This document shows, piece after piece, positions 1 through 64,000 of a stretch of 64,000 nt of DNA. Position 1 is the stretch's first letter. The number at the start of each line of letters is the position of its first letter. The translations under genes were made by a program, and so were the position numbers. The stretch spans positions 737,501 to 801,500 of the forward strand of contig NZ_CP090975.1 in NCBI RefSeq assembly GCF_021513215.1. The letters are read 5' to 3'. A model generated the notes under the pieces. It saw nothing but the letters and a program-made list of their open reading frames with translations. It was not told the origin of the DNA and searched no databases. Origin of the DNA: Suttonella sp. R2A3. GTDB taxonomy: Bacteria; Pseudomonadota; Gammaproteobacteria; Cardiobacteriales; Cardiobacteriaceae.

Positions 1-1117
1 CGATTTTCTGTTCATTCGGCAAATACCAGTTGTTTTTCAATAGCAGGGTGTTGGTTTCAGTATTGCTGTTAAATACTTCTTCGCCCGGGCTGTACATTTT
101 TGCCATATTGGGTACAAAAGAAGCCGAAGTTCGGCAATCGTCATGTGTGCCGCCATTTTCAGAACATGTTATCGAACCAAAAATCGGATTATTCATATAG
201 GCATCCGCGCCGTGCTTACCGGCAAAGTAATTGCCTTTACTGCGGTAGCTGTAGGCGGCCAAGCCATCGACCACATCCGTTTTAAAGGCGGCTGATAAGA
301 GGTAAGACTGATCACCACCAAATTTAAAATTATCGGAACCGTTTTTTTGTTTGGGCGGTTCAGCGCTATCTAAAATTAATGAATGCGGGCTTTTGGTGTA
401 TAAAAAAGGATCAATCCCACCACCCGGACCATCGGCCGTTGCGCCACCGGGTAAGGTGCGATAGTCTTCCCAGCCAAGATATTTGCGCAAATCATTTTGA
501 TTTTCGGTACTGTTGCCGGAAAAAGAGGTTTTAATTTCAAAGCCCCATTTATCGCCTTCTGGGATGACATCTTCCGCTTCTATGGTACGGATCGTCATGG
601 AGCCGCCAACCCCAGATTTTACGCCACGCGTCATCGCTGGGCTTTTTTCCACCGCGATACTACGAAACAGCGCCGGGTCAACATAATTGCGATCCCCTAC
701 ACCATAGTTATTCAACCACACATCCACAGTCTGTTCGGTGCCGTCTATGGTCACTGGAATACGCCCTTTGCCAGCAATACCACGAATATTGGGGGTAATC
801 GCGCTACCTGCAGTACGGCTATTCATGTTGTACACACCATTAAGGCCTTTGAGCACATCACCCGCCGAATCAACACGATAACGCTCCAAGTATTCTTGAC
901 CAACATAAACATTGGATACGTTTTTGCTGTATACCTGCTCCGCACCTTTTTCATCTTGGGTCAGTTTTCTACCCATGACTTCAATTTCAGACAACGACTC
1001 TTTAACTAGCTGTTCTGTATCGTTGGTATTTTGAGCTGCTGCAGGAAAAACCATGAGACAGCCTGAACCGGTAATCAACATAACCAATGTGCTACCTCTA
1101 AAGACGTTATTATTCAT
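1..1117 (-). CDS. TonB-dependent outer-membrane receptor, N-terminal part (heme/iron uptake type)
   Basis: Outer-membrane gated channel that would import an iron source, probably heme or a hemoprotein, using TonB energy. The reverse-strand frame is open from the ATG at 1117 to the window edge, about 372 codons, so only the N-terminus and early barrel are present. Residues 1-28 look like a signal peptide ending PAAA. Residues about 60-185 form the plug, with NIRGIAGKGRIPVTIDG followed by VDPALFRSIAVEKSP. This plug style resembles HasR and other heme receptors, but the ligand is inferred. A near-consensus Fur box sits 48 bases upstream of the start, so iron repression is likely. No hemophore or tonB gene is visible on this side. 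The receptor class is clear, the substrate is not. Confidence 0.85.
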   Translation of the reverse strand, partial: MNNNVFRGSTLVMLITGSGCLMVFPAAAQNTNDTEQLVKESLSEIEVMGRKLTQDEKGAEQVYSKNVSNVYVGQEYLERYRVDSAGDVLKGLNGVYNMNSRTAGSAITPNIRGIAGKGRIPVTIDGTEQTVDVWLNNYGVGDRNYVDPALFRSIAVEKSPAMTRGVKSGVGGSMTIRTIEAEDVIPEGDKWGFEIKTSFSGNSTENQNDLRKYLGWEDYRTLPGGATADGPGGGIDPFLYTKSPHSLILDSAEPPKQKNGSDNFKFGGDQSYLLSAAFKTDVVDGLAAYSYRSKGNYFAGKHGADAYMNNPIFGSITCSENGGTHDDCRTSASFVPNMAKMYSPGEEVFNSNTETNTLLLKNNWYLPNEQKI

Positions 1118-1164
1118 AGTGATTCCCTATAAAGTAAGATTAATTAATATATTTTAATAGCAAT

Positions 1165-1183
1165 GATAACGATAATCATTAGC
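1165..1183 (-). promoter_or_regulatory. Fur box upstream of the TonB-dependent receptor
   Basis: The 19 bases GATAACGATAATCATTAGC match the Fur consensus GATAATGATAATCATTATC at 17 of 19 positions, with two forward hexamers and one reverse hexamer. It lies in an AT-rich stretch 48 bases before the receptor ATG, where a repressor would cover the promoter. Repression by Fur-Fe(II) is inferred from the site alone. Confidence 0.8.
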
Positions 1184-1393
1184 TAAAAATGATTAATTTA
1201 CCTAGTTATTTATGATTAGTTATCCGCAGAATAGAGAGATCCATTTGCAGAAAAAATGTGTATTTTTTCGATCTTAACCCCAGATAAGAGGCATATAGAG
1301 TGGTGTGATGTTTAAGTAAAGAAGCGTTATTTTATTCGCCGAATATACACAAGTATTGTTGCAGTGCTACCGGATTTATAGAAAACACAATCA

Positions 1394-1427
1394 TCAAGAA
1401 AAGAAAAACCGCTGATAGAACAGCGGT
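1394..1427 (-). terminator. Rho-independent terminator downstream of the ssrA 3' remnant
   Basis: On the reverse strand the perfect stem ACCGCTG/CAGCGGT with a six-base loop (1408-1427) is followed by TTTTTCTTTTC. It lies 25 bases beyond the CCA end of the ssrA remnant. It is therefore placed where a native tmRNA terminator would be, although it now also ends transcription from aqpZ. Confidence 0.75.
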
Positions 1428-1452
1428 CTTTGAACTTAATCAGAAAAACAAT

Positions 1453-1580
1453 TGGTGGAGATGGGGAATTTGAACCCCCGTCTGCGAATTCGCCACTACG
1501 GTAGCGCATGCTTAGCGCCGTTATTTGTGCTGACTCATCGCCTCGCCAACGCTAAACATCAGCGATGTCAGCAAAGTCTA
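1453..1580 (-). pseudogene. Truncated second copy of the tmRNA 3' end
   Basis: About 128 bases match the 3' part of the intact tmRNA gene at 2770-3121 in the same orientation. Shared blocks include GCGAATTCGCCACT, GCCGTTATTTGT, CATCGCCTCGCCAACG and GCAAAGTCT. The T-arm, discriminator and CCA end are kept (TGGTGGAG at 1453-1460), with substitutions in the acceptor and T-stem. The match stops near 1580, so the 5' half, the tag frame and the 5' acceptor strand are absent and it cannot work as tmRNA. It follows aqpZ on the same strand. The likeliest reading is a 3' end displaced by an element that integrated in ssrA; a decayed tandem duplication is the alternative. Confidence 0.85.
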
Positions 1581-1642
1581 ATGTCGCAAAAGGCGTGCAG
1601 CTTTGCTGCGTCCCTACCAGCAAGTTATGACGATTTCTGAAG

Positions 1643-2332
1643 TTATTCTTTCTCACTACCGATAAAACGATAGACGACGGCACCAAGCACACCGCCAACG
1701 ATCGGAGCTACCCAGAAAAGCCAAAGCTGTGCAACTGCCCAGTCACCAACAAAAATAGCAACACCTGTGCTACGTGCAGGGTTTACAGATGTATTTGTAA
1801 CCGGGATGCTAATTAAATGGATCAATGTTAAGCACAAACCAATGGCAATAGGTGCAAAACCCTGTGGTGCACGTTTATCCGTAGCGCCAAGAATGACGAC
1901 AAGAAACATCATAGTCATCACAACTTCAGTGATCAAAGCAGCTTGCAAACTATATCCACCCGGTGAATGGTCGCCATAGCCATTTGAAGCAAAACCTGCA
2001 GAAAGATCAAATCCTGCCTTGCCAGTGGCAATCAGATATAAAACACCACCTGCTGTTATGCCGCCCAAGACCTGCGCAATAATATAAGGCAGTAGTTCTT
2101 TTGCTGGAAAACGCCCTCCAGCCCACAGACCAAAAGACACGGCTGGATTCAGATGACAGCCTGATATATGTCCGATAGCAAAAGCCATGGTAAGGACGGT
2201 AAGGCCAAATGCGAGAGCCACACCAAGCAAACCTATACCAAGATCCGGGAAAGCAGCCGCTAAAACAGCGCTACCACAACCACCCAAAACCAACCAAAAA
2301 GTTCCAAAATACTCTGCAGCATACTTGTTCAT
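1643..2332 (-). CDS. aqpZ: Aquaporin Z, water channel
   Basis: Inner-membrane channel of the MIP family for rapid water flow during osmotic change. The 229-residue length fits AqpZ. It has six hydrophobic segments and both half-helix motifs, HLNPAVSFG near residue 60 and SVNPARSTG near residue 180; the Arg after the second NPA belongs to the selectivity filter. The flanking sequence is AqpZ-like rather than GlpF-like. The ATG at 2332 was chosen because AAGGA lies seven bases upstream and [13 protein letters not shown] aligns with other AqpZ starts; an ATG 21 bases earlier is less likely. The gene lies alone between the intact tmRNA gene and a broken copy of its 3' end, so it may be cargo of an integrated element. 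Confidence 0.95.
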
Positions 2333-2769
2333 ACATTTATCCTTAAATTGCAATGATCCAACAAAAGTATCACCTGAATCGATTACAACGGAAAGGAACC
2401 CGAACGAATGACTCAGTGTGGAAACTATATTACCGCTTATTCAAACCCAAAAAGAAATTAATTATTATCGCCGATGAAAATTTCAGCGCTACATCGCTCA
2501 ATTTGAATGTTCTGGTGCTTTTCTAAGCAAAGACCTGAGTATTTTGCCAAGCGTCACCATTGAAGAACGCGTGATCTGGCTGTGCATGCCATGGAATCTG
2601 ATAACATTTTGTGGGACAGGATTGGTTTTTAGGGGTGGCCCCACATTCTGCCCCACAATCGTTCTCGAATGTAAGTGGATTGCATCCGATACTATCGGAA
2701 CCCAAACAAGAAAAATCTCAATAAATTCAGCGAACTTTGGATGGTATTGGATGCTATCGTAAAAATGAG
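2333..2769. other. Non-coding stretch between aqpZ and ssrA with integrase-like repeat motifs
   Basis: No supported gene lies in this 437-base gap. Near the ssrA end are three TGTGGG-type motifs: TGTGGGACA at 2610-2618 on the forward strand, and TGTGGGGC twice on the reverse strand (2650-2657 and 2638-2645, spaced 12 bases). There is also a palindrome CCGATACTATCGG (2686-2698) and an inverted pair resembling TATYGGATGC (about 2678-2694 and 2743-2759). Tandem TGTGGGGGC-like motifs are, from memory, typical of integrase arm sites beside P4-type integrase genes. No integrase gene remains. The stretch carries no hairpin-plus-T-run that would end ssrA transcription. Confidence 0.5.
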
Positions 2770-3121
2770 TGGTGGAGGCGGGGGGACTTGAACCCCCGTC
2801 CGCGAATTCGCCACTGTCGGTACTACATGCTTAGAGCCGTTATTTGTACTGACGCATCGCCTCGCCAACGGTCAGGCTAAACGTGCGCGAGTCTGCAAAG
2901 TCTGACTGCTACTCGGCAGACACCAGTAACAGCGGTTCTGTGTATATGTCGCTCAGTTTAAATCCACAGACAAATTTAAGTGAGCGTTAAGCGGTATTTA
3001 AGCCGCTAAAGCGTAGTTGTCGTCGTTTGCAACTATAAGTTTGAAAGGAGTTTACGAGAGTCTTTCATTCTCGGCATGCACCTAGAGCTTTGTAATCCCC
3101 GTCGAATCCAGAAACGCCCCC
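2770..3121 (-). ncRNA. ssrA: tmRNA (trans-translation RNA)
   Basis: Rescues stalled ribosomes by acting as tRNA-Ala and then as a short mRNA. The 5' end at 3121 reads GGGGGCGTTTCTGGATTCGA and the 3' end at 2770 is CCTCCACCA; these ends pair as a seven-base acceptor stem with one G-U. The T-arm GGGGG-TTCAAGT-CCCCC is intact. The tag frame at 3030-2998 encodes ANDDNYALAA and stops at TAA, one residue different from the E. coli tag ANDENYALAA; GCA is the resume codon. Length is 352 bases, one piece, not permuted. No terminator follows its 3' end; the nearest suitable one is beyond the broken copy at 1394-1427. A candidate -10 (TAAAAT, 3140-3135) lies just upstream. Confidence 0.97.
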
Positions 3122-3149
3122 AAGTGAACTGGTTATTTTAACATAAAGA

Positions 3150-3168
3150 AGCCCGGCAATGCCGGGCT
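3150..3168 (-). terminator. Terminator of glnK-amtB
   Basis: Perfect eight-base stem AGCCCGGC/GCCGGGCT with a three-base loop, followed on the reverse strand by TTCTTT. It begins 20 bases past the amtB stop codon and separates amtB from the downstream ssrA promoter. Confidence 0.8.
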
Positions 3169-3188
3169 AATTTCCTTAAGATTTACGA

Positions 3189-4445
3189 TTAGTTGTTCAC
3201 GATGAACTCAGGGTAGGCATAGATGCCACATTCATGACGATCAACACCGTCGTATTCGACTTGAGGATCAACGCGAATACCGATCACTGCTTTGATGATA
3301 AACCAGACAACCAGGCTGGTGATAAAGATGAAGGCGAAGATTGAGCCAACACCAAGCAGCTGGGTGCTAAATGACGCGCTTTCCTGGCTAAGCGGTACGG
3401 CCAACAAGCCCCAGATACCACAGATACCGTGCACAGAGATCGCACCAACCGGATCATCAATTTTCAAACGGTCAATCGAGAGCACAGCCAACACAACCAA
3501 CACACCACCAACGGCACCAATAATCAGCGCAAGGCCTGGTGTTGGGGTTTCTGGTGCAGCGGTAATTGCGACCAAACCACCGAGAATACCGTTGAGCAAC
3601 ATGGTCAAATCAGGCTTTCTCAGGATAACTTGTGCACTAAGGATCGCTGCCAAACCACCAGCTGCTGCTGCAAGCGTGGTGTTGACAAAAATCAACGCAA
3701 CAATATTGGCTTCATCGATATTAGCAATCGCCAGCTCAGAGCCGCCGTTAAAGCCTAACCAGCCCAACCATAGGATCATCGCACCAAGCGCGGCCAGCGG
3801 TAAGTTAGCGCCAGGGATCGCATTAATACGTCCATCTTTGCCGTATTTACCCATACGAGGACCAAGCACTAAGACACCAGCGAACGCGGCGGTCGCACCA
3901 GTCAAATGCACCACACCAGAACCAGCAAAATCAACGAACCCAGCTTGATCCAAGAAGCCACCGCCCCACTTCCAATAACCTTGGATTGGATACAAGAAGC
4001 CACACATAACAATCGCAAACACAAAGAATGCCCACAGCTTCATGCGCTCTGCGACTGCTCCTGAAACGACCGACATCGCTGTAGCAACAAACACGATCTG
4101 GAAGAAGAAATCTGCCATACCAGAGTAAGTTGACTCGTTCGCGCCGCTAACAATTTCTTTAGCCACGTTATCGTCGCCCACAAAGAAATTAAAGCCCGGC
4201 CAATAGGCATTATTAGCCGCAACCGCCTCTCCTGGATACATCATCGCATAACCGCTCAGGTAATACATTAAGCAAGCTATACAGAACAAGCCAACGTTTT
4301 TGGTAAGGATCTCAACCGTATTTTTACTGCGCACCAGGCCGCTTTCCAGCATAGCAAAGCCTGCAGCCATCCACAGCACCAACGCACCACTCATTAGAAT
4401 ATAAAAGGTATCTAACGCGTAACTTAAATTAATAATATCGCTCAT
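3189..4445 (-). CDS. amtB: Ammonium transporter AmtB
   Basis: Inner-membrane trimeric channel for ammonium/ammonia. The 418-residue protein has about eleven hydrophobic segments. It starts without an obvious cleaved signal peptide (MSDIINLSYALDTFYILMSG). Recognisable Amt stretches include GFAMLESGLVRSKN, GSGVVHLTGA and the late VHGICGIWG with its channel-lining His. The ATG at 4445 follows AAGGAGGCGAAG, a strong ribosome site; a 38-codon in-frame upstream extension runs back into glnK and is rejected. It lies ten bases after glnK, the conserved pairing in which GlnK binds and blocks AmtB when nitrogen is ample. Its own terminator is at 3150-3168. Confidence 0.97.
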   Translation of the reverse strand: MSDIINLSYALDTFYILMSGALVLWMAAGFAMLESGLVRSKNTVEILTKNVGLFCIACLMYYLSGYAMMYPGEAVAANNAYWPGFNFFVGDDNVAKEIVSGANESTYSGMADFFFQIVFVATAMSVVSGAVAERMKLWAFFVFAIVMCGFLYPIQGYWKWGGGFLDQAGFVDFAGSGVVHLTGATAAFAGVLVLGPRMGKYGKDGRINAIPGANLPLAALGAMILWLGWLGFNGGSELAIANIDEANIVALIFVNTTLAAAAGGLAAILSAQVILRKPDLTMLLNGILGGLVAITAAPETPTPGLALIIGAVGGVLVVLAVLSIDRLKIDDPVGAISVHGICGIWGLLAVPLSQESASFSTQLLGVGSIFAFIFITSLVVWFIIKAVIGIRVDPQVEYDGVDRHECGIYAYPEFIVNN

Positions 4446-4455
4446 CTTCGCCTCC

Positions 4456-4812
<357 letters not shown>

Positions 4813-4854
4813 CTAAAAACTGAATCGCAGATTCCTACGTTTCATGACTTTTTA

Positions 4855-4870
4855 TTCACACAACGTGCCA
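4855..4870 (-). promoter_or_regulatory. Candidate sigma-54 promoter of glnK-amtB
   Basis: The reverse strand reads TGGCACGTTGTGTGAA. The -24 part TGGCACG is a full match to the sigma-54 consensus; the -12 part has the T and G but A where C is expected. The predicted start would be near 4846, giving a leader of about 50 bases. The weak -12 makes this tentative, but the NtrC-like site at the expected distance supports it. Confidence 0.45.
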
Positions 4871-4940
4871 AGTTAAAATTAATTTTAGTCGTTGTTTTGT
4901 AAAGGAATTATTTTTTGTGAGTGGATGCGCACTATTTTTA

Positions 4941-4957
4941 CGCACCAAATTAGTGCA
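4941..4957. promoter_or_regulatory. Candidate NtrC binding site upstream of glnK
   Basis: CGCACCAAATTAGTGCA matches the NtrC dyad TGCACC-N5-GGTGCA at all but two positions. It is centred roughly 100 bases upstream of the predicted sigma-54 start, the usual distance for an NtrC enhancer. A functional role is inferred. Confidence 0.5.
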
Positions 4958-5202
4958 TATTTTCCATATTGGATCGACAAAAACGAACAATTGTTTGAAC
5001 TCGTTTAGGCAAACTTTGATCTGTAATGACAAATTATCGGCTCGTTGAATGATAGCGTTAGCCAAGGAGGCGCTATATAATGCCGCTTTAGAAAAACGAG
5101 CTGGTCTCACAGTATGGCAAGCGCAGTACCTGCCCTAGCCGTCATAAAAATACACACTGTCAAAACATCAATACAGACGCATAGCGACTGTCGGAGCGCA
5201 AG

Positions 5203-5988
5203 ATGAAAAACGAATACGAACGCATTCAAAAATGGTTAGCAGCACGCGGATTAGGTTCGCGTCGCGAGATTGAGCGCTGGATCAGCGAAGGTCGCCTGCG
5301 GATTAATGGCAAACCGGCTGAATTGGGGCAAAAAATTAATGGCCATGAGCGCCTGTCTCTCGATGGGCGACCGCTACGCGTATCACCAGAAAAAGACGCA
5401 CCACGCCAAGTGCTGATGTATCACAAACCGGCCGGTGAAATCTGTACACGTAAAGATCCTGAAGGCCGACGTAGCGTGTTTCGATCGCTGCCAAAACTCC
5501 GCCAAGGCCGCTGGGTAAGCGTTGGACGTTTGGATTTAAACACCGCTGGGTTGTTGTTATTTACCAACGATGGACAATTAGCGCACAAACTCATGCATCC
5601 AAGCGCTGAAATTGAGCGCGAGTATTGGGTACGCGTGGCTGGGGAAGTCAACGAAGAAACGCTTACTGCCCTGCGTCAGGGGATGATGCTTGATGATGGC
5701 TTTGCCCGCTTTGATGATGTCTCACCACTGATGGCACCACACGATGATGATACCCAATATAACCGCTATTATTCGGTCACCTTACGCGAAGGCCGCAACC
5801 GCGAAGTGCGCCGATTATGGGAAGCCGTCGGCTGCCAAGTAAGCCGTTTAAAACGTACACGCTTTGGCACAGTTGAGCTCCCTAAAGAATTAGCAGCAGG
5901 CCGTTACCGCAACTTAAGCGCTGGCGAGCTCAACGCCCTGCTCAATGAATTAAAACCTAAAAAAACATCACGAGGTGAGGATGAGTGA
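5203..5988 (+). CDS. rluB: 23S rRNA pseudouridine synthase RluB
   Basis: Converts a uridine in domain V of 23S rRNA (position 2605 in E. coli) to pseudouridine. Residues about 5-55 form an S4 RNA-binding domain. The catalytic domain contains [16 protein letters not shown] with the nucleophilic Asp, followed by [18 protein letters not shown], the RluB/RsuA pattern. The 261-residue length fits RluB without the long basic C-terminal tail of some relatives. The ATG at 5203 has GGAG ten bases upstream. It is the first gene of an operon whose reading frames all overlap; its last eight bases overlap lipA. RluE/RluF are less likely given the [10 protein letters not shown] context and length. Confidence 0.92.
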
Positions 5989-6952
5989 GGTAAGAGAGAC
6001 GCCTAATAAACCCAAATCAATGGGGATAAAGAAAAAAGGCGCCGATAAAATTCGCCAAATTGCGGTGAATGTTGAGCATGTTGGGCAAGAGCGTTTACGC
6101 AAGCCTAACTGGATTCGCGCGAAATTCCCTGGTGGCCCAGAAGTGACGCGCTTAAAAGGCATTATGCGTGAGCAAAAGCTCCATAGCGTATGCGAAGAGG
6201 CGTCTTGTCCAAATTTGGGCGAATGCTTTCGTCACGGCACAGCCTCATTTATGATTATGGGCGATATTTGTACGCGACGCTGCCCTTTTTGTGATGTCGG
6301 ACACGGGCGCCCTAATCCCTTAGACAACAATGAGCCCAAGCATCTTGCCGAAACCGTGGCCGCGATGGGATTACATCATGTGGTAATCACCTCGGTTGAT
6401 CGCGATGATTTACTCGATGGGGGTGCCGCGCATTTCGCCGCGTGTATTCGCGAAATTCGCGCCGCAGCGCCTAAAATGACCGTAGAGATCCTCACCCCAG
6501 ATTTTCGTGGCCGGGTTGATAAGGCGATTGAGATTTTAGTCGATACCCCACCCGATGTGTTTAACCACAATATGGAAACAATTCCGCGCCTTTATGCAGA
6601 GGCACGACCTGGGGCAAATTATCAACAATCGCTAGAATTGTTGCGTGATTATAAGCAGGCCTGTGGTACAAAAGTGCTTTCAAAATCTGGGCTGATGGTG
6701 GGTCTCGGCGAAGAACCCGAAGAGATCCTTGAAGTGATGCGCGATTTACGCCGCTATGACGTCAATATGCTGACGATTGGCCAATATTTACAGCCAAGTG
6801 TGCATCATTTACCGGTCAAGCGCTATTATACGCCTGAAGAGTTTGAGATGTTTCAGCGTGAAGGAATGGTGATGGGCTTTAGCCATGTGGCCTCTGGTCC
6901 GATGGTGCGCTCATCGTATCATGCAGACATGTCAGCGAAGGCCGTACTGTAA
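5981..6952 (+). CDS. lipA: Lipoyl synthase LipA
   Basis: Radical-SAM enzyme that inserts two sulfurs into octanoyl groups bound to lipoyl domains. The auxiliary cluster motif [12 protein letters not shown] (near residue 70) is followed by the radical-SAM motif CTRRCPFC and ends in RSSYHAD, whose serine ligates the auxiliary cluster. The length of about 323 residues is normal. The ATG at 5981 was preferred to an in-frame GTG at 5975 because GAGGTGAGG lies before it. The start overlaps rluB by eight bases and the stop overlaps cmoA by one. No lipB is in the window; LplA (34991-35995) could supply lipoate by scavenging. Targets in this window include SucB. Confidence 0.97.
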
Positions 6953-7665
6953 TGAATCGTTTTCAGCGCGATGAACTTTATGATCAGGCGCAAGACGTCG
7001 TTGATTTTCGCTTTGATGAGCGAGTTAGCGCGGTATTCCCTGATATGATTCATCGTTCTGTACCAGGCTATGCCACCCTTTTGCAACTGCTCGGTATTGT
7101 CGGGGCCAGCTTTGTGCCAGAAAAGGGATTAGCCTACGACTTGGGCTGTTCTCTAGGTGGCGCGAGTATTGCGCTAAGCCAACATTTGCCAGACAAAGCA
7201 ACCATCCACGCAATTGATCTTTCGCCTTCGATGGCCTCACGCTTTCGCGCTTATGTTGAGGGCAATGAGTTAAACCATATTACTGTCAGCGAAGGTGATG
7301 TGACCAAGGTAGCACTTGAACCTTGTGAACTGGTCATTCTTAATTTGACGCTGCAATTTGTCGCGCCTGATGCGCGTGATGCGGTGCTAGCGCGGATTTA
7401 TAGTGCTCTGCGTCCAGGTGGCGCTTTATTGATCAGCGAAAAGACTCGACCAGAAGCCGATACGATGCGCTGTTGGCATGAATCATTTAAACGCGCACAG
7501 GGGTATTCAGATCTCGCGATCGCGCAAAAACGTGAATCGCTAGAACACATCATGCAAACTGACGCCGCTGATGAAGTTGAAGCGCGCCTACAGCGTGCAG
7601 GTTTTTCTCATGTGGCGCGTTATATGCAGGCGCTGCAGTTTATCGCTTGGGTGGCAGTTAAATGA
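6952..7665 (+). CDS. cmoA: Carboxy-S-adenosyl-L-methionine synthase CmoA
   Basis: Makes carboxy-SAM from SAM and prephenate, the donor used to modify U34 of several tRNAs to cmo5U. The 237 residues match the family. The Rossmann glycine motif DLGCSLGGASIALS lies near residue 65, ahead of HAIDLSPSM and NLTLQFV. The ATG overlaps the lipA stop (TAATG) and the stop overlaps the cmoB ATG by four bases, so expression is coupled. The adjacent cmoB confirms the assignment over generic methyltransferases. Confidence 0.95.
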   Translation: MNRFQRDELYDQAQDVVDFRFDERVSAVFPDMIHRSVPGYATLLQLLGIVGASFVPEKGLAYDLGCSLGGASIALSQHLPDKATIHAIDLSPSMASRFRAYVEGNELNHITVSEGDVTKVALEPCELVILNLTLQFVAPDARDAVLARIYSALRPGGALLISEKTRPEADTMRCWHESFKRAQGYSDLAIAQKRESLEHIMQTDAADEVEARLQRAGFSHVARYMQALQFIAWVAVK

Positions 7666-8621
7666 ATCTTGCCCAAGCACAATGGCAAAACCTCCTCGCG
7701 TATAAAACTGCCTTGCAGCGCTTTGACGGACCACTTCAATACAAACTTGACCAGCTTTGGCAGCAACGCCATAGTCAGTTTGATGCATGGCTTGAAGCAG
7801 TAACCGCCATGCCAGATGGTGCCGGTGGGCACATCGACCTACGCAGCGCAGCGCCTCGCCTCGATAAAGCGCTAAGCAATCGTGAGCAAGCAGACTTAAA
7901 TGCAGCATTACACACACTGATGCCGTGGCGTAAAGGACCTTTCGCGCCGTGTGGGATTGATTTAGATAGCGAGTGGCGCAGCGATTGGAAATTTGCACGC
8001 TTGCAAGAGGCTGGACTGGATTTTACCGACAAGCATATTCTTGATGTCGGCTGTGGCAATGGCTATTTTATGCTACGCATGCTGGGTGAAGGTACTTCGC
8101 TTTGCGTTGGCGTTGATCCTTCCTGGCATTATTTTGCACAATTTCTTGCCCTACAAAAGCTCTATCAGGCCACACGCATGGCGTACTTACCGCTGACGCT
8201 AGATGATGCTCTGCTCAATGAGTTCGACCTTACTCTATCGATGGGCGTGCTTTATCACCGTCGTGACCCGTTACAGCACCTATGGCAACTACGTGAGACC
8301 TTACGTAGCGGTGGGCAGATGGTGGTGGAAACGTTGGTTGTTGATGGCGACCAGAATACGGTGTTTATGCCTGATGATCGCTATGCGGGGATGAAGAATG
8401 TGTGGTTTTTACCGAGCGCAGAGGCGTTGTGTCATTGGCTGGAGCGCCTCAAGCTACGCATTGAGTATTGCAGCGAGGCCGTTCCGACCACAGCAGAAGA
8501 GCAACGCCGCACCCCTTGGATGGATCGCCACTCGCTCGATCAGTTTATGCGCGCAGATTATCGCGCTACCGTAGAAGGTCATCCACCACCCAAACGGGTG
8601 ATCGTTGTCGCCAGCAAATAG
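7662..8621 (+). CDS. cmoB: tRNA U34 carboxymethyltransferase CmoB
   Basis: Transfers the carboxymethyl group from carboxy-SAM to 5-hydroxyuridine at the wobble position of tRNAs. The 319-residue length is usual. An N-terminal helical region (about 1-110) includes WRKGPFAPCGIDLDSEWRSD, a CmoB hallmark, followed by a methyltransferase domain with ILDVGCGNGYFMLRM and MGVLYHRRDPLQHL. The ATG overlaps the cmoA stop as ATGA. It is the last gene of the rluB-lipA-cmoA-cmoB operon and converges on pilE, 29 bases away, with no strong terminator between them. Confidence 0.97.
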   Translation: MNLAQAQWQNLLAYKTALQRFDGPLQYKLDQLWQQRHSQFDAWLEAVTAMPDGAGGHIDLRSAAPRLDKALSNREQADLNAALHTLMPWRKGPFAPCGIDLDSEWRSDWKFARLQEAGLDFTDKHILDVGCGNGYFMLRMLGEGTSLCVGVDPSWHYFAQFLALQKLYQATRMAYLPLTLDDALLNEFDLTLSMGVLYHRRDPLQHLWQLRETLRSGGQMVVETLVVDGDQNTVFMPDDRYAGMKNVWFLPSAEALCHWLERLKLRIEYCSEAVPTTAEEQRRTPWMDRHSLDQFMRADYRATVEGHPPPKRVIVVASK

Positions 8622-8650
8622 CGTTTATAAGTAAGCTCGAGCCAGTTTAG

Positions 8651-9118
8651 TTAGCGACTCCAGCACTCGATCGACTGGGGGTCACGAACACCCTTGCCGT
8701 TAGCTGTTTTCGCATTTGATTGATTGAGGGTAAATGTACCGCAATCATCTTTAGCCTGAACACCGGTTGGCACAGCTTGTAGGGTATAAGTTGACGCATC
8801 TGGTCCGGCTGAAAAACTGATGTCATAGCGTTTTGTGCCACTAGCTGGTGAGCGATCAAGCCCCCATGTGGTGAGCATCGCATTATCAATATCTTCATCG
8901 GCTGCGGTTTTATTATAACGACGCGTCACAGTATAAGTTTGCTGCAGCTTTTGCGCCGCTTCCTGCAATACATTACGCGCATCAACCCGATGACTACGTA
9001 AGACATATTCTTGGTAGCTCGGGTAAGCAATCGCTGCGATGATGCCGATGATTGCCACGACAATCATCAGCTCGACCAAGGTAAAGCCTTTATTTGTTGT
9101 GTATCTTTGTTTAATCAC
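8651..9118 (-). CDS. pilE: Type IV minor pilin PilE
   Basis: Minor pilin that joins the priming complex at the tip or base of type IV pili. The leader [11 protein letters not shown] precedes [20 protein letters not shown], a class III signal cut by PilD between Gly and Phe, with Glu5 of the mature helix present. Two Cys near the C-terminus (DDCGTF and IECWSR) fit the D-region disulfide loop. The start codon is GTG at 9118, with AAGGTGA just upstream. It is the last gene of the pilus operon. Position and length (155) indicate the minor PilE rather than a major pilin. Confidence 0.88.
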
Positions 9119-9160
9119 TGATCACCTTTTTTCACTAACTACCACTCATTCTCATTAGAT

Positions 9161-9676
9161 CTACTCTATATGCAAGCGCCCTTCATTACTCACCACCAGT
9201 TTAATAGCGGTTGTTTTTCCATCATTATAAGCGAAGCTCACAGTAGCGCCACCAAATCCACCATCAATGCGGCCGGTGGGTGCGAATATAATATGCGCTC
9301 TTGTCGAAGTATGGGTCGTACCATTAAATGTTATATCAATATTATTCGACATATCGGGTGGTGGTACATCGCGTAAAACGCGATCAGGTTTGCCACTTTG
9401 ATATAAAACAATCCAACCTTGGTTATAGTTACCGCTATTGCTGCAACTCTCCCCGTCACTACTAGCACAAAAATGAATTTTTTCTTTTAAGCGCATCGCT
9501 TCAGCTTGCGCAAAATAAAAAGAGCTTTGCCATTCATTCAGCGCACTTTTTAGTTTAGAGCGCGCCACCATTTCACTAAAATTTGGCGCAGCTAAGGCAA
9601 GTAAAATACCCACAATGGCAATAGTCACCATCAACTCGACCAAGGTAAAACCTTTATGTTTATGGGATTTATTCAT
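9161..9676 (-). CDS. fimT: Type IV minor pilin FimT/GspH family
   Basis: Pseudopilin-like protein of the FimT/FimU (GspH) family, part of the minor-pilin complex and in some species linked to DNA uptake. The prepilin leader ends at KHKG, followed by FTLVELMVTIAIVGILLALA and then a GspH-like beta domain. One Cys pair (HFCASSDGESC) lies near residue 80. The ATG at 9676 was chosen because AAGG lies eight bases upstream; an in-frame GTG at 9685 overlaps that site. The gene follows pilX by ten bases. FimT or FimU is the main uncertainty. Confidence 0.85.
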   Translation of the reverse strand: MNKSHKHKGFTLVELMVTIAIVGILLALAAPNFSEMVARSKLKSALNEWQSSFYFAQAEAMRLKEKIHFCASSDGESCSNSGNYNQGWIVLYQSGKPDRVLRDVPPPDMSNNIDITFNGTTHTSTRAHIIFAPTGRIDGGFGGATVSFAYNDGKTTAIKLVVSNEGRLHIE

Positions 9677-9686
9677 ACACTTCACC

Positions 9687-10403
9687 TTAAGGGGTAAGGA
9701 TATAGGTTGCTTGAGCCATGTGATTGGTCACATTATCCCCACTACCATCATCCACGCCAAAGCCAACTGCCGTCACGCGCAAGACCACGCTCTTTTTTGT
9801 TCGTGGATCAGCAACGTTTAGGTCTAATTCATCTGGCGCAAAACGCTCAATAATATAGCGTGGTGAGATCACAGCCGCACCTTCTGCTAGGGTTTGCTTA
9901 AGCTCGGTTACATACACGCTGTCTGCCAATTTATTAGCAGTAAAAGTATTGCCGCCGGCACGGAACTGATTACCCCAGTTAGCACATGTCCAGGCCGGCG
10001 AGGATGGATCTGGTGATAGACATGGCCCTGGATCACCTTCGACCACAAACCCAAGATCTATCGCCGCTGTGCTTTGCCAATAGGCCAAATTATCGGCCGC
10101 CACCGCATCAGCTTGATCGGCTTCACACGCAGCCTGTGACGCACCTGTTGGGCAAGGTGGTGGTGTAAATCCTGGGGTTTGCTGAGATAAAATAAAGCCT
10201 TCTGCGCTGCGCAATGCGACTTCGGCGCCTTCGACTGCCATACTGAGCTCTTGATCGATACCGGCTTTGCGCTCTTGTAGCTCACTACCTGTGAGCGTAA
10301 AACGCAGCAATAGCAAGATTAACAGCAAGAAAATAAGCGCACTAATTAACACAACACCGCGTTGCTTTGAATGGTTTGAAGAATGAGCAGATACCATTAA
10401 CAT
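9687..10403 (-). CDS. pilX: Type IV pilus assembly protein PilX
   Basis: Minor pilin-like protein with the N-terminal hydrophobic helix QRGVVLISALIFLLLILLLL, cut after Gly, and lacking Glu5 as is usual for PilX. The rest (238 residues) is a soluble domain with three Cys (PPCP, AACEAD and WTCANW). The strong ribosome site GGAGGCGATA precedes ATG 10403. It sits between pilW and fimT, the position expected for PilX, and shares their operon. Sequence identity in this family is low, so the call rests on helix type and gene order. Confidence 0.85.
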   Translation of the reverse strand: MLMVSAHSSNHSKQRGVVLISALIFLLLILLLLRFTLTGSELQERKAGIDQELSMAVEGAEVALRSAEGFILSQQTPGFTPPPCPTGASQAACEADQADAVAADNLAYWQSTAAIDLGFVVEGDPGPCLSPDPSSPAWTCANWGNQFRAGGNTFTANKLADSVYVTELKQTLAEGAAVISPRYIIERFAPDELDLNVADPRTKKSVVLRVTAVGFGVDDGSGDNVTNHMAQATYILTP

Positions 10404-10413
10404 TATCGCCTCC

Positions 10414-11535
10414 TCAACGTGTCACATTGAGTGAGTTAGGAATACTAAACACCCGAACCGCGCGGCGATACAAGCGATTATCGCCTGCAGCCATCGCCAC
10501 ATTATCTTCAAAAGTGTCATCATTTTTGCGCGCACAGGTTGGGCGTTGATTATTTTGTGCCTGACGTAGTGACGCCATTTGCGTCCCATCCGGTGGATCA
10601 GCCGCAACGATCAAGCACACCTCAACGCCGACTACTGCTGACCACAACAGCGGCACATTAGCTTTAGTTATTTCACCTGCTGGACGAATATCGGCGACAT
10701 AGCGTCCACTCTCGCTACTAGACACCCCTTTATCGACCGGGATGGCGGCGGTTAGCAAATAACGAAACGTTAGTTCCTCAACGCCCTGGACAACCGGTTC
10801 TGTATTTCCACCGTTACCTGCACAACGAAAATTGCCATCGTTAAGCTCATACTGATTAACCACAAAACCATTTGCTGTATCAGGAATCGCCGATCCGGTA
10901 CAATCCAACGCACCTTTATCACTGGCAATGCCCGTATTATCCAAAACCTCTTGTGTAGCACTTCGTAAACTCAAACCCGATTTACCACTCACACTCACCG
11001 CCTGGTAGGCAATACGAATCCCTTGACTGGTACTGCTCGCATCAGCACCTGAACAGCCTGCAGGAAATGCAACAGACGTAGGAAAAGCTGTATCACAGCC
11101 TTGCACCGGCATCATACGGCTATTACTGATATAGCCAATTGCTGAATATTGATTAGGATCCACTAACAAAGGAGCAGTAAAATCATCGGATTTACCATAG
11201 ATTTTATCAATTCTTTGGTTAGCGTTACTTAAAAGCCCTGCGGCATAACGCGTACCGATTGGACTATTCACACCACCACTACCATTACCTGCGCTACCAT
11301 CTTTGGTAGGCGCATCCATAATATCGACAAACCCAGCTTGACGAAAATCATTCGACAGACGACGAAACACTTGTCTTGCGGTCTCATCGAGTTGTGCGGT
11401 CACGCTTTGCTGTTTCGCCACATTATTGGCGGTAACATACACAGAAGTCAGCGCGAGCAAAATAACCAGCCCTAACGATAGCGCAACCATTAATTCGATT
11501 AGGGTAAAGCCTTGTTGTTTCACGTTATTCATCAT
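10414..11535 (-). CDS. pilW: Type IV pilus assembly protein PilW
   Basis: Large minor pilin of 373 residues. The leader MMNNVKQQG precedes FTLIELMVALSLGLVILLAL with Glu5 intact, then a long beta-rich domain typical of PilW. Two starts, 11535 and 11532, are equally likely (ATGATG). The gene is five bases downstream of pilV and ten bases before pilX, clearly cotranscribed. It would bridge PilV and PilX in the tip complex that carries PilY1. Confidence 0.9.
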   Translation of the reverse strand: MMNNVKQQGFTLIELMVALSLGLVILLALTSVYVTANNVAKQQSVTAQLDETARQVFRRLSNDFRQAGFVDIMDAPTKDGSAGNGSGGVNSPIGTRYAAGLLSNANQRIDKIYGKSDDFTAPLLVDPNQYSAIGYISNSRMMPVQGCDTAFPTSVAFPAGCSGADASSTSQGIRIAYQAVSVSGKSGLSLRSATQEVLDNTGIASDKGALDCTGSAIPDTANGFVVNQYELNDGNFRCAGNGGNTEPVVQGVEELTFRYLLTAAIPVDKGVSSSESGRYVADIRPAGEITKANVPLLWSAVVGVEVCLIVAADPPDGTQMASLRQAQNNQRPTCARKNDDTFEDNVAMAAGDNRLYRRAVRVFSIPNSLNVTR

Positions 11536-11540
11536 GATGC

Positions 11541-12098
11541 CTATAGCGTCACCAACATACTTACGCTGCGAAAAGCCTCACCTGCTGAACCTTTATCACT
11601 TTCTGCGATATGTCGCCAAAAGACAGAGACGCGGTATTGATCACCAACTTTATCAATATAGCCCGCACCTTCAGGTAAGCTCGCTGCCACATCAGCCCCC
11701 CAATCATGCAGATCTCGTTCAGCAGCAGCTTTGGCTAACTGCTCGATGGTACAAGATGCAGAACAAGCGCTCGCTGCTGATGGTGGCGTCCAAGCCGTAT
11801 TTTCCGGATCAGGGTTACTCCGCTCGCTCGCACTTGCTGGATAAAGATAGTCATCGTTATTCGCAGCCATGCGATTTGTGCGCATGCGATCGGTTATTTG
11901 CTCTATTTCTCCCAAAGCAATCGAGCGGTATTCCGCAGTCTGGTTATAACGTACACTGCTTTGCAGCATCGAAATCGCCATCGTCATCCCCAAACCGACC
12001 ACTAGCAACGCAACCAACACTTCAAGTATCGTCATCCCCCACTCGCGCCGTGTATGCGAAGTCGAGCCAGCTTTAAGAGATACGTTGTGATGATTCAT
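11541..12098 (-). CDS. pilV: Type IV pilus modification protein PilV
   Basis: Minor pilin of 185 residues with an unusually long leader of about 21 residues ending REWG, followed by MTILEVLVALLVVGLGMTMA. Position +1 is Met instead of the usual Phe, while Glu5 is present, so PilD cleavage and assembly remain plausible. The C-terminal domain has Cys in SACSASCTIEQ. It is 34 bases downstream of pilY1 and just upstream of pilW. PilV is the standard partner of PilW in this order. Confidence 0.88.
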   Translation of the reverse strand: MNHHNVSLKAGSTSHTRREWGMTILEVLVALLVVGLGMTMAISMLQSSVRYNQTAEYRSIALGEIEQITDRMRTNRMAANNDDYLYPASASERSNPDPENTAWTPPSAASACSASCTIEQLAKAAAERDLHDWGADVAASLPEGAGYIDKVGDQYRVSVFWRHIAESDKGSAGEAFRSVSMLVTL

Positions 12099-12132
12099 AG
12101 CGTTAACCTATCAGCAGTCGTCAGGACTATAT

Positions 12133-15100
12133 TTAAAAAGTGATATCACGCAGATTTAGGCGATACAAGCCTCTAGATCTCATACCCGTAACACCCTCAT
12201 CATGTTCACATTTCTTAACAGAAATATTCTGCGATCCCAAACCTGCCTGATCGCCAACCAATGCCCAGTATTCAGCGCTTGGCATACAGGTATTATCTGG
12301 TGCATCAACGGCAGTACTACTTAAGATCGCTCCTTCACCGCTGCCACCAGCATCTCCATTAGGAGTGGTCGCAAGCGCTTTCTCTGAGCTTCTACCAAAG
12401 AGGACAACGGCTGTGGACATCCCTTCTAACTGGAAGCCGGCTGCAGCTTCTTGCTCATCGCCTTCACCGCGTGTTTGGTTGGTGAAATAAGCACTTTTAC
12501 CCATGGTTAACGCGCCACCTGTGCGCACATCAACCCCCATCAGCCAACTTTGACCACTACTTTTTGTGGTTGAAACACTTGTCGCATCACAACTGATTTC
12601 ATTATTTGCACTATCATCGCCCTCTTGTTCAACGCTATAGCTGCGCGTGGTAAAGAATGCAGTGGTAGTGAGCACTTCAGGTTTAACAACAATCCGCTCA
12701 CCCGTCCCTTCAGGTAGCTTCACGATCCAACCCTTATGATCATCAGCTACCTCATTTTTTGAGATGAAACGTAACTTTTTGCCGTTAACTGTGGTCTCGG
12801 TCAAGTTTTGTTCAAGGAGTTTATCTTGAGTAACTGCATTAGATGGTGCCGTGCTGAGATCATCAAACACGCCCATCAGCGCCTGTTGGTGTTTATTATG
12901 CAAATCAGCCTGGTAGATATCACTACCGGTACCAAAGATCACGATATAATTATCTTTATCTTGACGGAACACTGCAGGTGCTGCGGTAATCGGTTGACCA
13001 CCGGCGCCTTGATAGATTTTCGACGCGCTCCATGTCGATGGCGCACCACGCAGGTCAAAGCGATACATATTACCGCCATAGTCCCCAGCATAAGCGACAT
13101 CCACTACCCCATCAAAATCGACATCTACCAAAGTTGGCGAGGCTAATCCACCAATCCCACCAGTGGCTGAGATTTTTGTCACCTCTGTCCCTTTGGCATG
13201 ACCATCAGATGCTGCACCAGAAGTCCCCATTTCCTGACCTAACACATCGTAGACATATAATGTAGGCAATGATTCAAGCGCAGGTGAAGGGCTGATGACG
13301 TTAGCTGGATTGATGTTATAGCCATTACCAAAGAAGGCATAAAGTCGCACGCCAGTCTCAACGTTAGGTTGACCGCCTGCAAACCATTGTGTCGCAACCT
13401 GGCCAATTTGCGGTGTACCAACCGTATAGCCAAGCTTGTTGGTCGACCCTTTTTGCGTTTCCCAAAGTGGCACATTGGCTAATAATTCAGAATCTGTGCT
13501 TGAATCAAGCCCTGTTGAAGAACCATCAACGCGATTATGCCCACCAATATTCAGCGCGTACACGCCGCGGCCACCTTGTCCCATCGCACCAACAACCAAG
13601 GTTTGTTGATTTTCGACAACTGTTCCGGCGCTATTTTTAACCAATGGCGTAGTGCGGTATACCATCCCACCATTGTTTAAGTATAGGTGTGGTTGATCCA
13701 CAGAACGCCCATAGCCAGTCTCAGCAATTGCTTTGAGGCTTTTTGCAACCGTATCACCACCATCAGCAGCCTCACGTTGCATTGCCCCCGGGATATAATT
13801 ACCCAATAAAGTATAAGGGCTGGTCTCATTACCATTAGCTTTGAAAAAATAGACCATGCCATCGTTAGCGGCGGTGACCACATAGCGCTCACGCCCACCA
13901 TCGTTAGGCTTCATCATGGTGAGGATTGGCGCGCCCAGAACATCGCCCATCATCCGCGCAACATCAGCCGCGCTATCAGTACGTTTACGGTATTTTTGCA
14001 CCGATCGGTTTTCAGGATTAGGTAACACGCTCGCAATGGCGTTTTCAATTTGTGCATCAGTTTTGTTCGGATCACGCAGTAACCAAGGCATAAGTCCTTG
14101 CTTAAATTCCGCTTGGCTTTTTAAGCCAAAGAAGCTTTCAGCACCCGAATCCTGATAATCACGCAACCATTTTGTTGTGCTGCCATTATTAATCATCACC
14201 CAGCGAGAATTTGGAAAAATTGGTGAACTCTGGCTACTGTTATCAATCGTACCGTCAGGATTGACTTTGTTAAACAGTAATTGCGATCCCCAAATGGTTG
14301 AATCCAGGGTTAGATACGCTGCCAGGTCAGTCACTGTTGAACCGCTGGTTGTCGGTGTGGAAATCGACACACTATCTCCACCCACATAGGCTGAGGATGT
14401 TTCTACTTGTGATAACGCCGAGCGCAAACTGTTATACAACCCATCTTCGCTATTAGCAACAAAATAGCCATTTGGATAAGTACTAGTAGGAACATCATCG
14501 GGCAAAACGGGGTTAGGCTGCGCACCATGCTTGAGATAACGCGTCCCATAAGCACTCACACCATCACCAAACCCAATCGTAAAGGTTTGTACGGTTTGTT
14601 TTTTACTGTCTTCATATCCTGGATCATCAGGATCACCATAAGGTTCATTCCAACCTTTTCCTTCAACATCCGTGCCGCTTGACCTAATATCTAAACGGGC
14701 AGCCGTATAGCTATAATAACTTAACCCTGCTCCAGATCTGGCACCAATACTATTCACATAGGCGGATCGTTCATTTGTATCTGGAAAGTCTTTTCCTGAA
14801 ACATTAAACCAAGGAAAAACATATTTTTTCGGAAAAGGGTGACTGGCTGGTAAATCATCAAAATAACTTTTATAGCCTGTTAGATAATTAGCTATAGGTT
14901 TATACCCCCTGCTAGAACTCTCGCTCGCATTAGAGTCACCATCAGAAACCACAATTACGTAACTTTTTTGACAACGGTACTGCAAAGCATCCATCGTTTT
15001 GATCAAACCTCGAACATAGCCTGTTGTACCTGGCGTTCCACCATCAGCGGTTATTCGATCAATATTATTTAGTGCCTTGGCTGCATTTCCGAAACTACTA

Positions 15101-15528
15101 TCCCAAGACCAATATTTAGATCCCCAATATCTATAATCAATATTAATAGGAAACACCGCCCAATTAATTTTATCGCCAAAGCCTTCTACAGGATTACCGC
15201 TACTATCAACCCCACCATCAATCAATTTAGTTAGCGTATCTTTCAATACAGTAATACGATCTTTCCATGATCCAGGCACACCATAGCCCATACTCCCCGA
15301 ATCATCGAGCACTAGCATGACATTCGGCTTAGGGCGGTTACCGGTAACTGTGGTCGTGGTTTCTTGTAAATGCAGTGGTACCGAGGCAAACGGTGAACGT
15401 GGCAACTCTACACCTGCGTTCTTTGGCTCATCGGCAGCGCTCGCTATGGTACTTAGCGAACAGGCAAGCGCGATAGATAACGCTAATGCGCTGTGTTTGA
15501 ACACATAATAATTATTTTGACCACTCAT
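12133..15528 (-). CDS. pilY1: PilY1-type pilus tip adhesin with von Willebrand A domain
   Basis: Exported protein of 1131 residues that caps type IV pili and acts in adhesion, surface sensing and control of retraction. Residues 1-31 form a signal peptide ending IASA. A vWA domain near residues 65-370 carries the metal-site motif LVLDDSGSMGYG. The C-terminal half (about 520-1050) is the PilY1 beta-propeller, with a calcium-loop-like DVDFDGVVDVAYAGD near residue 800. At least five Cys are scattered near the end. It is the first gene of the pilus operon, whereas in Pseudomonas pilY1 follows pilX. The upstream 186 bases should hold the operon promoter. Confidence 0.92.
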   Translation of the reverse strand: MSGQNNYYVFKHSALALSIALACSLSTIASAADEPKNAGVELPRSPFASVPLHLQETTTTVTGNRPKPNVMLVLDDSGSMGYGVPGSWKDRITVLKDTLTKLIDGGVDSSGNPVEGFGDKINWAVFPINIDYRYWGSKYWSWDSSFGNAAKALNNIDRITADGGTPGTTGYVRGLIKTMDALQYRCQKSYVIVVSDGDSNASESSSRGYKPIANYLTGYKSYFDDLPASHPFPKKYVFPWFNVSGKDFPDTNERSAYVNSIGARSGAGLSYYSYTAARLDIRSSGTDVEGKGWNEPYGDPDDPGYEDSKKQTVQTFTIGFGDGVSAYGTRYLKHGAQPNPVLPDDVPTSTYPNGYFVANSEDGLYNSLRSALSQVETSSAYVGGDSVSISTPTTSGSTVTDLAAYLTLDSTIWGSQLLFNKVNPDGTIDNSSQSSPIFPNSRWVMINNGSTTKWLRDYQDSGAESFFGLKSQAEFKQGLMPWLLRDPNKTDAQIENAIASVLPNPENRSVQKYRKRTDSAADVARMMGDVLGAPILTMMKPNDGGRERYVVTAANDGMVYFFKANGNETSPYTLLGNYIPGAMQREAADGGDTVAKSLKAIAETGYGRSVDQPHLYLNNGGMVYRTTPLVKNSAGTVVENQQTLVVGAMGQGGRGVYALNIGGHNRVDGSSTGLDSSTDSELLANVPLWETQKGSTNKLGYTVGTPQIGQVATQWFAGGQPNVETGVRLYAFFGNGYNINPANVISPSPALESLPTLYVYDVLGQEMGTSGAASDGHAKGTEVTKISATGGIGGLASPTLVDVDFDGVVDVAYAGDYGGNMYRFDLRGAPSTWSASKIYQGAGGQPITAAPAVFRQDKDNYIVIFGTGSDIYQADLHNKHQQALMGVFDDLSTAPSNAVTQDKLLEQNLTETTVNGKKLRFISKNEVADDHKGWIVKLPEGTGERIVVKPEVLTTTAFFTTRSYSVEQEGDDSANNEISCDATSVSTTKSSGQSWLMGVDVRTGGALTMGKSAYFTNQTRGEGDEQEAAAGFQLEGMSTAVVLFGRSSEKALATTPNGDAGGSGEGAILSSTAVDAPDNTCMPSAEYWALVGDQAGLGSQNISVKKCEHDEGVTGMRSRGLYRLNLRDITF

Positions 15529-15714
15529 AAAACACCTCGGGTGCTATCGATAGACTACCATCTTTTCGTAAAGCAAATAATATGCCGCTTTAAAAATTAG
15601 CATGGATAACAAGATAAACAACTGCCTAAAAAAAATGAACAAAAGTTAGCATCATAACTACAGTATTTATCAATCAATACATTGATTCTTTATCATTATA
15701 GCAGTATCGAGCCA

Positions 15715-16845
<1,131 letters not shown>

Positions 16846-16866
16846 TTAAAAACTTGTGCGCATTAA

Positions 16867-16893
16867 AAAAGGGAAGGCCAGACCTTCCCTTTA
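16867..16893 (-). terminator. Terminator of the peptidoglycan-binding protein gene
   Basis: Nine-base perfect stem AAGGGAAGG/CCTTCCCTT with a five-base loop, followed by TTTTTT on the reverse strand. It starts about 20 bases past the stop codon at 16914 and insulates tgt from that gene. Confidence 0.85.
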
Positions 16894-16913
16894 AACACAT
16901 TTGGAAGATCTTA

Positions 16914-17870
16914 TTATTGGCTAATGCCTAAAGCTTCCAATGTTTCCATGGTAACGCCGCCAACGCCTAGACCATTATCACGCTGATATTGCTCTAAAGC
17001 ACGTGTGGTTGATGGCCCTAACGCGCCGTCGATCCCACCAGCGTTATAACCTGCTTCATTGAGCGCTTTTTGCACTTCTTCAATGGTTGACTGGTTAACC
17101 GAATTCTCACACAAAACGCTTTCCCAACGCATTTGCGCGTCAGCGATTTTATCGTATACCGTCACTTCCGCGTATTCTGCAGGGATTTCACGGCGCACTT
17201 CTTCCGCCTCTTTAACCAACTGCTTCACACGTACTGTTTCGTATTCTGCTTCGAACGGAACTTTTTTAACTTCCGCTGGCTGGTCGATAACTTGTGTTTC
17301 AATCGTCACAAACTGGCTTTCAACCGGGGTTTCTTTAACTTGTACCGCTTCTTGAACCACTTTCTTAGTGATTGTAGTGTTTGCCTGTGGGACTTCGGCC
17401 AAACGCATAACCTCACTCACCGAAGCAAATTCTCTATTAGACCCTTCAGAAAACGCCGACATATACGCAGGCTTAGACACAATTTCTTCGTTGATTTCCG
17501 CAAACTGTGGCTCAATCACTTCTTTTTCTACCGTTTTTGGCTCAACTTCGATTTCTTCTTCAACCGTTTTATACGTCGCAGGGATGATTTCTAAACGCTC
17601 ACCCGCTGGCTTAACCATCACTTCTTTTTCGACCCATTCGTATTCTGCTGGCACAATTTCGATGGTCTCTGAGGCTTCTTTCACTATGACTTGTTCCACT
17701 TTGGGCTCAAATTTAGCCGGAACAATAATCAACGCCTGACATTCGCCCGCTTTTGCTTGAGGCACAGTCAGAGAGGTACCAACGCTCGCTGTTCCGCTAG
17801 CTTCTTGTGCTTGAACCAACCCTGTTAATGAAGCGGCAATGACAACCGCCAAGGAACTACGTTTCATCAT
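16914..17870 (-). CDS. Exported repeat protein with C-terminal peptidoglycan-binding domain
   Basis: Secreted or periplasmic protein of about 318 residues. A signal peptide ends LVQAQ. Residues about 30-240 hold imperfect copies of a unit of roughly 22-30 residues, pattern (V/I)PAxYxxVExEVxVKxA, as in VPAEYEWVEKEVMVKPA and IPATYKTVEEEIEVEP, rich in Glu, Val and Lys. The C-terminal 60 residues form a PG_binding_1 domain (VQKALNEAGYNAGGIDG, then GPSTTRALEQYQ). A linker with WESVLC precedes it. I know proteins of this layout only as uncharacterised peptidoglycan-binding proteins. An ATGATG pair starts at 17870 with GGAG nine bases upstream. It has its own terminator. Function beyond wall attachment is unknown. 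Confidence 0.8.
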   Translation of the reverse strand: MMKRSSLAVVIAASLTGLVQAQEASGTASVGTSLTVPQAKAGECQALIIVPAKFEPKVEQVIVKEASETIEIVPAEYEWVEKEVMVKPAGERLEIIPATYKTVEEEIEVEPKTVEKEVIEPQFAEINEEIVSKPAYMSAFSEGSNREFASVSEVMRLAEVPQANTTITKKVVQEAVQVKETPVESQFVTIETQVIDQPAEVKKVPFEAEYETVRVKQLVKEAEEVRREIPAEYAEVTVYDKIADAQMRWESVLCENSVNQSTIEEVQKALNEAGYNAGGIDGALGPSTTRALEQYQRDNGLGVGGVTMETLEALGISQ

Positions 17871-17952
17871 GTATGATTTCTCCAGATACAACAGAATGAC
17901 AAATAAAACTAACTGTGTACTTTACCGTAAAAAAGCACGGCGCACAAAGTCT

Positions 17953-18369
17953 TTAGCGAATAACCATCACAGATTTATCGCTGTAGCGTGAGACTCGTGC
18001 CGCATTAGGGCCTAAGCCTTTAGCGCCTGGTTTTGATGCGCTTAAGATCACCAATTCACTGCCTTGCTCAGTGGCTAAGCGGTTGATTTCTTCATAGATG
18101 CTGCCGTGCGCCACCATATGCTGCACTTTCACACCTTGTGGAAAATGCTTTTTGCTAAAGGCGTGCAACTCCTCCTGACCTTTTTTGATCAGCTGGGTGT
18201 CGTAGTCTTTCGGCAAGAAAGAAGAGACAAACCCAGCGCCTAACGGCGGAATCACATGAACCAATTGATAAACCGTATCATTATTACCTACAGCCAAGGC
18301 GTGATTAATAATCCGCACCGCCTGTTCTTCATGATTAAGATCGATCGCGACCATAATTTTTGCAAACAT
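17953..18369 (-). CDS. Universal stress protein (UspA family) linked to the TRAP transporter
   Basis: Cytoplasmic Usp-fold protein of 138 residues. The N-terminal strand MFAKIMVAIDLNHEEQA and C-terminal GLGPNAARVSRYSDKSVMVIR fit the family. The usual Gly-Ser of the nucleotide loop is Gly-Pro here, so ATP binding may differ. AAGGAG sits five bases before the ATG. It lies 126 bases downstream of the TRAP permease on the same strand, as TeaD follows TeaABC in Halomonas, where the Usp protein modulates the transporter. A similar regulatory role is inferred. The second Usp in the window (42887-43315) shows the same Gly-Pro change. Confidence 0.85.
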   Translation of the reverse strand: MFAKIMVAIDLNHEEQAVRIINHALAVGNNDTVYQLVHVIPPLGAGFVSSFLPKDYDTQLIKKGQEELHAFSKKHFPQGVKVQHMVAHGSIYEEINRLATEQGSELVILSASKPGAKGLGPNAARVSRYSDKSVMVIR

Positions 18370-18495
18370 TTTTTCTCCTTCGTATTAACGAGTATTCGAT
18401 ACTGTTAAGTGGCAAACATGGCGTTCCAACGAAGGGAGTCTCAACAACTCACCGAAGCGGAATAACAAAGCATGCTACGCACAGCTTTTACTCAC

Positions 18496-21153
18496 TCACA
18501 CCTTTTCCTGACGACGCAGGCGCCCTTTCTGCAACCACGCCAAAGCCATCAGAAGCAAGATGCCCGGAATATACATCCATTCTTTTGCCAAGTTCCCTTT
18601 AACAGGCAACGTAGCACCAAGTAGATTCTGATCCCATTCAAGCCCAACATCAGCTGCTGGCGAATCAAAAATCACATTATCGATAAGCAGTGTATTGTTA
18701 TACGTATCACCATCAAATTCAATACGCTGCGGATCTTGTGACAACACAAAACCGAGTTTTTCTAACCGCTCTTTACCCGTTGCGCCTTCGGGCACATCCA
18801 GCTTGGCGTAGAAGGTGATTTTCTTACCGTAGGCATTAATCCCTTTCACATGCAGCATCAAATCATCTCCCACTGGCGCTTTTGCAAGCTCTTCAACCAA
18901 CCGAGGCGGAGAGACTTCTTGTGTGCTCGGTGAAACATAATCCATAAAGAAGCCCGGACGGAACAACACAAAGGTTGCCAACAATAACAGCGCCGTTTCC
19001 CAGATTTTATTCTTCGCAAAATACCAGCCCATCGTTGCCGCGGTAAAGGCGAGCATCGCGATTGTCGACACCACAAATATGAGCAGTCCGTGGAAGAAAT
19101 CCACCCCAAGCAATAGTAAATCGGTGTTAAAAATAAACAGGAATGGTAATAGCGCAGTACGCAAGCTGTAAAAGAACGCAACCAAACCGGTTTTTATCGG
19201 GTCACCACCCGACACTGCAGCAGCAGCAAACGAAGCCAGCCCAACTGGAGGTGTCACATCCGCCATAATTCCGAAGTAGAACACAAACAAATGCACCGCA
19301 ATCAGTGGGACAACCAAACCATTTTGTCGGCCAACTTCAACAATCACCACAGCCATCAGCGACGACACAACAATATAGTTCGCTGTCGTTGGCAGCCCCA
19401 TACCCAAAATCAAACTGAATACGGCTACCATCGCCAGCATGATCAACAAGTTGCCGCCAGAAATGGTTTCGATGATGTTCGATAATTGCACACCAAAACC
19501 GGTGAGCGCGACCACCCCTACGATGATCCCGGCTGTTGCGGTTGCAATGCCGATCCCGATCATATTACGCGCACCCATCTCCAGGCCTTGCTTAAGATCG
19601 CACAAACCCAACTTAAAGTTACTTACGTATTCGCCCGCACCGCGGAAGAAACTGAGCAACAAACGTTGTGTCAGCTGGATAAAGATCAGCGCCATCGTAC
19701 CCCAGAAGGCTGACAGCCCTGGCGAGAATCGCTCCACCATCAAACACCAAATCAGCACAACCACTGGCAATAAGAAATGCAGCCCAGCGTTAACTGTTGG
19801 TTTCACTGAAGGCAACTTAACGATCGCCTCGTTAGGATCGTCCATTTGCAAATCTGGGAATTGCGCCACGCGCCAAATGAGCGCTAAATACACGACAGCC
19901 AAAAAACCACAAACAATTAAAAAGGCCTGGTTAGGCGCGGCAGTTTTGATCCACCCAAGGCCATATTTCACCGCAAAATAAATCAAGCAAATGGCGATAA
20001 ATGTGCCAAGCGCACGCAGCAGCGAAATTAAAATAGGATTCGCTGGATCAGTGCGTGGTAGCCCATCTAAATTCTGTTTACACGCCTCTAAGTGCACGAT
20101 GTACACCAGTGCGATATATGAAATCACCGCTGGCAAAAAGGCATGGGTAATTAGCTGGTTATACGGCATAGACACGTATTCGATCATCAAGAACGCTGCA
20201 GCACCCATAACCGGCGGCATAATTTGCCCGTTTACTGATGAAGCGACTTCCACAGCCCCGGCTTTTTCAGAACTAAAGCCCACCCGTTTCATCATCGGGA
20301 TGGTGAAAGTACCAGTTGTCACCACGTTAGCAATCGATGAACCCGAAATAAGCCCGGTCAAACCAGAAGCGACCACCGCTGCTTTAGCGGGACCACCACG
20401 GAAATGCCCTAAATAGGCGAACGCTGTTTTGATAAAATAATTACCCGCGCCAGCTTTATCGAGCAAGGCACCAAATAATACAAACAAGAACACGTACTTC
20501 GTCGAGACCCCTAAGGCAACCCCAAAGACCCCTTCGGTGGTGATCCATTGCTGGTTGATGATTTGGTTGAGTGAACCACTACGGTGTGAGACCATCCACG
20601 AAATGGGGAAAAACTGCCCGACATAGTTATAAATTAAAAAGACCGAGGCAATAATCACCAAGGGCAGACCTAAGCTGCGTCGGGTCGCTTCGAGCAACAA
20701 TAAAATACCCATACAGCCAACGATAATGTCTTGCATATTCGGCGCACCCACACGCTGAACAATCCCATCGTAGAAAAACAGGTAATAAGAGGCTAAAAAA
20801 GCACCAACAACGCCAAAAATCCAATCCTGTACAGGAACATGATGCTTCGGTGAGTTCTTACGCGCTGGATAGGATAAAAACGCCAAAAATAGCGCAAAGG
20901 CTAAATGAATCGAGCGCGCACGCGTATCATCAACCACCACATTCAGCTGCTTCAAGCCAAGATCATTCAGCCAACCTTGAAACGCAAAAGGCAGTGGCGA
21001 GGCATAATAAATTTGGAATAAAGACCAAATAATCGCTGTCCAAACGATGATTTGTTTCGTAATACCTGAAGGTGCACGTCCGCCAGTATCGCTAGAAGCA
21101 ACCATATCCTCCAGATCGATTGCTGATGCATTTGTAGATTGTTGTTCTGCCAT
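18496..21153 (-). CDS. TAXI-type TRAP transporter, fused membrane subunits
   Basis: Inner-membrane permease of 885 residues in which the small (DctQ-like) and large (DctM-like) TRAP subunits are one polypeptide, as in TAXI systems. About 18 hydrophobic segments are visible. Conserved DctM-type stretches include GLISGSSIANVVTTGTFTIP and LGMGLPTTANYIV. The C-terminal soluble segment (about 740-860) resembles the DUF3394 domain found only at the end of such permeases. GGGAG precedes the ATG. The partner binding protein lies 107 bases upstream across a long hairpin. The substrate is unknown; a C4 acid, amino acid or other small anion is possible. Sodium coupling is expected from the family. Confidence 0.92.
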   Translation of the reverse strand: MAEQQSTNASAIDLEDMVASSDTGGRAPSGITKQIIVWTAIIWSLFQIYYASPLPFAFQGWLNDLGLKQLNVVVDDTRARSIHLAFALFLAFLSYPARKNSPKHHVPVQDWIFGVVGAFLASYYLFFYDGIVQRVGAPNMQDIIVGCMGILLLLEATRRSLGLPLVIIASVFLIYNYVGQFFPISWMVSHRSGSLNQIINQQWITTEGVFGVALGVSTKYVFLFVLFGALLDKAGAGNYFIKTAFAYLGHFRGGPAKAAVVASGLTGLISGSSIANVVTTGTFTIPMMKRVGFSSEKAGAVEVASSVNGQIMPPVMGAAAFLMIEYVSMPYNQLITHAFLPAVISYIALVYIVHLEACKQNLDGLPRTDPANPILISLLRALGTFIAICLIYFAVKYGLGWIKTAAPNQAFLIVCGFLAVVYLALIWRVAQFPDLQMDDPNEAIVKLPSVKPTVNAGLHFLLPVVVLIWCLMVERFSPGLSAFWGTMALIFIQLTQRLLLSFFRGAGEYVSNFKLGLCDLKQGLEMGARNMIGIGIATATAGIIVGVVALTGFGVQLSNIIETISGGNLLIMLAMVAVFSLILGMGLPTTANYIVVSSLMAVVIVEVGRQNGLVVPLIAVHLFVFYFGIMADVTPPVGLASFAAAAVSGGDPIKTGLVAFFYSLRTALLPFLFIFNTDLLLLGVDFFHGLLIFVVSTIAMLAFTAATMGWYFAKNKIWETALLLLATFVLFRPGFFMDYVSPSTQEVSPPRLVEELAKAPVGDDLMLHVKGINAYGKKITFYAKLDVPEGATGKERLEKLGFVLSQDPQRIEFDGDTYNNTLLIDNVIFDSPAADVGLEWDQNLLGATLPVKGNLAKEWMYIPGILLLMALAWLQKGRLRRQEKV

Positions 21154-21180
21154 CTTTGCTCCCAGGTAAATTGTTGTGCT

Positions 21181-21219
21181 GCTTGCGCAAAGGCTCGTGC
21201 AAAAAGCCCTTGCGTAAGC
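21181..21219 (-). promoter_or_regulatory. Long intercistronic hairpin between TAXI binding protein and permease
   Basis: The arms GCTTGCGCAA and TTGCGTAAGC pair over ten bases with one G-U, and AGGCT/AGCCC extends the stem around a nine-base loop. It lies between the binding-protein stop (21261) and the permease start (21153). No T-run follows, so it is unlikely to be a full terminator. Such hairpins commonly stabilise the upstream binding-protein message or reduce readthrough; that role is inferred. Confidence 0.6.
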
Positions 21220-21260
21220 AGCCGAGGCGCAAAGCCCCGACTACTGGTGTCAGCAGATGT

Positions 21261-22223
21261 TTATTCGATCCAACCTTGTTCGCGATAATAACGCTCTGCA
21301 CCCGCGTGTAATGGGGCAGTCAAGGCATTAGTGATCATGTCTTCTTGCTTCAGATTCTCAAATGCTGGGTGTAAGCTCTTGAAGCGATCGAAGTTGTCAA
21401 AGACAGTCTTGGTGATTTCATAGACCGTATCTTCATCAACATCGCTAGAGGTGACTAAGGTCGCATACACACCAAAGGTTTCGGTGTCATCTGGTGTACC
21501 ATCGTACATCCCACCAGGGATGGTGACTTTAGCAAAATAGGAGTTCTCATCAACCAATTTGTCTACCGCTTCACCGGTCACATTCACTAAGTGTGATTCA
21601 CAAGAAGCAGCCGCTTCTTTAATCGCTCCAGATGGGTGACCAACGGTGTAAGAGATCGCATCAAGGTTGTTATCACACAATGCTGATGCCATTTCTGCTG
21701 GTTTTAACTCAGAAGCCACAGCAAATGGGGCTTCGCCCCAACCTTCAGCTTCAAGCAATACTTCCATAGTAGTACGCGTACCAGAGCCTGGGTTACCGAT
21801 ATTGACACGCTTGCCTTTCAGGTCAGCAAAATCATTTATCCCAGCATCGGTACGAGCAACGACGGTGAATGGTTCAGGGTGTACAGAGAAAATTGAACGC
21901 AGGTTCTCGTTTTTCTTGCCATCGAACTCACCTTCGCCTTTGTAGGCGCGGTATTGTGAGTCTGATTGCACGATACCCATTTGACGCTCACCAGCTGCCA
22001 ATGCATTCAGGTTATCCACAGAACCACCAGTTGATGGCGCATTACATTTGACGCCCGTTTCAGCGGTATTGCGGTTAACCAACTTACAAACAGACTGACC
22101 CACGACATAATACACACCAGTTTGTCCACCAGTACCGATCGTCACAATCTGTCCTTCTGCTAGCGCGCCATAGCTCACTGCCATAGCTGAAGCTAACATA
22201 CTTGCTTTGAATAATTGACGCAT
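21261..22223 (-). CDS. TAXI family TRAP transporter solute-binding protein
   Basis: Periplasmic protein of 320 residues that captures the substrate for the adjacent TRAP permease. A signal peptide (about 1-22) ends SYGALA, followed by the family start QIVTIGTGGQTGVYYVVGQS. Other TAXI features are PSTGGSVDNLNALAAGERQM, LKGKRVNIGNPGSGTRTTME and the end LHAGAERYYREQGW. Two Cys near residues 46 and 59, and two more later, may form disulfides. It is the first gene of the binding protein-permease-Usp cluster. The substrate cannot be read from the sequence. A second, unlinked TAXI binding protein lies at 33329-34369. Confidence 0.93.
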   Translation of the reverse strand: MRQLFKASMLASAMAVSYGALAEGQIVTIGTGGQTGVYYVVGQSVCKLVNRNTAETGVKCNAPSTGGSVDNLNALAAGERQMGIVQSDSQYRAYKGEGEFDGKKNENLRSIFSVHPEPFTVVARTDAGINDFADLKGKRVNIGNPGSGTRTTMEVLLEAEGWGEAPFAVASELKPAEMASALCDNNLDAISYTVGHPSGAIKEAAASCESHLVNVTGEAVDKLVDENSYFAKVTIPGGMYDGTPDDTETFGVYATLVTSSDVDEDTVYEITKTVFDNFDRFKSLHPAFENLKQEDMITNALTAPLHAGAERYYREQGWIE

Positions 22224-22341
22224 AAAGTTCTCCTTTTAAGCTTTACTCACGATGACCAATGAACTATTCACAGTCAACGGCTTTTGTTTTACCATTATTC
22301 ATTAACGTAAAGCAAGTATTATTCACACAACAAACACAATA

Positions 22342-23214
22342 ATGTCTATTTCTTATGTCGGGCGTTTTGCGCCAACGCCCAGTGGACCACTACATTTTGG
22401 CTCATTAGTTGCGGCCGTTGCGAGCTATTTAGACGCACGTGCCCATCATGGCACTTGGCTACTGCGTATTGAAGATGTCGATCGCAGTCGCTCAAAACAG
22501 CAATATCAGGACGCTATCTTACGGGGCTTAGCCACTTATGGCTTGAACTGTGATGGGGAAATACGCGTGCAAAGTGAGCATTTAGCGCATTATCACGATC
22601 TGTTACACACCCTCAAAGACGAACTCTACACCTGTACTTGTAGCCGTAAGGATTGGCATCCTCATGCTCGCCCTGGTGATTTAGGGCCCATCTACCCCGG
22701 TTTTTGTCGCAAAAACACGGTTGATTTCGAGCATAACGACGCAGCCATTCGCCTGTATTTGCCCAATAAAACCATTCACTTTACCGATCGTTGGTTAGGC
22801 GAATTATTCTTTGATTGTGCACATATTGGCGATCCGATCGTGAAACGTCGTGATGGCGATATCGCTTATGCGCTAGCAGTCACTGCCGATGATGCAATCC
22901 AAGGGATCACCCATGTGGTACGTGGCCAAGACCTTACCGCAGCAACCGCGATTCAGTATCACCTGCAAAATCTACTCAACTACCCTCATCCACAGTATTT
23001 ACACCACCCATTGGTGCTCGATCATACGCAGCGCAAATTAAGTAAACAAAACCATGCACAAGCGATTGATCTTAACGATCCTTTACCAGCCCTGCGTGAA
23101 GCGTTAGCATTCTTGGGTTATCGAGTGAATCATCACGATAGCGCTAAAGACTTATTGTCGGCCGCCACTGATTGGTGGTTAATAGAGATAAAAAATCGGG
23201 CCAGAACCATCTGA
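22342..23214 (+). CDS. gluQRS: Glutamyl-queuosine tRNA(Asp) synthetase
   Basis: Attaches glutamate to the queuosine base of tRNA-Asp; a truncated relative of GluRS without an anticodon-binding domain. Residues 7-17 FAPTPSGPLHF are the HIGH-type motif and KLSKQN near residue 233 is the KMSKS-type motif. The zinc ligands CTCS, YPGF and C lie near residues 99-120. The 290-residue length fits. In many gammaproteobacteria gluQRS follows dksA; here dksA is 18 kb away. It depends on queuosine, matching tgt in this window. The stop codon lies inside the putP terminator hairpin. Confidence 0.95.
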   Translation: MSISYVGRFAPTPSGPLHFGSLVAAVASYLDARAHHGTWLLRIEDVDRSRSKQQYQDAILRGLATYGLNCDGEIRVQSEHLAHYHDLLHTLKDELYTCTCSRKDWHPHARPGDLGPIYPGFCRKNTVDFEHNDAAIRLYLPNKTIHFTDRWLGELFFDCAHIGDPIVKRRDGDIAYALAVTADDAIQGITHVVRGQDLTAATAIQYHLQNLLNYPHPQYLHHPLVLDHTQRKLSKQNHAQAIDLNDPLPALREALAFLGYRVNHHDSAKDLLSAATDWWLIEIKNRARTI

Positions 23215-23220
23215 CCCGAT
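23195..23220 (-). terminator. Terminator of ectC-putP
   Basis: Stem ATCGGGCCAGA/TCTGACCCGAT with one mismatch and a four-base loop; on the reverse strand it is followed by TTTTTTA. It overlaps the end of gluQRS by 20 bases. Confidence 0.75.
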
Positions 23221-23275
23221 CTTCTTAAGCGACACCCCGTTTAATTTCAGAGTGTCTCGTTGAAGTTAGCGCAGC

Positions 23276-24751
23276 TTACGCGACCTCTTTAGGTTGTGTC
23301 ATTGAGCTGACGACGAATACCGCAAGAGCTGCCAAGACAAACGCTGGAAGCAGTTCGTAAAGATCGAACATATTCATCCAGCCACCGCTTAAGTAGTTCC
23401 AACCAACGGTGACAAACGCACCAACCAACACCCCGGCGATGCCGCCTTGATAGGTCGCTTTTGGCCAAGTGAGTGACACGAGCATGACCGCACCAATCGA
23501 TGAACCCAGGCCAGCCCATGCATAAGATACGATATCAAGTACTTTGCTGTTCTCATCCCAAGCGAGGAATAGTGCGGCTAGTGCGACAACAACTACTGTT
23601 AAACGGCCTAATTGCAGTGATTGTTTTTCGCTGATCTTGTCACGAACCAAGTCACTGGTCAGCGCCGAACTGGCAACGAGTAACTGACTATCAGCCGTTG
23701 ACATGATTGCTGCCATGATCGCTGCGAGTAACAAGCCACCCACCAATGGATGAGTCAGCCCTTGCACCATCAAGATAAAGACATATTCAGCATCGGCAAT
23801 TTGATGGTCTTGGAAATACACTACACCGATAAAACCTACCAGTAACGCCATACTCATCGCAATGAATGACCAACCCGTGGCAATCCAGCGTGCTTTTTTC
23901 ACTTCGGTTACCGAGTTAATCCCCATCATACGCACCAAGATGTGTGGCTGACCGAAATAACCCAGACCCCATGCCATCAACGAGACGATGGTGAGGATAG
24001 AAATCGCTTTGCCGGCTGTTTCAACATTGATATTCAAACTGCCTTCGACCACTTTATTAACCGGCCCGTGGAAAAATCCAAGTTGATGTGGGCTCAGTTC
24101 TTTTAGGGTCGCAAACGTTTCATCCCAGCCGCCCATGAATTGAATAGCGACGACCGGAATAAAGATCAACGCGGCGATCATCAGCATCCCCTGAATCACG
24201 TCTGTCCAGCTTACCGCCAAATAACCACCCAGGAAGGTATAACTCAGCACAACCAGCGCGCCGACTGTGATCGCGATGTGATAATCCAAACCAAACAGTA
24301 CTTCAAAGAGCTTACCGCCAGCAACAAAACCACTCGCGGTATAAAACGCGAAGAAGAATAGAATGGCGAGAGATAAGACCACACGTAGAAAGTTGGTTGG
24401 GTCTTTGAGTTTGCGCTCTAAGAAGGTTGGTACGGTGACCGCATCATCAAGATCAAAACTTTCCTGACGCAATTTGGGCGCGACAAACGTCCAGTTGGCG
24501 AATGTCCCGAGCAATAAGCCCAAGGCAATCCAGAATGCGCCCATACCACCAGTCATCGCAAAAGCAGGCAGCCCCATCAATAACCAACCACTAAAGTCGG
24601 AAGCGACCGAACTAATGGCTGAAGGGATCGGGCCGAGCGTACGCCCACCTAAAACGAAATCAGAAATACTGTCCGTTCGGAAATAGAAGTGAAGCCCGAT
24701 CGCGAACATCACAATCATATAGAGCCCGAAGGCAGAATATTGCATAATCAT
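23276..24751 (-). CDS. putP: Sodium/proline symporter PutP
   Basis: Inner-membrane sodium-solute symporter of 491 residues with about thirteen hydrophobic segments. Recognisable PutP stretches are DFVLGGRTLGPIPSAISSVASDFSGW near the start and MSTADSQLLVASSALTSDL in the second half, covering the sodium-site region. AAGGA lies before ATG 24751. It begins 20 bases after ectC, so the two are cotranscribed. In this context it is probably used for osmoprotectant proline uptake rather than catabolism, since no putA is present. The ligand could also be another compatible solute of this family. Confidence 0.92.
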   Translation of the reverse strand: MIMQYSAFGLYMIVMFAIGLHFYFRTDSISDFVLGGRTLGPIPSAISSVASDFSGWLLMGLPAFAMTGGMGAFWIALGLLLGTFANWTFVAPKLRQESFDLDDAVTVPTFLERKLKDPTNFLRVVLSLAILFFFAFYTASGFVAGGKLFEVLFGLDYHIAITVGALVVLSYTFLGGYLAVSWTDVIQGMLMIAALIFIPVVAIQFMGGWDETFATLKELSPHQLGFFHGPVNKVVEGSLNINVETAGKAISILTIVSLMAWGLGYFGQPHILVRMMGINSVTEVKKARWIATGWSFIAMSMALLVGFIGVVYFQDHQIADAEYVFILMVQGLTHPLVGGLLLAAIMAAIMSTADSQLLVASSALTSDLVRDKISEKQSLQLGRLTVVVVALAALFLAWDENSKVLDIVSYAWAGLGSSIGAVMLVSLTWPKATYQGGIAGVLVGAFVTVGWNYLSGGWMNMFDLYELLPAFVLAALAVFVVSSMTQPKEVA

Positions 24752-24771
24752 ATTATCTTCCTTTTGCGTTC

Positions 24772-25161
24772 TTAATAAGCCGAAGAGGCCTCAGGATCAT
24801 TTAAATTGTGGCGTTCTGTGCCTTTGAGCGGCGGATTGAACACACTGACTAAAACCATATCTTCATCCACTGAGGCGCGAAGATAGTGTTTATCATGCTG
24901 ATCCAAAACATAGATATCGCCCACTTTAATCGGATAGACCTGGCCTTGCATGTCTTCAACTTCCCCACTGCCCGCAATGCAATAGCACGCCTCGAGGTGG
25001 TTCTTATATTCCAACAAAGATTCAGACCCTTTGTGTACCACAGTATGACAAACGGTATAACCCATACCATCGCGCTCAGTCAGTAAACGGTGACTGGTGC
25101 CATTGCCCCAATCAACATAACAATCGCTTTCTTCAACCTCACGCAAACTGCGCACAAACAT
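24772..25161 (-). CDS. ectC: Ectoine synthase EctC, without ectA/ectB
   Basis: Cupin enzyme that cyclises N-gamma-acetyl-diaminobutyrate to ectoine. The 129 residues match EctC from end to end, including [13 protein letters not shown], the metal-site region [20 protein letters not shown] and [15 protein letters not shown]. EctA and EctB are not adjacent, nor elsewhere in the window. Solitary EctC proteins are known in several bacteria, where they may work on imported precursor or hydrolyse a related compound. The strict pairing with putP, 20 bases downstream, supports an osmotic role. Expression probably starts from the 117-base gap to leuA. Confidence 0.93.
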
Positions 25162-25238
25162 AAGTACTCCTTAAAATAAGCTATCCTTAATCATAACAAA
25201 TTTCGTCCTGAATGAAAACTAAGTAAGAAATGAGCAAT

Positions 25239-25268
25239 AAAAAAGCAACCATTTCTGATTGCTTTTTT
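25239..25268 (-). terminator. Terminator of leuA
   Basis: Ten-base stem AAAAAAGCAA/TTGCTTTTTT with a ten-base loop. It lies ten bases beyond the leuA stop and has runs of T on either strand; on the reverse strand it ends leuA. Confidence 0.8.
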
Positions 25269-25278
25269 ATAGTCAAAC

Positions 25279-26946
25279 TTAAGCAGCTTTCGCTTGATCT
25301 TCAAGCGCTAATGATACGCCAACCAAGGTTGCGCGTAGCATCGCTGTCACTGTATCAGAGCTGTAAGCAATACCCGTATACAAAGCACCATTGATAATCA
25401 GCTGCACATACGCCACCGCTTGTGAATCGGTTGACTGGGTCATCGCGTGTTCGGCATAGTTGGTGACACTGATCTCCAGCCCAGTTTCTTTTTGCAAGCC
25501 ATCAATAAACGAGCTCAGCACCCCACTGCCACTACCGCCAATCTCAATCCGTCGCCCTTCTTGAGTCAGCACAGCATTCATACTGTCTTGTTTTGCCTGC
25601 CGGCGAATACTGTAATCGGCTAACTGCAGATCGCCATCAGGTAAATATTGCGCCTCAAATAAGGCGATAATGTCTTGTGAAGACAGTTCTTTTTGGGTGC
25701 GCTCTGATTCTTTTTGCACTTTTTGCGCGAAATCAACTTGCAACCAACGCGGCAAGTTGAGCCCATGATCACGCGCCAAGATATACGCCACCCCGCCTTT
25801 ACCGGATTGGCTATTAATCCGCACCACGTCTTGATAGCTGCGACCGATATCCAGCGGATCAATCGGCAAATAAGCAACCTCCCACTGCACCGCTTCACCA
25901 CGATCCAGCGATTTCTTAATCGCATCCTGATGGCTGCCGGAAAAGGCGGTGAAGACCAGCTCACCAATATACGGATGGCGTGGGTGCACCGGTAAATTGT
26001 TGCACTCACTCACCACATGAACGATTTCATTCATCTTGGCAAAATCTAACTCTGGGTCAATCCCGGTGCTATAGAGGTTCATCGCCATCACCATGATATC
26101 CATATTCCCGGTGCGCTCACCATTACCGAGCAAGGTACCTTCCACTCGATCAGCACCAGCGAGCACTGCCAGCTCAGAAGCCGCCACTGCGCAACCACGA
26201 TCGTTATGGGTATGGACGCTCACCACCACATGCTCACGACAGCCTAGATGGGTACAGAAATACTCTACTTGATCGGCAAAGATGTTCGGCATCGACGATT
26301 CTACCGTAGCTGGTAAGTTAATAATCACCTGCTGGCCGTCTTGTGGTCGCCAAACCTCACATACCGTATCGACTACCGCTACCGCGTACTCGGGCTCGGT
26401 TTGCGAGAAACTCTCCGGCGAATATTGGAACACCCATTCACTATCAGGATGCTTAGCCGCATGGTCTTTAACCATCTGCGCGCCATTAATCGCGATCTCA
26501 GTGATTTCTTCTTGCGATTTAGCAAACACCTTCTCGCGCTGTACCTTAGACGTCGAGTTATAAACATGCACAATCGCGCGCCGCACACCTTTAAGCGCTT
26601 CAAAAGTACGTTCGATTAAATGTTCACGCGCTTGTACCAGAACTTGGATCGTTACATCATCAGGAATATGGCCTTCTTCGATGAGCAGGCGGGTGAAGTC
26701 GAATTCAATCTGTGAGGCGGAAGGAAAACCGATTTCAATTTCCTTAAACCCACAATCGACCAACAACTCAAAAAAGCGTAATTTCTGCTTAATCGTCATC
26801 GGATCAATCAACGCCTGATTCCCATCACGCAGATCGACACTTGCCCAAACCGGCGCTTTACTCATCACTCGATTTGGCCACTGCCGATTAGGTAACTCGG
26901 GAGCAAAGGCAAAGGTAGGATATTTATTATGAGTAAACTGCGACAT
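25279..26946 (-). CDS. leuA: 2-isopropylmalate synthase (LeuA, long class)
   Basis: Condenses acetyl-CoA with 2-oxoisovalerate in the first step of leucine synthesis. The 555 residues fit the class with an N-terminal TIM-barrel and a C-terminal leucine-sensing domain (about 425-550). The metal and substrate motif lies in WASVDLRDGNQALIDPM, and VSVHTHNDRGCAVA carries the paired His. AGGAG before ATG 26946 fixes the start; the 13-codon upstream extension is rejected. leuBCD are not in this window. An Lrp-type regulator is divergent at 27062, with a dyad between them, so leucine-responsive control is plausible. Confidence 0.95.
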   Translation of the reverse strand: MSQFTHNKYPTFAFAPELPNRQWPNRVMSKAPVWASVDLRDGNQALIDPMTIKQKLRFFELLVDCGFKEIEIGFPSASQIEFDFTRLLIEEGHIPDDVTIQVLVQAREHLIERTFEALKGVRRAIVHVYNSTSKVQREKVFAKSQEEITEIAINGAQMVKDHAAKHPDSEWVFQYSPESFSQTEPEYAVAVVDTVCEVWRPQDGQQVIINLPATVESSMPNIFADQVEYFCTHLGCREHVVVSVHTHNDRGCAVAASELAVLAGADRVEGTLLGNGERTGNMDIMVMAMNLYSTGIDPELDFAKMNEIVHVVSECNNLPVHPRHPYIGELVFTAFSGSHQDAIKKSLDRGEAVQWEVAYLPIDPLDIGRSYQDVVRINSQSGKGGVAYILARDHGLNLPRWLQVDFAQKVQKESERTQKELSSQDIIALFEAQYLPDGDLQLADYSIRRQAKQDSMNAVLTQEGRRIEIGGSGSGVLSSFIDGLQKETGLEISVTNYAEHAMTQSTDSQAVAYVQLIINGALYTGIAYSSDTVTAMLRATLVGVSLALEDQAKAA

Positions 26947-27022
26947 GATGCTTCTCCTAAAATCAATGATCACATTATAAACCAAGAAAAACCGACATTC
27001 TCACTAAATTTCCTGTATAAAT

Positions 27023-27045
27023 GGGTTTTATAAAGTGATAAACCC
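27023..27045. promoter_or_regulatory. Dyad in the leuA/Lrp-type regulator divergent promoter
   Basis: GGGTTT and AAACCC (27023-27028 and 27040-27045) form a dyad within the 115-base AT-rich gap. It sits just upstream of the regulator start, a usual place for autoregulation by Lrp/AsnC proteins. Binding is a guess from position and symmetry. Confidence 0.35.
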
Positions 27046-27061
27046 CGATTTAAGGTAAAAT

Positions 27062-27535
27062 ATGAGTGAAAATCACCAACAACTCGATAACACCGACCGT
27101 CATATATTGCGCATCCTCGCCCATGATGGACGTATCAATAACCTCGCGCTTGCCGAGGCGGTTAACCTATCACCAACGCCCTGTGCGCGACGGGTTAAGC
27201 GTTTAGAAAACTTAGGCATCATTCAAGGTTATCGTGCAGAACTCGACCCAGAAGCACTGGGTTATCATTTGAGCATTTTTATCGCAGTCACCATGGATGC
27301 GCACACGCCTGAGCGCTTTGAGCATTTTGAGGCAGCGGTTAAGGATTTTCCCGAAGTGATCAGCATGAGCATTGTCACCGGACGGGTCGAGGATTTTTTA
27401 TTACATGTAGTGGTAAAAGATATGGCTTCTTATGAAGCGTTTTTACTCGGCAAGCTCAATCGCCTGCCCGGGGTACATAACGTACACTCAAGTTTTGAAC
27501 TGCGCTCAGTTTTTAACCGTAGCCCACAACCCTAA
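27062..27535 (+). CDS. Lrp/AsnC family transcriptional regulator
   Basis: DNA-binding protein of 157 residues with an N-terminal winged helix-turn-helix (LDNTDRHILRILAHDGRINN, then LAEAVNLSPTPCARRVKRLE) and a C-terminal RAM effector domain (SIFIAVTMDAHTPERFEHFE onward). It is divergent from leuA with 115 bases between starts, so leuA is its most likely target, with leucine or another amino acid as effector. Sequence alone does not say whether it is the global Lrp; the PTPCARRVKRLE recognition helix is shared with Lrp and several paralogues. Confidence 0.92.
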   Translation: MSENHQQLDNTDRHILRILAHDGRINNLALAEAVNLSPTPCARRVKRLENLGIIQGYRAELDPEALGYHLSIFIAVTMDAHTPERFEHFEAAVKDFPEVISMSIVTGRVEDFLLHVVVKDMASYEAFLLGKLNRLPGVHNVHSSFELRSVFNRSPQP

Positions 27536-27554
27536 CCTGTATATGATCAAAAAA

Positions 27555-27586
27555 ATGGCACGAAAGCGCTCTGTCTTTCGTGCCAT
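27555..27586 (-). terminator. Terminator between the Lrp-type gene and lpd
   Basis: Perfect twelve-base stem ATGGCACGAAAG/CTTTCGTGCCAT with an eight-base loop. The reverse strand continues with TTTTTTT, so it ends the suc-lpd unit; on the forward strand the T-run is weak. Confidence 0.88.
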
Positions 27587-27608
27587 TGTTATCTATCAGC
27601 TGCGCTGA

Positions 27609-29048
27609 TTATTTTTTCTTCGGATTCACTTTATGAATCGCTCCGCCACTGATGGCAAGCGCTGCTTCATGAATCGATTCTGACAGCGTTGGATGGGCAT
27701 GAATAATACGCGCCACATCTTCACTGGCCGCATAAAACTCCATCGCGACAATCAGCTCATGAATCATCTCTGAGGCATTAGGGCCGATAATATGCGCGCC
27801 TAAGATCTCGTCACTTTCAGCATCAGCAAGGATTTTCACAAACCCTCCTGCGGCATTCATCGCCTTCGCGCGTCCATTAGCGGCGAATGGAAAATCACCT
27901 TTCACATAATCAACGCTAGCTTCTTTAAGCTGTTCTTCGCTCTGACCAACCCATGCCATTTCCGGATGGGTGTAGATCACCGAAGGAATGACGTCATAGC
28001 GCACGTGTCCAGCTTGTCCAGCCAGGATTTCCGCCGCCATCACGCCTTCTTCGCTGGCTTTATGGGCAAGCATTGGTCCACGAACACAATCACCGATCGC
28101 AAAAACGCCTTGTTCCGCGGTTTGGCAATGCTCATCGACTTCAATAAAGCCACGATCGCCAATCACCACTTTAGTGTTCTCACCAAGCACGTCCTGGGTA
28201 TTCGGCTTACGGCCAACCGCAACCAACAACTTATCAAAGTGTGCGCTTTGCTCGCCATTTTTGTCTTCATAGCTGACAACCACTTCGCCATCTTTGACTT
28301 CAGCGTTAGTCACTTTCGCGCCAAGCTTGATGTCCAGGCCTTGTTTTTTGAAGGTACGTTGCGCTTCTTTCGCCAATTGCTTATCAGCAAAAGGCAGGAA
28401 ATCCGGCATTGCTTCAAGCACGGTCACTTCCGAACCCACCGCTTGCCACACACTACCCATTTCCAAGCCGATCACGCCAGCACCAATCACACCTAAACGC
28501 TTAGGTACTTCAGCAAAATCGAGTGCACCGGTTGAGCTGACAATATGCTCACCGTCCATTTTTGCCACTGGAATATCAATCGGCAGTGAACCAAAAGCGA
28601 GGATCACACCTTTAGTGGCTTTATATTCACTCACTTTGTCATCGTGCGCGGTCACTTCGACCACTTTATCGCCCAGGTAACGACCACGACCTTTAATCCA
28701 CTCGATACCGTTGGCCTGGAAAAGCTGTGCGATACCGCCAGTTAACTGATCAACAATTTCGTTTTTGCGTGAAATCATTTTTGCGATATCAATCGATACG
28801 TTCTCTGCGCTAATCCCGTGGGTGGCGAGTTCGTGTTGGCTTTTATGGAACAGTTCACTAGACTCTAAAAGCGCTTTTGATGGGATACAGCCAACGTTCA
28901 AGCACGTGCCGCCCAAGCGGTCTTTGCCCGCATCGTCTTGCCACATTTCCACACAAGCGGTTTTAAAACCCAGTTGAGCGGCGCGAATAGCCGCCACATA
29001 GCCGCCAGGACCACCGCCGACGACGATTACATCATATTGTTGACTCAT
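27609..29048 (-). CDS. lpd: Dihydrolipoyl dehydrogenase
   Basis: FAD flavoprotein (E3) that reoxidises dihydrolipoyl groups with NAD. The 479 residues include the FAD motif VVGGGPGGYVAAIRAAQLG, the redox pair GGTCLNVGCIPSKALL, the NAD motif VIGAGVIGLEMGSVW and the C-terminal HAHPTLSE with the catalytic His. It is the last gene of the sucA-sucB-lpd cluster, 140 bases after sucB across three hairpins. Position indicates service to the 2-oxoglutarate dehydrogenase complex, and possibly other lipoyl complexes such as glycine cleavage. Confidence 0.97.
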   Translation of the reverse strand: MSQQYDVIVVGGGPGGYVAAIRAAQLGFKTACVEMWQDDAGKDRLGGTCLNVGCIPSKALLESSELFHKSQHELATHGISAENVSIDIAKMISRKNEIVDQLTGGIAQLFQANGIEWIKGRGRYLGDKVVEVTAHDDKVSEYKATKGVILAFGSLPIDIPVAKMDGEHIVSSTGALDFAEVPKRLGVIGAGVIGLEMGSVWQAVGSEVTVLEAMPDFLPFADKQLAKEAQRTFKKQGLDIKLGAKVTNAEVKDGEVVVSYEDKNGEQSAHFDKLLVAVGRKPNTQDVLGENTKVVIGDRGFIEVDEHCQTAEQGVFAIGDCVRGPMLAHKASEEGVMAAEILAGQAGHVRYDVIPSVIYTHPEMAWVGQSEEQLKEASVDYVKGDFPFAANGRAKAMNAAGGFVKILADAESDEILGAHIIGPNASEMIHELIVAMEFYAASEDVARIIHAHPTLSESIHEAALAISGGAIHKVNPKKK

Positions 29049-29075
29049 AAATATTCCTCGAATTTAGAAAGTAAG

Positions 29076-29178
29076 CGGGGCTTTGCCGCCCCGATATATT
29101 CGATATAGTTCAAAAGACAGGCACAACGCAGCGTGCCTATTATCGGAGCAACGGAAGGATGTTTCACAACACCCTTCC
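29076..29178. repeat. Three consecutive hairpins in the sucB-lpd gap
   Basis: The gap holds three stem-loops: CGGGGC/GCCCCG (29076-29093), AGGCAC/GTGCCT (29119-29138) and GGAAGGATGTT/AACACCCTTCC with one mismatch (29153-29178). None has a T-run on the reverse strand. They could stabilise the upstream sucAB message or set the lpd level. The first resembles the CGGGGCTTTGC stretch near 21225-21245. Confidence 0.5.
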
Positions 29179-29188
29179 TTAAACGACC

Positions 29189-30370
29189 TTAAATATTAAG
29201 CAGCATGCGTGCAGGATCTTCGAGCGCGTTTTTAATCGCGACTAAGAAGCTCACCGCTTCACGACCATCGATAATCCGGTGATCGTAAGAAAGCGCCAAA
29301 TACATCATCGGACGGATCACAATCTCGCCATTTTCAACCACAGCGCGTTCTACGATGTTGTGCATCCCTAAAATCGCACTCTGTGGTGGGTTAAGAATTG
29401 GTGTAGAGAGCATCGAGCCAAACGTACCGCCGTTGGTGATCGAGAACGTACCGCCGGTCATTTCTTCTAAACTGAGTTTGCCACTCTTGGTTTTCTCAGC
29501 AAATTCTTTAATGCCCAACTCAATATCAGCAAACCCGAGCAATTCGCTGTTGCGCAGAATCGGCACAACCAAGCCACGTGGGCCAGATACCGCAATCCCG
29601 ATATCGCAGTAGTTATGATAGATAATATCGTCACCATCAATCGAAGCATTAACTGCTGGGAACTGCTTAAGTGCATCGACTGCTGCTTTAACAAAGAACG
29701 ACATAAAGCCAAGCTTGATGTCATTTTTCTTCACAAACTGGTCTTGGTACTTCTTACGCAAATCCATAATTGGCTTCATATTGACTTCGTTAAACGTCGT
29801 CAACATCGCGGTGCTTTGTTGGGCATCCATCAAACGCTCAGCGATACGCTTACGCATCCGCGTCATCGGCACACGCTCTTCATGACGTACACCGCCACCA
29901 GAGAGATGCTGCTTCATATCGCCTTTAGTCACACGACCACCACGTCCTGAACCAGAAACATCTTTGGTATCTACATTATTTTCGGCGCCCATTTTACGTG
30001 CTGCCGGGCTGGCATTTTTATCCACATCAGCTGGTTTTTTAGACGCTGTTTTTTGCGCATCTTGTGCTTTGGCAGCGCTTTCTGATGAATCAGCTGCTTT
30101 CTCACTAGCGCTTTCATCACCCGCTGGTTTCTCACCTGCTTCGATCATCGCCACCACATCACCGCTGGTGACAGTCGCGCCGTCTTCTTCAGTGATTTCT
30201 TTTAACACGCCAGCAACAGGGGCTGGCATTTCCAGCACGACTTTATCAGTCTCCAGATCAACTAAGTTTTCACCTTCTTCAACAAAATCGCCAACTTGTT
30301 TGTGCCAGTTAACCAACGTCGCATCAGCGACCGATTCGGGTAATTCTGGAACTTTTACTTCTGTACTCAT
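29189..30370 (-). CDS. sucB: Dihydrolipoyllysine succinyltransferase (2-oxoglutarate dehydrogenase E2)
   Basis: Core of the 2-oxoglutarate dehydrogenase complex. Residues 1-76 form the lipoyl domain with the modified Lys in [12 protein letters not shown]. An Ala/Lys/Asp-rich linker (about 80-118) leads to the peripheral subunit-binding domain ([16 protein letters not shown]). The catalytic domain ends with [15 protein letters not shown], holding the active-site His and Asp. The single lipoyl domain and 393-residue length indicate SucB rather than AceF. It starts 20 bases after sucA. Its lipoyl Lys is a predicted target of LipA and LplA. Confidence 0.97.
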
Positions 30371-30390
30371 GGGATACCTCTATCTATAAA

Positions 30391-33225
30391 TTACTGAGCA
30401 ATATTCAATGCTTGTTCAACCAGCGCAGCTTGCTCGGCAGCGTGTACTTTCGCGTAGCCGGCGGCGGTGGATGCCGATTCTTCACGGCCAATATAATACG
30501 CTTGCTTACCTTCAGGCAGCGCGTCGTTAAGCGATTCGCTAATTTGCAGCCAAGCCCCTTGATTGCGCGGTTCTTCCTGCGCCCAAACAAAGTCTTGAGC
30601 GTTCTTATAGGTTGCAAATAAGGCGCTAAGCGCTTTACCTGGGAATGGGTAGAGCTGTTCAACGCGAATTAGAGCAATATCATCGATGTTTTCATCACGA
30701 CGCTTTTGCAATAAGTCGTAATAAACCTTACCCGAACACAGCACCACACGCTTGACCTTGTCTTTCGCGAGATCATCAATTTCGTCAATCACTTCATGGA
30801 ACTGACCTTCGGCAAGATCTTGCATGGTACTCACCGCCAGCTTATGACGCAGCAACGATTTTGGCGACATCACAATCAGCGGCTTACGGAAGGTACGCAA
30901 CACTTGGCGACGCAACATATGATAAACCTGGGCTGGGGTTGAAGGGACACACACTTGCATATTGTCTTTCGCACACAGCTGCAGATAACGCTCTAAGCGC
31001 GCTGATGAGTGCTCTGGGCCTTGGCCTTCATAGCCATGCGGTAAGAGCATCACCAAGCCACAATAGCGTCCCCATTTGGTTTCGCCAGAAGCGATAAACT
31101 GGTCGATAATGACTTGTGCACCGTTGGCGAAATCACCAAATTGGGCTTCCCAAATCACCAAACCTTTTGGCTCAGCGGTGGCATAGCCATATTCAAACCC
31201 TAATACGCCCGCTTCGGAGAGCAGTGAATCAATCACACGAATCGACGGTTGGCCTTCTTTGATATACGCTAAGGGTAAATAACTCTCGCCGGTCTCTTGA
31301 TCATGCAGCACAGCATGACGGTGCGAGAACGTCCCACGACCACAATCTTCACCTGAAACGCGCACTTGGTAATCTTGATCGAGCAAGGTGGCGTAGGCTA
31401 AATTCTCCGCGGTCCCCCAATCAAACTCTTGCTCACCAGCGACCATTTTTTGTCGGGTTGTTAGCAAGCGTTTAACAATCGTATGCACATTAAAATTATC
31501 TGGAATCGCGAAAATTTTCTCGCCTAGCGCCTGGATTTTTTCCACGGGATAGGTGGTATCAACCGGCTTATCCCAGTCTTGATCACGCATCGCCATCCAT
31601 TCGTGGTAAAGCCCATCATGTACCGAGCTATCAATCTCTTTAGCCGGTGCAACGCGCTCGCCCTGTTCCAAACGCTCTTTGTATTGTTCTTGCAGGTCAG
31701 CAAGGGTATTTTCTTCAATGACCCCTTCGTTGAGCAATTTTTTCGCATACACTTCGGCAGGTACCGGATGCTGACGAATTTTGCGGTACATCATAGGCTG
31801 AGTTGCTGAAGGTTCATCCGCTTCGTTATGACCCAAACGGCGATAACACACCAAATCAATAAAGATATCTTTTTGGAATTCGAGCAAATAATCAGCAGCC
31901 AAACGACCCGCGAATGCCACCGCTTCAGGATCATCACCATTAACATGCAGCACTGGCGCTTGAATCGATTTAGCGATATCGGTGCAATACATCGATGAGC
32001 GCGAATCCTGCAGATTTGAGGTGGTAAAACCAATCTGGTTGTTGACCGCGATATGAATCGAACCACCGGTTTGATAACCGCGCAACTGCGACAACTGAAG
32101 CGCTTCCTGGTTGATCCCCTGACCAGCAAGCGCTGCGTCACCGTGGATCAAAATAGGCACCGCTTTATTGGCGATATCCAAGATCACCCCATCGTCGCCC
32201 GGTATTGCTTGGCGGCGACGCTCAAGGCGCGCACGGGTTGAGCCCATTTGTACCGCGTTAACAAATTCCAAATGCGACGGGTTGTACGCCATCGACAAAT
32301 CGACTTTATGACCATCGATATCGATGCGTGAAGAAAAGCCCATATGGTATTTAACGTCACCACTACGATTCGCCGCTGGCTGCATTTTGCCGTCGAACTC
32401 GTCAAAGAGCATTTGTGGGTTCTTACCGAACACGTTAATCAACATATTCAAGCGACCACGGTGCGCCATAGCGATCCCGATTTCTTCCACTTCATTGACG
32501 CCTAAATGATCGATAAGCATCTGGGTAAGCGGAATTAACGCATCACCGCCTTCAAGCGAGAAGCGTTTTTGGCCCACGTAGCGCTTATGCAGGTATTTTT
32601 CCATCCCATCAGCAGCAACCAAGCGGGTTAAGAAAATCTTTTTGTCTTCATCACTAAAGCCATAATCGCCGGCGCTGTCTTCAAAATGCTTAAAGAACCA
32701 ACGACGCTCAGCCACTTCCCATACATGCGCTAATTCAACGCCTAGATGGTTTGCGTAAGTATTCTCGAGGTTTGCAACCAGATCTTTGAGCTTCATTTCG
32801 CTCTGATTAAACGCGCCATCGACATCAAAAATCGTTTCAAGGTCGTCCTTACCGAGATTGTTATACGCTAAGTCGCATTCTTCCACGATGTGTTTAGGAC
32901 GCAAGTTAATCGGATCCGTATTGGCCTTATGGAAGGCGCGCAGACGATAAGCATGGATCAGCTTACGCACCCCAATTTGCTTATTAACATCACCGCCACC
33001 CCCTGAAGCCATTGGTGGCATCTGCCCGAGCACTTCAAAGCGTTCCTGCACATCCAGACGCGACTTCTCATCGCTGTCTTGCTTTAATTCAGCAAAATAG
33101 TTTTGCCACTGTTCGTTAACACTTTGCGGATCATCAAGATATTGCTCATAGAGCACCTCAATATATTCCGCATTTCCGCCGTATAATCCTGAGCTGGCGA
33201 TTTGTGATTGATACCGTTCAGACAT
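30391..33225 (-). CDS. sucA: 2-oxoglutarate dehydrogenase E1
   Basis: Thiamine-diphosphate-dependent decarboxylase of the TCA cycle, 944 residues, the usual length. Features are the N-terminal segment SGLYGGNAEYIEVLYEQYLD, IGMAHRGRLN-like AHRGRLNMLINVFGKNP, the ThDP-binding GDAALAGQGI with the following QISQ-type region, and HGYEGQGPEHSSARLERYLQ near residue 720. Its cofactor links it to the TPP-regulated thi genes at the right end of the window. The sdh genes that often precede it and the sucCD genes that often follow are absent. Confidence 0.97.
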   Translation of the reverse strand: MSERYQSQIASSGLYGGNAEYIEVLYEQYLDDPQSVNEQWQNYFAELKQDSDEKSRLDVQERFEVLGQMPPMASGGGGDVNKQIGVRKLIHAYRLRAFHKANTDPINLRPKHIVEECDLAYNNLGKDDLETIFDVDGAFNQSEMKLKDLVANLENTYANHLGVELAHVWEVAERRWFFKHFEDSAGDYGFSDEDKKIFLTRLVAADGMEKYLHKRYVGQKRFSLEGGDALIPLTQMLIDHLGVNEVEEIGIAMAHRGRLNMLINVFGKNPQMLFDEFDGKMQPAANRSGDVKYHMGFSSRIDIDGHKVDLSMAYNPSHLEFVNAVQMGSTRARLERRRQAIPGDDGVILDIANKAVPILIHGDAALAGQGINQEALQLSQLRGYQTGGSIHIAVNNQIGFTTSNLQDSRSSMYCTDIAKSIQAPVLHVNGDDPEAVAFAGRLAADYLLEFQKDIFIDLVCYRRLGHNEADEPSATQPMMYRKIRQHPVPAEVYAKKLLNEGVIEENTLADLQEQYKERLEQGERVAPAKEIDSSVHDGLYHEWMAMRDQDWDKPVDTTYPVEKIQALGEKIFAIPDNFNVHTIVKRLLTTRQKMVAGEQEFDWGTAENLAYATLLDQDYQVRVSGEDCGRGTFSHRHAVLHDQETGESYLPLAYIKEGQPSIRVIDSLLSEAGVLGFEYGYATAEPKGLVIWEAQFGDFANGAQVIIDQFIASGETKWGRYCGLVMLLPHGYEGQGPEHSSARLERYLQLCAKDNMQVCVPSTPAQVYHMLRRQVLRTFRKPLIVMSPKSLLRHKLAVSTMQDLAEGQFHEVIDEIDDLAKDKVKRVVLCSGKVYYDLLQKRRDENIDDIALIRVEQLYPFPGKALSALFATYKNAQDFVWAQEEPRNQGAWLQISESLNDALPEGKQAYYIGREESASTAAGYAKVHAAEQAALVEQALNIAQ

Positions 33226-33328
33226 AGTAGTTTCCGAGCCATTTAATAATAAGGTGGCGCGACAAGCGTGCCGTTAATTTGTGCGCTATGATACGCGTGC
33301 GCAGGAGATTACTCAAACACTCCTCTGC

Positions 33329-34369
33329 TTAAAATCGTTTACCAATTTCATTGTAATAACGTTTTGCCCCTGGATGCAGCGGAATACCTATCCCATCAAG
33401 CGATTGCTTCACACTGAGCGCAGAATTCGGCAGCACTTGTTCCAACCAATGCGCGTGTTCTTTACGCCATAAGGCTTTAGTCAACTGGTACGCCATCTCA
33501 TCATCAACCACATCAGCGCGAGCCAGCCACAGCGCACGAACCGCAACGCTAGGCACAGCCTCATCGACCCCTGGATACGTTCCTGCCGGGATAGTGGTCG
33601 CGGTGTAATATTGATTACGAGTAAGCAATGAATCAATCATCGCTGAAGAAGTCGGGATCAAACGAATATCGGTTTCTTCCGCTAAGTATTGCACTTGCGG
33701 CATCGGCGCGCCCGCAACAAAAAATATCGCATCCAAATCGCCGGCGAGAAACTGTTCTACGGCTTGTGGAGCATCATCATGGTTGGCCTGTAATTCAGAC
33801 ACGTCAACGCCATGAGCCTTGAGTACATCAGAAACGTTTAAAAATGTACCGGTGTTCTTCGCGCCAACCGCAACCCGTTTACCCACCAAATCGGTGATAC
33901 TCTCGATATCGCTGTCAGCACGCACCACCAAATGGAGCATTTCCGGATAAAGGCTTGCCAGCGCACGCAATTCTTCAAAAGGTTTTTTGTTTTCATACAA
34001 GCCACTGGCGGTATACGCCCAATAGGCGATATTGGATTGCACAAACGCAGAATCTAGCGTTTTAGTGCTTAATTGCTCAATATTGGCCACTGATCCAGGG
34101 GTAGAAACATTCACCAGCAGCAACCCTTCCACGCCACAATTCCCACCATGTTCACAAGAAAGATCGCCATAGGGATCAGAAATCACCCCACCCAACACGG
34201 TCGCCAATAAAAAATACACCCCATTGTTATAGCCACTGCCAACGCTAAACAACTCGAGGTTTTCAAGAGAATTTTGTGGGGGTGTGGTGGGCGTTTCATC
34301 CTGTGCCCAAGCAGTGAGTGCGATTAAACTCATTAACAAAAAAGCGCTATACCGCTTAATTTTCTTCAT
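33329..34369 (-). CDS. TAXI-type solute-binding protein, orphan
   Basis: Exported binding protein of 346 residues. The signal peptide ends LTAWAQ. TAXI features are SVGSGYNNGVYFLLATVLGG, LVGKRVAVGAKNTGTFLN and the end LHPGAKRYYNEIG. It has a Cys pair (SCEHGGNCGVEG) not seen in the first TAXI protein of the window. No permease lies beside it; neighbours are rsfS and sucA, on the same strand. It may serve the permease at 18496-21153 or act alone as a sensor. Substrate unknown. Confidence 0.88.
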   Translation of the reverse strand: MKKIKRYSAFLLMSLIALTAWAQDETPTTPPQNSLENLELFSVGSGYNNGVYFLLATVLGGVISDPYGDLSCEHGGNCGVEGLLLVNVSTPGSVANIEQLSTKTLDSAFVQSNIAYWAYTASGLYENKKPFEELRALASLYPEMLHLVVRADSDIESITDLVGKRVAVGAKNTGTFLNVSDVLKAHGVDVSELQANHDDAPQAVEQFLAGDLDAIFFVAGAPMPQVQYLAEETDIRLIPTSSAMIDSLLTRNQYYTATTIPAGTYPGVDEAVPSVAVRALWLARADVVDDEMAYQLTKALWRKEHAHWLEQVLPNSALSVKQSLDGIGIPLHPGAKRYYNEIGKRF

Positions 34370-34483
34370 CGCCTGACTCCTGCCATCATGAAATTCATAA
34401 GTTAGGTAAATATTATCACAATCAAAAGAAAATAGCAGTGCTTAGTCGCTCATTCCTCGCGTCACAGCGCACAAGAAATTCAA

Positions 34484-34822
34484 TCAATGCTCACGGGTTG
34501 GCGGCAACGACCAGAGTTTATCGAGTGCGTAGAGTTGGCGCGTTTCCGGGCGCATCAAATGCACAATCACATCGCCTAAATCGACCAGCACCCAATCGCG
34601 ACTGTCTTCGCCTTCAACACCCACTGGCGGCACACCACTGGCTTTGCTATCTTCAACCACCTTATTGGCCATAGCGTGCAAATGGCGGTCAGAAGTCCCG
34701 CTGACAATGACCATAAAATCAGCAATATCGGTTTTACCCGCAAGCTCAATAGCCTGCACATCAACGCCTTTCATTTCTGCCAGGCTTTCTTCTACCAACA
34801 ATTTCAGTTGTTCCGGGGTCAT
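34484..34822 (-). CDS. rsfS: Ribosome silencing factor RsfS
   Basis: Binds L14 (uL14) and blocks joining of ribosomal subunits in nutrient limitation. The 112-residue length and the segments DIADFMVIVSGTSDRHLHA, GVEGEDSRDWVLVDLGDVIV and HLMRPETRQLYALDKLW are diagnostic. The usual neighbours nadD and rlmH are missing here. The gene is divergent from lplA with about 170 bases between. Confidence 0.96.
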   Translation of the reverse strand: MTPEQLKLLVEESLAEMKGVDVQAIELAGKTDIADFMVIVSGTSDRHLHAMANKVVEDSKASGVPPVGVEGEDSRDWVLVDLGDVIVHLMRPETRQLYALDKLWSLPPTREH

Positions 34823-34990
34823 TAACGCTCCAATTTATTCAATATTTCGTTGCCAATTATATAGTGAAAAAGGTCAAAAATCGCCCCATTTTTGTTTGTT
34901 AATCACCCACCCTGATGAACAAACCTACAATGACCGATCAATAAAAATAGATTATCATTCGTCTTTCAAAAATATTAGAGGATGATCAGT

Positions 34991-35995
34991 ATGTATTTCG
35001 TCGACAATCAAAATCACTACGACGCCTCCACCAACATTGCCTTAGAAACGTATTTGGTGGAAAACCGCCTGGTCGACGAGCCTATTTTATTGTTTTACAT
35101 CAATGATCCCTCGATTATCATCGGTCGCAACCAAAACACCATCGAAGAGATCAATCGTGATTATGTAGCAGAGCATGGAATTAATGTCGTGCGACGGATG
35201 TCTGGCGGTGGCGCGGTGTATCATGATCGCGGCAACCTCTCGTTCTGCTTTATCAAAGACGACGACAACACCTTTCGCGATTTCAACACCTTCACCAAAC
35301 CGGTGATTAAAGCGCTGCATAATATGGGGGTTAAAGACGCTGAACTACGTGGCCGCAACGATCTGGTCATCGGAGAGCGTAAATTTTCCGGTAACGCGAT
35401 GTATATGCAGCGCGGCCGCATGACCGCGCACGGCACAATCCTCTATAACAGCGATCTCGACGTCGTTACACAAGCACTCAAACCGGCCAAAGAAAAAATC
35501 GAATCCAAAGGGATTAAATCAATCCGCAGTCGGGTGACCAATATCCTGCCGCATATGGACGAGCAGTGGCAAGACTTAAGCACCGAAGCGTTCCGTGATC
35601 GCCTGTTGCTGGAGATTTTTGATGTCGAGCATCGCGAAGATGTCCGTGAGTACCATTTAACCGACCAGGATTGGGCGGAGGTTGAACGCATCCGCGCCGA
35701 GCGCTTTGCGAATTGGGATTGGAACTACGGTCATTCACCCAAATTTGCCCTACAACGCCGCCACAAATTCCCAGCCGGACTGGTTGATGTGCGCTTAGAT
35801 GTTGAAAAAGGCAAAGTCACCGCGCTGAAAATTTATGGCGATTTCTTCGGTTTAGGTAATTTAAGTGAATTAGAAGACGCACTTATTGGCCATGCTTATC
35901 AAGCAGAAGCGATCGAAGCCACCCTAAATACGCTCGATCTTCAGCATTATCTTGGTAACATCGAAGCAGCCGAACTCGCACGCCTAATCGCTTAA
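34991..35995 (+). CDS. lplA: Lipoate-protein ligase LplA
   Basis: Activates free lipoate with ATP and attaches it to lipoyl domains. The 334 residues contain RRMSGGGAVYHDRGNLSF near residue 65 and the catalytic-Lys region GERKFSGNAMYMQRGR near residue 130, then a C-terminal accessory domain (about 250-334). The ATG at 34991 was chosen: GAGG lies nine bases upstream, while the in-frame ATG at 34982 abuts that site. It allows salvage alongside LipA synthesis. It converges on and overlaps the following reverse-strand gene by four bases. Confidence 0.95.
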   Translation: MYFVDNQNHYDASTNIALETYLVENRLVDEPILLFYINDPSIIIGRNQNTIEEINRDYVAEHGINVVRRMSGGGAVYHDRGNLSFCFIKDDDNTFRDFNTFTKPVIKALHNMGVKDAELRGRNDLVIGERKFSGNAMYMQRGRMTAHGTILYNSDLDVVTQALKPAKEKIESKGIKSIRSRVTNILPHMDEQWQDLSTEAFRDRLLLEIFDVEHREDVREYHLTDQDWAEVERIRAERFANWDWNYGHSPKFALQRRHKFPAGLVDVRLDVEKGKVTALKIYGDFFGLGNLSELEDALIGHAYQAEAIEATLNTLDLQHYLGNIEAAELARLIA

Positions 35996-36369
35996 AGCTT
36001 ACCGACTTTAGGTCCGCCAACTTCACGCCGCATGGTGCGCTCAAAAGCCTGCCCAAACACTTTTTTATCGAGCTGATATTTGGCGGCGCTCTCGCGTAAA
36101 GCCTCTTTGAGCGCACGCTGGCTAACAAAGTTCATATACACAAAATAAAGCGTACACCCTGCGAGCATAAAACCAAGAAAAAGCACCAACTCCCCTTGCT
36201 CAAACATAAATTGCCGCATGAGCGGAAAAGAACCCATCATCACAACAGCTAAGATGGTCGTAATGTTTATTTGCTTTTTAAACTTGAGGTAAAGATCGCG
36301 CAAATGCGACAATTCTTCGTCAGTAAGACACGCTTCGATATCCAGCTGCGATTGTTCTTGTTTCATCAT
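35992..36369 (-). CDS. Small two-helix membrane protein, unknown function
   Basis: Predicted inner-membrane protein of 125 residues. It has an acidic N-terminal helix (DEELSHLRDLYLKFKKQ), two hydrophobic segments (ITTILAVVMMGSFPLM and LVLFLGFMLAGCTLYFVYM), and a charged C-terminal helix with many Lys and Arg. I do not recognise a family. The ATG at 36369 follows AAGGA by five bases; 16 further in-frame upstream codons are unlikely to be used. It lies 57 bases after priA on the same strand and its stop overlaps the convergent lplA stop. Confidence 0.65.
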   Translation of the reverse strand: MMKQEQSQLDIEACLTDEELSHLRDLYLKFKKQINITTILAVVMMGSFPLMRQFMFEQGELVLFLGFMLAGCTLYFVYMNFVSQRALKEALRESAAKYQLDKKVFGQAFERTMRREVGGPKVGKL

Positions 36370-36426
36370 GCACATCCTTATATCATGAGACAAATCAATA
36401 ATATCGTTTGCGCTCAATCAACGCAA

Positions 36427-38601
36427 CTATTCCATCCCTTGCGGATCCACATCGATTTGCACCCGCACGTGCAGCGCCTCACCTTGAGCAGTTAACCACG
36501 CACTGATGGTGGGCAAATAGCGCTGGAGCATCGCTTTATCAGCAGCCTGGATGAGCAATTGCGCACGGTGACGACCGTCTTTACGCGCCATCACAGCCGG
36601 CGCCGGCCCCAGCCAGAGCAATCGATCATCATCGATTGCTTGCGCCGCGCCTTGGCGCGTCCATTGTAGCGCTTGCATGGCGCGCGCTGCATCGCGATGC
36701 GTGGCGAGCAATAGCGCCTGTGCTTGAGTCGGCGGTAAGCCCATAACTTGACGTTGTTCATAAAGGCGTTTGGCGGTTTTTTGATAAGGTTGATGCAGCA
36801 CCGTAAATAATGGATGCTGCGGTTGGCTGGTTTGCAACCAGACCTCCCCTTGATCCTCACGCCCAGCTCGCCCGCCAACTTGCACTAGCAGCTGAGCCAA
36901 ACGTTCTTCACCACGAAAATCCGGACTAAACAGCCCTTGATCGACATCCACCACCGCGACCAAATGCAAGTTCGCGAAATGATGTCCTTTTGACAACCAC
37001 TGTGTCCCCAACACAATATCCACTTCACCACGGTGAATTTGCCCCACCGCTTCATTGAACTGCTTGGCGGTGGTAAACGCATCGCTGTCCATACGCAACA
37101 CGCGTGCCTGCGGAATTTGCTGGGTGATGGTTTGCTCCAAGCGCTGCGTCCCCATACCCAGCAACACCAGATCTGAAGTACCGCAATTAGGACATTGCAG
37201 CGGCAATGGCGCCTGTCTGCCACAATGATGACATTGCAGGCGGTGACTGCGTGTGTGCGCGGTCATTGTGGCATCACAGGCACTGCAATCGCTTTTCCAG
37301 CCGCACTCTCCACAATACAGCAGCGGTGCATACCCGCGCCGATTGAGAAATAACATCACTTGTTTGCCGTCTTGCAGCGTACGGCGAATGCGGGTGAGTA
37401 AACGCGGATGCAAACCACCCACAGACGCTTCGCTTTGCCCATCGAGTAAGACAATCTCGGCCGGTGCCTGTGCACGAATACGCTCACTGAGCTGATGATA
37501 GCGCCACTTACCCTGCCAGACCTGGTGATAACTTTCTAACGATGGCGTTGCCGAACCAAGCAGCACCAACGCCTGATTTTTCTGCCCACGAACAATCGCC
37601 ATATCGCGTGCGTGGTAGCGAAAACCATCTTGCTGTTTATACGCCTGATCGTGTTCTTCATCAACAATCAACACGCGCAAATCTCTAAACGGACTAAACA
37701 ACGCAGAACGCGTTCCAACGACAATCTGCGCTTCACCAGCAGCCACTGCCTGCCAGCTATCCAGCCGCGCTTTATCGCTAAGCCCAGAATGATGGGTGAC
37801 CACCGCAAAAGGCAGACGACGACGCAGCGCCTCGCTCATCGCTTGCACCAAACCAATCTCTGGCACCAACACCAAAGCTTGGCCGCCATCTGCCAAACGC
37901 TCGGCAAGTAAGCGGATATAGATTTCCGTTTTCCCCGATCCGGTGACGCCATCAAGCAAATGCACGGCAAAGTTTTCTGTCTGTGAAATAGCCTCTAACA
38001 CATGCTGCTGTGCGGCACTCAACTCTGGTGCGTCTGCTGATGCTAGCTTTTCTGGCACCTGCCAATAGGTTTGCGCGCTTAACCACCCTCGCTCGGCTAG
38101 ATCGCGTAGCCACGCCGCGCTCACGCTATGGCTTTGCTGCAATGCTTCCATAGTTTGCGAACCTTGCTCTAACGCCTGCAACACCGCTTGTTGTTTCGCG
38201 CCCAAGCGTTGCTCGAGCGCCAACTGACCTTCTTCAGTCAACGTATAAGAAACCGACAACTCGCGTGCGTTATCCGCACCATCACGTAATAATTTCGGCA
38301 ATGCTGCATGAATGACTTCACCGAGTGGGTGCTGGTAATAACGCGCAGCATAAGTCAGCAAGGCCATTAATTCGGGACCAATCACCGGGGCATCGTCGAG
38401 CACGCTATCAACCGATTTCAACGCATAGTCAACAGCCGGCGCTTGCGCCTCATCCTGGCAAGCCAGCACCACCCCAACTAATTTTTGTCGCGCAAACGGG
38501 ACACGTACGCGCACACCGACTGCTAGTGGCTGATCGCTCAAATAGGAAAAGCTGCCGTGCAACGGACGATTCAGCGCCACCTCAATACGCTGCACGCTCA
38601 T
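36427..38601 (-). CDS. priA: Primosomal helicase PriA
   Basis: 3'-to-5' helicase that reloads the replisome at stalled forks. The 724 residues show the N-terminal 3'-DNA-binding domain (about 1-105), Walker A GVTGSGKTEIY near residue 225, the DEEH box IVDEEHDQAYKQQ, and a zinc region with pairs CGECG, CSACD, CHHCG and CPNCG near 435-480. The helicase motif GRAGREDQGEVWLQT follows. It is divergent from znuC with 56 bases between starts. Confidence 0.97.
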   Translation of the reverse strand: MSVQRIEVALNRPLHGSFSYLSDQPLAVGVRVRVPFARQKLVGVVLACQDEAQAPAVDYALKSVDSVLDDAPVIGPELMALLTYAARYYQHPLGEVIHAALPKLLRDGADNARELSVSYTLTEEGQLALEQRLGAKQQAVLQALEQGSQTMEALQQSHSVSAAWLRDLAERGWLSAQTYWQVPEKLASADAPELSAAQQHVLEAISQTENFAVHLLDGVTGSGKTEIYIRLLAERLADGGQALVLVPEIGLVQAMSEALRRRLPFAVVTHHSGLSDKARLDSWQAVAAGEAQIVVGTRSALFSPFRDLRVLIVDEEHDQAYKQQDGFRYHARDMAIVRGQKNQALVLLGSATPSLESYHQVWQGKWRYHQLSERIRAQAPAEIVLLDGQSEASVGGLHPRLLTRIRRTLQDGKQVMLFLNRRGYAPLLYCGECGWKSDCSACDATMTAHTRSHRLQCHHCGRQAPLPLQCPNCGTSDLVLLGMGTQRLEQTITQQIPQARVLRMDSDAFTTAKQFNEAVGQIHRGEVDIVLGTQWLSKGHHFANLHLVAVVDVDQGLFSPDFRGEERLAQLLVQVGGRAGREDQGEVWLQTSQPQHPLFTVLHQPYQKTAKRLYEQRQVMGLPPTQAQALLLATHRDAARAMQALQWTRQGAAQAIDDDRLLWLGPAPAVMARKDGRHRAQLLIQAADKAMLQRYLPTISAWLTAQGEALHVRVQIDVDPQGME

Positions 38602-38624
38602 CCTTTTTGTTCCCCGTAAAAATC

Positions 38625-38637
38625 GTTACAATAGAAT
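38625..38637 (+). promoter_or_regulatory. Candidate Zur-like site and -10 element upstream of znuC
   Basis: GTTACAATAGAAT resembles the core of the gammaproteobacterial Zur dyad GTTATANTATAAC at 9 of 12 defined positions and contains TACAAT, a fair -10. It is 21 bases before the znuC ATG, where a repressor would act. The match is partial, so this is only a lead. Confidence 0.3.
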
Positions 38638-38657
38638 TTTTCCAAAGCCTCACCCTT

Positions 38658-39365
38658 ATGTCTGCAGCGCTGATTAGCTTACGCGATATTGCCTTTCAAC
38701 CGCACGATCGCGCTATTGTACACAACATCAACCTTGAGATTCTCAGTGATGAAATTCTCACCATTGTGGGGCCCAACGGTGGCGGCAAAAGCACCTTATT
38801 GCGCCTGATCCTAGGGCTACTGCACCCGACCCACGGCCATATTACCCGCCATAAAAAACTGCGTATCGGCTTGGTTCCCCAGCAATGGAGCGTTCCTGCT
38901 GACCTGCCGATGTCCACTGAACGTTTTCTCAAAGACGTTAGCGATAACATCGATAATCCTTGGCTTAAGCGACTCAACATCGATCAATTACGCGACGCTC
39001 CGTTACAAAGCCTTTCTGGTGGGGAAACCCAGCGGGTATTACTCGCACGCGCCATCTTGCGTCAGCCCGATTTATTGGTGCTTGACGAACCCGCCTCTGG
39101 TATCGATCCGGCAAGCCTCGGTGAATTTTACCATCTGATTCGCGCTTGGCAGCAAGAAAGCCACGCCGGTATTGTGATGGTCTCACACGACTTGCATCTC
39201 GTGATGGCTGGTAGCGATCGAGTGTTGTGCCTTAACGGCCATATGTGCTGTGCGGGCAAACCCGAAGATATTCACGAACACCCTGAGTTTCGTCATTTAC
39301 TCAAGCAGCAGCACCCCGATGACATCGGCATTTACACCCACCAACACAACCATACCCACCTCTAA
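38658..39365 (+). CDS. znuC: Zinc ABC transporter ATP-binding protein ZnuC
   Basis: Cytoplasmic ATPase that powers high-affinity zinc import. The 235 residues show Walker A GPNGGGKSTL, Q-loop LVPQQWSVP, signature LSGGETQRVLLARAIL, Walker B LLVLDEPASGID and the switch His in MVSHDLHLV. The C-terminus HQHNHTHL is a short His cluster that could sense or hold zinc. The ATG at 38658 gives the usual start MSAALISLRDI; a longer in-frame extension would overlap priA and is rejected. The stop overlaps the znuB ATG (TAATG). No znuA is present next to it. Confidence 0.93.
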   Translation: MSAALISLRDIAFQPHDRAIVHNINLEILSDEILTIVGPNGGGKSTLLRLILGLLHPTHGHITRHKKLRIGLVPQQWSVPADLPMSTERFLKDVSDNIDNPWLKRLNIDQLRDAPLQSLSGGETQRVLLARAILRQPDLLVLDEPASGIDPASLGEFYHLIRAWQQESHAGIVMVSHDLHLVMAGSDRVLCLNGHMCCAGKPEDIHEHPEFRHLLKQQHPDDIGIYTHQHNHTHL

Positions 39366-40192
39366 TGTTTATTCACTTTGTTTTAATTCCCTGGTTATGT
39401 GCATTGAGCGCCGCGTGTGTCTGCGCGCCATTAGGATGCATGGTCAGTTGGCGGCGGCTGATTTATTTTGGTGAAGCGCTCGCGCATAGTTCTTTGCTCG
39501 GCATCGCGTTAGCGTTGTATTTTGATCTGCCGCTCTCACTCGGCATATGGAGCATCACACTGGTTTTGGTATTGCTGCTATTTATCTTAAAACGCCGTGG
39601 TCGTGAGGATGGCAACAACATTCTTGGTGTGCTCTCGCATTTTGCCCTCGCGCTAGGCTTAGTTTTGATTGCTGCGATGGAAAATATCCGCACCGATCTT
39701 ATGGGCTATCTGTTTGGCGATATTTTAGCCACCACGAGCAGCGACTTGTGGCTGATTCTATTAAGCGGCGCAATCACCATCATCGTCTTACGTCTGCTCT
39801 GGCAATCTCTGCTTTTGCTCACCCTTAACCCGGATCTTGGTGCCTGCGAGCTACCGCGCAGCGATTGGATAGAATTGGTTTTTTTACTCATCCTAGGCGG
39901 TTTTGTCGGTGTCATGGTACAGTATTTTGGCTTATTGCTGGTGATCGCGATGTTAATTATTCCGGCGAATACCGCCAACCGCTTTGCGCGCACCCCAGAG
40001 CAGAGCGCCCTGTTTGCCACACTGATTGCTGGCGCAGCCACAACGTTTGGTATCGCAGCCGCCTGGCAATTCGATCTACCGGTAGCGCCAGCGATCGTGG
40101 TTAGCGCTGGGTGTTTATATTTTCTTGCGCGTTTAATGAAAGGACTCGCCAATATAAAAAAATCCAATAAAACGAATAATGCTTTTGACTAA
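39365..40192 (+). CDS. znuB: Zinc ABC transporter permease ZnuB
   Basis: Inner-membrane permease of the ABC-3 family, 275 residues with about eight hydrophobic segments. Family stretches include LIYFGEALAHSSLLGIALAL near residue 35, the ENIRTDLMGYLFGDILATT loop and VQYFGLLLVIAMLIIPANTA. Coupled by one-base overlap to znuC. Zinc is preferred over manganese because of the ZnuC His tail and divergent priA, but direct evidence is lacking. It is followed by dksA after 50 bases. Confidence 0.93.
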   Translation: MFIHFVLIPWLCALSAACVCAPLGCMVSWRRLIYFGEALAHSSLLGIALALYFDLPLSLGIWSITLVLVLLLFILKRRGREDGNNILGVLSHFALALGLVLIAAMENIRTDLMGYLFGDILATTSSDLWLILLSGAITIIVLRLLWQSLLLLTLNPDLGACELPRSDWIELVFLLILGGFVGVMVQYFGLLLVIAMLIIPANTANRFARTPEQSALFATLIAGAATTFGIAAAWQFDLPVAPAIVVSAGCLYFLARLMKGLANIKKSNKTNNAFD

Positions 40193-40242
40193 CCCGATTT
40201 ATTCGGATACTATTGCGCCATTTTTTCGCACTGGAGGCGGAC

Positions 40243-40674
40243 ATGTCAGCAATGAAACAGAAAAAAAATGCCCAGGAATACGTACTCGAGGAACAAGAAG
40301 AGTACATGAATGACGCGCAACGCGAGCATTTCACCGGAATCCTGGAAACTTGGAAAGCCAACATCTATGAAGAAAGCGAACGCACCCGTGCGCACCTCAA
40401 AGATGAACGCACCCAAACTGCTGATCTTAATGACCGCGCCAGCTTAGAAGAAGAATTCTCGCTCGAACTACGCACCCGTGATCGTGAACGAAAATTACTG
40501 CACAAAATCGACAAAGCCTTAGACCGCTTGGTGCGCGATGAGTTTGGTTGGTGCGAAAAATGCGGTGAAGAAATCGGCATTCGTCGCCTTGAAGCGCGCC
40601 CTACTGCTGAGCTGTGCATTGATTGTAAAGAGATTGCCGAGCGCAAAGAAAAAAGCTTCCACGATGCGCGCTGA
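40243..40674 (+). CDS. dksA: RNA polymerase-binding stress regulator DksA
   Basis: Acts with ppGpp in the secondary channel of RNA polymerase to adjust rRNA and amino-acid gene transcription. The 143 residues have the long coiled coil (about 25-105) with DLNDRASLEEE, including the Asp pair region at its tip, and the zinc finger CEKCGEEIGIRRLEARP-...-CIDC. GGAGG five bases before ATG 40243 sets the start; an in-frame ATG ten codons earlier is rejected. A terminator follows. gluQRS, its frequent neighbour, is elsewhere in the window. Confidence 0.97.
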   Translation: MSAMKQKKNAQEYVLEEQEEYMNDAQREHFTGILETWKANIYEESERTRAHLKDERTQTADLNDRASLEEEFSLELRTRDRERKLLHKIDKALDRLVRDEFGWCEKCGEEIGIRRLEARPTAELCIDCKEIAERKEKSFHDAR

Positions 40675-40743
40675 TTGAGCATATCGTGGTTAAACCAAGT
40701 AAATGGCAAATTCGAAGCCATTGACTCACTTCAATAAAACAAA

Positions 40744-40767
40744 GGCCAGCGCTTGCTGGTCTTTTTT
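40744..40767 (+). terminator. Terminator of dksA
   Basis: Seven-base stem GGCCAGC/GCTGGTC with one G-U and a four-base loop, followed by TTTTTT. It lies 70 bases past the dksA stop and ends 45 bases before the ABC-F start. Confidence 0.9.
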
Positions 40768-40811
40768 ATGCTCACAGCGATTTTTAAACGTATTAACGGT
40801 ATGATGCGCGG

Positions 40812-42731
40812 ATGATTGAACTCAATAATATACGGCTAAGCCGTGGCAGCGACAGGCTACTTAGCGGCGCAAATGCGCGCATTCATGATGGGCAACGCGT
40901 GGGCCTGGTCGGGCAAAATGGCAGTGGCAAATCGAGCTTATTGGCCTTACTGCGGGGTGAGCTAGAACAAGACGAAGGCGATTTGTCACTGCCCCAAGGT
41001 TGGCAGATTGCCAGCGTGCGCCAGGAAACCCCTGCCCTTGATCAGTCGGCGCTCGATTATGTGTTAAGCGGCCATCACAGCTATATTGCTGCCCAAAAGG
41101 CGTTGAGCCAAGCTGAGGCGAGCGGTGAAGGTATGGCGATTGCGCACGCCCATGAAATGCTCAGCACCATTGATGCCTACGCGCAACCGGCTCGTGCGGC
41201 AACGTTATTAAGCGGTCTCGGATTTCATCCCGATACCCACCATCACGCAGTAAAAAGCTTTTCTGGCGGCTGGCGCATGCGCTTAAACCTTGCCCAGGCG
41301 CTGATTGCCCCGGCAGAACTGTTATTGCTTGATGAGCCAACCAACCACCTTGATCTCGATGCAATTATCTGGCTACAGGATTTTCTAAAAACCCATCACG
41401 CCACGCAAATCATCATCGCCCACGATCGCGATTTCTTAGACAGCTTATGCCAGCAAATCTTATTCATTGAGCATGGCAGTTTGTACCATTACCGTGGCAA
41501 TTACAGCGAATTTGAACGCCAACACCACGAGCGCCGCACTCAAGCTGAGGCGCTGTATCGCGCTGAAAGCGCCAAACGCGCCCACCTGCAATCGTTTGTT
41601 GACCGTTTTCGCGCTAAAGCCACCAAAGCCAAGCAGGCGCAAAGCCGGCTCAAGGCTTTGGAAAAATTAAGCGCTGCACCACCACCGCCCACCCCATCGT
41701 CTTATGATATTGTCTTCCCCGCACCCGAACGTCAACCCAACCCTTTATTGCAGCTCGAGAACGCCAGCGTCGGTTACGATGATGACACGCTGATTATCGA
41801 ACACATCAACCTATCGATTGAGCACGACGCACGGATTGGCCTGTTGGGACGTAATGGCGCGGGTAAATCCACGCTGATGAAGCTCCTTGCCGGCACGTTA
41901 GCACCAAAACAAGGCGCACGCGCGGCACACCGCTTTACCCAGATTGGTTATTTCACCCAACACTCGCTTGATGCGCTCGACCCCGATGGCAATCCACTGA
42001 GTCATTTACAACGGTTATGGCCAGAGAGCAGCGAACAAGCGCTGCGCAACTTTTTGGGTGGCTATGGCTTTCAAGGTGATGATGTTCATGCACCAATTAA
42101 GCGCTTCTCTGGCGGCGAAAAAGCACGTTTAGCGCTAGCGCTGGTGATCGCACACCAACCCAACCTATTACTCCTTGATGAGCCAACCAACCATTTGGAT
42201 ATCGCCATGCGTGACGCGCTCACTTATGGCCTGCAAAGCTTTCAAGGTGCGATGCTCATTATCTCGCACGATCGCGCGATGCTGCGCTCGACCTGTGACA
42301 CATTTTACTGGGTGCGTGATCGACGATTAGATCCCTTTGACGGCAGCTTAGACGATTATCGCGATGCGCTACTTAACGAGCAAAAAACTGAGACTCACCA
42401 GTCAGAAACATCGAGTGGCAGCCATACAGCAGCGGCCCGCCAAGCGCAAAAACGCCACGAGGCAGAGAAACGGCGCGCCCTACAACCGCTTAACCAACAA
42501 CTAAAGCGCACCGAGGACAAGCTCGCAAGCGTGCAGCAAAAGCTAACTGCCTTAGAACAGCAGCTGGCTGATAGCGCACTCTACGAGGCTGAAAATAAAG
42601 CCCAGCTTAACGAGGTGCTTGCTGCACAAACCGCAGCAACCCGTGAACATAGCGATTTAGAGGCTACGTGGCTGGAGGTTATGGAAGAGATCGAAGCAGC
42701 GTCTGCACGCTGGGAAGATCACGCCGATTAA
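40812..42731 (+). CDS. yheS: ABC-F family ATPase, YheS type
   Basis: Soluble protein of 639 residues with two ABC domains and no membrane segment, acting at the ribosomal E site. The first domain has GQNGSGKSSL and FSGGWRMRLNLAQALI; the second has GRNGAGKSTLMK and FSGGEKARLALAL. Both have LLLLDEPTNHLD. The linker between them includes FVDRFRAKATKAKQAQSRLK. A coiled-coil C-terminal tail spans about 545-635. The linker and NQETPAL-like VRQETPALDQSALDYV match YheS better than Uup or EttA. Its specific role is not settled. Confidence 0.9.
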   Translation: MIELNNIRLSRGSDRLLSGANARIHDGQRVGLVGQNGSGKSSLLALLRGELEQDEGDLSLPQGWQIASVRQETPALDQSALDYVLSGHHSYIAAQKALSQAEASGEGMAIAHAHEMLSTIDAYAQPARAATLLSGLGFHPDTHHHAVKSFSGGWRMRLNLAQALIAPAELLLLDEPTNHLDLDAIIWLQDFLKTHHATQIIIAHDRDFLDSLCQQILFIEHGSLYHYRGNYSEFERQHHERRTQAEALYRAESAKRAHLQSFVDRFRAKATKAKQAQSRLKALEKLSAAPPPPTPSSYDIVFPAPERQPNPLLQLENASVGYDDDTLIIEHINLSIEHDARIGLLGRNGAGKSTLMKLLAGTLAPKQGARAAHRFTQIGYFTQHSLDALDPDGNPLSHLQRLWPESSEQALRNFLGGYGFQGDDVHAPIKRFSGGEKARLALALVIAHQPNLLLLDEPTNHLDIAMRDALTYGLQSFQGAMLIISHDRAMLRSTCDTFYWVRDRRLDPFDGSLDDYRDALLNEQKTETHQSETSSGSHTAAARQAQKRHEAEKRRALQPLNQQLKRTEDKLASVQQKLTALEQQLADSALYEAENKAQLNEVLAAQTAATREHSDLEATWLEVMEEIEAASARWEDHAD

Positions 42732-42770
42732 ATCCATAGTGAGGTTTGTTAAACACCGCACTATGGATTA
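42729..42770. terminator. Long hairpin after the ABC-F gene
   Basis: Perfect twelve-base arms TAATCCATAGTG and CACTATGGATTA enclose an 18-base spacer, beginning in the stop codon of the ABC-F gene. No T-run follows directly on the forward strand. It may end or stabilise that message, or mark the convergence with the Usp gene. Confidence 0.45.
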
Positions 42771-42886
42771 ATAACGCCTGTTGCTTAAAAAAAAGCAGCG
42801 GAAAAAAATGATGTACACAGCCAAAGTTAGCACCTTTGTCCACAGCTTATCCCAAATACTGCGCACATCCCAAGTGTATAACTCAC

Positions 42887-43315
42887 CTAACCTTCAGCGC
42901 GAACCACCAACACAGATTGCCGCGCATGACGCACCACTTTTGCGGTATTCGGGCCTAGCAGATAATCAGCAAGCTCCGGTCGACTCGCTGACATAACAAT
43001 CAAGTCGGCACCAATTTCCTCAGCTTTATTGAGGATTTCTTTGTAGATATTACCCTGGGCAATATGCGTGGTATAAGGCGCATCTTCGGGCAAATGGCTC
43101 TCGCAAAATGCGGTCATTTTGGCTTTAGTTAGCTGCAGCGCCTCTTTACCCACACTCTCATCATAAAAATTGCGGAATAAATGGCTGTTAAATTCAGGAA
43201 TCACGCTAATAATATGGATCTCACCAGCAAACGCCTTAGCTTGCTTAAGCGCCTCTACAACGGCACGTTCTTCACGTGCTGCATCAATCAAATCAATCGG
43301 TAATAAGATATTCAT
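42887..43315 (-). CDS. Universal stress protein linked to NhaC
   Basis: Usp-family protein of 142 residues. The start MNILLPIDLIDAAREERAVV and the C-terminal LLGPNTAKVVRHARQSVLVV fit the fold. As in the Usp protein at 17953-18369, the nucleotide loop has Gly-Pro where Gly-Ser is usual. It begins nine bases after nhaC, so both come from one message. A role in tuning the antiporter is inferred from this coupling. Substrate, ligand and partners are unknown. Confidence 0.88.
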   Translation of the reverse strand: MNILLPIDLIDAAREERAVVEALKQAKAFAGEIHIISVIPEFNSHLFRNFYDESVGKEALQLTKAKMTAFCESHLPEDAPYTTHIAQGNIYKEILNKAEEIGADLIVMSASRPELADYLLGPNTAKVVRHARQSVLVVRAEG

Positions 43316-43324
43316 AGATGCTCC

Positions 43325-44815
43325 TTAGACAGTCGTCGATTCAGCAGTTTTTATATGATAGCCATTTTCTTCCTTAACCCGTTCAATCGTCCAATTCATC
43401 GCGCCTAGGAACACCGAGATAATCGGGCTTAACAGGTTAAAAAACGCAAACGGCGCATACGCCATGGTTTGCACCCCTAGCACGCCTGAGAAAAACGCCC
43501 CACAGGTATTCCACGGCACCAACACGGAAGTCACTGTGCCTGAGTCTTCTACCGCACGGGAGAGGTTTTTTGGCAGCAGTTTGGCTTTAGCATAGGCGGT
43601 TTTGAACATTCTCGCCGGAATAACGATCGCGATATATTGATCAGAAGCGGTAATATTGGTGAATAAACACGTGGCGACCGTCGCACCAATCAACGAGCCT
43701 GTGCCACGTACCATCGATAAAATAGCGTCCGCCAAACGTTGCAGCATGCCGGTAGCTTCTAGTGAACCACCAAAAACCATCGCACAGAAAATCAGCCAAA
43801 TGGTATTCATCATGCCAAACATGCCGCCGCGACTAAACAGATCATCGATCACCTGATTACCGGTTTCGATACTAAAGCCATTAGCGAGCGTACTAATCAC
43901 TAAAGCGTACATCCCACCGATGCCTTTAGGACCTGCCAATTCTTGTAATAAGTCTTGCTGGAAAATCAAAGTGAACAGCACCCCAAGCAACACGCCAAAA
44001 ATCAGCGATGGTAATGCCGGAAAGCGGCGTGCCACCAAAGCAATCGTAGCGATCGGCACAATCAGCAACAACGGTGACGTATTGAAGTGTTCGCCGATAA
44101 TCGCGATAACATCATCAATCTGTCCCGCATCCAGCGTGTCTCCCTGGTAGAAGAAACCGATCAGCAAAAATAGTAGTAAAGCGATAATCATCGCTGGCCC
44201 AGAGGTATAAACCATATGGCGAATGTGAGTAAATAAATCAGTGCCAACCATCGCTGGTGCCAGGTTGGTTGTTTCCGATAAGGGTGACATTTTATCGCCA
44301 AAATAGGCACCGGAAACCACCGCGCCTGCCGCCATGCCCAATGGGATATTGAGTGTGTCTGCAATCGCAATCAACGCTACCCCTACTGTGCCGGCGGTTG
44401 ACCAACTACTTCCAGTACACAAAGAAACCACCGCACTCAACACACAGGCGGTAAACAAAAAGATACTCGGGCTAATCACTTTCAGCCCATATAAAATCAG
44501 TAGCGGCACCACCCCGGACATAATCCAACTGGCAATCAAAGCGCCAACCACCAATAAAATCAGCATCGCCTGCATCGACATACCAATCGATTCAATCGCT
44601 GAGTTCTCAATGTCTTTATAACGCACACCCAAACGCCATACACCGAGCACCCCGGCGAGTACTGCGGCAAAAATCAGCGCGAATTGGTTCGGGCCGTAGG
44701 TCGCATCATCGCTAAAAACAATGACGTTAATCGTCATCATCACAATCAAAAACACAATCGGCACCAACGATAGCCCTATCGATGGACGCTTTTTCTCAGA
44801 AGCTGTTTTCTCCAT
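43325..44815 (-). CDS. nhaC: Na+/H+ antiporter NhaC
   Basis: Inner-membrane sodium-proton antiporter of 496 residues with about twelve hydrophobic segments. NhaC features are LCTGSSWSTAGTVGVALI near residue 135, the GAYFGDKMSPLSETTNLAP motif near 170 and TNITASDQYIAIVIPARMF near 390. It exports sodium and supports growth in salt or at alkaline pH. Other NhaC relatives exchange malate and lactate (MleN), so ion specificity is probable rather than certain. It is followed directly by a Usp gene. Confidence 0.92.
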   Translation of the reverse strand: MEKTASEKKRPSIGLSLVPIVFLIVMMTINVIVFSDDATYGPNQFALIFAAVLAGVLGVWRLGVRYKDIENSAIESIGMSMQAMLILLVVGALIASWIMSGVVPLLILYGLKVISPSIFLFTACVLSAVVSLCTGSSWSTAGTVGVALIAIADTLNIPLGMAAGAVVSGAYFGDKMSPLSETTNLAPAMVGTDLFTHIRHMVYTSGPAMIIALLLFLLIGFFYQGDTLDAGQIDDVIAIIGEHFNTSPLLLIVPIATIALVARRFPALPSLIFGVLLGVLFTLIFQQDLLQELAGPKGIGGMYALVISTLANGFSIETGNQVIDDLFSRGGMFGMMNTIWLIFCAMVFGGSLEATGMLQRLADAILSMVRGTGSLIGATVATCLFTNITASDQYIAIVIPARMFKTAYAKAKLLPKNLSRAVEDSGTVTSVLVPWNTCGAFFSGVLGVQTMAYAPFAFFNLLSPIISVFLGAMNWTIERVKEENGYHIKTAESTTV

Positions 44816-45010
44816 ATCTCACCTTTTATTCTCGTGTTATTAAAGGGCTCAACCCTTAGCTGATTAAGATTAACATAATTTTAATATTACGCTATCAGAA
44901 AATTTCTTTGCATAATAGGCGCTCATGAGACGATTTTTTGTGCGTAGGCAAACTCTGATTGCTGTAGTGCGAGAAATACGTCATATTGCCCGCTTTTTTA
45001 AGGATCACCA

Positions 45011-45874
45011 ATGATCTACCTATTGCTAAGTATTGCTGCGAGCGTCAGTGTGTCGGTGTTGTTAAAAATCGCCCGTCGGCAAAACTTCGCTATCAGCCAT
45101 GCGATCGCGGTTAATTATCTGATCGCCACGGCGCTATGCTGGTTTGTCTTAAAACCTGATCTCAGCGCAACCGATGCATTAATCTCACAATGGCCAATCT
45201 TTGCTGCCCTCGGTCTATTGCTGCCAACTGTGTTTATTATCATGGGCAAAGCCGTCGCTGAAGTGGGAATTGTTAAATCCGATGCCGCACAACGCCTGTC
45301 GTTATTTTTACCGATCTTAGCCGCCTTCACCCTCTTTGGCGAGTCGTTAAGCCCGATTAAATTGAGCGGGATTATTTTGGCGTTTATCGCGCTATGTGCG
45401 CTTATTTATGGCGGTAAAGGGAACACAAAACGCCAACAAGGTATTGCCCAAACCGCCCTGCTGCTTTTGGGCGTGTGGGCAGGTTATGGGGTAATCGATA
45501 TCTTGTTCAAACATATCGCCAAGAGCGGTGCGGCTTTTTCCAGCATTTTACTGGTCAGCTTTATCCTCGCAGGCGTGGTGATGTTTGCTTATTTGCTCGC
45601 TAAAGGCAGTCGTTGGTCAATGCGTGACGTGCTCGCCGGACTGCTGCTTGGCGTACTCAATTTCGCCAATATCTTATTCTATATCCGTGCCCACCAAGCG
45701 ATGAGTGATAACCCATCGCTGGTCTTCGCGGGAATGAATTTGGGCGTTATTTCCTTAGGAACGCTCATTGGCGCTGCAGCCTTTGGCGAGAAAATCCGCG
45801 CGATCAATGCGCTAGGGATTACCCTCGCCATGGCCGCGATTATTGTGCTCTTTTATGGCCAGCGAATCTTTTAA
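45011..45874 (+). CDS. EamA/DMT-family transporter
   Basis: Ten-helix membrane protein of 287 residues, two EamA repeats, in the drug/metabolite transporter superfamily. Hydrophobic segments run throughout, with the polar GKGNTKRQQ loop near residue 135 joining the two halves. The first half has FGESLSPIKLSGIILAFIA and the second AAFGEKIRAINALGITLAMA, the repeated EamA end motif. Substrate cannot be inferred. It converges on nnrS with a four-base overlap of stop codons. Confidence 0.88.
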   Translation: MIYLLLSIAASVSVSVLLKIARRQNFAISHAIAVNYLIATALCWFVLKPDLSATDALISQWPIFAALGLLLPTVFIIMGKAVAEVGIVKSDAAQRLSLFLPILAAFTLFGESLSPIKLSGIILAFIALCALIYGGKGNTKRQQGIAQTALLLLGVWAGYGVIDILFKHIAKSGAAFSSILLVSFILAGVVMFAYLLAKGSRWSMRDVLAGLLLGVLNFANILFYIRAHQAMSDNPSLVFAGMNLGVISLGTLIGAAAFGEKIRAINALGITLAMAAIIVLFYGQRIF

Positions 45875-47034
45875 CCAAACTTGCCATCAGGGCGCGCGCT
45901 GATCCAAATTAGCCAGTACGCGCTCACCAGTAACACAAAGGCAACGGTCCACGCGACTTGTGCGTGGATCATCCACACCACATAGTGCTCAGGCAGGATA
46001 ATTGGCATAATCACACGAAAAATCAACGCAGCAAAGAGCAAATAAAAGCCAATCAATAATCGCTTCGGTGGTGCATGGATATTGCGCCCTGTGTGCCCCA
46101 GGCTCACTCGACCAATCATCGAAAACGTCATAATACCGATCCCGCCAAGGGCGAGCATATGCATGGCAATCGATAAAGAAATCGGGACAGGCAACCACAG
46201 GCGAACAGCGAGCATTAAGAAGCCGATGACAATGCACCACATCGATAAATACATACTCCACAGCAGTGGCTTTTTCCAGAGACTCGGCGTATGCCAGCCG
46301 ATTAACCGCCAACCCATCGCAATCGCCGCCACCAGCGCAAATAAAGCTGCAGCACTATGCCAAGGCGTAAAAATATCAAGCACCACAAAGCCAAAAAAGC
46401 CAAGCAAACTGGTGCGGTCTGTCCAGGGATAATGACGCACCGCAAAGCCTGTCGCGCTTTTGATAAAAAACGGCATCACCCGTCGGCCGATCGTCAGTAC
46501 CAGTGCGATGATTATAAACAAAGCTAAATATAAGCCCCAATGCTGCCCTCTAGCCAGAGGGCCAAAAGAACCCGCCATAAACAGCAAGTTAGCAATAACC
46601 ATCAATACCAACTTGGAGAAAATACCCATCTGCCGCCATTGCTTAACCGCAAACACCGGTTTCGCAAAAAAGTACAGTAAGGCTAGGGCAAAAATGGTAT
46701 CAAGAACCATTGCGAGCGGTAATAACGCGCCGAAGAAAAAGAGTACCCTAGCGAGCAGCCAAGGCAACCAAATAAAGAACAGCGTATAACCATGTGGCAT
46801 CTTCTGTTGTGTCCACACACCAGTTGCGGTCAACAAGAATCCAGCAACCACCGCAAAACTATAGCCAAATACCATCTCATGACCATGCCAATAAAATGGG
46901 TTCATCGCCGCCATCGTGCTGCTGCCGATATGCAAACTATACAGAAACAACCAGCGCACCATGGTGAAGACGGCAAAAACGGCGGCACTGGCAAAAAATA
47001 GGCGGAAGCCTAAATTAAAAATAGCGGATCTCAT
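45871..47034 (-). CDS. nnrS: NnrS family membrane protein
   Basis: Heme- and copper-containing membrane protein of the NnrS family, linked to nitric-oxide stress or denitrification in other bacteria. The protein has about twelve hydrophobic segments and family stretches NPFYWHGHEMVFGYSFAVVAGF near residue 45, GRRVMPFFI and AMHMLALGGIGIMTFSMIGRVSLGHTGR-like sequence with conserved His. The ATG at 47034 is preferred to an in-frame GTG at 47043, though this is not certain. No nor, nir or nsrR gene is visible, and I see no clear NsrR or FNR site upstream. Confidence 0.9.
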   Translation of the reverse strand: MRSAIFNLGFRLFFASAAVFAVFTMVRWLFLYSLHIGSSTMAAMNPFYWHGHEMVFGYSFAVVAGFLLTATGVWTQQKMPHGYTLFFIWLPWLLARVLFFFGALLPLAMVLDTIFALALLYFFAKPVFAVKQWRQMGIFSKLVLMVIANLLFMAGSFGPLARGQHWGLYLALFIIIALVLTIGRRVMPFFIKSATGFAVRHYPWTDRTSLLGFFGFVVLDIFTPWHSAAALFALVAAIAMGWRLIGWHTPSLWKKPLLWSMYLSMWCIVIGFLMLAVRLWLPVPISLSIAMHMLALGGIGIMTFSMIGRVSLGHTGRNIHAPPKRLLIGFYLLFAALIFRVIMPIILPEHYVVWMIHAQVAWTVAFVLLVSAYWLIWISARPDGKFG

Positions 47035-47099
47035 GACACTCACTCAAAAAATTTGTATCTAGCTTAGCATCTAAGCACGACTCATTCACATGACCCAAA

Positions 47100-49574
47100 T
47101 CAATCGAGTACCGAAACCACGCCACGCTGTCCATCTAAACGCACGCGTTGCCCATTGCTAAGCCTCGTGCACGCATCGCGAATACTCATCACCGCCGCAA
47201 TGCCTAATTCGCGCGCGGTAACCGCACCATGCGACAACGGCCCGCCGCTTTCTGTGATCACACCTTTAGCGTGATAAAACAGCGGCGTCCAGGCTGGATT
47301 GGTGGTGCGAGCCACCAAGATAGCACCTTGCGGGAAATCGGCAAATTGCGCAGGATCAGTAATCACAAACACTTCCCCTTCGACCACCCCAGGGCTTCCA
47401 GCCAGCCCCTGCCATTGATCACCTTCATCAGTCACCATCGCTGTTTCACCGTACACCCAATCTGGCGCACGCTGCTGCGCTTCTTGATACGCTTGCTTAT
47501 TCGCTTCAGCTTGCTGGCGAATCTCAGCGTAATCTTCGCTGTTAATCGCTTGTTCTAACACATCCGGCGGCACAAAAAACACATCCATCGCCTGATCGAG
47601 TGCGCCTAAATTAACCAAACGCTTGCCGATTTCACGAGCGGCGACGCGAAATGGAATACTCAGACGCGTGGTTTGATAATGCTCAATATCATCAAGCGCG
47701 GTATAGCTGCGCGCCAAGCGAATCAATTCCTGTAAGAAAAAGCGAAATGATTCCGGGGTGTCTTTGAGTAGTTGCAACTCGGTAGCCAGCATCACGTCTT
47801 TTTTACGCCAATACGTGCGCTCATGATCATCGTCTTCTTGCTCTGCCATCATCTGAATTTGCGTGAACACCGTTTGTGGCGCTTCCAACCAGGTTGGATG
47901 ATAGGCATCAAAATCCACTTCGCGGTGACCATGACGCGCTAAAAAATCCGTAAAAGATTGTGCCAGCTCATCGTAGTCAGCCAAGGCCTGCTCCAACGAG
48001 GCTTGATCATAAAACCGCTCAGCCATTAACGCCGGATACTGACGCAACAGTCGTGACAAACGCCACATCGCCTGATTTACCGCGCCTGTCTTGGTATCGG
48101 TTACGGCAATCAATTGATCAAATACGGTTTGCGCTTTATCCCCCACAAAACGCTCTAACACCTTGCGCAGCACGCGATAGAGCAAGGTTTGCGTGAGTGA
48201 AATTGCGATATTGGGCAAGAAATAACGCGTACCCAAATCGTTAATCTCGAGCAAATGCTGCCAGCATTGCGCCAACGTTTTGCCTTCATAATCCAAGGCG
48301 TTAAAACGTCCTAATGCCAATAAATAAGCGTCCAAGTCGTTTAACCAACGTAACGGTAATTCACTGATCCACGCAAATTGCCACAGACCACCGGCTTCAA
48401 TAAACGCTGCCAAACTGCCGGTATCTTGAAAAGCCGCAAACGGCATTCGCCCCGCATAAACCGCCACCGCATTTTGGTTGCCGTAGACATAGCCATCTTT
48501 GAGCGCAAACCACTTATCATGGAAAGGCGGCAAGCCCATCAGCTCAAATGAATAATTAAGTGAGGCATGAAACCCTTTTTCGCAGAGTTGCCAGGTTAGC
48601 GGCGTCACTGGATTGGGAAAACGTTCTGCCGATTCATCGCGGGTCCAGCGTGGGGCAAAACGTGTCACCGGGCGCGATTGCAACAAATACACCGTCCCAC
48701 GCTCAATCGCCCATTCAATATCTTGCGGAAAGCCAAACCGTGCTTCAGCCTGACGCGCTAAACGGGCAATCTGCGCGGCCTGCTTGGGAGTAATTGCTGC
48801 TTGGTTTTGCGATTTAGGGTCGATAGCAACGGTTTGATTGCCTTCTGCGCTGCGTACCAACGCCTCTTTTTTACACGCAATCGTGCGCGAATGAATCCCT
48901 CCGTCACGATCAACGCGGTATTCATCCACCGGCGCTTCACCAGCAACCACCGTTTCCCCCAATCCAAAAGCTGCATTAATCAATACAACATTGACGTCAC
49001 CACCGACCGGATCAATCGAGAACGCCACACCGGCGGCTTCATCAACCCCTACATCAACCATCTGCTGAATGACCACCGCCATCGCCGCCGAATCATGCGC
49101 TACCCCGAGGCGTTCACGATAAGGCAGCACCGCCGCATTCCACAAACTCAGCCAACAACGCTTCACTGCCTCAGCAAGTGCTGTTACACCGCGCACATTC
49201 AACAAAGTGTCGTGTAATCCAGCAAAGGCTGCACCGGGCAAATCTTCCGCGCTACCGGAAGAGCGCACTGCGTAAAATCGCTCATGTTGTTGGTTTTGTA
49301 GCTCAGTTAGTGCGTTAATCACAGGTTCAGGTAACGGCTGTTCAGCCAAATAAGCACTCACAGCCGCACTTTGCGCTTGTGCATCGCCATGAGTTACCAT
49401 CAGCGCCATCACATGATCACGATGTGGTGCAAACCACTGGTAATACGCATCCGTCGTAAGGATCACACCATCGGGAACCGGTAGATGATTTTGTGCTGCT
49501 TTCGCCAGTCCATAACCTTTACCGCCGACTAAAGCGACATCAAGCGCCGCTGGATCAGAAAATCGCACAAACAT
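47100..49574 (-). CDS. PEP-utilising enzyme, rifampin-phosphotransferase-like
   Basis: Soluble enzyme of 824 residues. The N-terminus (about 1-310) is an ATP-binding PPDK_N domain with GGKGYGLAKA, then RSSGSAEDLPGAAFAGLHDT. The long middle part is unfamiliar. The C-terminal swivelling domain carries the phospho-His in ESGGPLSHGAVTARELGI at about residue 782. It stops there, with no PEP/pyruvate TIM barrel, unlike PpsA or PPDK. This ATP domain-middle-His domain order is that of rifampin phosphotransferase and related phosphotransferases. The target is unknown; an operon with lipid enzymes suggests a lipid or alcohol rather than a drug. ATG 49574 follows GAGG by six bases; an in-frame GTG lies one codon earlier. 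Confidence 0.8.
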   Translation of the reverse strand: MFVRFSDPAALDVALVGGKGYGLAKAAQNHLPVPDGVILTTDAYYQWFAPHRDHVMALMVTHGDAQAQSAAVSAYLAEQPLPEPVINALTELQNQQHERFYAVRSSGSAEDLPGAAFAGLHDTLLNVRGVTALAEAVKRCWLSLWNAAVLPYRERLGVAHDSAAMAVVIQQMVDVGVDEAAGVAFSIDPVGGDVNVVLINAAFGLGETVVAGEAPVDEYRVDRDGGIHSRTIACKKEALVRSAEGNQTVAIDPKSQNQAAITPKQAAQIARLARQAEARFGFPQDIEWAIERGTVYLLQSRPVTRFAPRWTRDESAERFPNPVTPLTWQLCEKGFHASLNYSFELMGLPPFHDKWFALKDGYVYGNQNAVAVYAGRMPFAAFQDTGSLAAFIEAGGLWQFAWISELPLRWLNDLDAYLLALGRFNALDYEGKTLAQCWQHLLEINDLGTRYFLPNIAISLTQTLLYRVLRKVLERFVGDKAQTVFDQLIAVTDTKTGAVNQAMWRLSRLLRQYPALMAERFYDQASLEQALADYDELAQSFTDFLARHGHREVDFDAYHPTWLEAPQTVFTQIQMMAEQEDDDHERTYWRKKDVMLATELQLLKDTPESFRFFLQELIRLARSYTALDDIEHYQTTRLSIPFRVAAREIGKRLVNLGALDQAMDVFFVPPDVLEQAINSEDYAEIRQQAEANKQAYQEAQQRAPDWVYGETAMVTDEGDQWQGLAGSPGVVEGEVFVITDPAQFADFPQGAILVARTTNPAWTPLFYHAKGVITESGGPLSHGAVTARELGIAAVMSIRDACTRLSNGQRVRLDGQRGVVSVLD

Positions 49575-49586
49575 CACACACCTCGC

Positions 49587-50453
49587 TTAATCAAGCAATC
49601 GTTTCGGTGAAAACCACCATAAAGCCACCGCTGCTAACAATAGACCTGCTAATACATCCACCCCGTAGTGATAACGCAAAAAGATCGTCGCTGCGATCAA
49701 TCCCAGCATCACCGGCAATAAACACCACGCCGTTTTACGGTACCCATCAAGATAAAAGAACGCGACGATAAACACCGTTATCGCGGTATGTAAGCTGGGA
49801 AAGACATCCATACCGGTCACGCCTTGTTTAACCGTCTCGATGACAAAGCGCGCCACCACACCGCCACCGCCTTGATCTGGTAGATGATAGAACACAGGAC
49901 CTGCCGCCGGCAGCGCAAAATAGCCGATAAAACCCAACAGATAGACGAACATTAAACCGTTAAAAAACGCCTTTGCTGCTGTGCTATGCCGCCGCCACGT
50001 ATAAACCGCCACGCCAGCCAATACGATAAAATAAAATGCGAAATAACACGCCGCCAACACATCCGCCAACCATGGATAATCCTCATAACGAACATAAGCT
50101 GCCAGCGATCTTCCACCCCAGATCAAACCATCCACGTGCTCTAAAAAAGTATCCGCAGACCAGTTAATCCAATAAAGATTAACCAGTTTGAGCAATGGAA
50201 AAACCAGCCAGGATAGCGCAAATAACAATGAACCAAGCCACGGCCAATCCGGCGTTCGCCATGCTTTAACCGCCGCCCACAGCCACAACAACACCGCAAA
50301 AGCACAGAGCAAAATAGGATTCAGATTACCTTCGATGAAACTAACTTCTGGATAGGTCGCAAAATCAGCAGCAATAACCTTTAGCGCCAGTACAGCCAAC
50401 AGCACAATGCACGCGATGATGACTAGAAACGGCCAAGTAATCCATGCTTTCAT
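49587..50453 (-). CDS. PAP2-superfamily membrane phosphatase (AUR1-like)
   Basis: Integral membrane protein of 288 residues with about six or more hydrophobic segments. The catalytic motifs are VFPSLHTA near residue 215 and FLRYHYGVDVLAG near 265, matching the C2 and C3 motifs of inositolphosphotransferase-like PAP2 proteins. It would remove or transfer a phosphate or phospho-alcohol on a lipid, with the active site facing the periplasm. The ATG overlaps the stop of the acyltransferase (TGATG), and the next gene starts ten bases after its stop. An additional 43 in-frame upstream codons overlap the acyltransferase and are rejected. Exact substrate unknown. Confidence 0.85.
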   Translation of the reverse strand: MKAWITWPFLVIIACIVLLAVLALKVIAADFATYPEVSFIEGNLNPILLCAFAVLLWLWAAVKAWRTPDWPWLGSLLFALSWLVFPLLKLVNLYWINWSADTFLEHVDGLIWGGRSLAAYVRYEDYPWLADVLAACYFAFYFIVLAGVAVYTWRRHSTAAKAFFNGLMFVYLLGFIGYFALPAAGPVFYHLPDQGGGGVVARFVIETVKQGVTGMDVFPSLHTAITVFIVAFFYLDGYRKTAWCLLPVMLGLIAATIFLRYHYGVDVLAGLLLAAVALWWFSPKRLLD

Positions 50454-51463
50454 CAATCCTCCAAATCGAGCGGTTGTGGCTCGGGATACAGCCACCAGCC
50501 CGCCAAACCAACGCTTAAACCGAGCACAGCCAACCACGGTAGGTAGATAAGCAGCAACAGATAGCAAACGATTTGTAACCACGCACCATAGAATCCGCCG
50601 AGCAAGCGAAAAAACGTCACATTATTACGTCCATCAGCGCCACGTTGCGCTAAGCGAGCAGCCAGCATCACCATAGGAAACCCTAGGATTAGCGCGACCG
50701 TTGCTAAATATTTTCTCCAAGAAGATTCACCTGTAGCATGGAACTCTGCCGGTTTCTCCTCAGCGCGTTGCGCGCGCAAAAATGCTTCGCCAAAATCAGC
50801 TCCTTGTTGTGCTTGTCGCCAAGCCGAGCGTTGTACCGCATTAAATTGTCGTACGTCACGACAGTCCACCGACACAGCATCAAGCGCTGCAGCACATTCT
50901 GTCTGTAACGCTTTAACGTCATCCGCCAGTGGCACAAACGGCTTCCCTCGCACCACCGATACCCGTGAGCGAAATCCATCAGGTTTGGTATAAAACACCC
51001 CCATCGGCTGCACGACAAAATCCACACCTGCTGCACGGCATTTCGCAGCAATCACCGCCATCCCAGCCTGGTAGTCTTGCGGGGCGAACGACCATTCGCT
51101 CGTCCCCTCCGGCAAAATACACACATCACCACCGGCGTGAATTTGCGCCACTGCAGCGGCAACAGGTGAGGCGACTGCACTGCGCTTCAATCCATAACGC
51201 TGGCAGTCTTTTTCACGCACCACAGCAATTCCATCAAAAAGCACGCGTAAAAATGCTTTACGTAATAACTGGATGGAAATCAGCGATGGTGTTCGTCCTA
51301 GCGCATGCACATAGACTTGGCCATCGGTTGCGCCATTGCGATGACTACCGATAAACAGCGTTGGGCGAGGATCACGAGGCACACCACGCACAGTAATACG
51401 CGAAAAATAAAGTCGCGTCATCAGCCGCGCTAACCAGGCATGCCATCGCGAGAGGTGTTTCAT
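50453..51463 (-). CDS. Membrane-associated acyltransferase (PlsC-like)
   Basis: Protein of 336 residues, probably a phospholipid or lysolipid acyltransferase. The catalytic block GSHRNGATDGQVYV has His41 and Asp47 spaced HX5D, as in one branch of the PlsC family, and VCILPEGTSEWSFAP near residue 115 is the EGT motif. Two hydrophobic segments lie at the C-terminus (about 245-325). It is the second gene of a four-gene operon, ten bases after the HglS-like gene. Context suggests a lipid-modifying role. Acyl donor and acceptor are unknown. Confidence 0.82.
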   Translation of the reverse strand: MKHLSRWHAWLARLMTRLYFSRITVRGVPRDPRPTLFIGSHRNGATDGQVYVHALGRTPSLISIQLLRKAFLRVLFDGIAVVREKDCQRYGLKRSAVASPVAAAVAQIHAGGDVCILPEGTSEWSFAPQDYQAGMAVIAAKCRAAGVDFVVQPMGVFYTKPDGFRSRVSVVRGKPFVPLADDVKALQTECAAALDAVSVDCRDVRQFNAVQRSAWRQAQQGADFGEAFLRAQRAEEKPAEFHATGESSWRKYLATVALILGFPMVMLAARLAQRGADGRNNVTFFRLLGGFYGAWLQIVCYLLLLIYLPWLAVLGLSVGLAGWWLYPEPQPLDLED

Positions 51464-51472
51464 TGGCAGCTA

Positions 51473-52837
51473 CTAGGCATTAAGGGCCTGCAAGCACGCA
51501 TCAATACTGCGCTGTTGGTTGGCAGCATACATCGCCATTTCATCATGCACGTTCGCACCAAGCGCTTGTTCAAAAACCGCTTGATTAGACGCCCCATCAT
51601 AATTTTTCTGGCCATCATCGCCCAGGTTCGACTGGAAGATTCCCGCCGCACTCACTGGCAAGAAATCTTCATAAACCAGCGGCTCATAAGCAACCAAACC
51701 TGCCTCTAATAAGGCATCGAGTGTCTTACCGGATTGTGCACCTGCTGCGCGACCGGTATCAGTGACAAAGTAGTGGAAAAACGCCAGACCTTGCTCGCGT
51801 AACGTCTGATACTCATCAGGGAATGCGGCAAAATGTCGGCTTAAAATCGCTTGGTATTCTTGTGCGTTCGCCTCAGTGGGTGCACCACCGGCCTCTTCGC
51901 GTGCCGCATTAAGCAGCTGATCATAAAGCGCGCGGCCTTTTGCGCTCAACGCTACCCCGCGCTGCTCAATTTCACCAAAACGCGCGGTATGACTGCCGGC
52001 GGCATCGGTAAAATGCACCGATTCTTCCAACGCTTTGAAGCTGGTTTGGCGCAATAAAATCGGGCATTTACGACGTGGTGGGCCTTCAACAACCGCTTTT
52101 GGTGTAATACCCCGTGCACTCATCCCACTTTGTACTGCATCGATATCGAGCGTACGTGGGGTCAAATGATTAATGTGTGGCCCTTTAAACGCCACTACAT
52201 CGGCAATTAAGCGGTGTTGATCATGTAATTCTTGATAGAGTGCCGCACTCACCTGACTCTGCTGATGCCAGCGGAATGTTTCCAATGCTTCGCGGACAAA
52301 CGCTTCACTATCCTCGCTACTTAACCCACCGTCATGTTCACATTGTGCAATCAGCTCGCGCACTCGTGGCGTAAAAATATCACGTTCGGCTAAGGTCGCT
52401 GCTGCTTTATCGCGCAACGCTTTATCTTCAATCAGCTCTAAACGCAATAATGAGGTAAATACACGAAATGGGCTGATATTAAGCGCCTCGCTATCAAGTG
52501 CGCGAAACGCTGTGGAATGTACCGGTACCCCGGCAGGAGCCAAATCGTAGTAACCAACCGGCTCCATCCCCATCACAGCAAACAAACGACGGATCGTAGC
52601 CAACTCTTCTGCCGTACCCACACGAATGGCACCATGACGCTCCATATCCAAACGCGTCAGCTCACCAGTATGCTCAAGCTGGCTGCGCAGCTCAGGGTGC
52701 TCGGTCATCGCCTGCGTATTCACTTCAGCGACCAGATCCATTAAATCACCATATAGCGGCACTTCCTGTTGATACATATCCGACATTGCCTTAGAAAACC
52801 GCGCGCGAATCTCAGCAGGACGCTCAAACTGATCCAT
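51473..52837 (-). CDS. 2-oxoadipate dioxygenase/decarboxylase family protein (HglS/YdcJ-like)
   Basis: Iron-dependent enzyme of the DUF1338 family, which in Pseudomonas converts 2-oxoadipate to D-2-hydroxyglutarate in lysine breakdown. The 454 residues resemble YdcJ from end to end. ERHGAIRVGT near residue 68 carries a probable metal-binding His. FTSLLRLELI and PRTLDIDAVQSGM are further family stretches. GAGGAG seven bases before ATG 52837 fixes the start; an in-frame ATG ten codons earlier is rejected. It heads an operon with an acyltransferase, PAP2 phosphatase and PEP-utilising enzyme, an odd setting for lysine catabolism. No other lysine-pathway gene is nearby. Confidence 0.85.
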   Translation of the reverse strand: MDQFERPAEIRARFSKAMSDMYQQEVPLYGDLMDLVAEVNTQAMTEHPELRSQLEHTGELTRLDMERHGAIRVGTAEELATIRRLFAVMGMEPVGYYDLAPAGVPVHSTAFRALDSEALNISPFRVFTSLLRLELIEDKALRDKAAATLAERDIFTPRVRELIAQCEHDGGLSSEDSEAFVREALETFRWHQQSQVSAALYQELHDQHRLIADVVAFKGPHINHLTPRTLDIDAVQSGMSARGITPKAVVEGPPRRKCPILLRQTSFKALEESVHFTDAAGSHTARFGEIEQRGVALSAKGRALYDQLLNAAREEAGGAPTEANAQEYQAILSRHFAAFPDEYQTLREQGLAFFHYFVTDTGRAAGAQSGKTLDALLEAGLVAYEPLVYEDFLPVSAAGIFQSNLGDDGQKNYDGASNQAVFEQALGANVHDEMAMYAANQQRSIDACLQALNA

Positions 52838-53069
52838 AGATAAACTCCTCATTGTTATGTGGTGCACTCCGCCAGTGAAGCGCTTTCTCGCATTAAAGCG
52901 CGTTATCTTATCTTTTGCAATCTTCTTGGACGATTTATGCGTGCTGTGATTGGGCGTAACTTAATGCGCTAAGCCCTATACTTCAAGCAAGACCAATTTT
53001 GCCTCTCGACTGTAGCCCTTGATGCACGCTATAATTAGTACCTTATTAGTCGGATATAATGAGGCAGGT

Positions 53070-53645
53070 ATGAACGATGTGAATAGCCGGTATGGCTTGA
53101 ACCCAGCACACAGCGAAGTGATTGAGGCAATGGAGCATGTATCAGCTTGTGATGCACTCGATATGGGCTGCTCAAATGGCCGTAACGCGCTGTTTTTAAG
53201 TCAGCATGGATTCAATGTGACCGCTGTTGACCACAACCCTGGCGCGATCGATTCACTGCAATCGATTATAGAAGCTGAAGGGATCGACAACATTCACCCT
53301 AAGATTTATGACCTAAACGAAGCGGCGATCAGCGATGATTATGGCTTTATTGCCTGCACAGTCACCCTGATGTTTCTCAACCCGGAACGCGTCCCAGCGA
53401 TCCTTGCCAATATGCAGGAGCGCACCTTACCTGGCGGGTATAACTTGATCGTTTGCGCGATGAGCACAGAGGCTTACCCTTGTCCGGTTGGCTTTCCATT
53501 TGTTTTGGACGAAGGCGAATTGCGCGATACCTACGCTGGCTGGGAGATGGTTAAATACAACGAAGACTTAGGCACCATGCATAATGGCATGCAATTCAAT
53601 TTGCCACCATGCTCGCGCGCAAACCTGAATAAACTACAGGTGTGA
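53070..53645 (+). CDS. SAM-dependent methyltransferase, TehB-like
   Basis: Small cytoplasmic methyltransferase of 191 residues. The SAM-binding motif is DALDMGCSNGRNALFLSQHG, followed by VTAVDHNPGAI and the TehB-like CTVTLMFLNPERVPAI and PGGYNLIVCAMSTE. TehB methylates tellurite or selenium compounds; whether this one does is unknown. The ATG at 53070 has GAGGCAGG just upstream; the longer in-frame start at 53019 is rejected. It is followed after four bases by an SDR gene, with which it shares a message. Confidence 0.82.
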   Translation: MNDVNSRYGLNPAHSEVIEAMEHVSACDALDMGCSNGRNALFLSQHGFNVTAVDHNPGAIDSLQSIIEAEGIDNIHPKIYDLNEAAISDDYGFIACTVTLMFLNPERVPAILANMQERTLPGGYNLIVCAMSTEAYPCPVGFPFVLDEGELRDTYAGWEMVKYNEDLGTMHNGMQFNLPPCSRANLNKLQV

Positions 53646-53649
53646 TGGT

Positions 53650-54429
53650 ATGAAGATCCTCATTACCGGCGCTAATCGCGGCATAGGGGCGTCGCTTGTC
53701 ACGCTTGCTAGCGAGCAAGGCCATGAGATCATTGCCCTAGGGCGCGATTTAACAGCGCTTAAACAGCAATATGCCAATAATCCCAAGGTTAGCTGCGATC
53801 AACTCGATGTCTGCGATACCGCCCAGTGGCGTAAAGTAATCGAGCGTCACACACCTTTTGATGTGCTGATCAACGTTGCTGGTGTTTTATTTAGCGGTGT
53901 CACCGGTGAGCTTAAAGTAGAAGAAGTCTCTGCGATGCTCGATGTCAATGTTAAAGGGACTATTTTTGGCACTAACGCTGCAGCAGCATCCATGAAACAA
54001 CAAGAATCCGGGCATATCATCAATATCGGCTCAACGGCCGCCCTATTCCCCACCCCGGGCACACCGGTTTATGCCGCAAGTAAGTTTGCTGTGCGCGGAT
54101 TTAGCCTTGCCGCGGCGGGCGATTTAAAGCCTTATGGTATCAGCGTCTCTTTAATGAATCCCTGTGCGGTGAAAACCGATATGCTTGAGCAGCAAAGAGG
54201 CGATAAGAATGCTGCGCTTACCTTTTCTGGAAAACGCGCGCTTACCTCAGAAGAAGTCGCTCAAGCTATTTTGGGCCCGGTGTTACACCACAAACCGCTT
54301 GAATACTTCCTGCCAAAAAGTGATGGTTGGTTAGGGAAATTAAGTAACGTCTGGCCAAGACTATTTTTACAATTGGCAAAAAAAGCCCGTACGCAAGGTG
54401 AGAAAAATTTTCACTCTGATAAATTTTAA
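53650..54429 (+). CDS. Short-chain dehydrogenase/reductase
   Basis: NAD(P)-dependent oxidoreductase of 259 residues. The cofactor motif GANRGIGASL is at residues 7-16, NVAGV near 75, the catalytic Ser in NIGSTAA near 129, and YAASK near 144. The last 60 residues are basic and contain a hydrophobic stretch (LSNVWPRLFLQLAKK), perhaps for membrane or substrate contact. Cotranscribed with the TehB-like methyltransferase. Substrate unknown. Confidence 0.88.
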   Translation: MKILITGANRGIGASLVTLASEQGHEIIALGRDLTALKQQYANNPKVSCDQLDVCDTAQWRKVIERHTPFDVLINVAGVLFSGVTGELKVEEVSAMLDVNVKGTIFGTNAAAASMKQQESGHIINIGSTAALFPTPGTPVYAASKFAVRGFSLAAAGDLKPYGISVSLMNPCAVKTDMLEQQRGDKNAALTFSGKRALTSEEVAQAILGPVLHHKPLEYFLPKSDGWLGKLSNVWPRLFLQLAKKARTQGEKNFHSDKF

Positions 54430-54555
54430 ACTATTTCTCGATCACTAATGAGTGATGGGAATAAAGTACGATATCAGCCGTCATCACAAGAACAAACTTG
54501 CGAACAGTACACCCATTCGTTGATCTTTACTCTAATCCAGAGTGATGTATATGCT

Positions 54556-54598
54556 GTCAAAAATACCGACAATCTATTGGTATATCAATAGATGGTAT
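54556..54598 (-). terminator. Terminator downstream of tRNA-Leu
   Basis: Stem TCTATTG/CAATAGA with a six-base loop, flanked by ATACC and GGTAT that extend it. On the reverse strand the sequence continues TATTTTTG. It lies about 80 bases past the tRNA 3' end and is the only hairpin with a T-run in this gap. Confidence 0.55.
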
Positions 54599-54678
54599 AG
54601 GCTGTGATTGAACACAAATACACATAAACCCTTTATCGATGGGTAGTTTATATTTTTAGGGTATTCGCAACATTAAGA

Positions 54679-54767
54679 TGGTGCCCGGGGCCGGACTCGA
54701 ACCGGCACGGAGGTTAAGCTCCGAGGGATTTTAAGTCCCTTGCGTCTACCAATTTCGCCACCCGGGC
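54679..54767 (-). tRNA. tRNA-Leu (anticodon UAA)
   Basis: Class II tRNA of 89 bases with encoded CCA. The acceptor starts GCCCGGG and ends CCCGGGC-A-CCA. The anticodon stem-loop GGGAC-TTAAAAT-CCC gives UAA, reading UUA and UUG. A long variable arm (CTCGGAGCTTAACCTCCG) and GGTTCGAGTCC in the T-arm are standard for leucine tRNAs. It follows no other tRNA and lies between the SDR gene and an unknown exported protein. Confidence 0.96.
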
Positions 54768-54836
54768 GGGTGTGAAGCGGGGAATAATAGCGGCACAAAC
54801 GCGCCACGTCAATCATTATTTCCTGCTTTGATGTTT

Positions 54837-55814
54837 TTATTCAGATTTACTTTGACCAATCACTTCTAATAACTGTTGTTGTAGCTCCGGTGGCAATTGT
54901 TCATAGTCTAACTCACGCAGCAATGATTGCGTTTTACCATCAAACCCTTGCAGCGCAGTAGGCGCTTTGCGTGCGACAGCGCGTTGTTTTATCCATTGTT
55001 CACGTTCATGGGAAAAATCCGCCCCTAACGCCTCAAGCAGGTTAATAATTTGATCGTAGGTAGCAACTGGCAACAATTCACCGGTGTTATCAATCGCCTG
55101 CTTATATAAAATATTCAGCGCTTTTTTGCTTTGCTCAACCGCTGCCGCATCGTATGCACCCAACCGCTGATCCGCATAGAGGATCTTTAATTTAGCAATG
55201 GTTGCCTCAGCGGTGTGTTTTAGCTTAGGTTGGCTCGCTTGCTCAGCCAAATGACGCAATATAGCCAATTCAGCATCAAACCCAGCGTCTTGCCGGCCAC
55301 CTCCGCTCATGGTTTCACTCATTTGCAGCATCGCGCTCAAAAATGGTATCACTTGACCAATCTGCTGATTCAGTTCTTCATTTTTAGCGGCATCAACCAA
55401 CTGCGCCACAACTTGTGTATTGAGTATGTCGCGTGGTTCATTGCTTGGCGAGTAATCCTGCAGGGCTTTTAAAGCTTGGACAAAATCGTAATTGATATTG
55501 CCCTGCTGTTCGTTTTGCAGGCGGTTAAGAAAATGCCCCAAACGCAGAACATCAATCGAGCCATCGTCTTTAACCAGCGCCTTAAGCTGTCCTTGGTATT
55601 GCTCAAGCAGCGCTTCGACCTCGGATAAATCTTCTTTGTTTAACAGCTGCGCTTCGCTATCGGTATTTTCTGCCATCGCTGTGGCTGCGCCATTATAAGC
55701 GCCTAAAAGGATATTAATCATATCGCCGACGCTGTTTTGCGATTCTGCCTGGCTAAACGGTGTGACAACCAATAGCGCACTTAGTGCTAGCCGAGGCCAA
55801 AGACGACTGTTCAT
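54837..55814 (-). CDS. Exported helical protein, unknown function
   Basis: Periplasmic or envelope protein of 325 residues. A signal peptide ends PFSQA near residue 23. The remainder is helical and rich in Leu, Gln, Ala and Glu with no membrane segment and no Cys. I recognise no domain. It lies five bases after the DUF2333 gene and is certainly cotranscribed with it. Pairing with a membrane-anchored DUF2333 protein suggests a shared envelope function. Homology would be needed to say more. Confidence 0.7.
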   Translation of the reverse strand: MNSRLWPRLALSALLVVTPFSQAESQNSVGDMINILLGAYNGAATAMAENTDSEAQLLNKEDLSEVEALLEQYQGQLKALVKDDGSIDVLRLGHFLNRLQNEQQGNINYDFVQALKALQDYSPSNEPRDILNTQVVAQLVDAAKNEELNQQIGQVIPFLSAMLQMSETMSGGGRQDAGFDAELAILRHLAEQASQPKLKHTAEATIAKLKILYADQRLGAYDAAAVEQSKKALNILYKQAIDNTGELLPVATYDQIINLLEALGADFSHEREQWIKQRAVARKAPTALQGFDGKTQSLLRELDYEQLPPELQQQLLEVIGQSKSE

Positions 55815-55819
55815 AAGTT

Positions 55820-56872
55820 CTACCCGTTTTTCAGTAATTGATGTAAGTCGATAATCGCTGCATTGGCCCGCGACAAATAAGACGCCATGACCAACGAGTG
55901 GTTGGCGCTAAAGCCAAAGCCTCGCCCATTTAAAATCATCGGGCTCCACACCGGCTTTTGTGATTTTTCCAGCTCAGCGATAATCTGATCTAGCGATGCG
56001 AGCGCATTTTTGTCTTGTAGCGTTTTCGCAAAATCTACCCGAATCGCTTTTAACTCATGAAGCAATGCCCAGCTATAGCCACGTGCCTCATAGAAAATAT
56101 TATCGAGCTGCAGCCAAGGTGTGCGCGCATTTTGCGACAGTGGTGCCTGGGTGGAAGATTCGCTGACCTCACTTTGTTGATCAATATCCATCACCACATC
56201 ACCAACACTCGCGCTCAAGCGCTGTGTCAGGTCGCCCAAACTTTTCGACACCAGATCCAAGTACACCACCAAGTTATCAGCACGGGCGTAAAATTGCGCG
56301 CTAGACTGCCCTTCATCGGCAATCGCTTGCCCGTAGTTGACCAAGTTATCGCGTGCTTCGCCGTATTTGTTTTCAGGGCTGGGGAAAATCCATTTTTTCG
56401 GGTCATTACGCAGCAAACTATCGGCTTCTTCCAAACCTGGCACTTGCGCAGACTGCGATTGCGAGCGACTGAACTCGGTGCGCAAGGAGAGCGTCACCTC
56501 ACGCAACTGACGCAGCACACCTATTTCCCACGAAGGAATGTTATCCATCAAAAAGCCTGGTGGTGTGACATCATTCATCAGAAAACCACCCGACTTACCA
56601 AGCAACGTATCGATGATTTTAATCGTCGTGCCGGTTACTGTTGAGCCAACTACCGGCTCCTGACCTTCTGCAAGATAGGCACTACGCGTTTCTTGCACAT
56701 CAAACTGACCCGGTTCACGACTCCACCAAAACATCAGCAAGCCAATAATCACAGCTAAGGTCGCGACAATCAGGCCAATGCGCCATAACCAACCGCGTGC
56801 TTTCCATGTGCTCGGTTTATACCAATGGACCACCGTTTTCGCGCCCTGCATTGATCGAGAGGCTACTGACAT
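55820..56872 (-). CDS. DUF2333 family membrane-anchored protein
   Basis: Protein of 350 residues with one N-terminal membrane helix (RIGLIVATLAVIIGLLMFWW at about 31-50) and a large periplasmic domain. The block FLMNDVTPPGFLMDNIPSWE near residue 98 is characteristic of DUF2333, a family found mainly in gammaproteobacteria and not assigned a function that I know. GARDNLVNYGQAIADE-like sequence follows. It is the first of two genes with the unknown exported protein downstream. Confidence 0.85.
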   Translation of the reverse strand: MSVASRSMQGAKTVVHWYKPSTWKARGWLWRIGLIVATLAVIIGLLMFWWSREPGQFDVQETRSAYLAEGQEPVVGSTVTGTTIKIIDTLLGKSGGFLMNDVTPPGFLMDNIPSWEIGVLRQLREVTLSLRTEFSRSQSQSAQVPGLEEADSLLRNDPKKWIFPSPENKYGEARDNLVNYGQAIADEGQSSAQFYARADNLVVYLDLVSKSLGDLTQRLSASVGDVVMDIDQQSEVSESSTQAPLSQNARTPWLQLDNIFYEARGYSWALLHELKAIRVDFAKTLQDKNALASLDQIIAELEKSQKPVWSPMILNGRGFGFSANHSLVMASYLSRANAAIIDLHQLLKNG

Positions 56873-56982
56873 TATTTGCTCCTTTACGCCGTAGATGACG
56901 ACTCATTCTTAAAAAACCATTCTATTATACAAACACTAAGGTCTCTATGCGCGAATCAGCACAGGCTTATGACCAGCTCACG

Positions 56983-57303
56983 CTAGACGCTAAAGCTGGT
57001 GCCGCAGCCACATGTCCCGTTAGCTTGCGGGTTATTAAAGGCAAACGCACTGTTCAAGCCTTTTTGCTCTAAACGCAGCTCTAAGCCATCGAGTAAAGCG
57101 ACATCCTCATCATCAACCACCACCACAAAACCGTCGTGGGCAAACTGCTGCTGAGCTTCGCCAACTTCATCAACAAAATCGATACGATAAGAATAACCAG
57201 AGCAGCCCGAGCGAATTACATCAATATGCACACCAATGCCGCTGCCGCGTTTGGCAAGCTGCTGTTGAATACGGGTAACTACTTGTGGGCTTAATTCAAT
57301 CAT
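56983..57303 (-). CDS. iscA: A-type iron-sulfur carrier IscA
   Basis: Fe-S or iron carrier of 106 residues. The three conserved Cys are in RSGCSGYSY (Cys34) and GTCGCG near the C-terminus. The acidic middle VVVVDDEDVALLDGLELR is typical. It begins four bases inside the end of the cysteine desulfurase gene. Position argues for IscA over ErpA, though the two are close. IscU, IscR, HscA, HscB and ferredoxin are absent from this unit. Confidence 0.88.
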   Translation of the reverse strand: MIELSPQVVTRIQQQLAKRGSGIGVHIDVIRSGCSGYSYRIDFVDEVGEAQQQFAHDGFVVVVDDEDVALLDGLELRLEQKGLNSAFAFNNPQANGTCGCGTSFSV

Positions 57304-58424
57304 TTTGCTGCCTCCAAAGTCTGTAAAAAAGCGATCAGACGATCAAGCTCGAGTTCGGTGGTTAGATGCGACAAGCTAATACGCAAACAGCGACGCGCTT
57401 GGTCGTCTAACCCCATCGCCTGTAACACATGCGAGCCTTCACGACTCGATGAGCACGCTGATCCGGCCGATAGCGCCACACCAGCAGCATCAGCGCGCGC
57501 TAAGGCCTCATTTGAAGGCACGCCGCTATCGATATTAATGATATGCGCCACACTCGGCGCGTCGGTGTTGAGGTTCATGGTTGCCGGTAGCGAAGCCAAC
57601 AGGCGCTCACGGAGCGCTGATACAGTCGCATTATGCCTCGCTCGCTCGCTATCCGCGATTACCATGGCTTCAGCAAACGCCGCGATTAATGCCTGAGGCA
57701 GCGTGCCCGAGCGGCGTCCGCGTTCTTGCCCACCACCATGGAGCTGCGCTTGCAAACGTACTTTCGGTAGACGGCGGACAAACAGCGCGCCAATCCCTTG
57801 CGGCCCATAGATTTTTTGTCCGGAAAAGCTCGCTAAATCTGCCCCCCATTCCGCCATATCGACCGCCATTCGTCCCGGCGCTTGCGCCGCATCAACATGA
57901 AATTTAGCACCAGCTGCGTGCACACGTTCAGCGATCTCAGACAACGGCTGAATAACGCCCGTTTCGTTATTAACCGCCATCACGCTCACTAAAGTCGTTG
58001 GTGCACCAGCGAGCGCGGCTTCCAGCGCGTCTAAATCGATCAAGCCATCTCGACGCACCGATAACACCACCACATCGACGCCTTGTTTCGCCATCACCGC
58101 CGCTGAATCTAGCACCGCTTTGTGCTCGCTTTGCACGGTAATCAGGCGTGGATTTTTCGCGCCGTGATAAGTCAGCGCGCCTTTAATCGCTAAATTATCG
58201 GCTTCGGTAGCGCCACTGGTAAAAACAACCTCGCGCGGATCAGCGTTAATCGTCTGCGCAACGCGCTTTCGCGCATTTTCCACGCGTGCACGCGCCGCAA
58301 GCGCACTCGAGTGTAACGCACCGGCATTACCTACCACCTGATTGAATTCAGCATTCAGCGCCGCGAGCACCCGAGGATCGATCGGGGTCATCGCAGCATA
58401 ATCAAAATACGCCATCTCAGTCAT
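57300..58424 (-). CDS. Cysteine desulfurase, IscS/NifS type
   Basis: PLP enzyme of 374 residues that moves sulfur from cysteine to Fe-S and thio-modification pathways. Motifs are SGATEADNLAIKGAL near residue 70, SEHKAVLDSAAVMA near 99, VNNETGVIQP near 151, and the active Cys324 in SACSSSREGS. The PLP lysine (Lys204) is in SGQKIYGPQG, where His is the usual residue before Lys; Gln here is unusual. It is shorter than IscS of E. coli (404) and overlaps both cysE and iscA. The desulfurase class is certain, the exact role is not. Confidence 0.9.
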   Translation of the reverse strand: MTEMAYFDYAAMTPIDPRVLAALNAEFNQVVGNAGALHSSALAARARVENARKRVAQTINADPREVVFTSGATEADNLAIKGALTYHGAKNPRLITVQSEHKAVLDSAAVMAKQGVDVVVLSVRRDGLIDLDALEAALAGAPTTLVSVMAVNNETGVIQPLSEIAERVHAAGAKFHVDAAQAPGRMAVDMAEWGADLASFSGQKIYGPQGIGALFVRRLPKVRLQAQLHGGGQERGRRSGTLPQALIAAFAEAMVIADSERARHNATVSALRERLLASLPATMNLNTDAPSVAHIINIDSGVPSNEALARADAAGVALSAGSACSSSREGSHVLQAMGLDDQARRCLRISLSHLTTELELDRLIAFLQTLEAAK

Positions 58425-59109
58425 TACGCTGTTGCCGTTTCAGGCGTTCGTTTTCTTCTTCTAAAACACAAATTCGATCGTTTAGTTTGCTCAGCGCGGT
58501 CATTACTGGGTCAGCAATATCGTTGCTCTGCGCATAAGCCTCAAAGCGATCGCAATCTTCGTGACGATGAGACGGTTCACGGTGCTCATTCGCGGCACTA
58601 ACCGCTTTGGCCGGGATACCCACCACCGTGGTGCGCGTGGGTACATCTTTTACCACCACTGCATTAGAACCAATGCGCGCATGATCGGCCACGGTAATCG
58701 CACCGAGGACTTTCGCACCCGCACCAATGATCACATCACTACCAATGGTTGGATGACGTTTGTGTTGTGCCCATGAGGTACCGCCAAGCGTCACGCCCTG
58801 ATAAATGCTCACATCATCACCAAGCTCAGCCGTCTCACCAATCACAATACCCATACCATGATCGATGAATAAGCGATGCCCGGCTTCTACTGCTGGGTGG
58901 ATTTCCACGCCAGTGACCCAACGTGACATATTTGCGAGCAAACGCGCCAGCCAGCGCCAGCCGGATACCCAAAGCGCGTGTTGCAAGCGATAACTCGCTA
59001 CCGCCCAAAAACCGGTGTGTAGCGTGAGTACCGCAAAACTGCTTTTTGTCGCCGGATCGCGCTCTTTGACGACAGCAAAATCTTCTTTAACTCGTTGAAA
59101 CCAAATCAT
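58417..59109 (-). CDS. cysE: Serine O-acetyltransferase
   Basis: Makes O-acetylserine from serine and acetyl-CoA, first step of cysteine synthesis. The 230 residues form the short type, with an N-terminal helical part (about 1-60) and a left-handed beta-helix containing GVEIHPAVEAGHRLFIDHG and VTLGGTSWAQHKRHPTIG. The C-terminal region ends in a coiled coil (ISVLEEENERLKRQQ-like). It overlaps gcvT upstream by four bases and the desulfurase downstream by eight. Cysteine made from its product would be the substrate of the next enzyme. Confidence 0.94.
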   Translation of the reverse strand: MIWFQRVKEDFAVVKERDPATKSSFAVLTLHTGFWAVASYRLQHALWVSGWRWLARLLANMSRWVTGVEIHPAVEAGHRLFIDHGMGIVIGETAELGDDVSIYQGVTLGGTSWAQHKRHPTIGSDVIIGAGAKVLGAITVADHARIGSNAVVVKDVPTRTTVVGIPAKAVSAANEHREPSHRHEDCDRFEAYAQSNDIADPVMTALSKLNDRICVLEEENERLKRQQRND

Positions 59110-60218
59110 GCGTTGTTTTTATAATCCTTTTTAACAAATGGAAGCGGGACAATCTGTACTTTAATTGCTTTGTTGCGCACCATAGCAAACAGTTCGGGTT
59201 TCGCCTCGGCGACATCGCTGGCAACATAACCCATCGCAATCGGCGCACCCACGCTGGCTCCAAAACCGCCACTGGTCACCTCACCAACCGTCCGACCGTC
59301 CAGGTCTTCAATCGGCGCCCCAGCGCGCACTGGCGCACGGCCATCGATGGCTAGCCCAACACGCTTACGTGCGGCACCTTGCTCGATTTGTTCTCCAATA
59401 ATCGCAGCACCTGGGTAATCCCCTGCGCGCTCGCCACCAGGACGACGCACTTTCTGAATCGCCCAAGTCAGGTTCGCTTCAACCGGCGTGGTGGTGGTAT
59501 CAATATCATTACCGTATAAACACAGCCCTGCTTCTAAACGCAGACTATCGCGCGCACCTAACCCCACTGGTCGCACGCGTTCATCAGCAAGCAATTTATC
59601 AGCGAGTGCCACCGCGATCTCGTTAGGCACGGATAACTCAAACCCATCTTCACCGGTATAACCAGAACGGCTTACCCAGCAAGATACACCTAATAATTCG
59701 TATTCCCCACCGCGCATAAAGCTTAATTCACGTACCGCTGGGTTTAACTCTGCCAAAGCATCCACCGCTTCAGGGCCTTGTAAGGCGAATAACGCGCGCT
59801 CTGGCCACCAGCTGACCGTACACTCTGGTAAACCCGCTTGCAATTTAGCAAAATCCGCGTCTTTACACGCCGCATTAACCACCACATAAAAATCATCAGC
59901 ACGCTTGGTGAGCATTAAATCATCATCAATCGTACCTTGTTCGTTGGTCAGTAGCCCGTAGCGTTGCTGGCCTTCTGCTAAAATTTGCGCATCGACTGGC
60001 AACAGGCGCTCTAAGGCGCTTGCTACATCCGCACCTTGCACCAAAATCTGTCCCATATGTGACACATCAAACAAGCCTGCGTGTTCGCGTGTCCATAGAT
60101 GTTCTTTAACAATCCCATCTGTATATTGCACCGGCATCATATAGCCCGCAAATGGGACCATTTTTGCCCCTTGAGCAATATGCCAGTCATATAACGCGGT
60201 TTGTTTTCCCTCAGCCAT
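59106..60218 (-). CDS. gcvT: Glycine cleavage system T protein
   Basis: Aminomethyltransferase that moves the methylene group from the lipoyl H protein to tetrahydrofolate. The 370 residues include FDVSHMGQ, the catalytic Asp region GTIDDDLML, SRSGYTGEDGFELSVP and GLGARDSLRLEAGLCLYGND. gcvH and gcvP are not adjacent. It is the first gene of the gcvT-cysE-desulfurase-iscA operon, joined to cysE by overlapping ATGA. I see no glycine riboswitch in the upstream gap to infA. Confidence 0.95.
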   Translation of the reverse strand: MAEGKQTALYDWHIAQGAKMVPFAGYMMPVQYTDGIVKEHLWTREHAGLFDVSHMGQILVQGADVASALERLLPVDAQILAEGQQRYGLLTNEQGTIDDDLMLTKRADDFYVVVNAACKDADFAKLQAGLPECTVSWWPERALFALQGPEAVDALAELNPAVRELSFMRGGEYELLGVSCWVSRSGYTGEDGFELSVPNEIAVALADKLLADERVRPVGLGARDSLRLEAGLCLYGNDIDTTTTPVEANLTWAIQKVRRPGGERAGDYPGAAIIGEQIEQGAARKRVGLAIDGRAPVRAGAPIEDLDGRTVGEVTSGGFGASVGAPIAMGYVASDVAEAKPELFAMVRNKAIKVQIVPLPFVKKDYKNNA

Positions 60219-60364
60219 CTCTACTCCTCATAAAACAGTGCTAATAAACTTGCATAGCGTATCATGCTTTAGTCGTTAGCCGGATGAGAAAATAACGGAT
60301 TAACTTGAATTCATGTGTTCATATTGCTAGAATTCCAGCGCTTAACAGTTGTTTTAAGGAATTT

Positions 60365-60583
60365 ATGTCTAAAGAAGAAAATATTGAGATGATGGGTACG
60401 GTGATTGAAACCTTACCAAACACGATGTTTCGTGTAGAGTTAGAAAACGGCCATCAAATCAACGCGCACATCTCTGGGCGCATGCGTAAACACTATATTC
60501 GTATTTTAACCGGCGATAAAGTCAAAGTAGAAATGACCCCTTATGACCTTAGCAAAGGTCGCATTATTTTCCGCGAAAAATAG
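60365..60583 (+). CDS. infA: Translation initiation factor IF-1
   Basis: Ribosomal A-site initiation factor of 72 residues, matching the family nearly residue for residue ([20 protein letters not shown] at the start, then an OB fold with [20 protein letters not shown]-like sequence and [11 protein letters not shown]). The ATG at 60365 has AAGGA six bases upstream; an in-frame ATG at 60305 is rejected. A terminator follows directly. It stands alone. Confidence 0.98.
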
Positions 60584-60592
60584 TCCTCATCG

Positions 60593-60618
60593 GGGTGATA
60601 CCCTCTCATCACCCTTTT
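60593..60618 (+). terminator. Terminator of infA
   Basis: Seven-base stem GGGTGAT/ATCACCC with an eight-base loop followed by TTTT. It lies ten bases past the infA stop. Confidence 0.82.
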
Positions 60619-60705
60619 CGCGCAATCGCGCAGATGCACTTCAGCATCATCTAAACAACTCAATGTCAAAGAACATGCTTTTGTTCCATGTTCGAAGGAA
60701 TTGTT

Positions 60706-62508
60706 ATGACGAGTGAACGCACCAAACATCTTCACCTCGGTAAATTTGATGCCGATATGGAGCTCCATAATAAAAACCCCGAACACATACCAGATACCCG
60801 CATCGATAAATTCACCTTCACCATGGTTTTGGTGATTCTACTTTCCGTATCCATACCGCTTATTTTATTCCCGGATCAAGGCAAAGCCTGGGTATCAGCG
60901 GCACGTAGTTTTGTGACTGATAATTTTGGCGTTGCCTATTTAGCCTTTGGTGCCACCGCCCTGCTGTTTGTGACCTATATTTCCTTTTCTGATATCGGCA
61001 ACATCAAACTCGGCAAGCCTGAAGACGACAAAGAATTCTCTAACGCCTCATGGGCGGCAATGATGTTCTGTGGCGGGATCGGCGCCAGTATCCTCTACTG
61101 GGGTTTGATTGAATGGGCTTACTACTATCAGGGCCCTCCGTTTGGTATCGAGCCTGGTTCAGCAGAAGCGATCCAATGGGCAAGTACCTACGGTATGTTC
61201 CACTGGGGACCAATTGCCTGGTCGATTTATTTAGTCCCTGCGATTCCGATTGCTTACTTTTATTATGTACGCCAAACTCCGGTACTCAAAGTCAGCCAGA
61301 GCTTAATGCCGCTGGTTGGTGAAAAATTTGCCCTGAGTAAGTGGGGGAAAATGTTTGATGTGTTCTTCGTCTTCGGCATGGTTGGCGGTGGCGCAACCAC
61401 ACTTGGCTTAGCCTCGCCGCTGATCACAGAAGGCCTACACGAACTGATCGGCACACCAACTGGTGCTGGCACCGCTGGCAATTGGATGCGTCTTTTCGTG
61501 CTGCTCGGAACTACTGCGATATTTGCCTATAGCGCCTATCAAGGCTTGAAGAGCGGCATCCAGCGCTTATCCAACATTAACTTTTATCTCGCGATGGCGT
61601 TGCTGCTATTTGTCTTAGTGGTCGGACCTACGGTGTTTATTCTCAATACCGGTTTAGAAGGCCTCGGGCGCTCATTGGGCAACCTATTTACGATGATGAC
61701 CACCATCAACCCATTTCGTGATCATGCCGAGCTTGGTTTTTCGACCAGTACGTTCGCGCAAGATTGGACTGTATTTTATTGGGCCTGGTGGATTGTGTTT
61801 GCACCAACCGTTGGCCTGTTTATCGCGCGTATTTCAAAAGGACGCACGATTCGTCAAATGGTGGTTGGGGCAATTTTCTTTGGCTCGCTGGGCTGCGCCA
61901 TTTTCTTCACCATTTTGGGTAACTACGGGCTCTATTTACAAATCAACGGCGATTTAGATGTCATCAATATCTTGAATGACCAAGGTGCGACAGCGGCGAT
62001 TTTCGGTATTTTGTCTTATCTGCCGATGCATTATTTAGTGATTGCGGTCTTTACCTTCTTGGCGGTTATTTTCACCGCAACCACCTTTGACAGTATTTCT
62101 TATATTCTCGCCTCGGTGGTACAACACGAAGTGGATGATGAACCACACCGCTGGAACCGCCTATTCTGGGCATTCACCCTCTGTTTCTTACCAGCAATCT
62201 TAATGTTTATGGGCGACTTATCCACCCTGCAAACCGCTTCAATTTTTGCCGGTGCACCACTAATTATCATCTTAGGGATGATGATGCTCTCGTGCATTCG
62301 TGCGGCAAAATATGATTTGCGCTACCAGCCAGATTATGAATTGAGCACCATTCATATTGAAGACCTTGCTGATAATGCTCCTTGGGAAGCTGGCGAAACC
62401 TCGGATGCCCCAGAAGGCTCTGTGCTCCACCAAGAAGCTGAATGGGCAGAGATGCGTGAGGAAAAAGCGCAAGAAGAAGATGATGACACACCCAATCAAT
62501 CACTTTAG
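60706..62508 (+). CDS. BCCT family betaine/choline/carnitine-type transporter
   Basis: Secondary transporter for a quaternary-ammonium solute, 600 residues. The twelve-helix core runs from about 40 to 540. The family motif GMFHWGPIAWSIYL is near residue 165 and FYWAWWIVFAPTVGLFIARI near 350; ISKGRTIRQM follows it. The C-terminal tail, from about 555, is highly acidic (EEKAQEEDDD), unusual in length. AAGGA before ATG 60706 sets the start. Substrate could be glycine betaine, choline or carnitine; no enzyme beside it helps decide. Confidence 0.93.
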   Translation: MTSERTKHLHLGKFDADMELHNKNPEHIPDTRIDKFTFTMVLVILLSVSIPLILFPDQGKAWVSAARSFVTDNFGVAYLAFGATALLFVTYISFSDIGNIKLGKPEDDKEFSNASWAAMMFCGGIGASILYWGLIEWAYYYQGPPFGIEPGSAEAIQWASTYGMFHWGPIAWSIYLVPAIPIAYFYYVRQTPVLKVSQSLMPLVGEKFALSKWGKMFDVFFVFGMVGGGATTLGLASPLITEGLHELIGTPTGAGTAGNWMRLFVLLGTTAIFAYSAYQGLKSGIQRLSNINFYLAMALLLFVLVVGPTVFILNTGLEGLGRSLGNLFTMMTTINPFRDHAELGFSTSTFAQDWTVFYWAWWIVFAPTVGLFIARISKGRTIRQMVVGAIFFGSLGCAIFFTILGNYGLYLQINGDLDVINILNDQGATAAIFGILSYLPMHYLVIAVFTFLAVIFTATTFDSISYILASVVQHEVDDEPHRWNRLFWAFTLCFLPAILMFMGDLSTLQTASIFAGAPLIIILGMMMLSCIRAAKYDLRYQPDYELSTIHIEDLADNAPWEAGETSDAPEGSVLHQEAEWAEMREEKAQEEDDDTPNQSL

Positions 62509-62528
62509 CCCTTATTACAACCACACTA

Positions 62529-62555
62529 AGCCCGGCAATCTGTCGGGCTTTTTTT
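62529..62555 (+). terminator. Terminator of the BCCT gene
   Basis: Six-base stem AGCCCG/CGGGCT with a nine-base loop and a run of seven T. It lies 20 bases past the BCCT stop. Confidence 0.9.
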
Positions 62556-62597
62556 CATCTGGACATCATCGAGCTAAGCGATTATCCTAAGCGCTGA

Positions 62598-62671
62598 TTT
62601 GTCGGGGTGCGCCACTGGCGCTGAGAAATACCCGTGAACCTGATCCGGCTCGTACCGGCGTAGGAAACAAA
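62598..62671 (+). promoter_or_regulatory. TPP riboswitch (thi element)
   Basis: Thiamine-diphosphate aptamer upstream of thiD. The core CTGAGAAATACCCGTGAACC and the second core GTACCGGCGTAGGAA are those of thi elements, closed by TTTGT/ACAAA as P1 and extended by AGCG/CGCT outside. Between it and the thiD ATG lie a small hairpin GTTCA-TTTT-TGAAC and the ribosome site AGGGAG (62722-62727). TCCCT at 62692-62696 could pair with this site, so translational control is likely. Confidence 0.95.
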
Positions 62672-62732
62672 CGCTATCTCGCTAACTTTCTTCCCTCCGT
62701 GCGACCGGTTCATTTTTGAACAGGGAGCAACT

Positions 62733-63530
62733 ATGTCCACAGCTATTGCTTTAACCATTGCCGGTTCTGATTCTGGTGGTGGCGCTGGCATTCAAGCCGA
62801 TTTAAAAACGTTTTCTGCGCTTGGCGTATTTGGCACCAGCGCCATCACTGCGATTACCGCACAAAACACCCTGGCGGTAACCGCCATCGAAGGCATCAGC
62901 CAAGCCACGATCCGCGCACAAATTGATGCTGTTTTTGCCGATATTCGTCCGCAAGCGGTAAAAATTGGCATGCTTGGTAATGCAGAAACGATTAACACCG
63001 TTGCCGAGGCATTGCGTGAGCATCAACCCAAATACATTGTGCTCGACCCGGTCATGATCGCGAAAAGCGGCGATGCCCTGCTCGAACAAAGCGCCATCAC
63101 CGCCCTGAAAAAACAGCTTATCCCACTGGCTTCAATCATCACGCCCAACATCCCCGAAGCCGCGGTACTACTTAAGCAAAACATCGATAATGAAGCAGAC
63201 ATGCAATCCGCTGCGCAAGCGTTGCTGGATATGGGTTGCCAAGCAGTTCTACTTAAAGGTGGGCACCTCAAGGATGCACAAAGCCGTGATTATTTGACTG
63301 ATACCTTAACGCAACAATGGTTTAGCAGCGAGCGTCACCCCACACGCAACACCCACGGCACAGGCTGCACCCTTTCCGCCGCGATTGCCGCCGGACTAAG
63401 CAAAGGGTTGCCATTAGTTGAGGCGATTACTGAAGCCAAAGCCTATATTGATGCCGCGATTCGCGCTGCTGATTCGCTCAATATTGGTAGCGGTCATGGC
63501 CCTGTACACCATTTTCACCGCTGGTGGTAG
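62733..63530 (+). CDS. thiD: Hydroxymethylpyrimidine (phosphate) kinase ThiD
   Basis: Phosphorylates HMP and HMP-P, giving the pyrimidine half of thiamine. The 265 residues begin TIAGSDSGGGAGIQADLKTF, include YIVLDPVMIAKSGDALLE and end with NTHGTGCTLSAAIAAGL, the anion-hole and catalytic Cys region. It is directly controlled by the TPP riboswitch. Its stop is directly followed by the ATP-binding gene of a transporter, so uptake and phosphorylation of a pyrimidine precursor are probably coupled. There is no fused ThiE domain. Confidence 0.96.
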   Translation: MSTAIALTIAGSDSGGGAGIQADLKTFSALGVFGTSAITAITAQNTLAVTAIEGISQATIRAQIDAVFADIRPQAVKIGMLGNAETINTVAEALREHQPKYIVLDPVMIAKSGDALLEQSAITALKKQLIPLASIITPNIPEAAVLLKQNIDNEADMQSAAQALLDMGCQAVLLKGGHLKDAQSRDYLTDTLTQQWFSSERHPTRNTHGTGCTLSAAIAAGLSKGLPLVEAITEAKAYIDAAIRAADSLNIGSGHGPVHHFHRWW

Positions 63531-64000
63531 ATGCACACTATCGTTATTGAAGATTTACACATCCATCACGCGCACAACACCATTTTTTCCGGCCTCAATC
63601 AGTCATTCACCGGCGGTCTATGGCATGTGATTGTTGGACGTTCGGGTTGTGGTAAAACCACATTACTCAACGCCATTGCCGGATTGACGCCCCATCAAGG
63701 ACACATCCACAATGGGCAAGGCAAAGCGCTAACCGATCAACTGGCATGGATAGGCCAGCAAGACCAGCTATTACCGTGGCTGAATGTCGTGGAAAATATC
63801 CGCTTGGGCTATCGCCTACGTCATCAAGCCGCCCCCGATATAGCCCCATTACTTGATGAATTAGACATCCGCACACTCAGCAAGCGTTACCCACACCAAC
63901 TTTCTGGGGGACAACGCCAGCGTGTGGCCTTAGCACGAACACTCCTGGAACAACGCCATATCATCTTGCTTGATGAACCGTTCTCCGCCCTTGACGCCCT
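63531..64000 (+). CDS. thiZ: ABC transporter ATP-binding protein for a thiamine precursor (partial)
   Basis: ATPase of an import system of the nitrate/taurine/ThiXYZ type; only the first 156 residues are in the window. Walker [12 protein letters not shown]-loop [13 protein letters not shown], signature [16 protein letters not shown] and Walker [14 protein letters not shown] are present. The ATG abuts the thiD stop (TAG-ATG). Under the same riboswitch, it most likely energises uptake of formylaminopyrimidine or HMP. The permease and binding protein should lie beyond the right edge. The symbol rests on context. Confidence 0.85.

Follow-up and report, generated by a model that had tools for sequence, protein, structure and literature searches.

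Three adjacent genes in the 64,000-nucleotide stretch of Suttonella sp. R2A3 DNA analysed here (hereafter the window), encoding an acyltransferase (ACT), a PAP2 membrane protein (PAP2) and a dikinase with the architecture of Rph, were shown to be a genuine unit, which co-occurs across genomes, is co-inherited, is sometimes fused and is broken together in one species. We infer that they may constitute a horizontally transferred three-enzyme membrane-lipid cassette, in which the dikinase, ACT and PAP2 would act in that order, and we give this reading an even chance. The original prediction had described four genes with tight junctions as one unit; its genes, coordinates and junctions were all correct (Table 1), but only the three-gene set is conserved, and the fourth gene, HglS, adjoins the cassette only in this genome and lies outside the conserved unit.

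Table 1. Coordinates of the three cassette genes and the adjoining HglS gene in the window
Feature	Position	Strand	Remarks
HglS	51473-52837	(-)	ATG start preceded by GAGGAG
ACT, acyltransferase, 336 aa	50453-51463	(-)	LPLAT/GPAT fold; first gene of conserved cassette
PAP2 membrane protein, 288 aa	49587-50453	(-)	PAP2_3, AUR1-like; second cassette gene; GGAGG upstream
Dikinase, Rph-architecture, 824 aa	47100-49574	(-)	ATP-grasp + middle domain + phosphohistidine swivel

The HglS and ACT genes are separated by 9 bases and the PAP2 and dikinase genes by 12 bases, while ACT and PAP2 overlap by a single base (TGATG), the A of the PAP2 ATG being the A of the ACT stop codon TGA. Purine-rich sequences of ribosome-binding type lie shortly 5′ of HglS, PAP2 and the dikinase gene. 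A longer PAP2 reading frame, starting with GTG at 50582, was rejected as an over-extension. The RNA family scan found no families in the region, and the promoter and terminator scans of the region returned nothing better than shuffled sequence. On the side opposite HglS, the gene set is flanked by an NnrS gene, which is found there in the window only and is absent from the 67 other dikinase loci compared.

HglS scored 760.7 bits against the NCBIfam HglS equivalog model (cut-off 550) and 547 bits against the HGLS family, and is assigned by family as a 2-oxoadipate dioxygenase/decarboxylase. All four genes could in principle form one pathway, with the oxygenase supplying a hydroxy-acid precursor for the lipid; the gap of merely 9 bases to ACT would fit, as would the finding that the aldehyde dehydrogenase encoded next to HglS in another genome of the same genus has no close orthologue in the window genome. 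We consider this most improbable, however, because HglS was found at none of the 67 other cassette loci and is kept without the cassette in that same-genus genome, where it sits beside the aldehyde dehydrogenase gene and a LysR gene, as well as in many relatives within the order. The membership of HglS in the pathway, as originally proposed, is thus not upheld.

The dikinase middle domain was used to scan named bacterial genomes, and 67 loci were recovered from about ten phyla, among them those of Cardiobacterium, Acinetobacter, Rhodanobacter, Methylomonas, Sideroxydans, Brevibacterium, Helicobacter and Campylobacter, together with Verrucomicrobiota, Acidobacteriota, Planctomycetota, Synergistota, Elusimicrobiota, Desulfobulbaceae and others. 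Since the scan relied on the motifs DD[IE]EHYQ and P[RN]WTRDES, the conservation of these motifs within the set is partly by construction; one locus (L015), first found via ACT, carries the dikinase motif independently. A first scan of named genomes, with ACT as the only query, gave no matches. Of the 67 loci, 57 have ACT next to the dikinase or fused to it (55 within 2.5 kb and two fused), the fusions being single open frames in two Acidobacteriota loci (L076 and L093). The remaining ten loci lie at contig ends, carry a truncated or broken copy of the dikinase gene, or belong to genomes in which ACT is located elsewhere. PAP2 adjoins the dikinase in 44 of the 67 loci; Brevibacterium forms the largest group without it, with a weak PAP2 match elsewhere in three of the four genomes searched, and some Verrucomicrobiota also lack PAP2 beside the dikinase. 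The cassette is rare and patchily distributed: the dikinase was detected in two of 398 Pseudomonadota genomes and in two of 194 genomes of the Chthoniobacter flavus phylum, the centre genome being included in each count and one match in the latter being partial. Plasmid records gave only partial matches of <60% identity, none of which covered 80% of the dikinase.

Within the Cardiobacteriaceae, all three genes occur in five genomes; the other seven contained no full-length ACT or dikinase, and PAP2 was absent from the four of them searched. Linkage is not needed for joint retention, as the three genes are kept at three separate loci in Cardiobacterium valvarum and at two in C. hominis. In Helicobacter labetoulli all three are broken, with the dikinase and PAP2 genes fragmented and stops in ACT, and in H. 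cinaedi ACT lies apart from the PAP2-dikinase pair. Pairwise tree distances of the three proteins were strongly correlated (r 0.94, 0.94 and 0.91), and none of 500 shuffles reached values as high. In the trees, Brevibacterium, an actinomycetotal genus, groups with Rhodanobacter and Cardiobacteriaceae, and a Cardiobacteriaceae MAG from rumen groups with Neisseriaceae and Campylobacter MAGs; these placements indicate that the three-gene set has been passed horizontally, as a unit, between distant bacteria. The original prediction had been open to refutation if the neighbourhood proved limited to close relatives; the spread of the three-gene set over about ten phyla leaves the grouping standing, and its proposal that these three proteins form a group indicative of an envelope-lipid pathway is supported.

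ACT itself matched no Pfam family, and 31 of its 34 homologues matched PF01553. Its structural model (pLDDT 94) found GPAT1 (8e4y) and PlsC (5kym) as best Foldseek matches, and the protein carries H41-x5-D47 and PEGTS motifs followed by two C-terminal membrane helices, with H41, N43, D47, P118, E119 and S122 invariant. The catalytic His-Asp pair, the EGT motif and the fold of the LPLAT/GPAT acyltransferases are all present in ACT, although its HX5D spacing exceeds the customary HX4D by one residue.

PAP2 belongs to PF14378 (PAP2_3, 71 bits). The best PDB match of a profile built from 26 homologues was AUR1 (E 6e-9, columns 68-276), whereas the phosphatase PgpB/YodM was matched with an E of 2e-3 only and over a short stretch. 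The protein has the motifs FPSLH, with PSLH in place of PSGH, and LRYHYxxD, and contains no KX6RP motif; the motif set of PgpB-type lipid phosphatases (KX6RP, PSGH, SRX5HX3D) is thereby incomplete. It resembles the headgroup transferase AUR1 more closely than the lipid phosphatases. Because AUR1 is the better profile match and KX6RP is missing, headgroup or phosphate transfer would be at least as likely as hydrolysis. The PSLH and HYxxD motifs and the absence of KX6RP are shared with AUR1 inositol phosphorylceramide synthase (9vj3/9ivc); as a difference, no sphingolipid or inositol gene was seen to recur beside the cassette. On the model for bacterial phosphoinositol dihydroceramide synthase, the score of PAP2 fell short of the cut-off.

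The dikinase comprises an ATP-grasp domain (residues 1-306), a middle domain (about 307-720) and a phosphohistidine swivel domain (about 721-824), the last containing the invariant His782 within SGGPLSHGA. Only PPDK_N and PEP-utilizers were matched in Pfam, with no C-terminal PEP barrel, and the model (pLDDT 88.5) aligned with LmRPH (5hv1) over 753 residues at 26% identity (Z 36.3). The large overall rmsd of this superposition (20.6) is expected because the domains swivel. The predicted layout of ATP domain, middle domain and phospho-His domain without a PEP barrel is therefore borne out by both Pfam and the structure match. In an ungapped alignment with three Rph proteins, the acceptor-side catalytic residues of Rph, R666, E667 and K670 (PMC4844700), correspond to D628, D629 and H632, and the protein scored 349 bits against NCBIfam RIF_Ptrans_rph (cut-off 999). 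Rph proper was ruled out as the family assignment by these residues and this score, and PEP synthase or PPDK by the lack of a PEP/pyruvate TIM barrel and by a separate PEP synthase of 801 aa in the genome, in agreement with the original prediction; phosphorylation of rifampin or of pyruvate is thus an improbable role for the enzyme. A distant clade of the Rph family has been reported to retain Arg-Glu and Lys (PMC4844700); since even that clade keeps them, the dikinase looks like a branch distinct from Rph. Its middle domain contains a series of invariant charged residues (R312, E314, R318, H550, R551, E552, D628, D629, E631, H632 and R637).

The whole-length Rph architecture, the membership of Rph in a family of small-molecule dikinases of which some act on antibiotics (PMC4844700) and the patchy, mobile distribution would all be compatible with a role of the dikinase, like that of Rph, in inactivating a lipophilic antibiotic or in detoxifying an alcohol, the lipid enzymes adapting the membrane to the same stress. 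This appears improbable, given that the catalytic R666, E667 and K670 of Rph are replaced by D-D-H, that the score lies far below the Rph cut-off, and that the ACT-dikinase fusion and the joint decay with ACT and PAP2 favour a shared pathway.

The genes found near the cassette are consistent with a lipid context. Aas and LplT, both recognized at NCBIfam equivalog level, occur near it in Betaproteobacteria, and in Elusimicrobia the gene directly upstream encodes an LplT-Aas fusion. Other upstream neighbours are an acyl-CoA ligase in Brevibacterium and, in some Verrucomicrobiota, C92 papain-like proteins. Aas/LplT neighbours accompany a minority of loci only. Taken together, these neighbours suggest a setting in which acyl groups are activated and phospholipids remodelled. 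DgkA is present in most cassette carriers, so that a simple diacylglycerol kinase is not an obvious role for the dikinase; the cassette as a DgkA replacement was considered and found unsupported for the same reason.

The cassette could instead serve lipid salvage or repair alongside LplT and Aas: lyso- or neutral lipids, released by phospholipases or taken from outside, would lose phosphate through the action of PAP2 on the periplasmic face and, after crossing the membrane, be re-phosphorylated by the dikinase acting as a mono- or diacylglycerol kinase and re-acylated by ACT. The adjoining LplT and Aas genes in several lineages, fused in Elusimicrobia, would suit such a scheme, as would the C92 proteins of some Verrucomicrobiota and the patchy, mobile distribution expected of an accessory repair system. 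We nevertheless regard salvage as unlikely, since PAP2 is AUR1 transferase-like and has no phosphatase motif KX6RP, most carriers already possess DgkA, and many charged residues of the dikinase middle domain are invariant.

For the three-enzyme membrane-lipid cassette as we propose it, the first step is modelled on the action of Rph on rifampin: in the cytoplasm, the dikinase would use His782 to carry the beta-phosphate of ATP onto a polyol or glycerolipid hydroxyl, with AMP and Pi set free. ACT would then acylate the phosphorylated product with acyl-ACP or acyl-CoA, the acyl donor often being provided by the adjoining Aas or acyl-CoA ligase; that these two are consecutive steps is plausible because the enzymes are fused in the two Acidobacteriota loci. 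At the membrane, the AUR1-like PAP2 would either pass the phospho-headgroup to another lipid or remove the phosphate, and the end product would be a non-standard or remodelled phospholipid. Phosphorylation of a lipid headgroup or alcohol by the dikinase, as originally suggested, is plausible; the invariant charged residues of its middle domain might just as well fit a small, polar substrate unrelated to lipids. The PAP2 step would not be universal, because Brevibacterium and some Verrucomicrobiota carry no PAP2 beside the dikinase. The broader possibility, that a phosphohistidine dikinase replaces the ordinary kinase or CDP-activation and operates with a GPAT-fold ACT and an AUR1-like transferase as a new phospholipid route, spread horizontally over roughly ten phyla, is advanced tentatively and is somewhat doubtful.

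Rph-family dikinases, AUR1-like PAP2 proteins and LPLAT acyltransferases are each known, and their combination is apparently undescribed: no description of the ACT-PAP2-dikinase set was found in the open literature, which is weak evidence of novelty as subscription papers fell mostly outside this search. The characterised Rph-type dikinases that the literature search turned up have antibiotics or phenols as substrates. If tied to membrane-lipid enzymes, a distinct and deeply conserved dikinase branch would add a new way to build or repair phospholipids, and proteins that are readily misread as PEP synthase would gain a functional role. Culturable strains carry the gene set, among them Methylomonas sp. 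LW13 with a complete and tight cassette (L054), which places the question of its substrate within reach of lipidomics and enzyme assay.

Among known systems, Rph of Listeria monocytogenes (5hv1/5fbs; PMC4844700) has the same three-domain order as the dikinase, with the catalytic His in SGGxLSHGA kept; it differs in that R666-E667-x-x-K670 becomes D628-D629-x-x-H632 and in that the dikinase gene sits with lipid enzymes. The hydroxyphenylethanone kinase HpeHI has an Rph-like ATP-grasp and swivel and phosphorylates a small phenol (PMC12167813), and its HpeI subunit (9goj) matched the dikinase ATP domain in structure comparison; HpeHI, however, consists of two subunits and serves aromatic catabolism, whereas the cassette dikinase is one chain among lipid enzymes. 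LplT and Aas form a known lysophospholipid repair pair (PMC11416262), which resembles the cassette in combining an acyltransferase with acyl activation for membrane-lipid remodelling; it differs in including no dikinase or PAP2 member, and the ACT of the cassette is a separate acyltransferase.

In a genome of the same genus that lacks the cassette (G001), a LysR gene precedes HglS and an aldehyde dehydrogenase gene comes after it. Since no close orthologue of this dehydrogenase was found in the window genome, the window HglS seems to be without its usual partner. The NnrS gene adjoining the window cassette is not conserved with the latter.

Additional genes occur in or upstream of the cassette elsewhere. 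In a Cardiobacteriaceae MAG (L012), an LprI-like gene lies between the acyltransferase (ACT) and PAP2 genes, and the ACT start is overlapped by an Rce1-like CAAX protease gene. Betaproteobacterial cassettes carry, immediately upstream of ACT, a family of 545-570 aa proteins with no Pfam match.

Loci adjoining or varying the cassette, and the G001 HglS region
Feature	Locus	Coordinates	Position
NnrS gene	window	45871-47043	same strand as dikinase; directly downstream, 56 bases past it
545-570 aa family	L058	4127-5839	upstream of ACT
545-570 aa family	L059	1805-3475	upstream of ACT
545-570 aa family	L092	3777-5414	upstream of ACT
LprI-like/Rce1-like gene region, Cardiobacteriaceae MAG	L012	8572-11098	
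Acidobacteriota fusion	L076	6229-10584	
Acidobacteriota fusion	L093	2014-5014	
G001 HglS region	L107	7886-10817	

At two Acidobacteriota loci, acyltransferase and dikinase form a single open frame, incomplete in L093, which is interrupted by a contig end. In Helicobacter labetoulli (L100, genome G703), the dikinase and PAP2 genes are fragmented and ACT contains stop codons, whereas the H. cinaedi copies are intact; in H. labetoulli, the cassette decays as a set.
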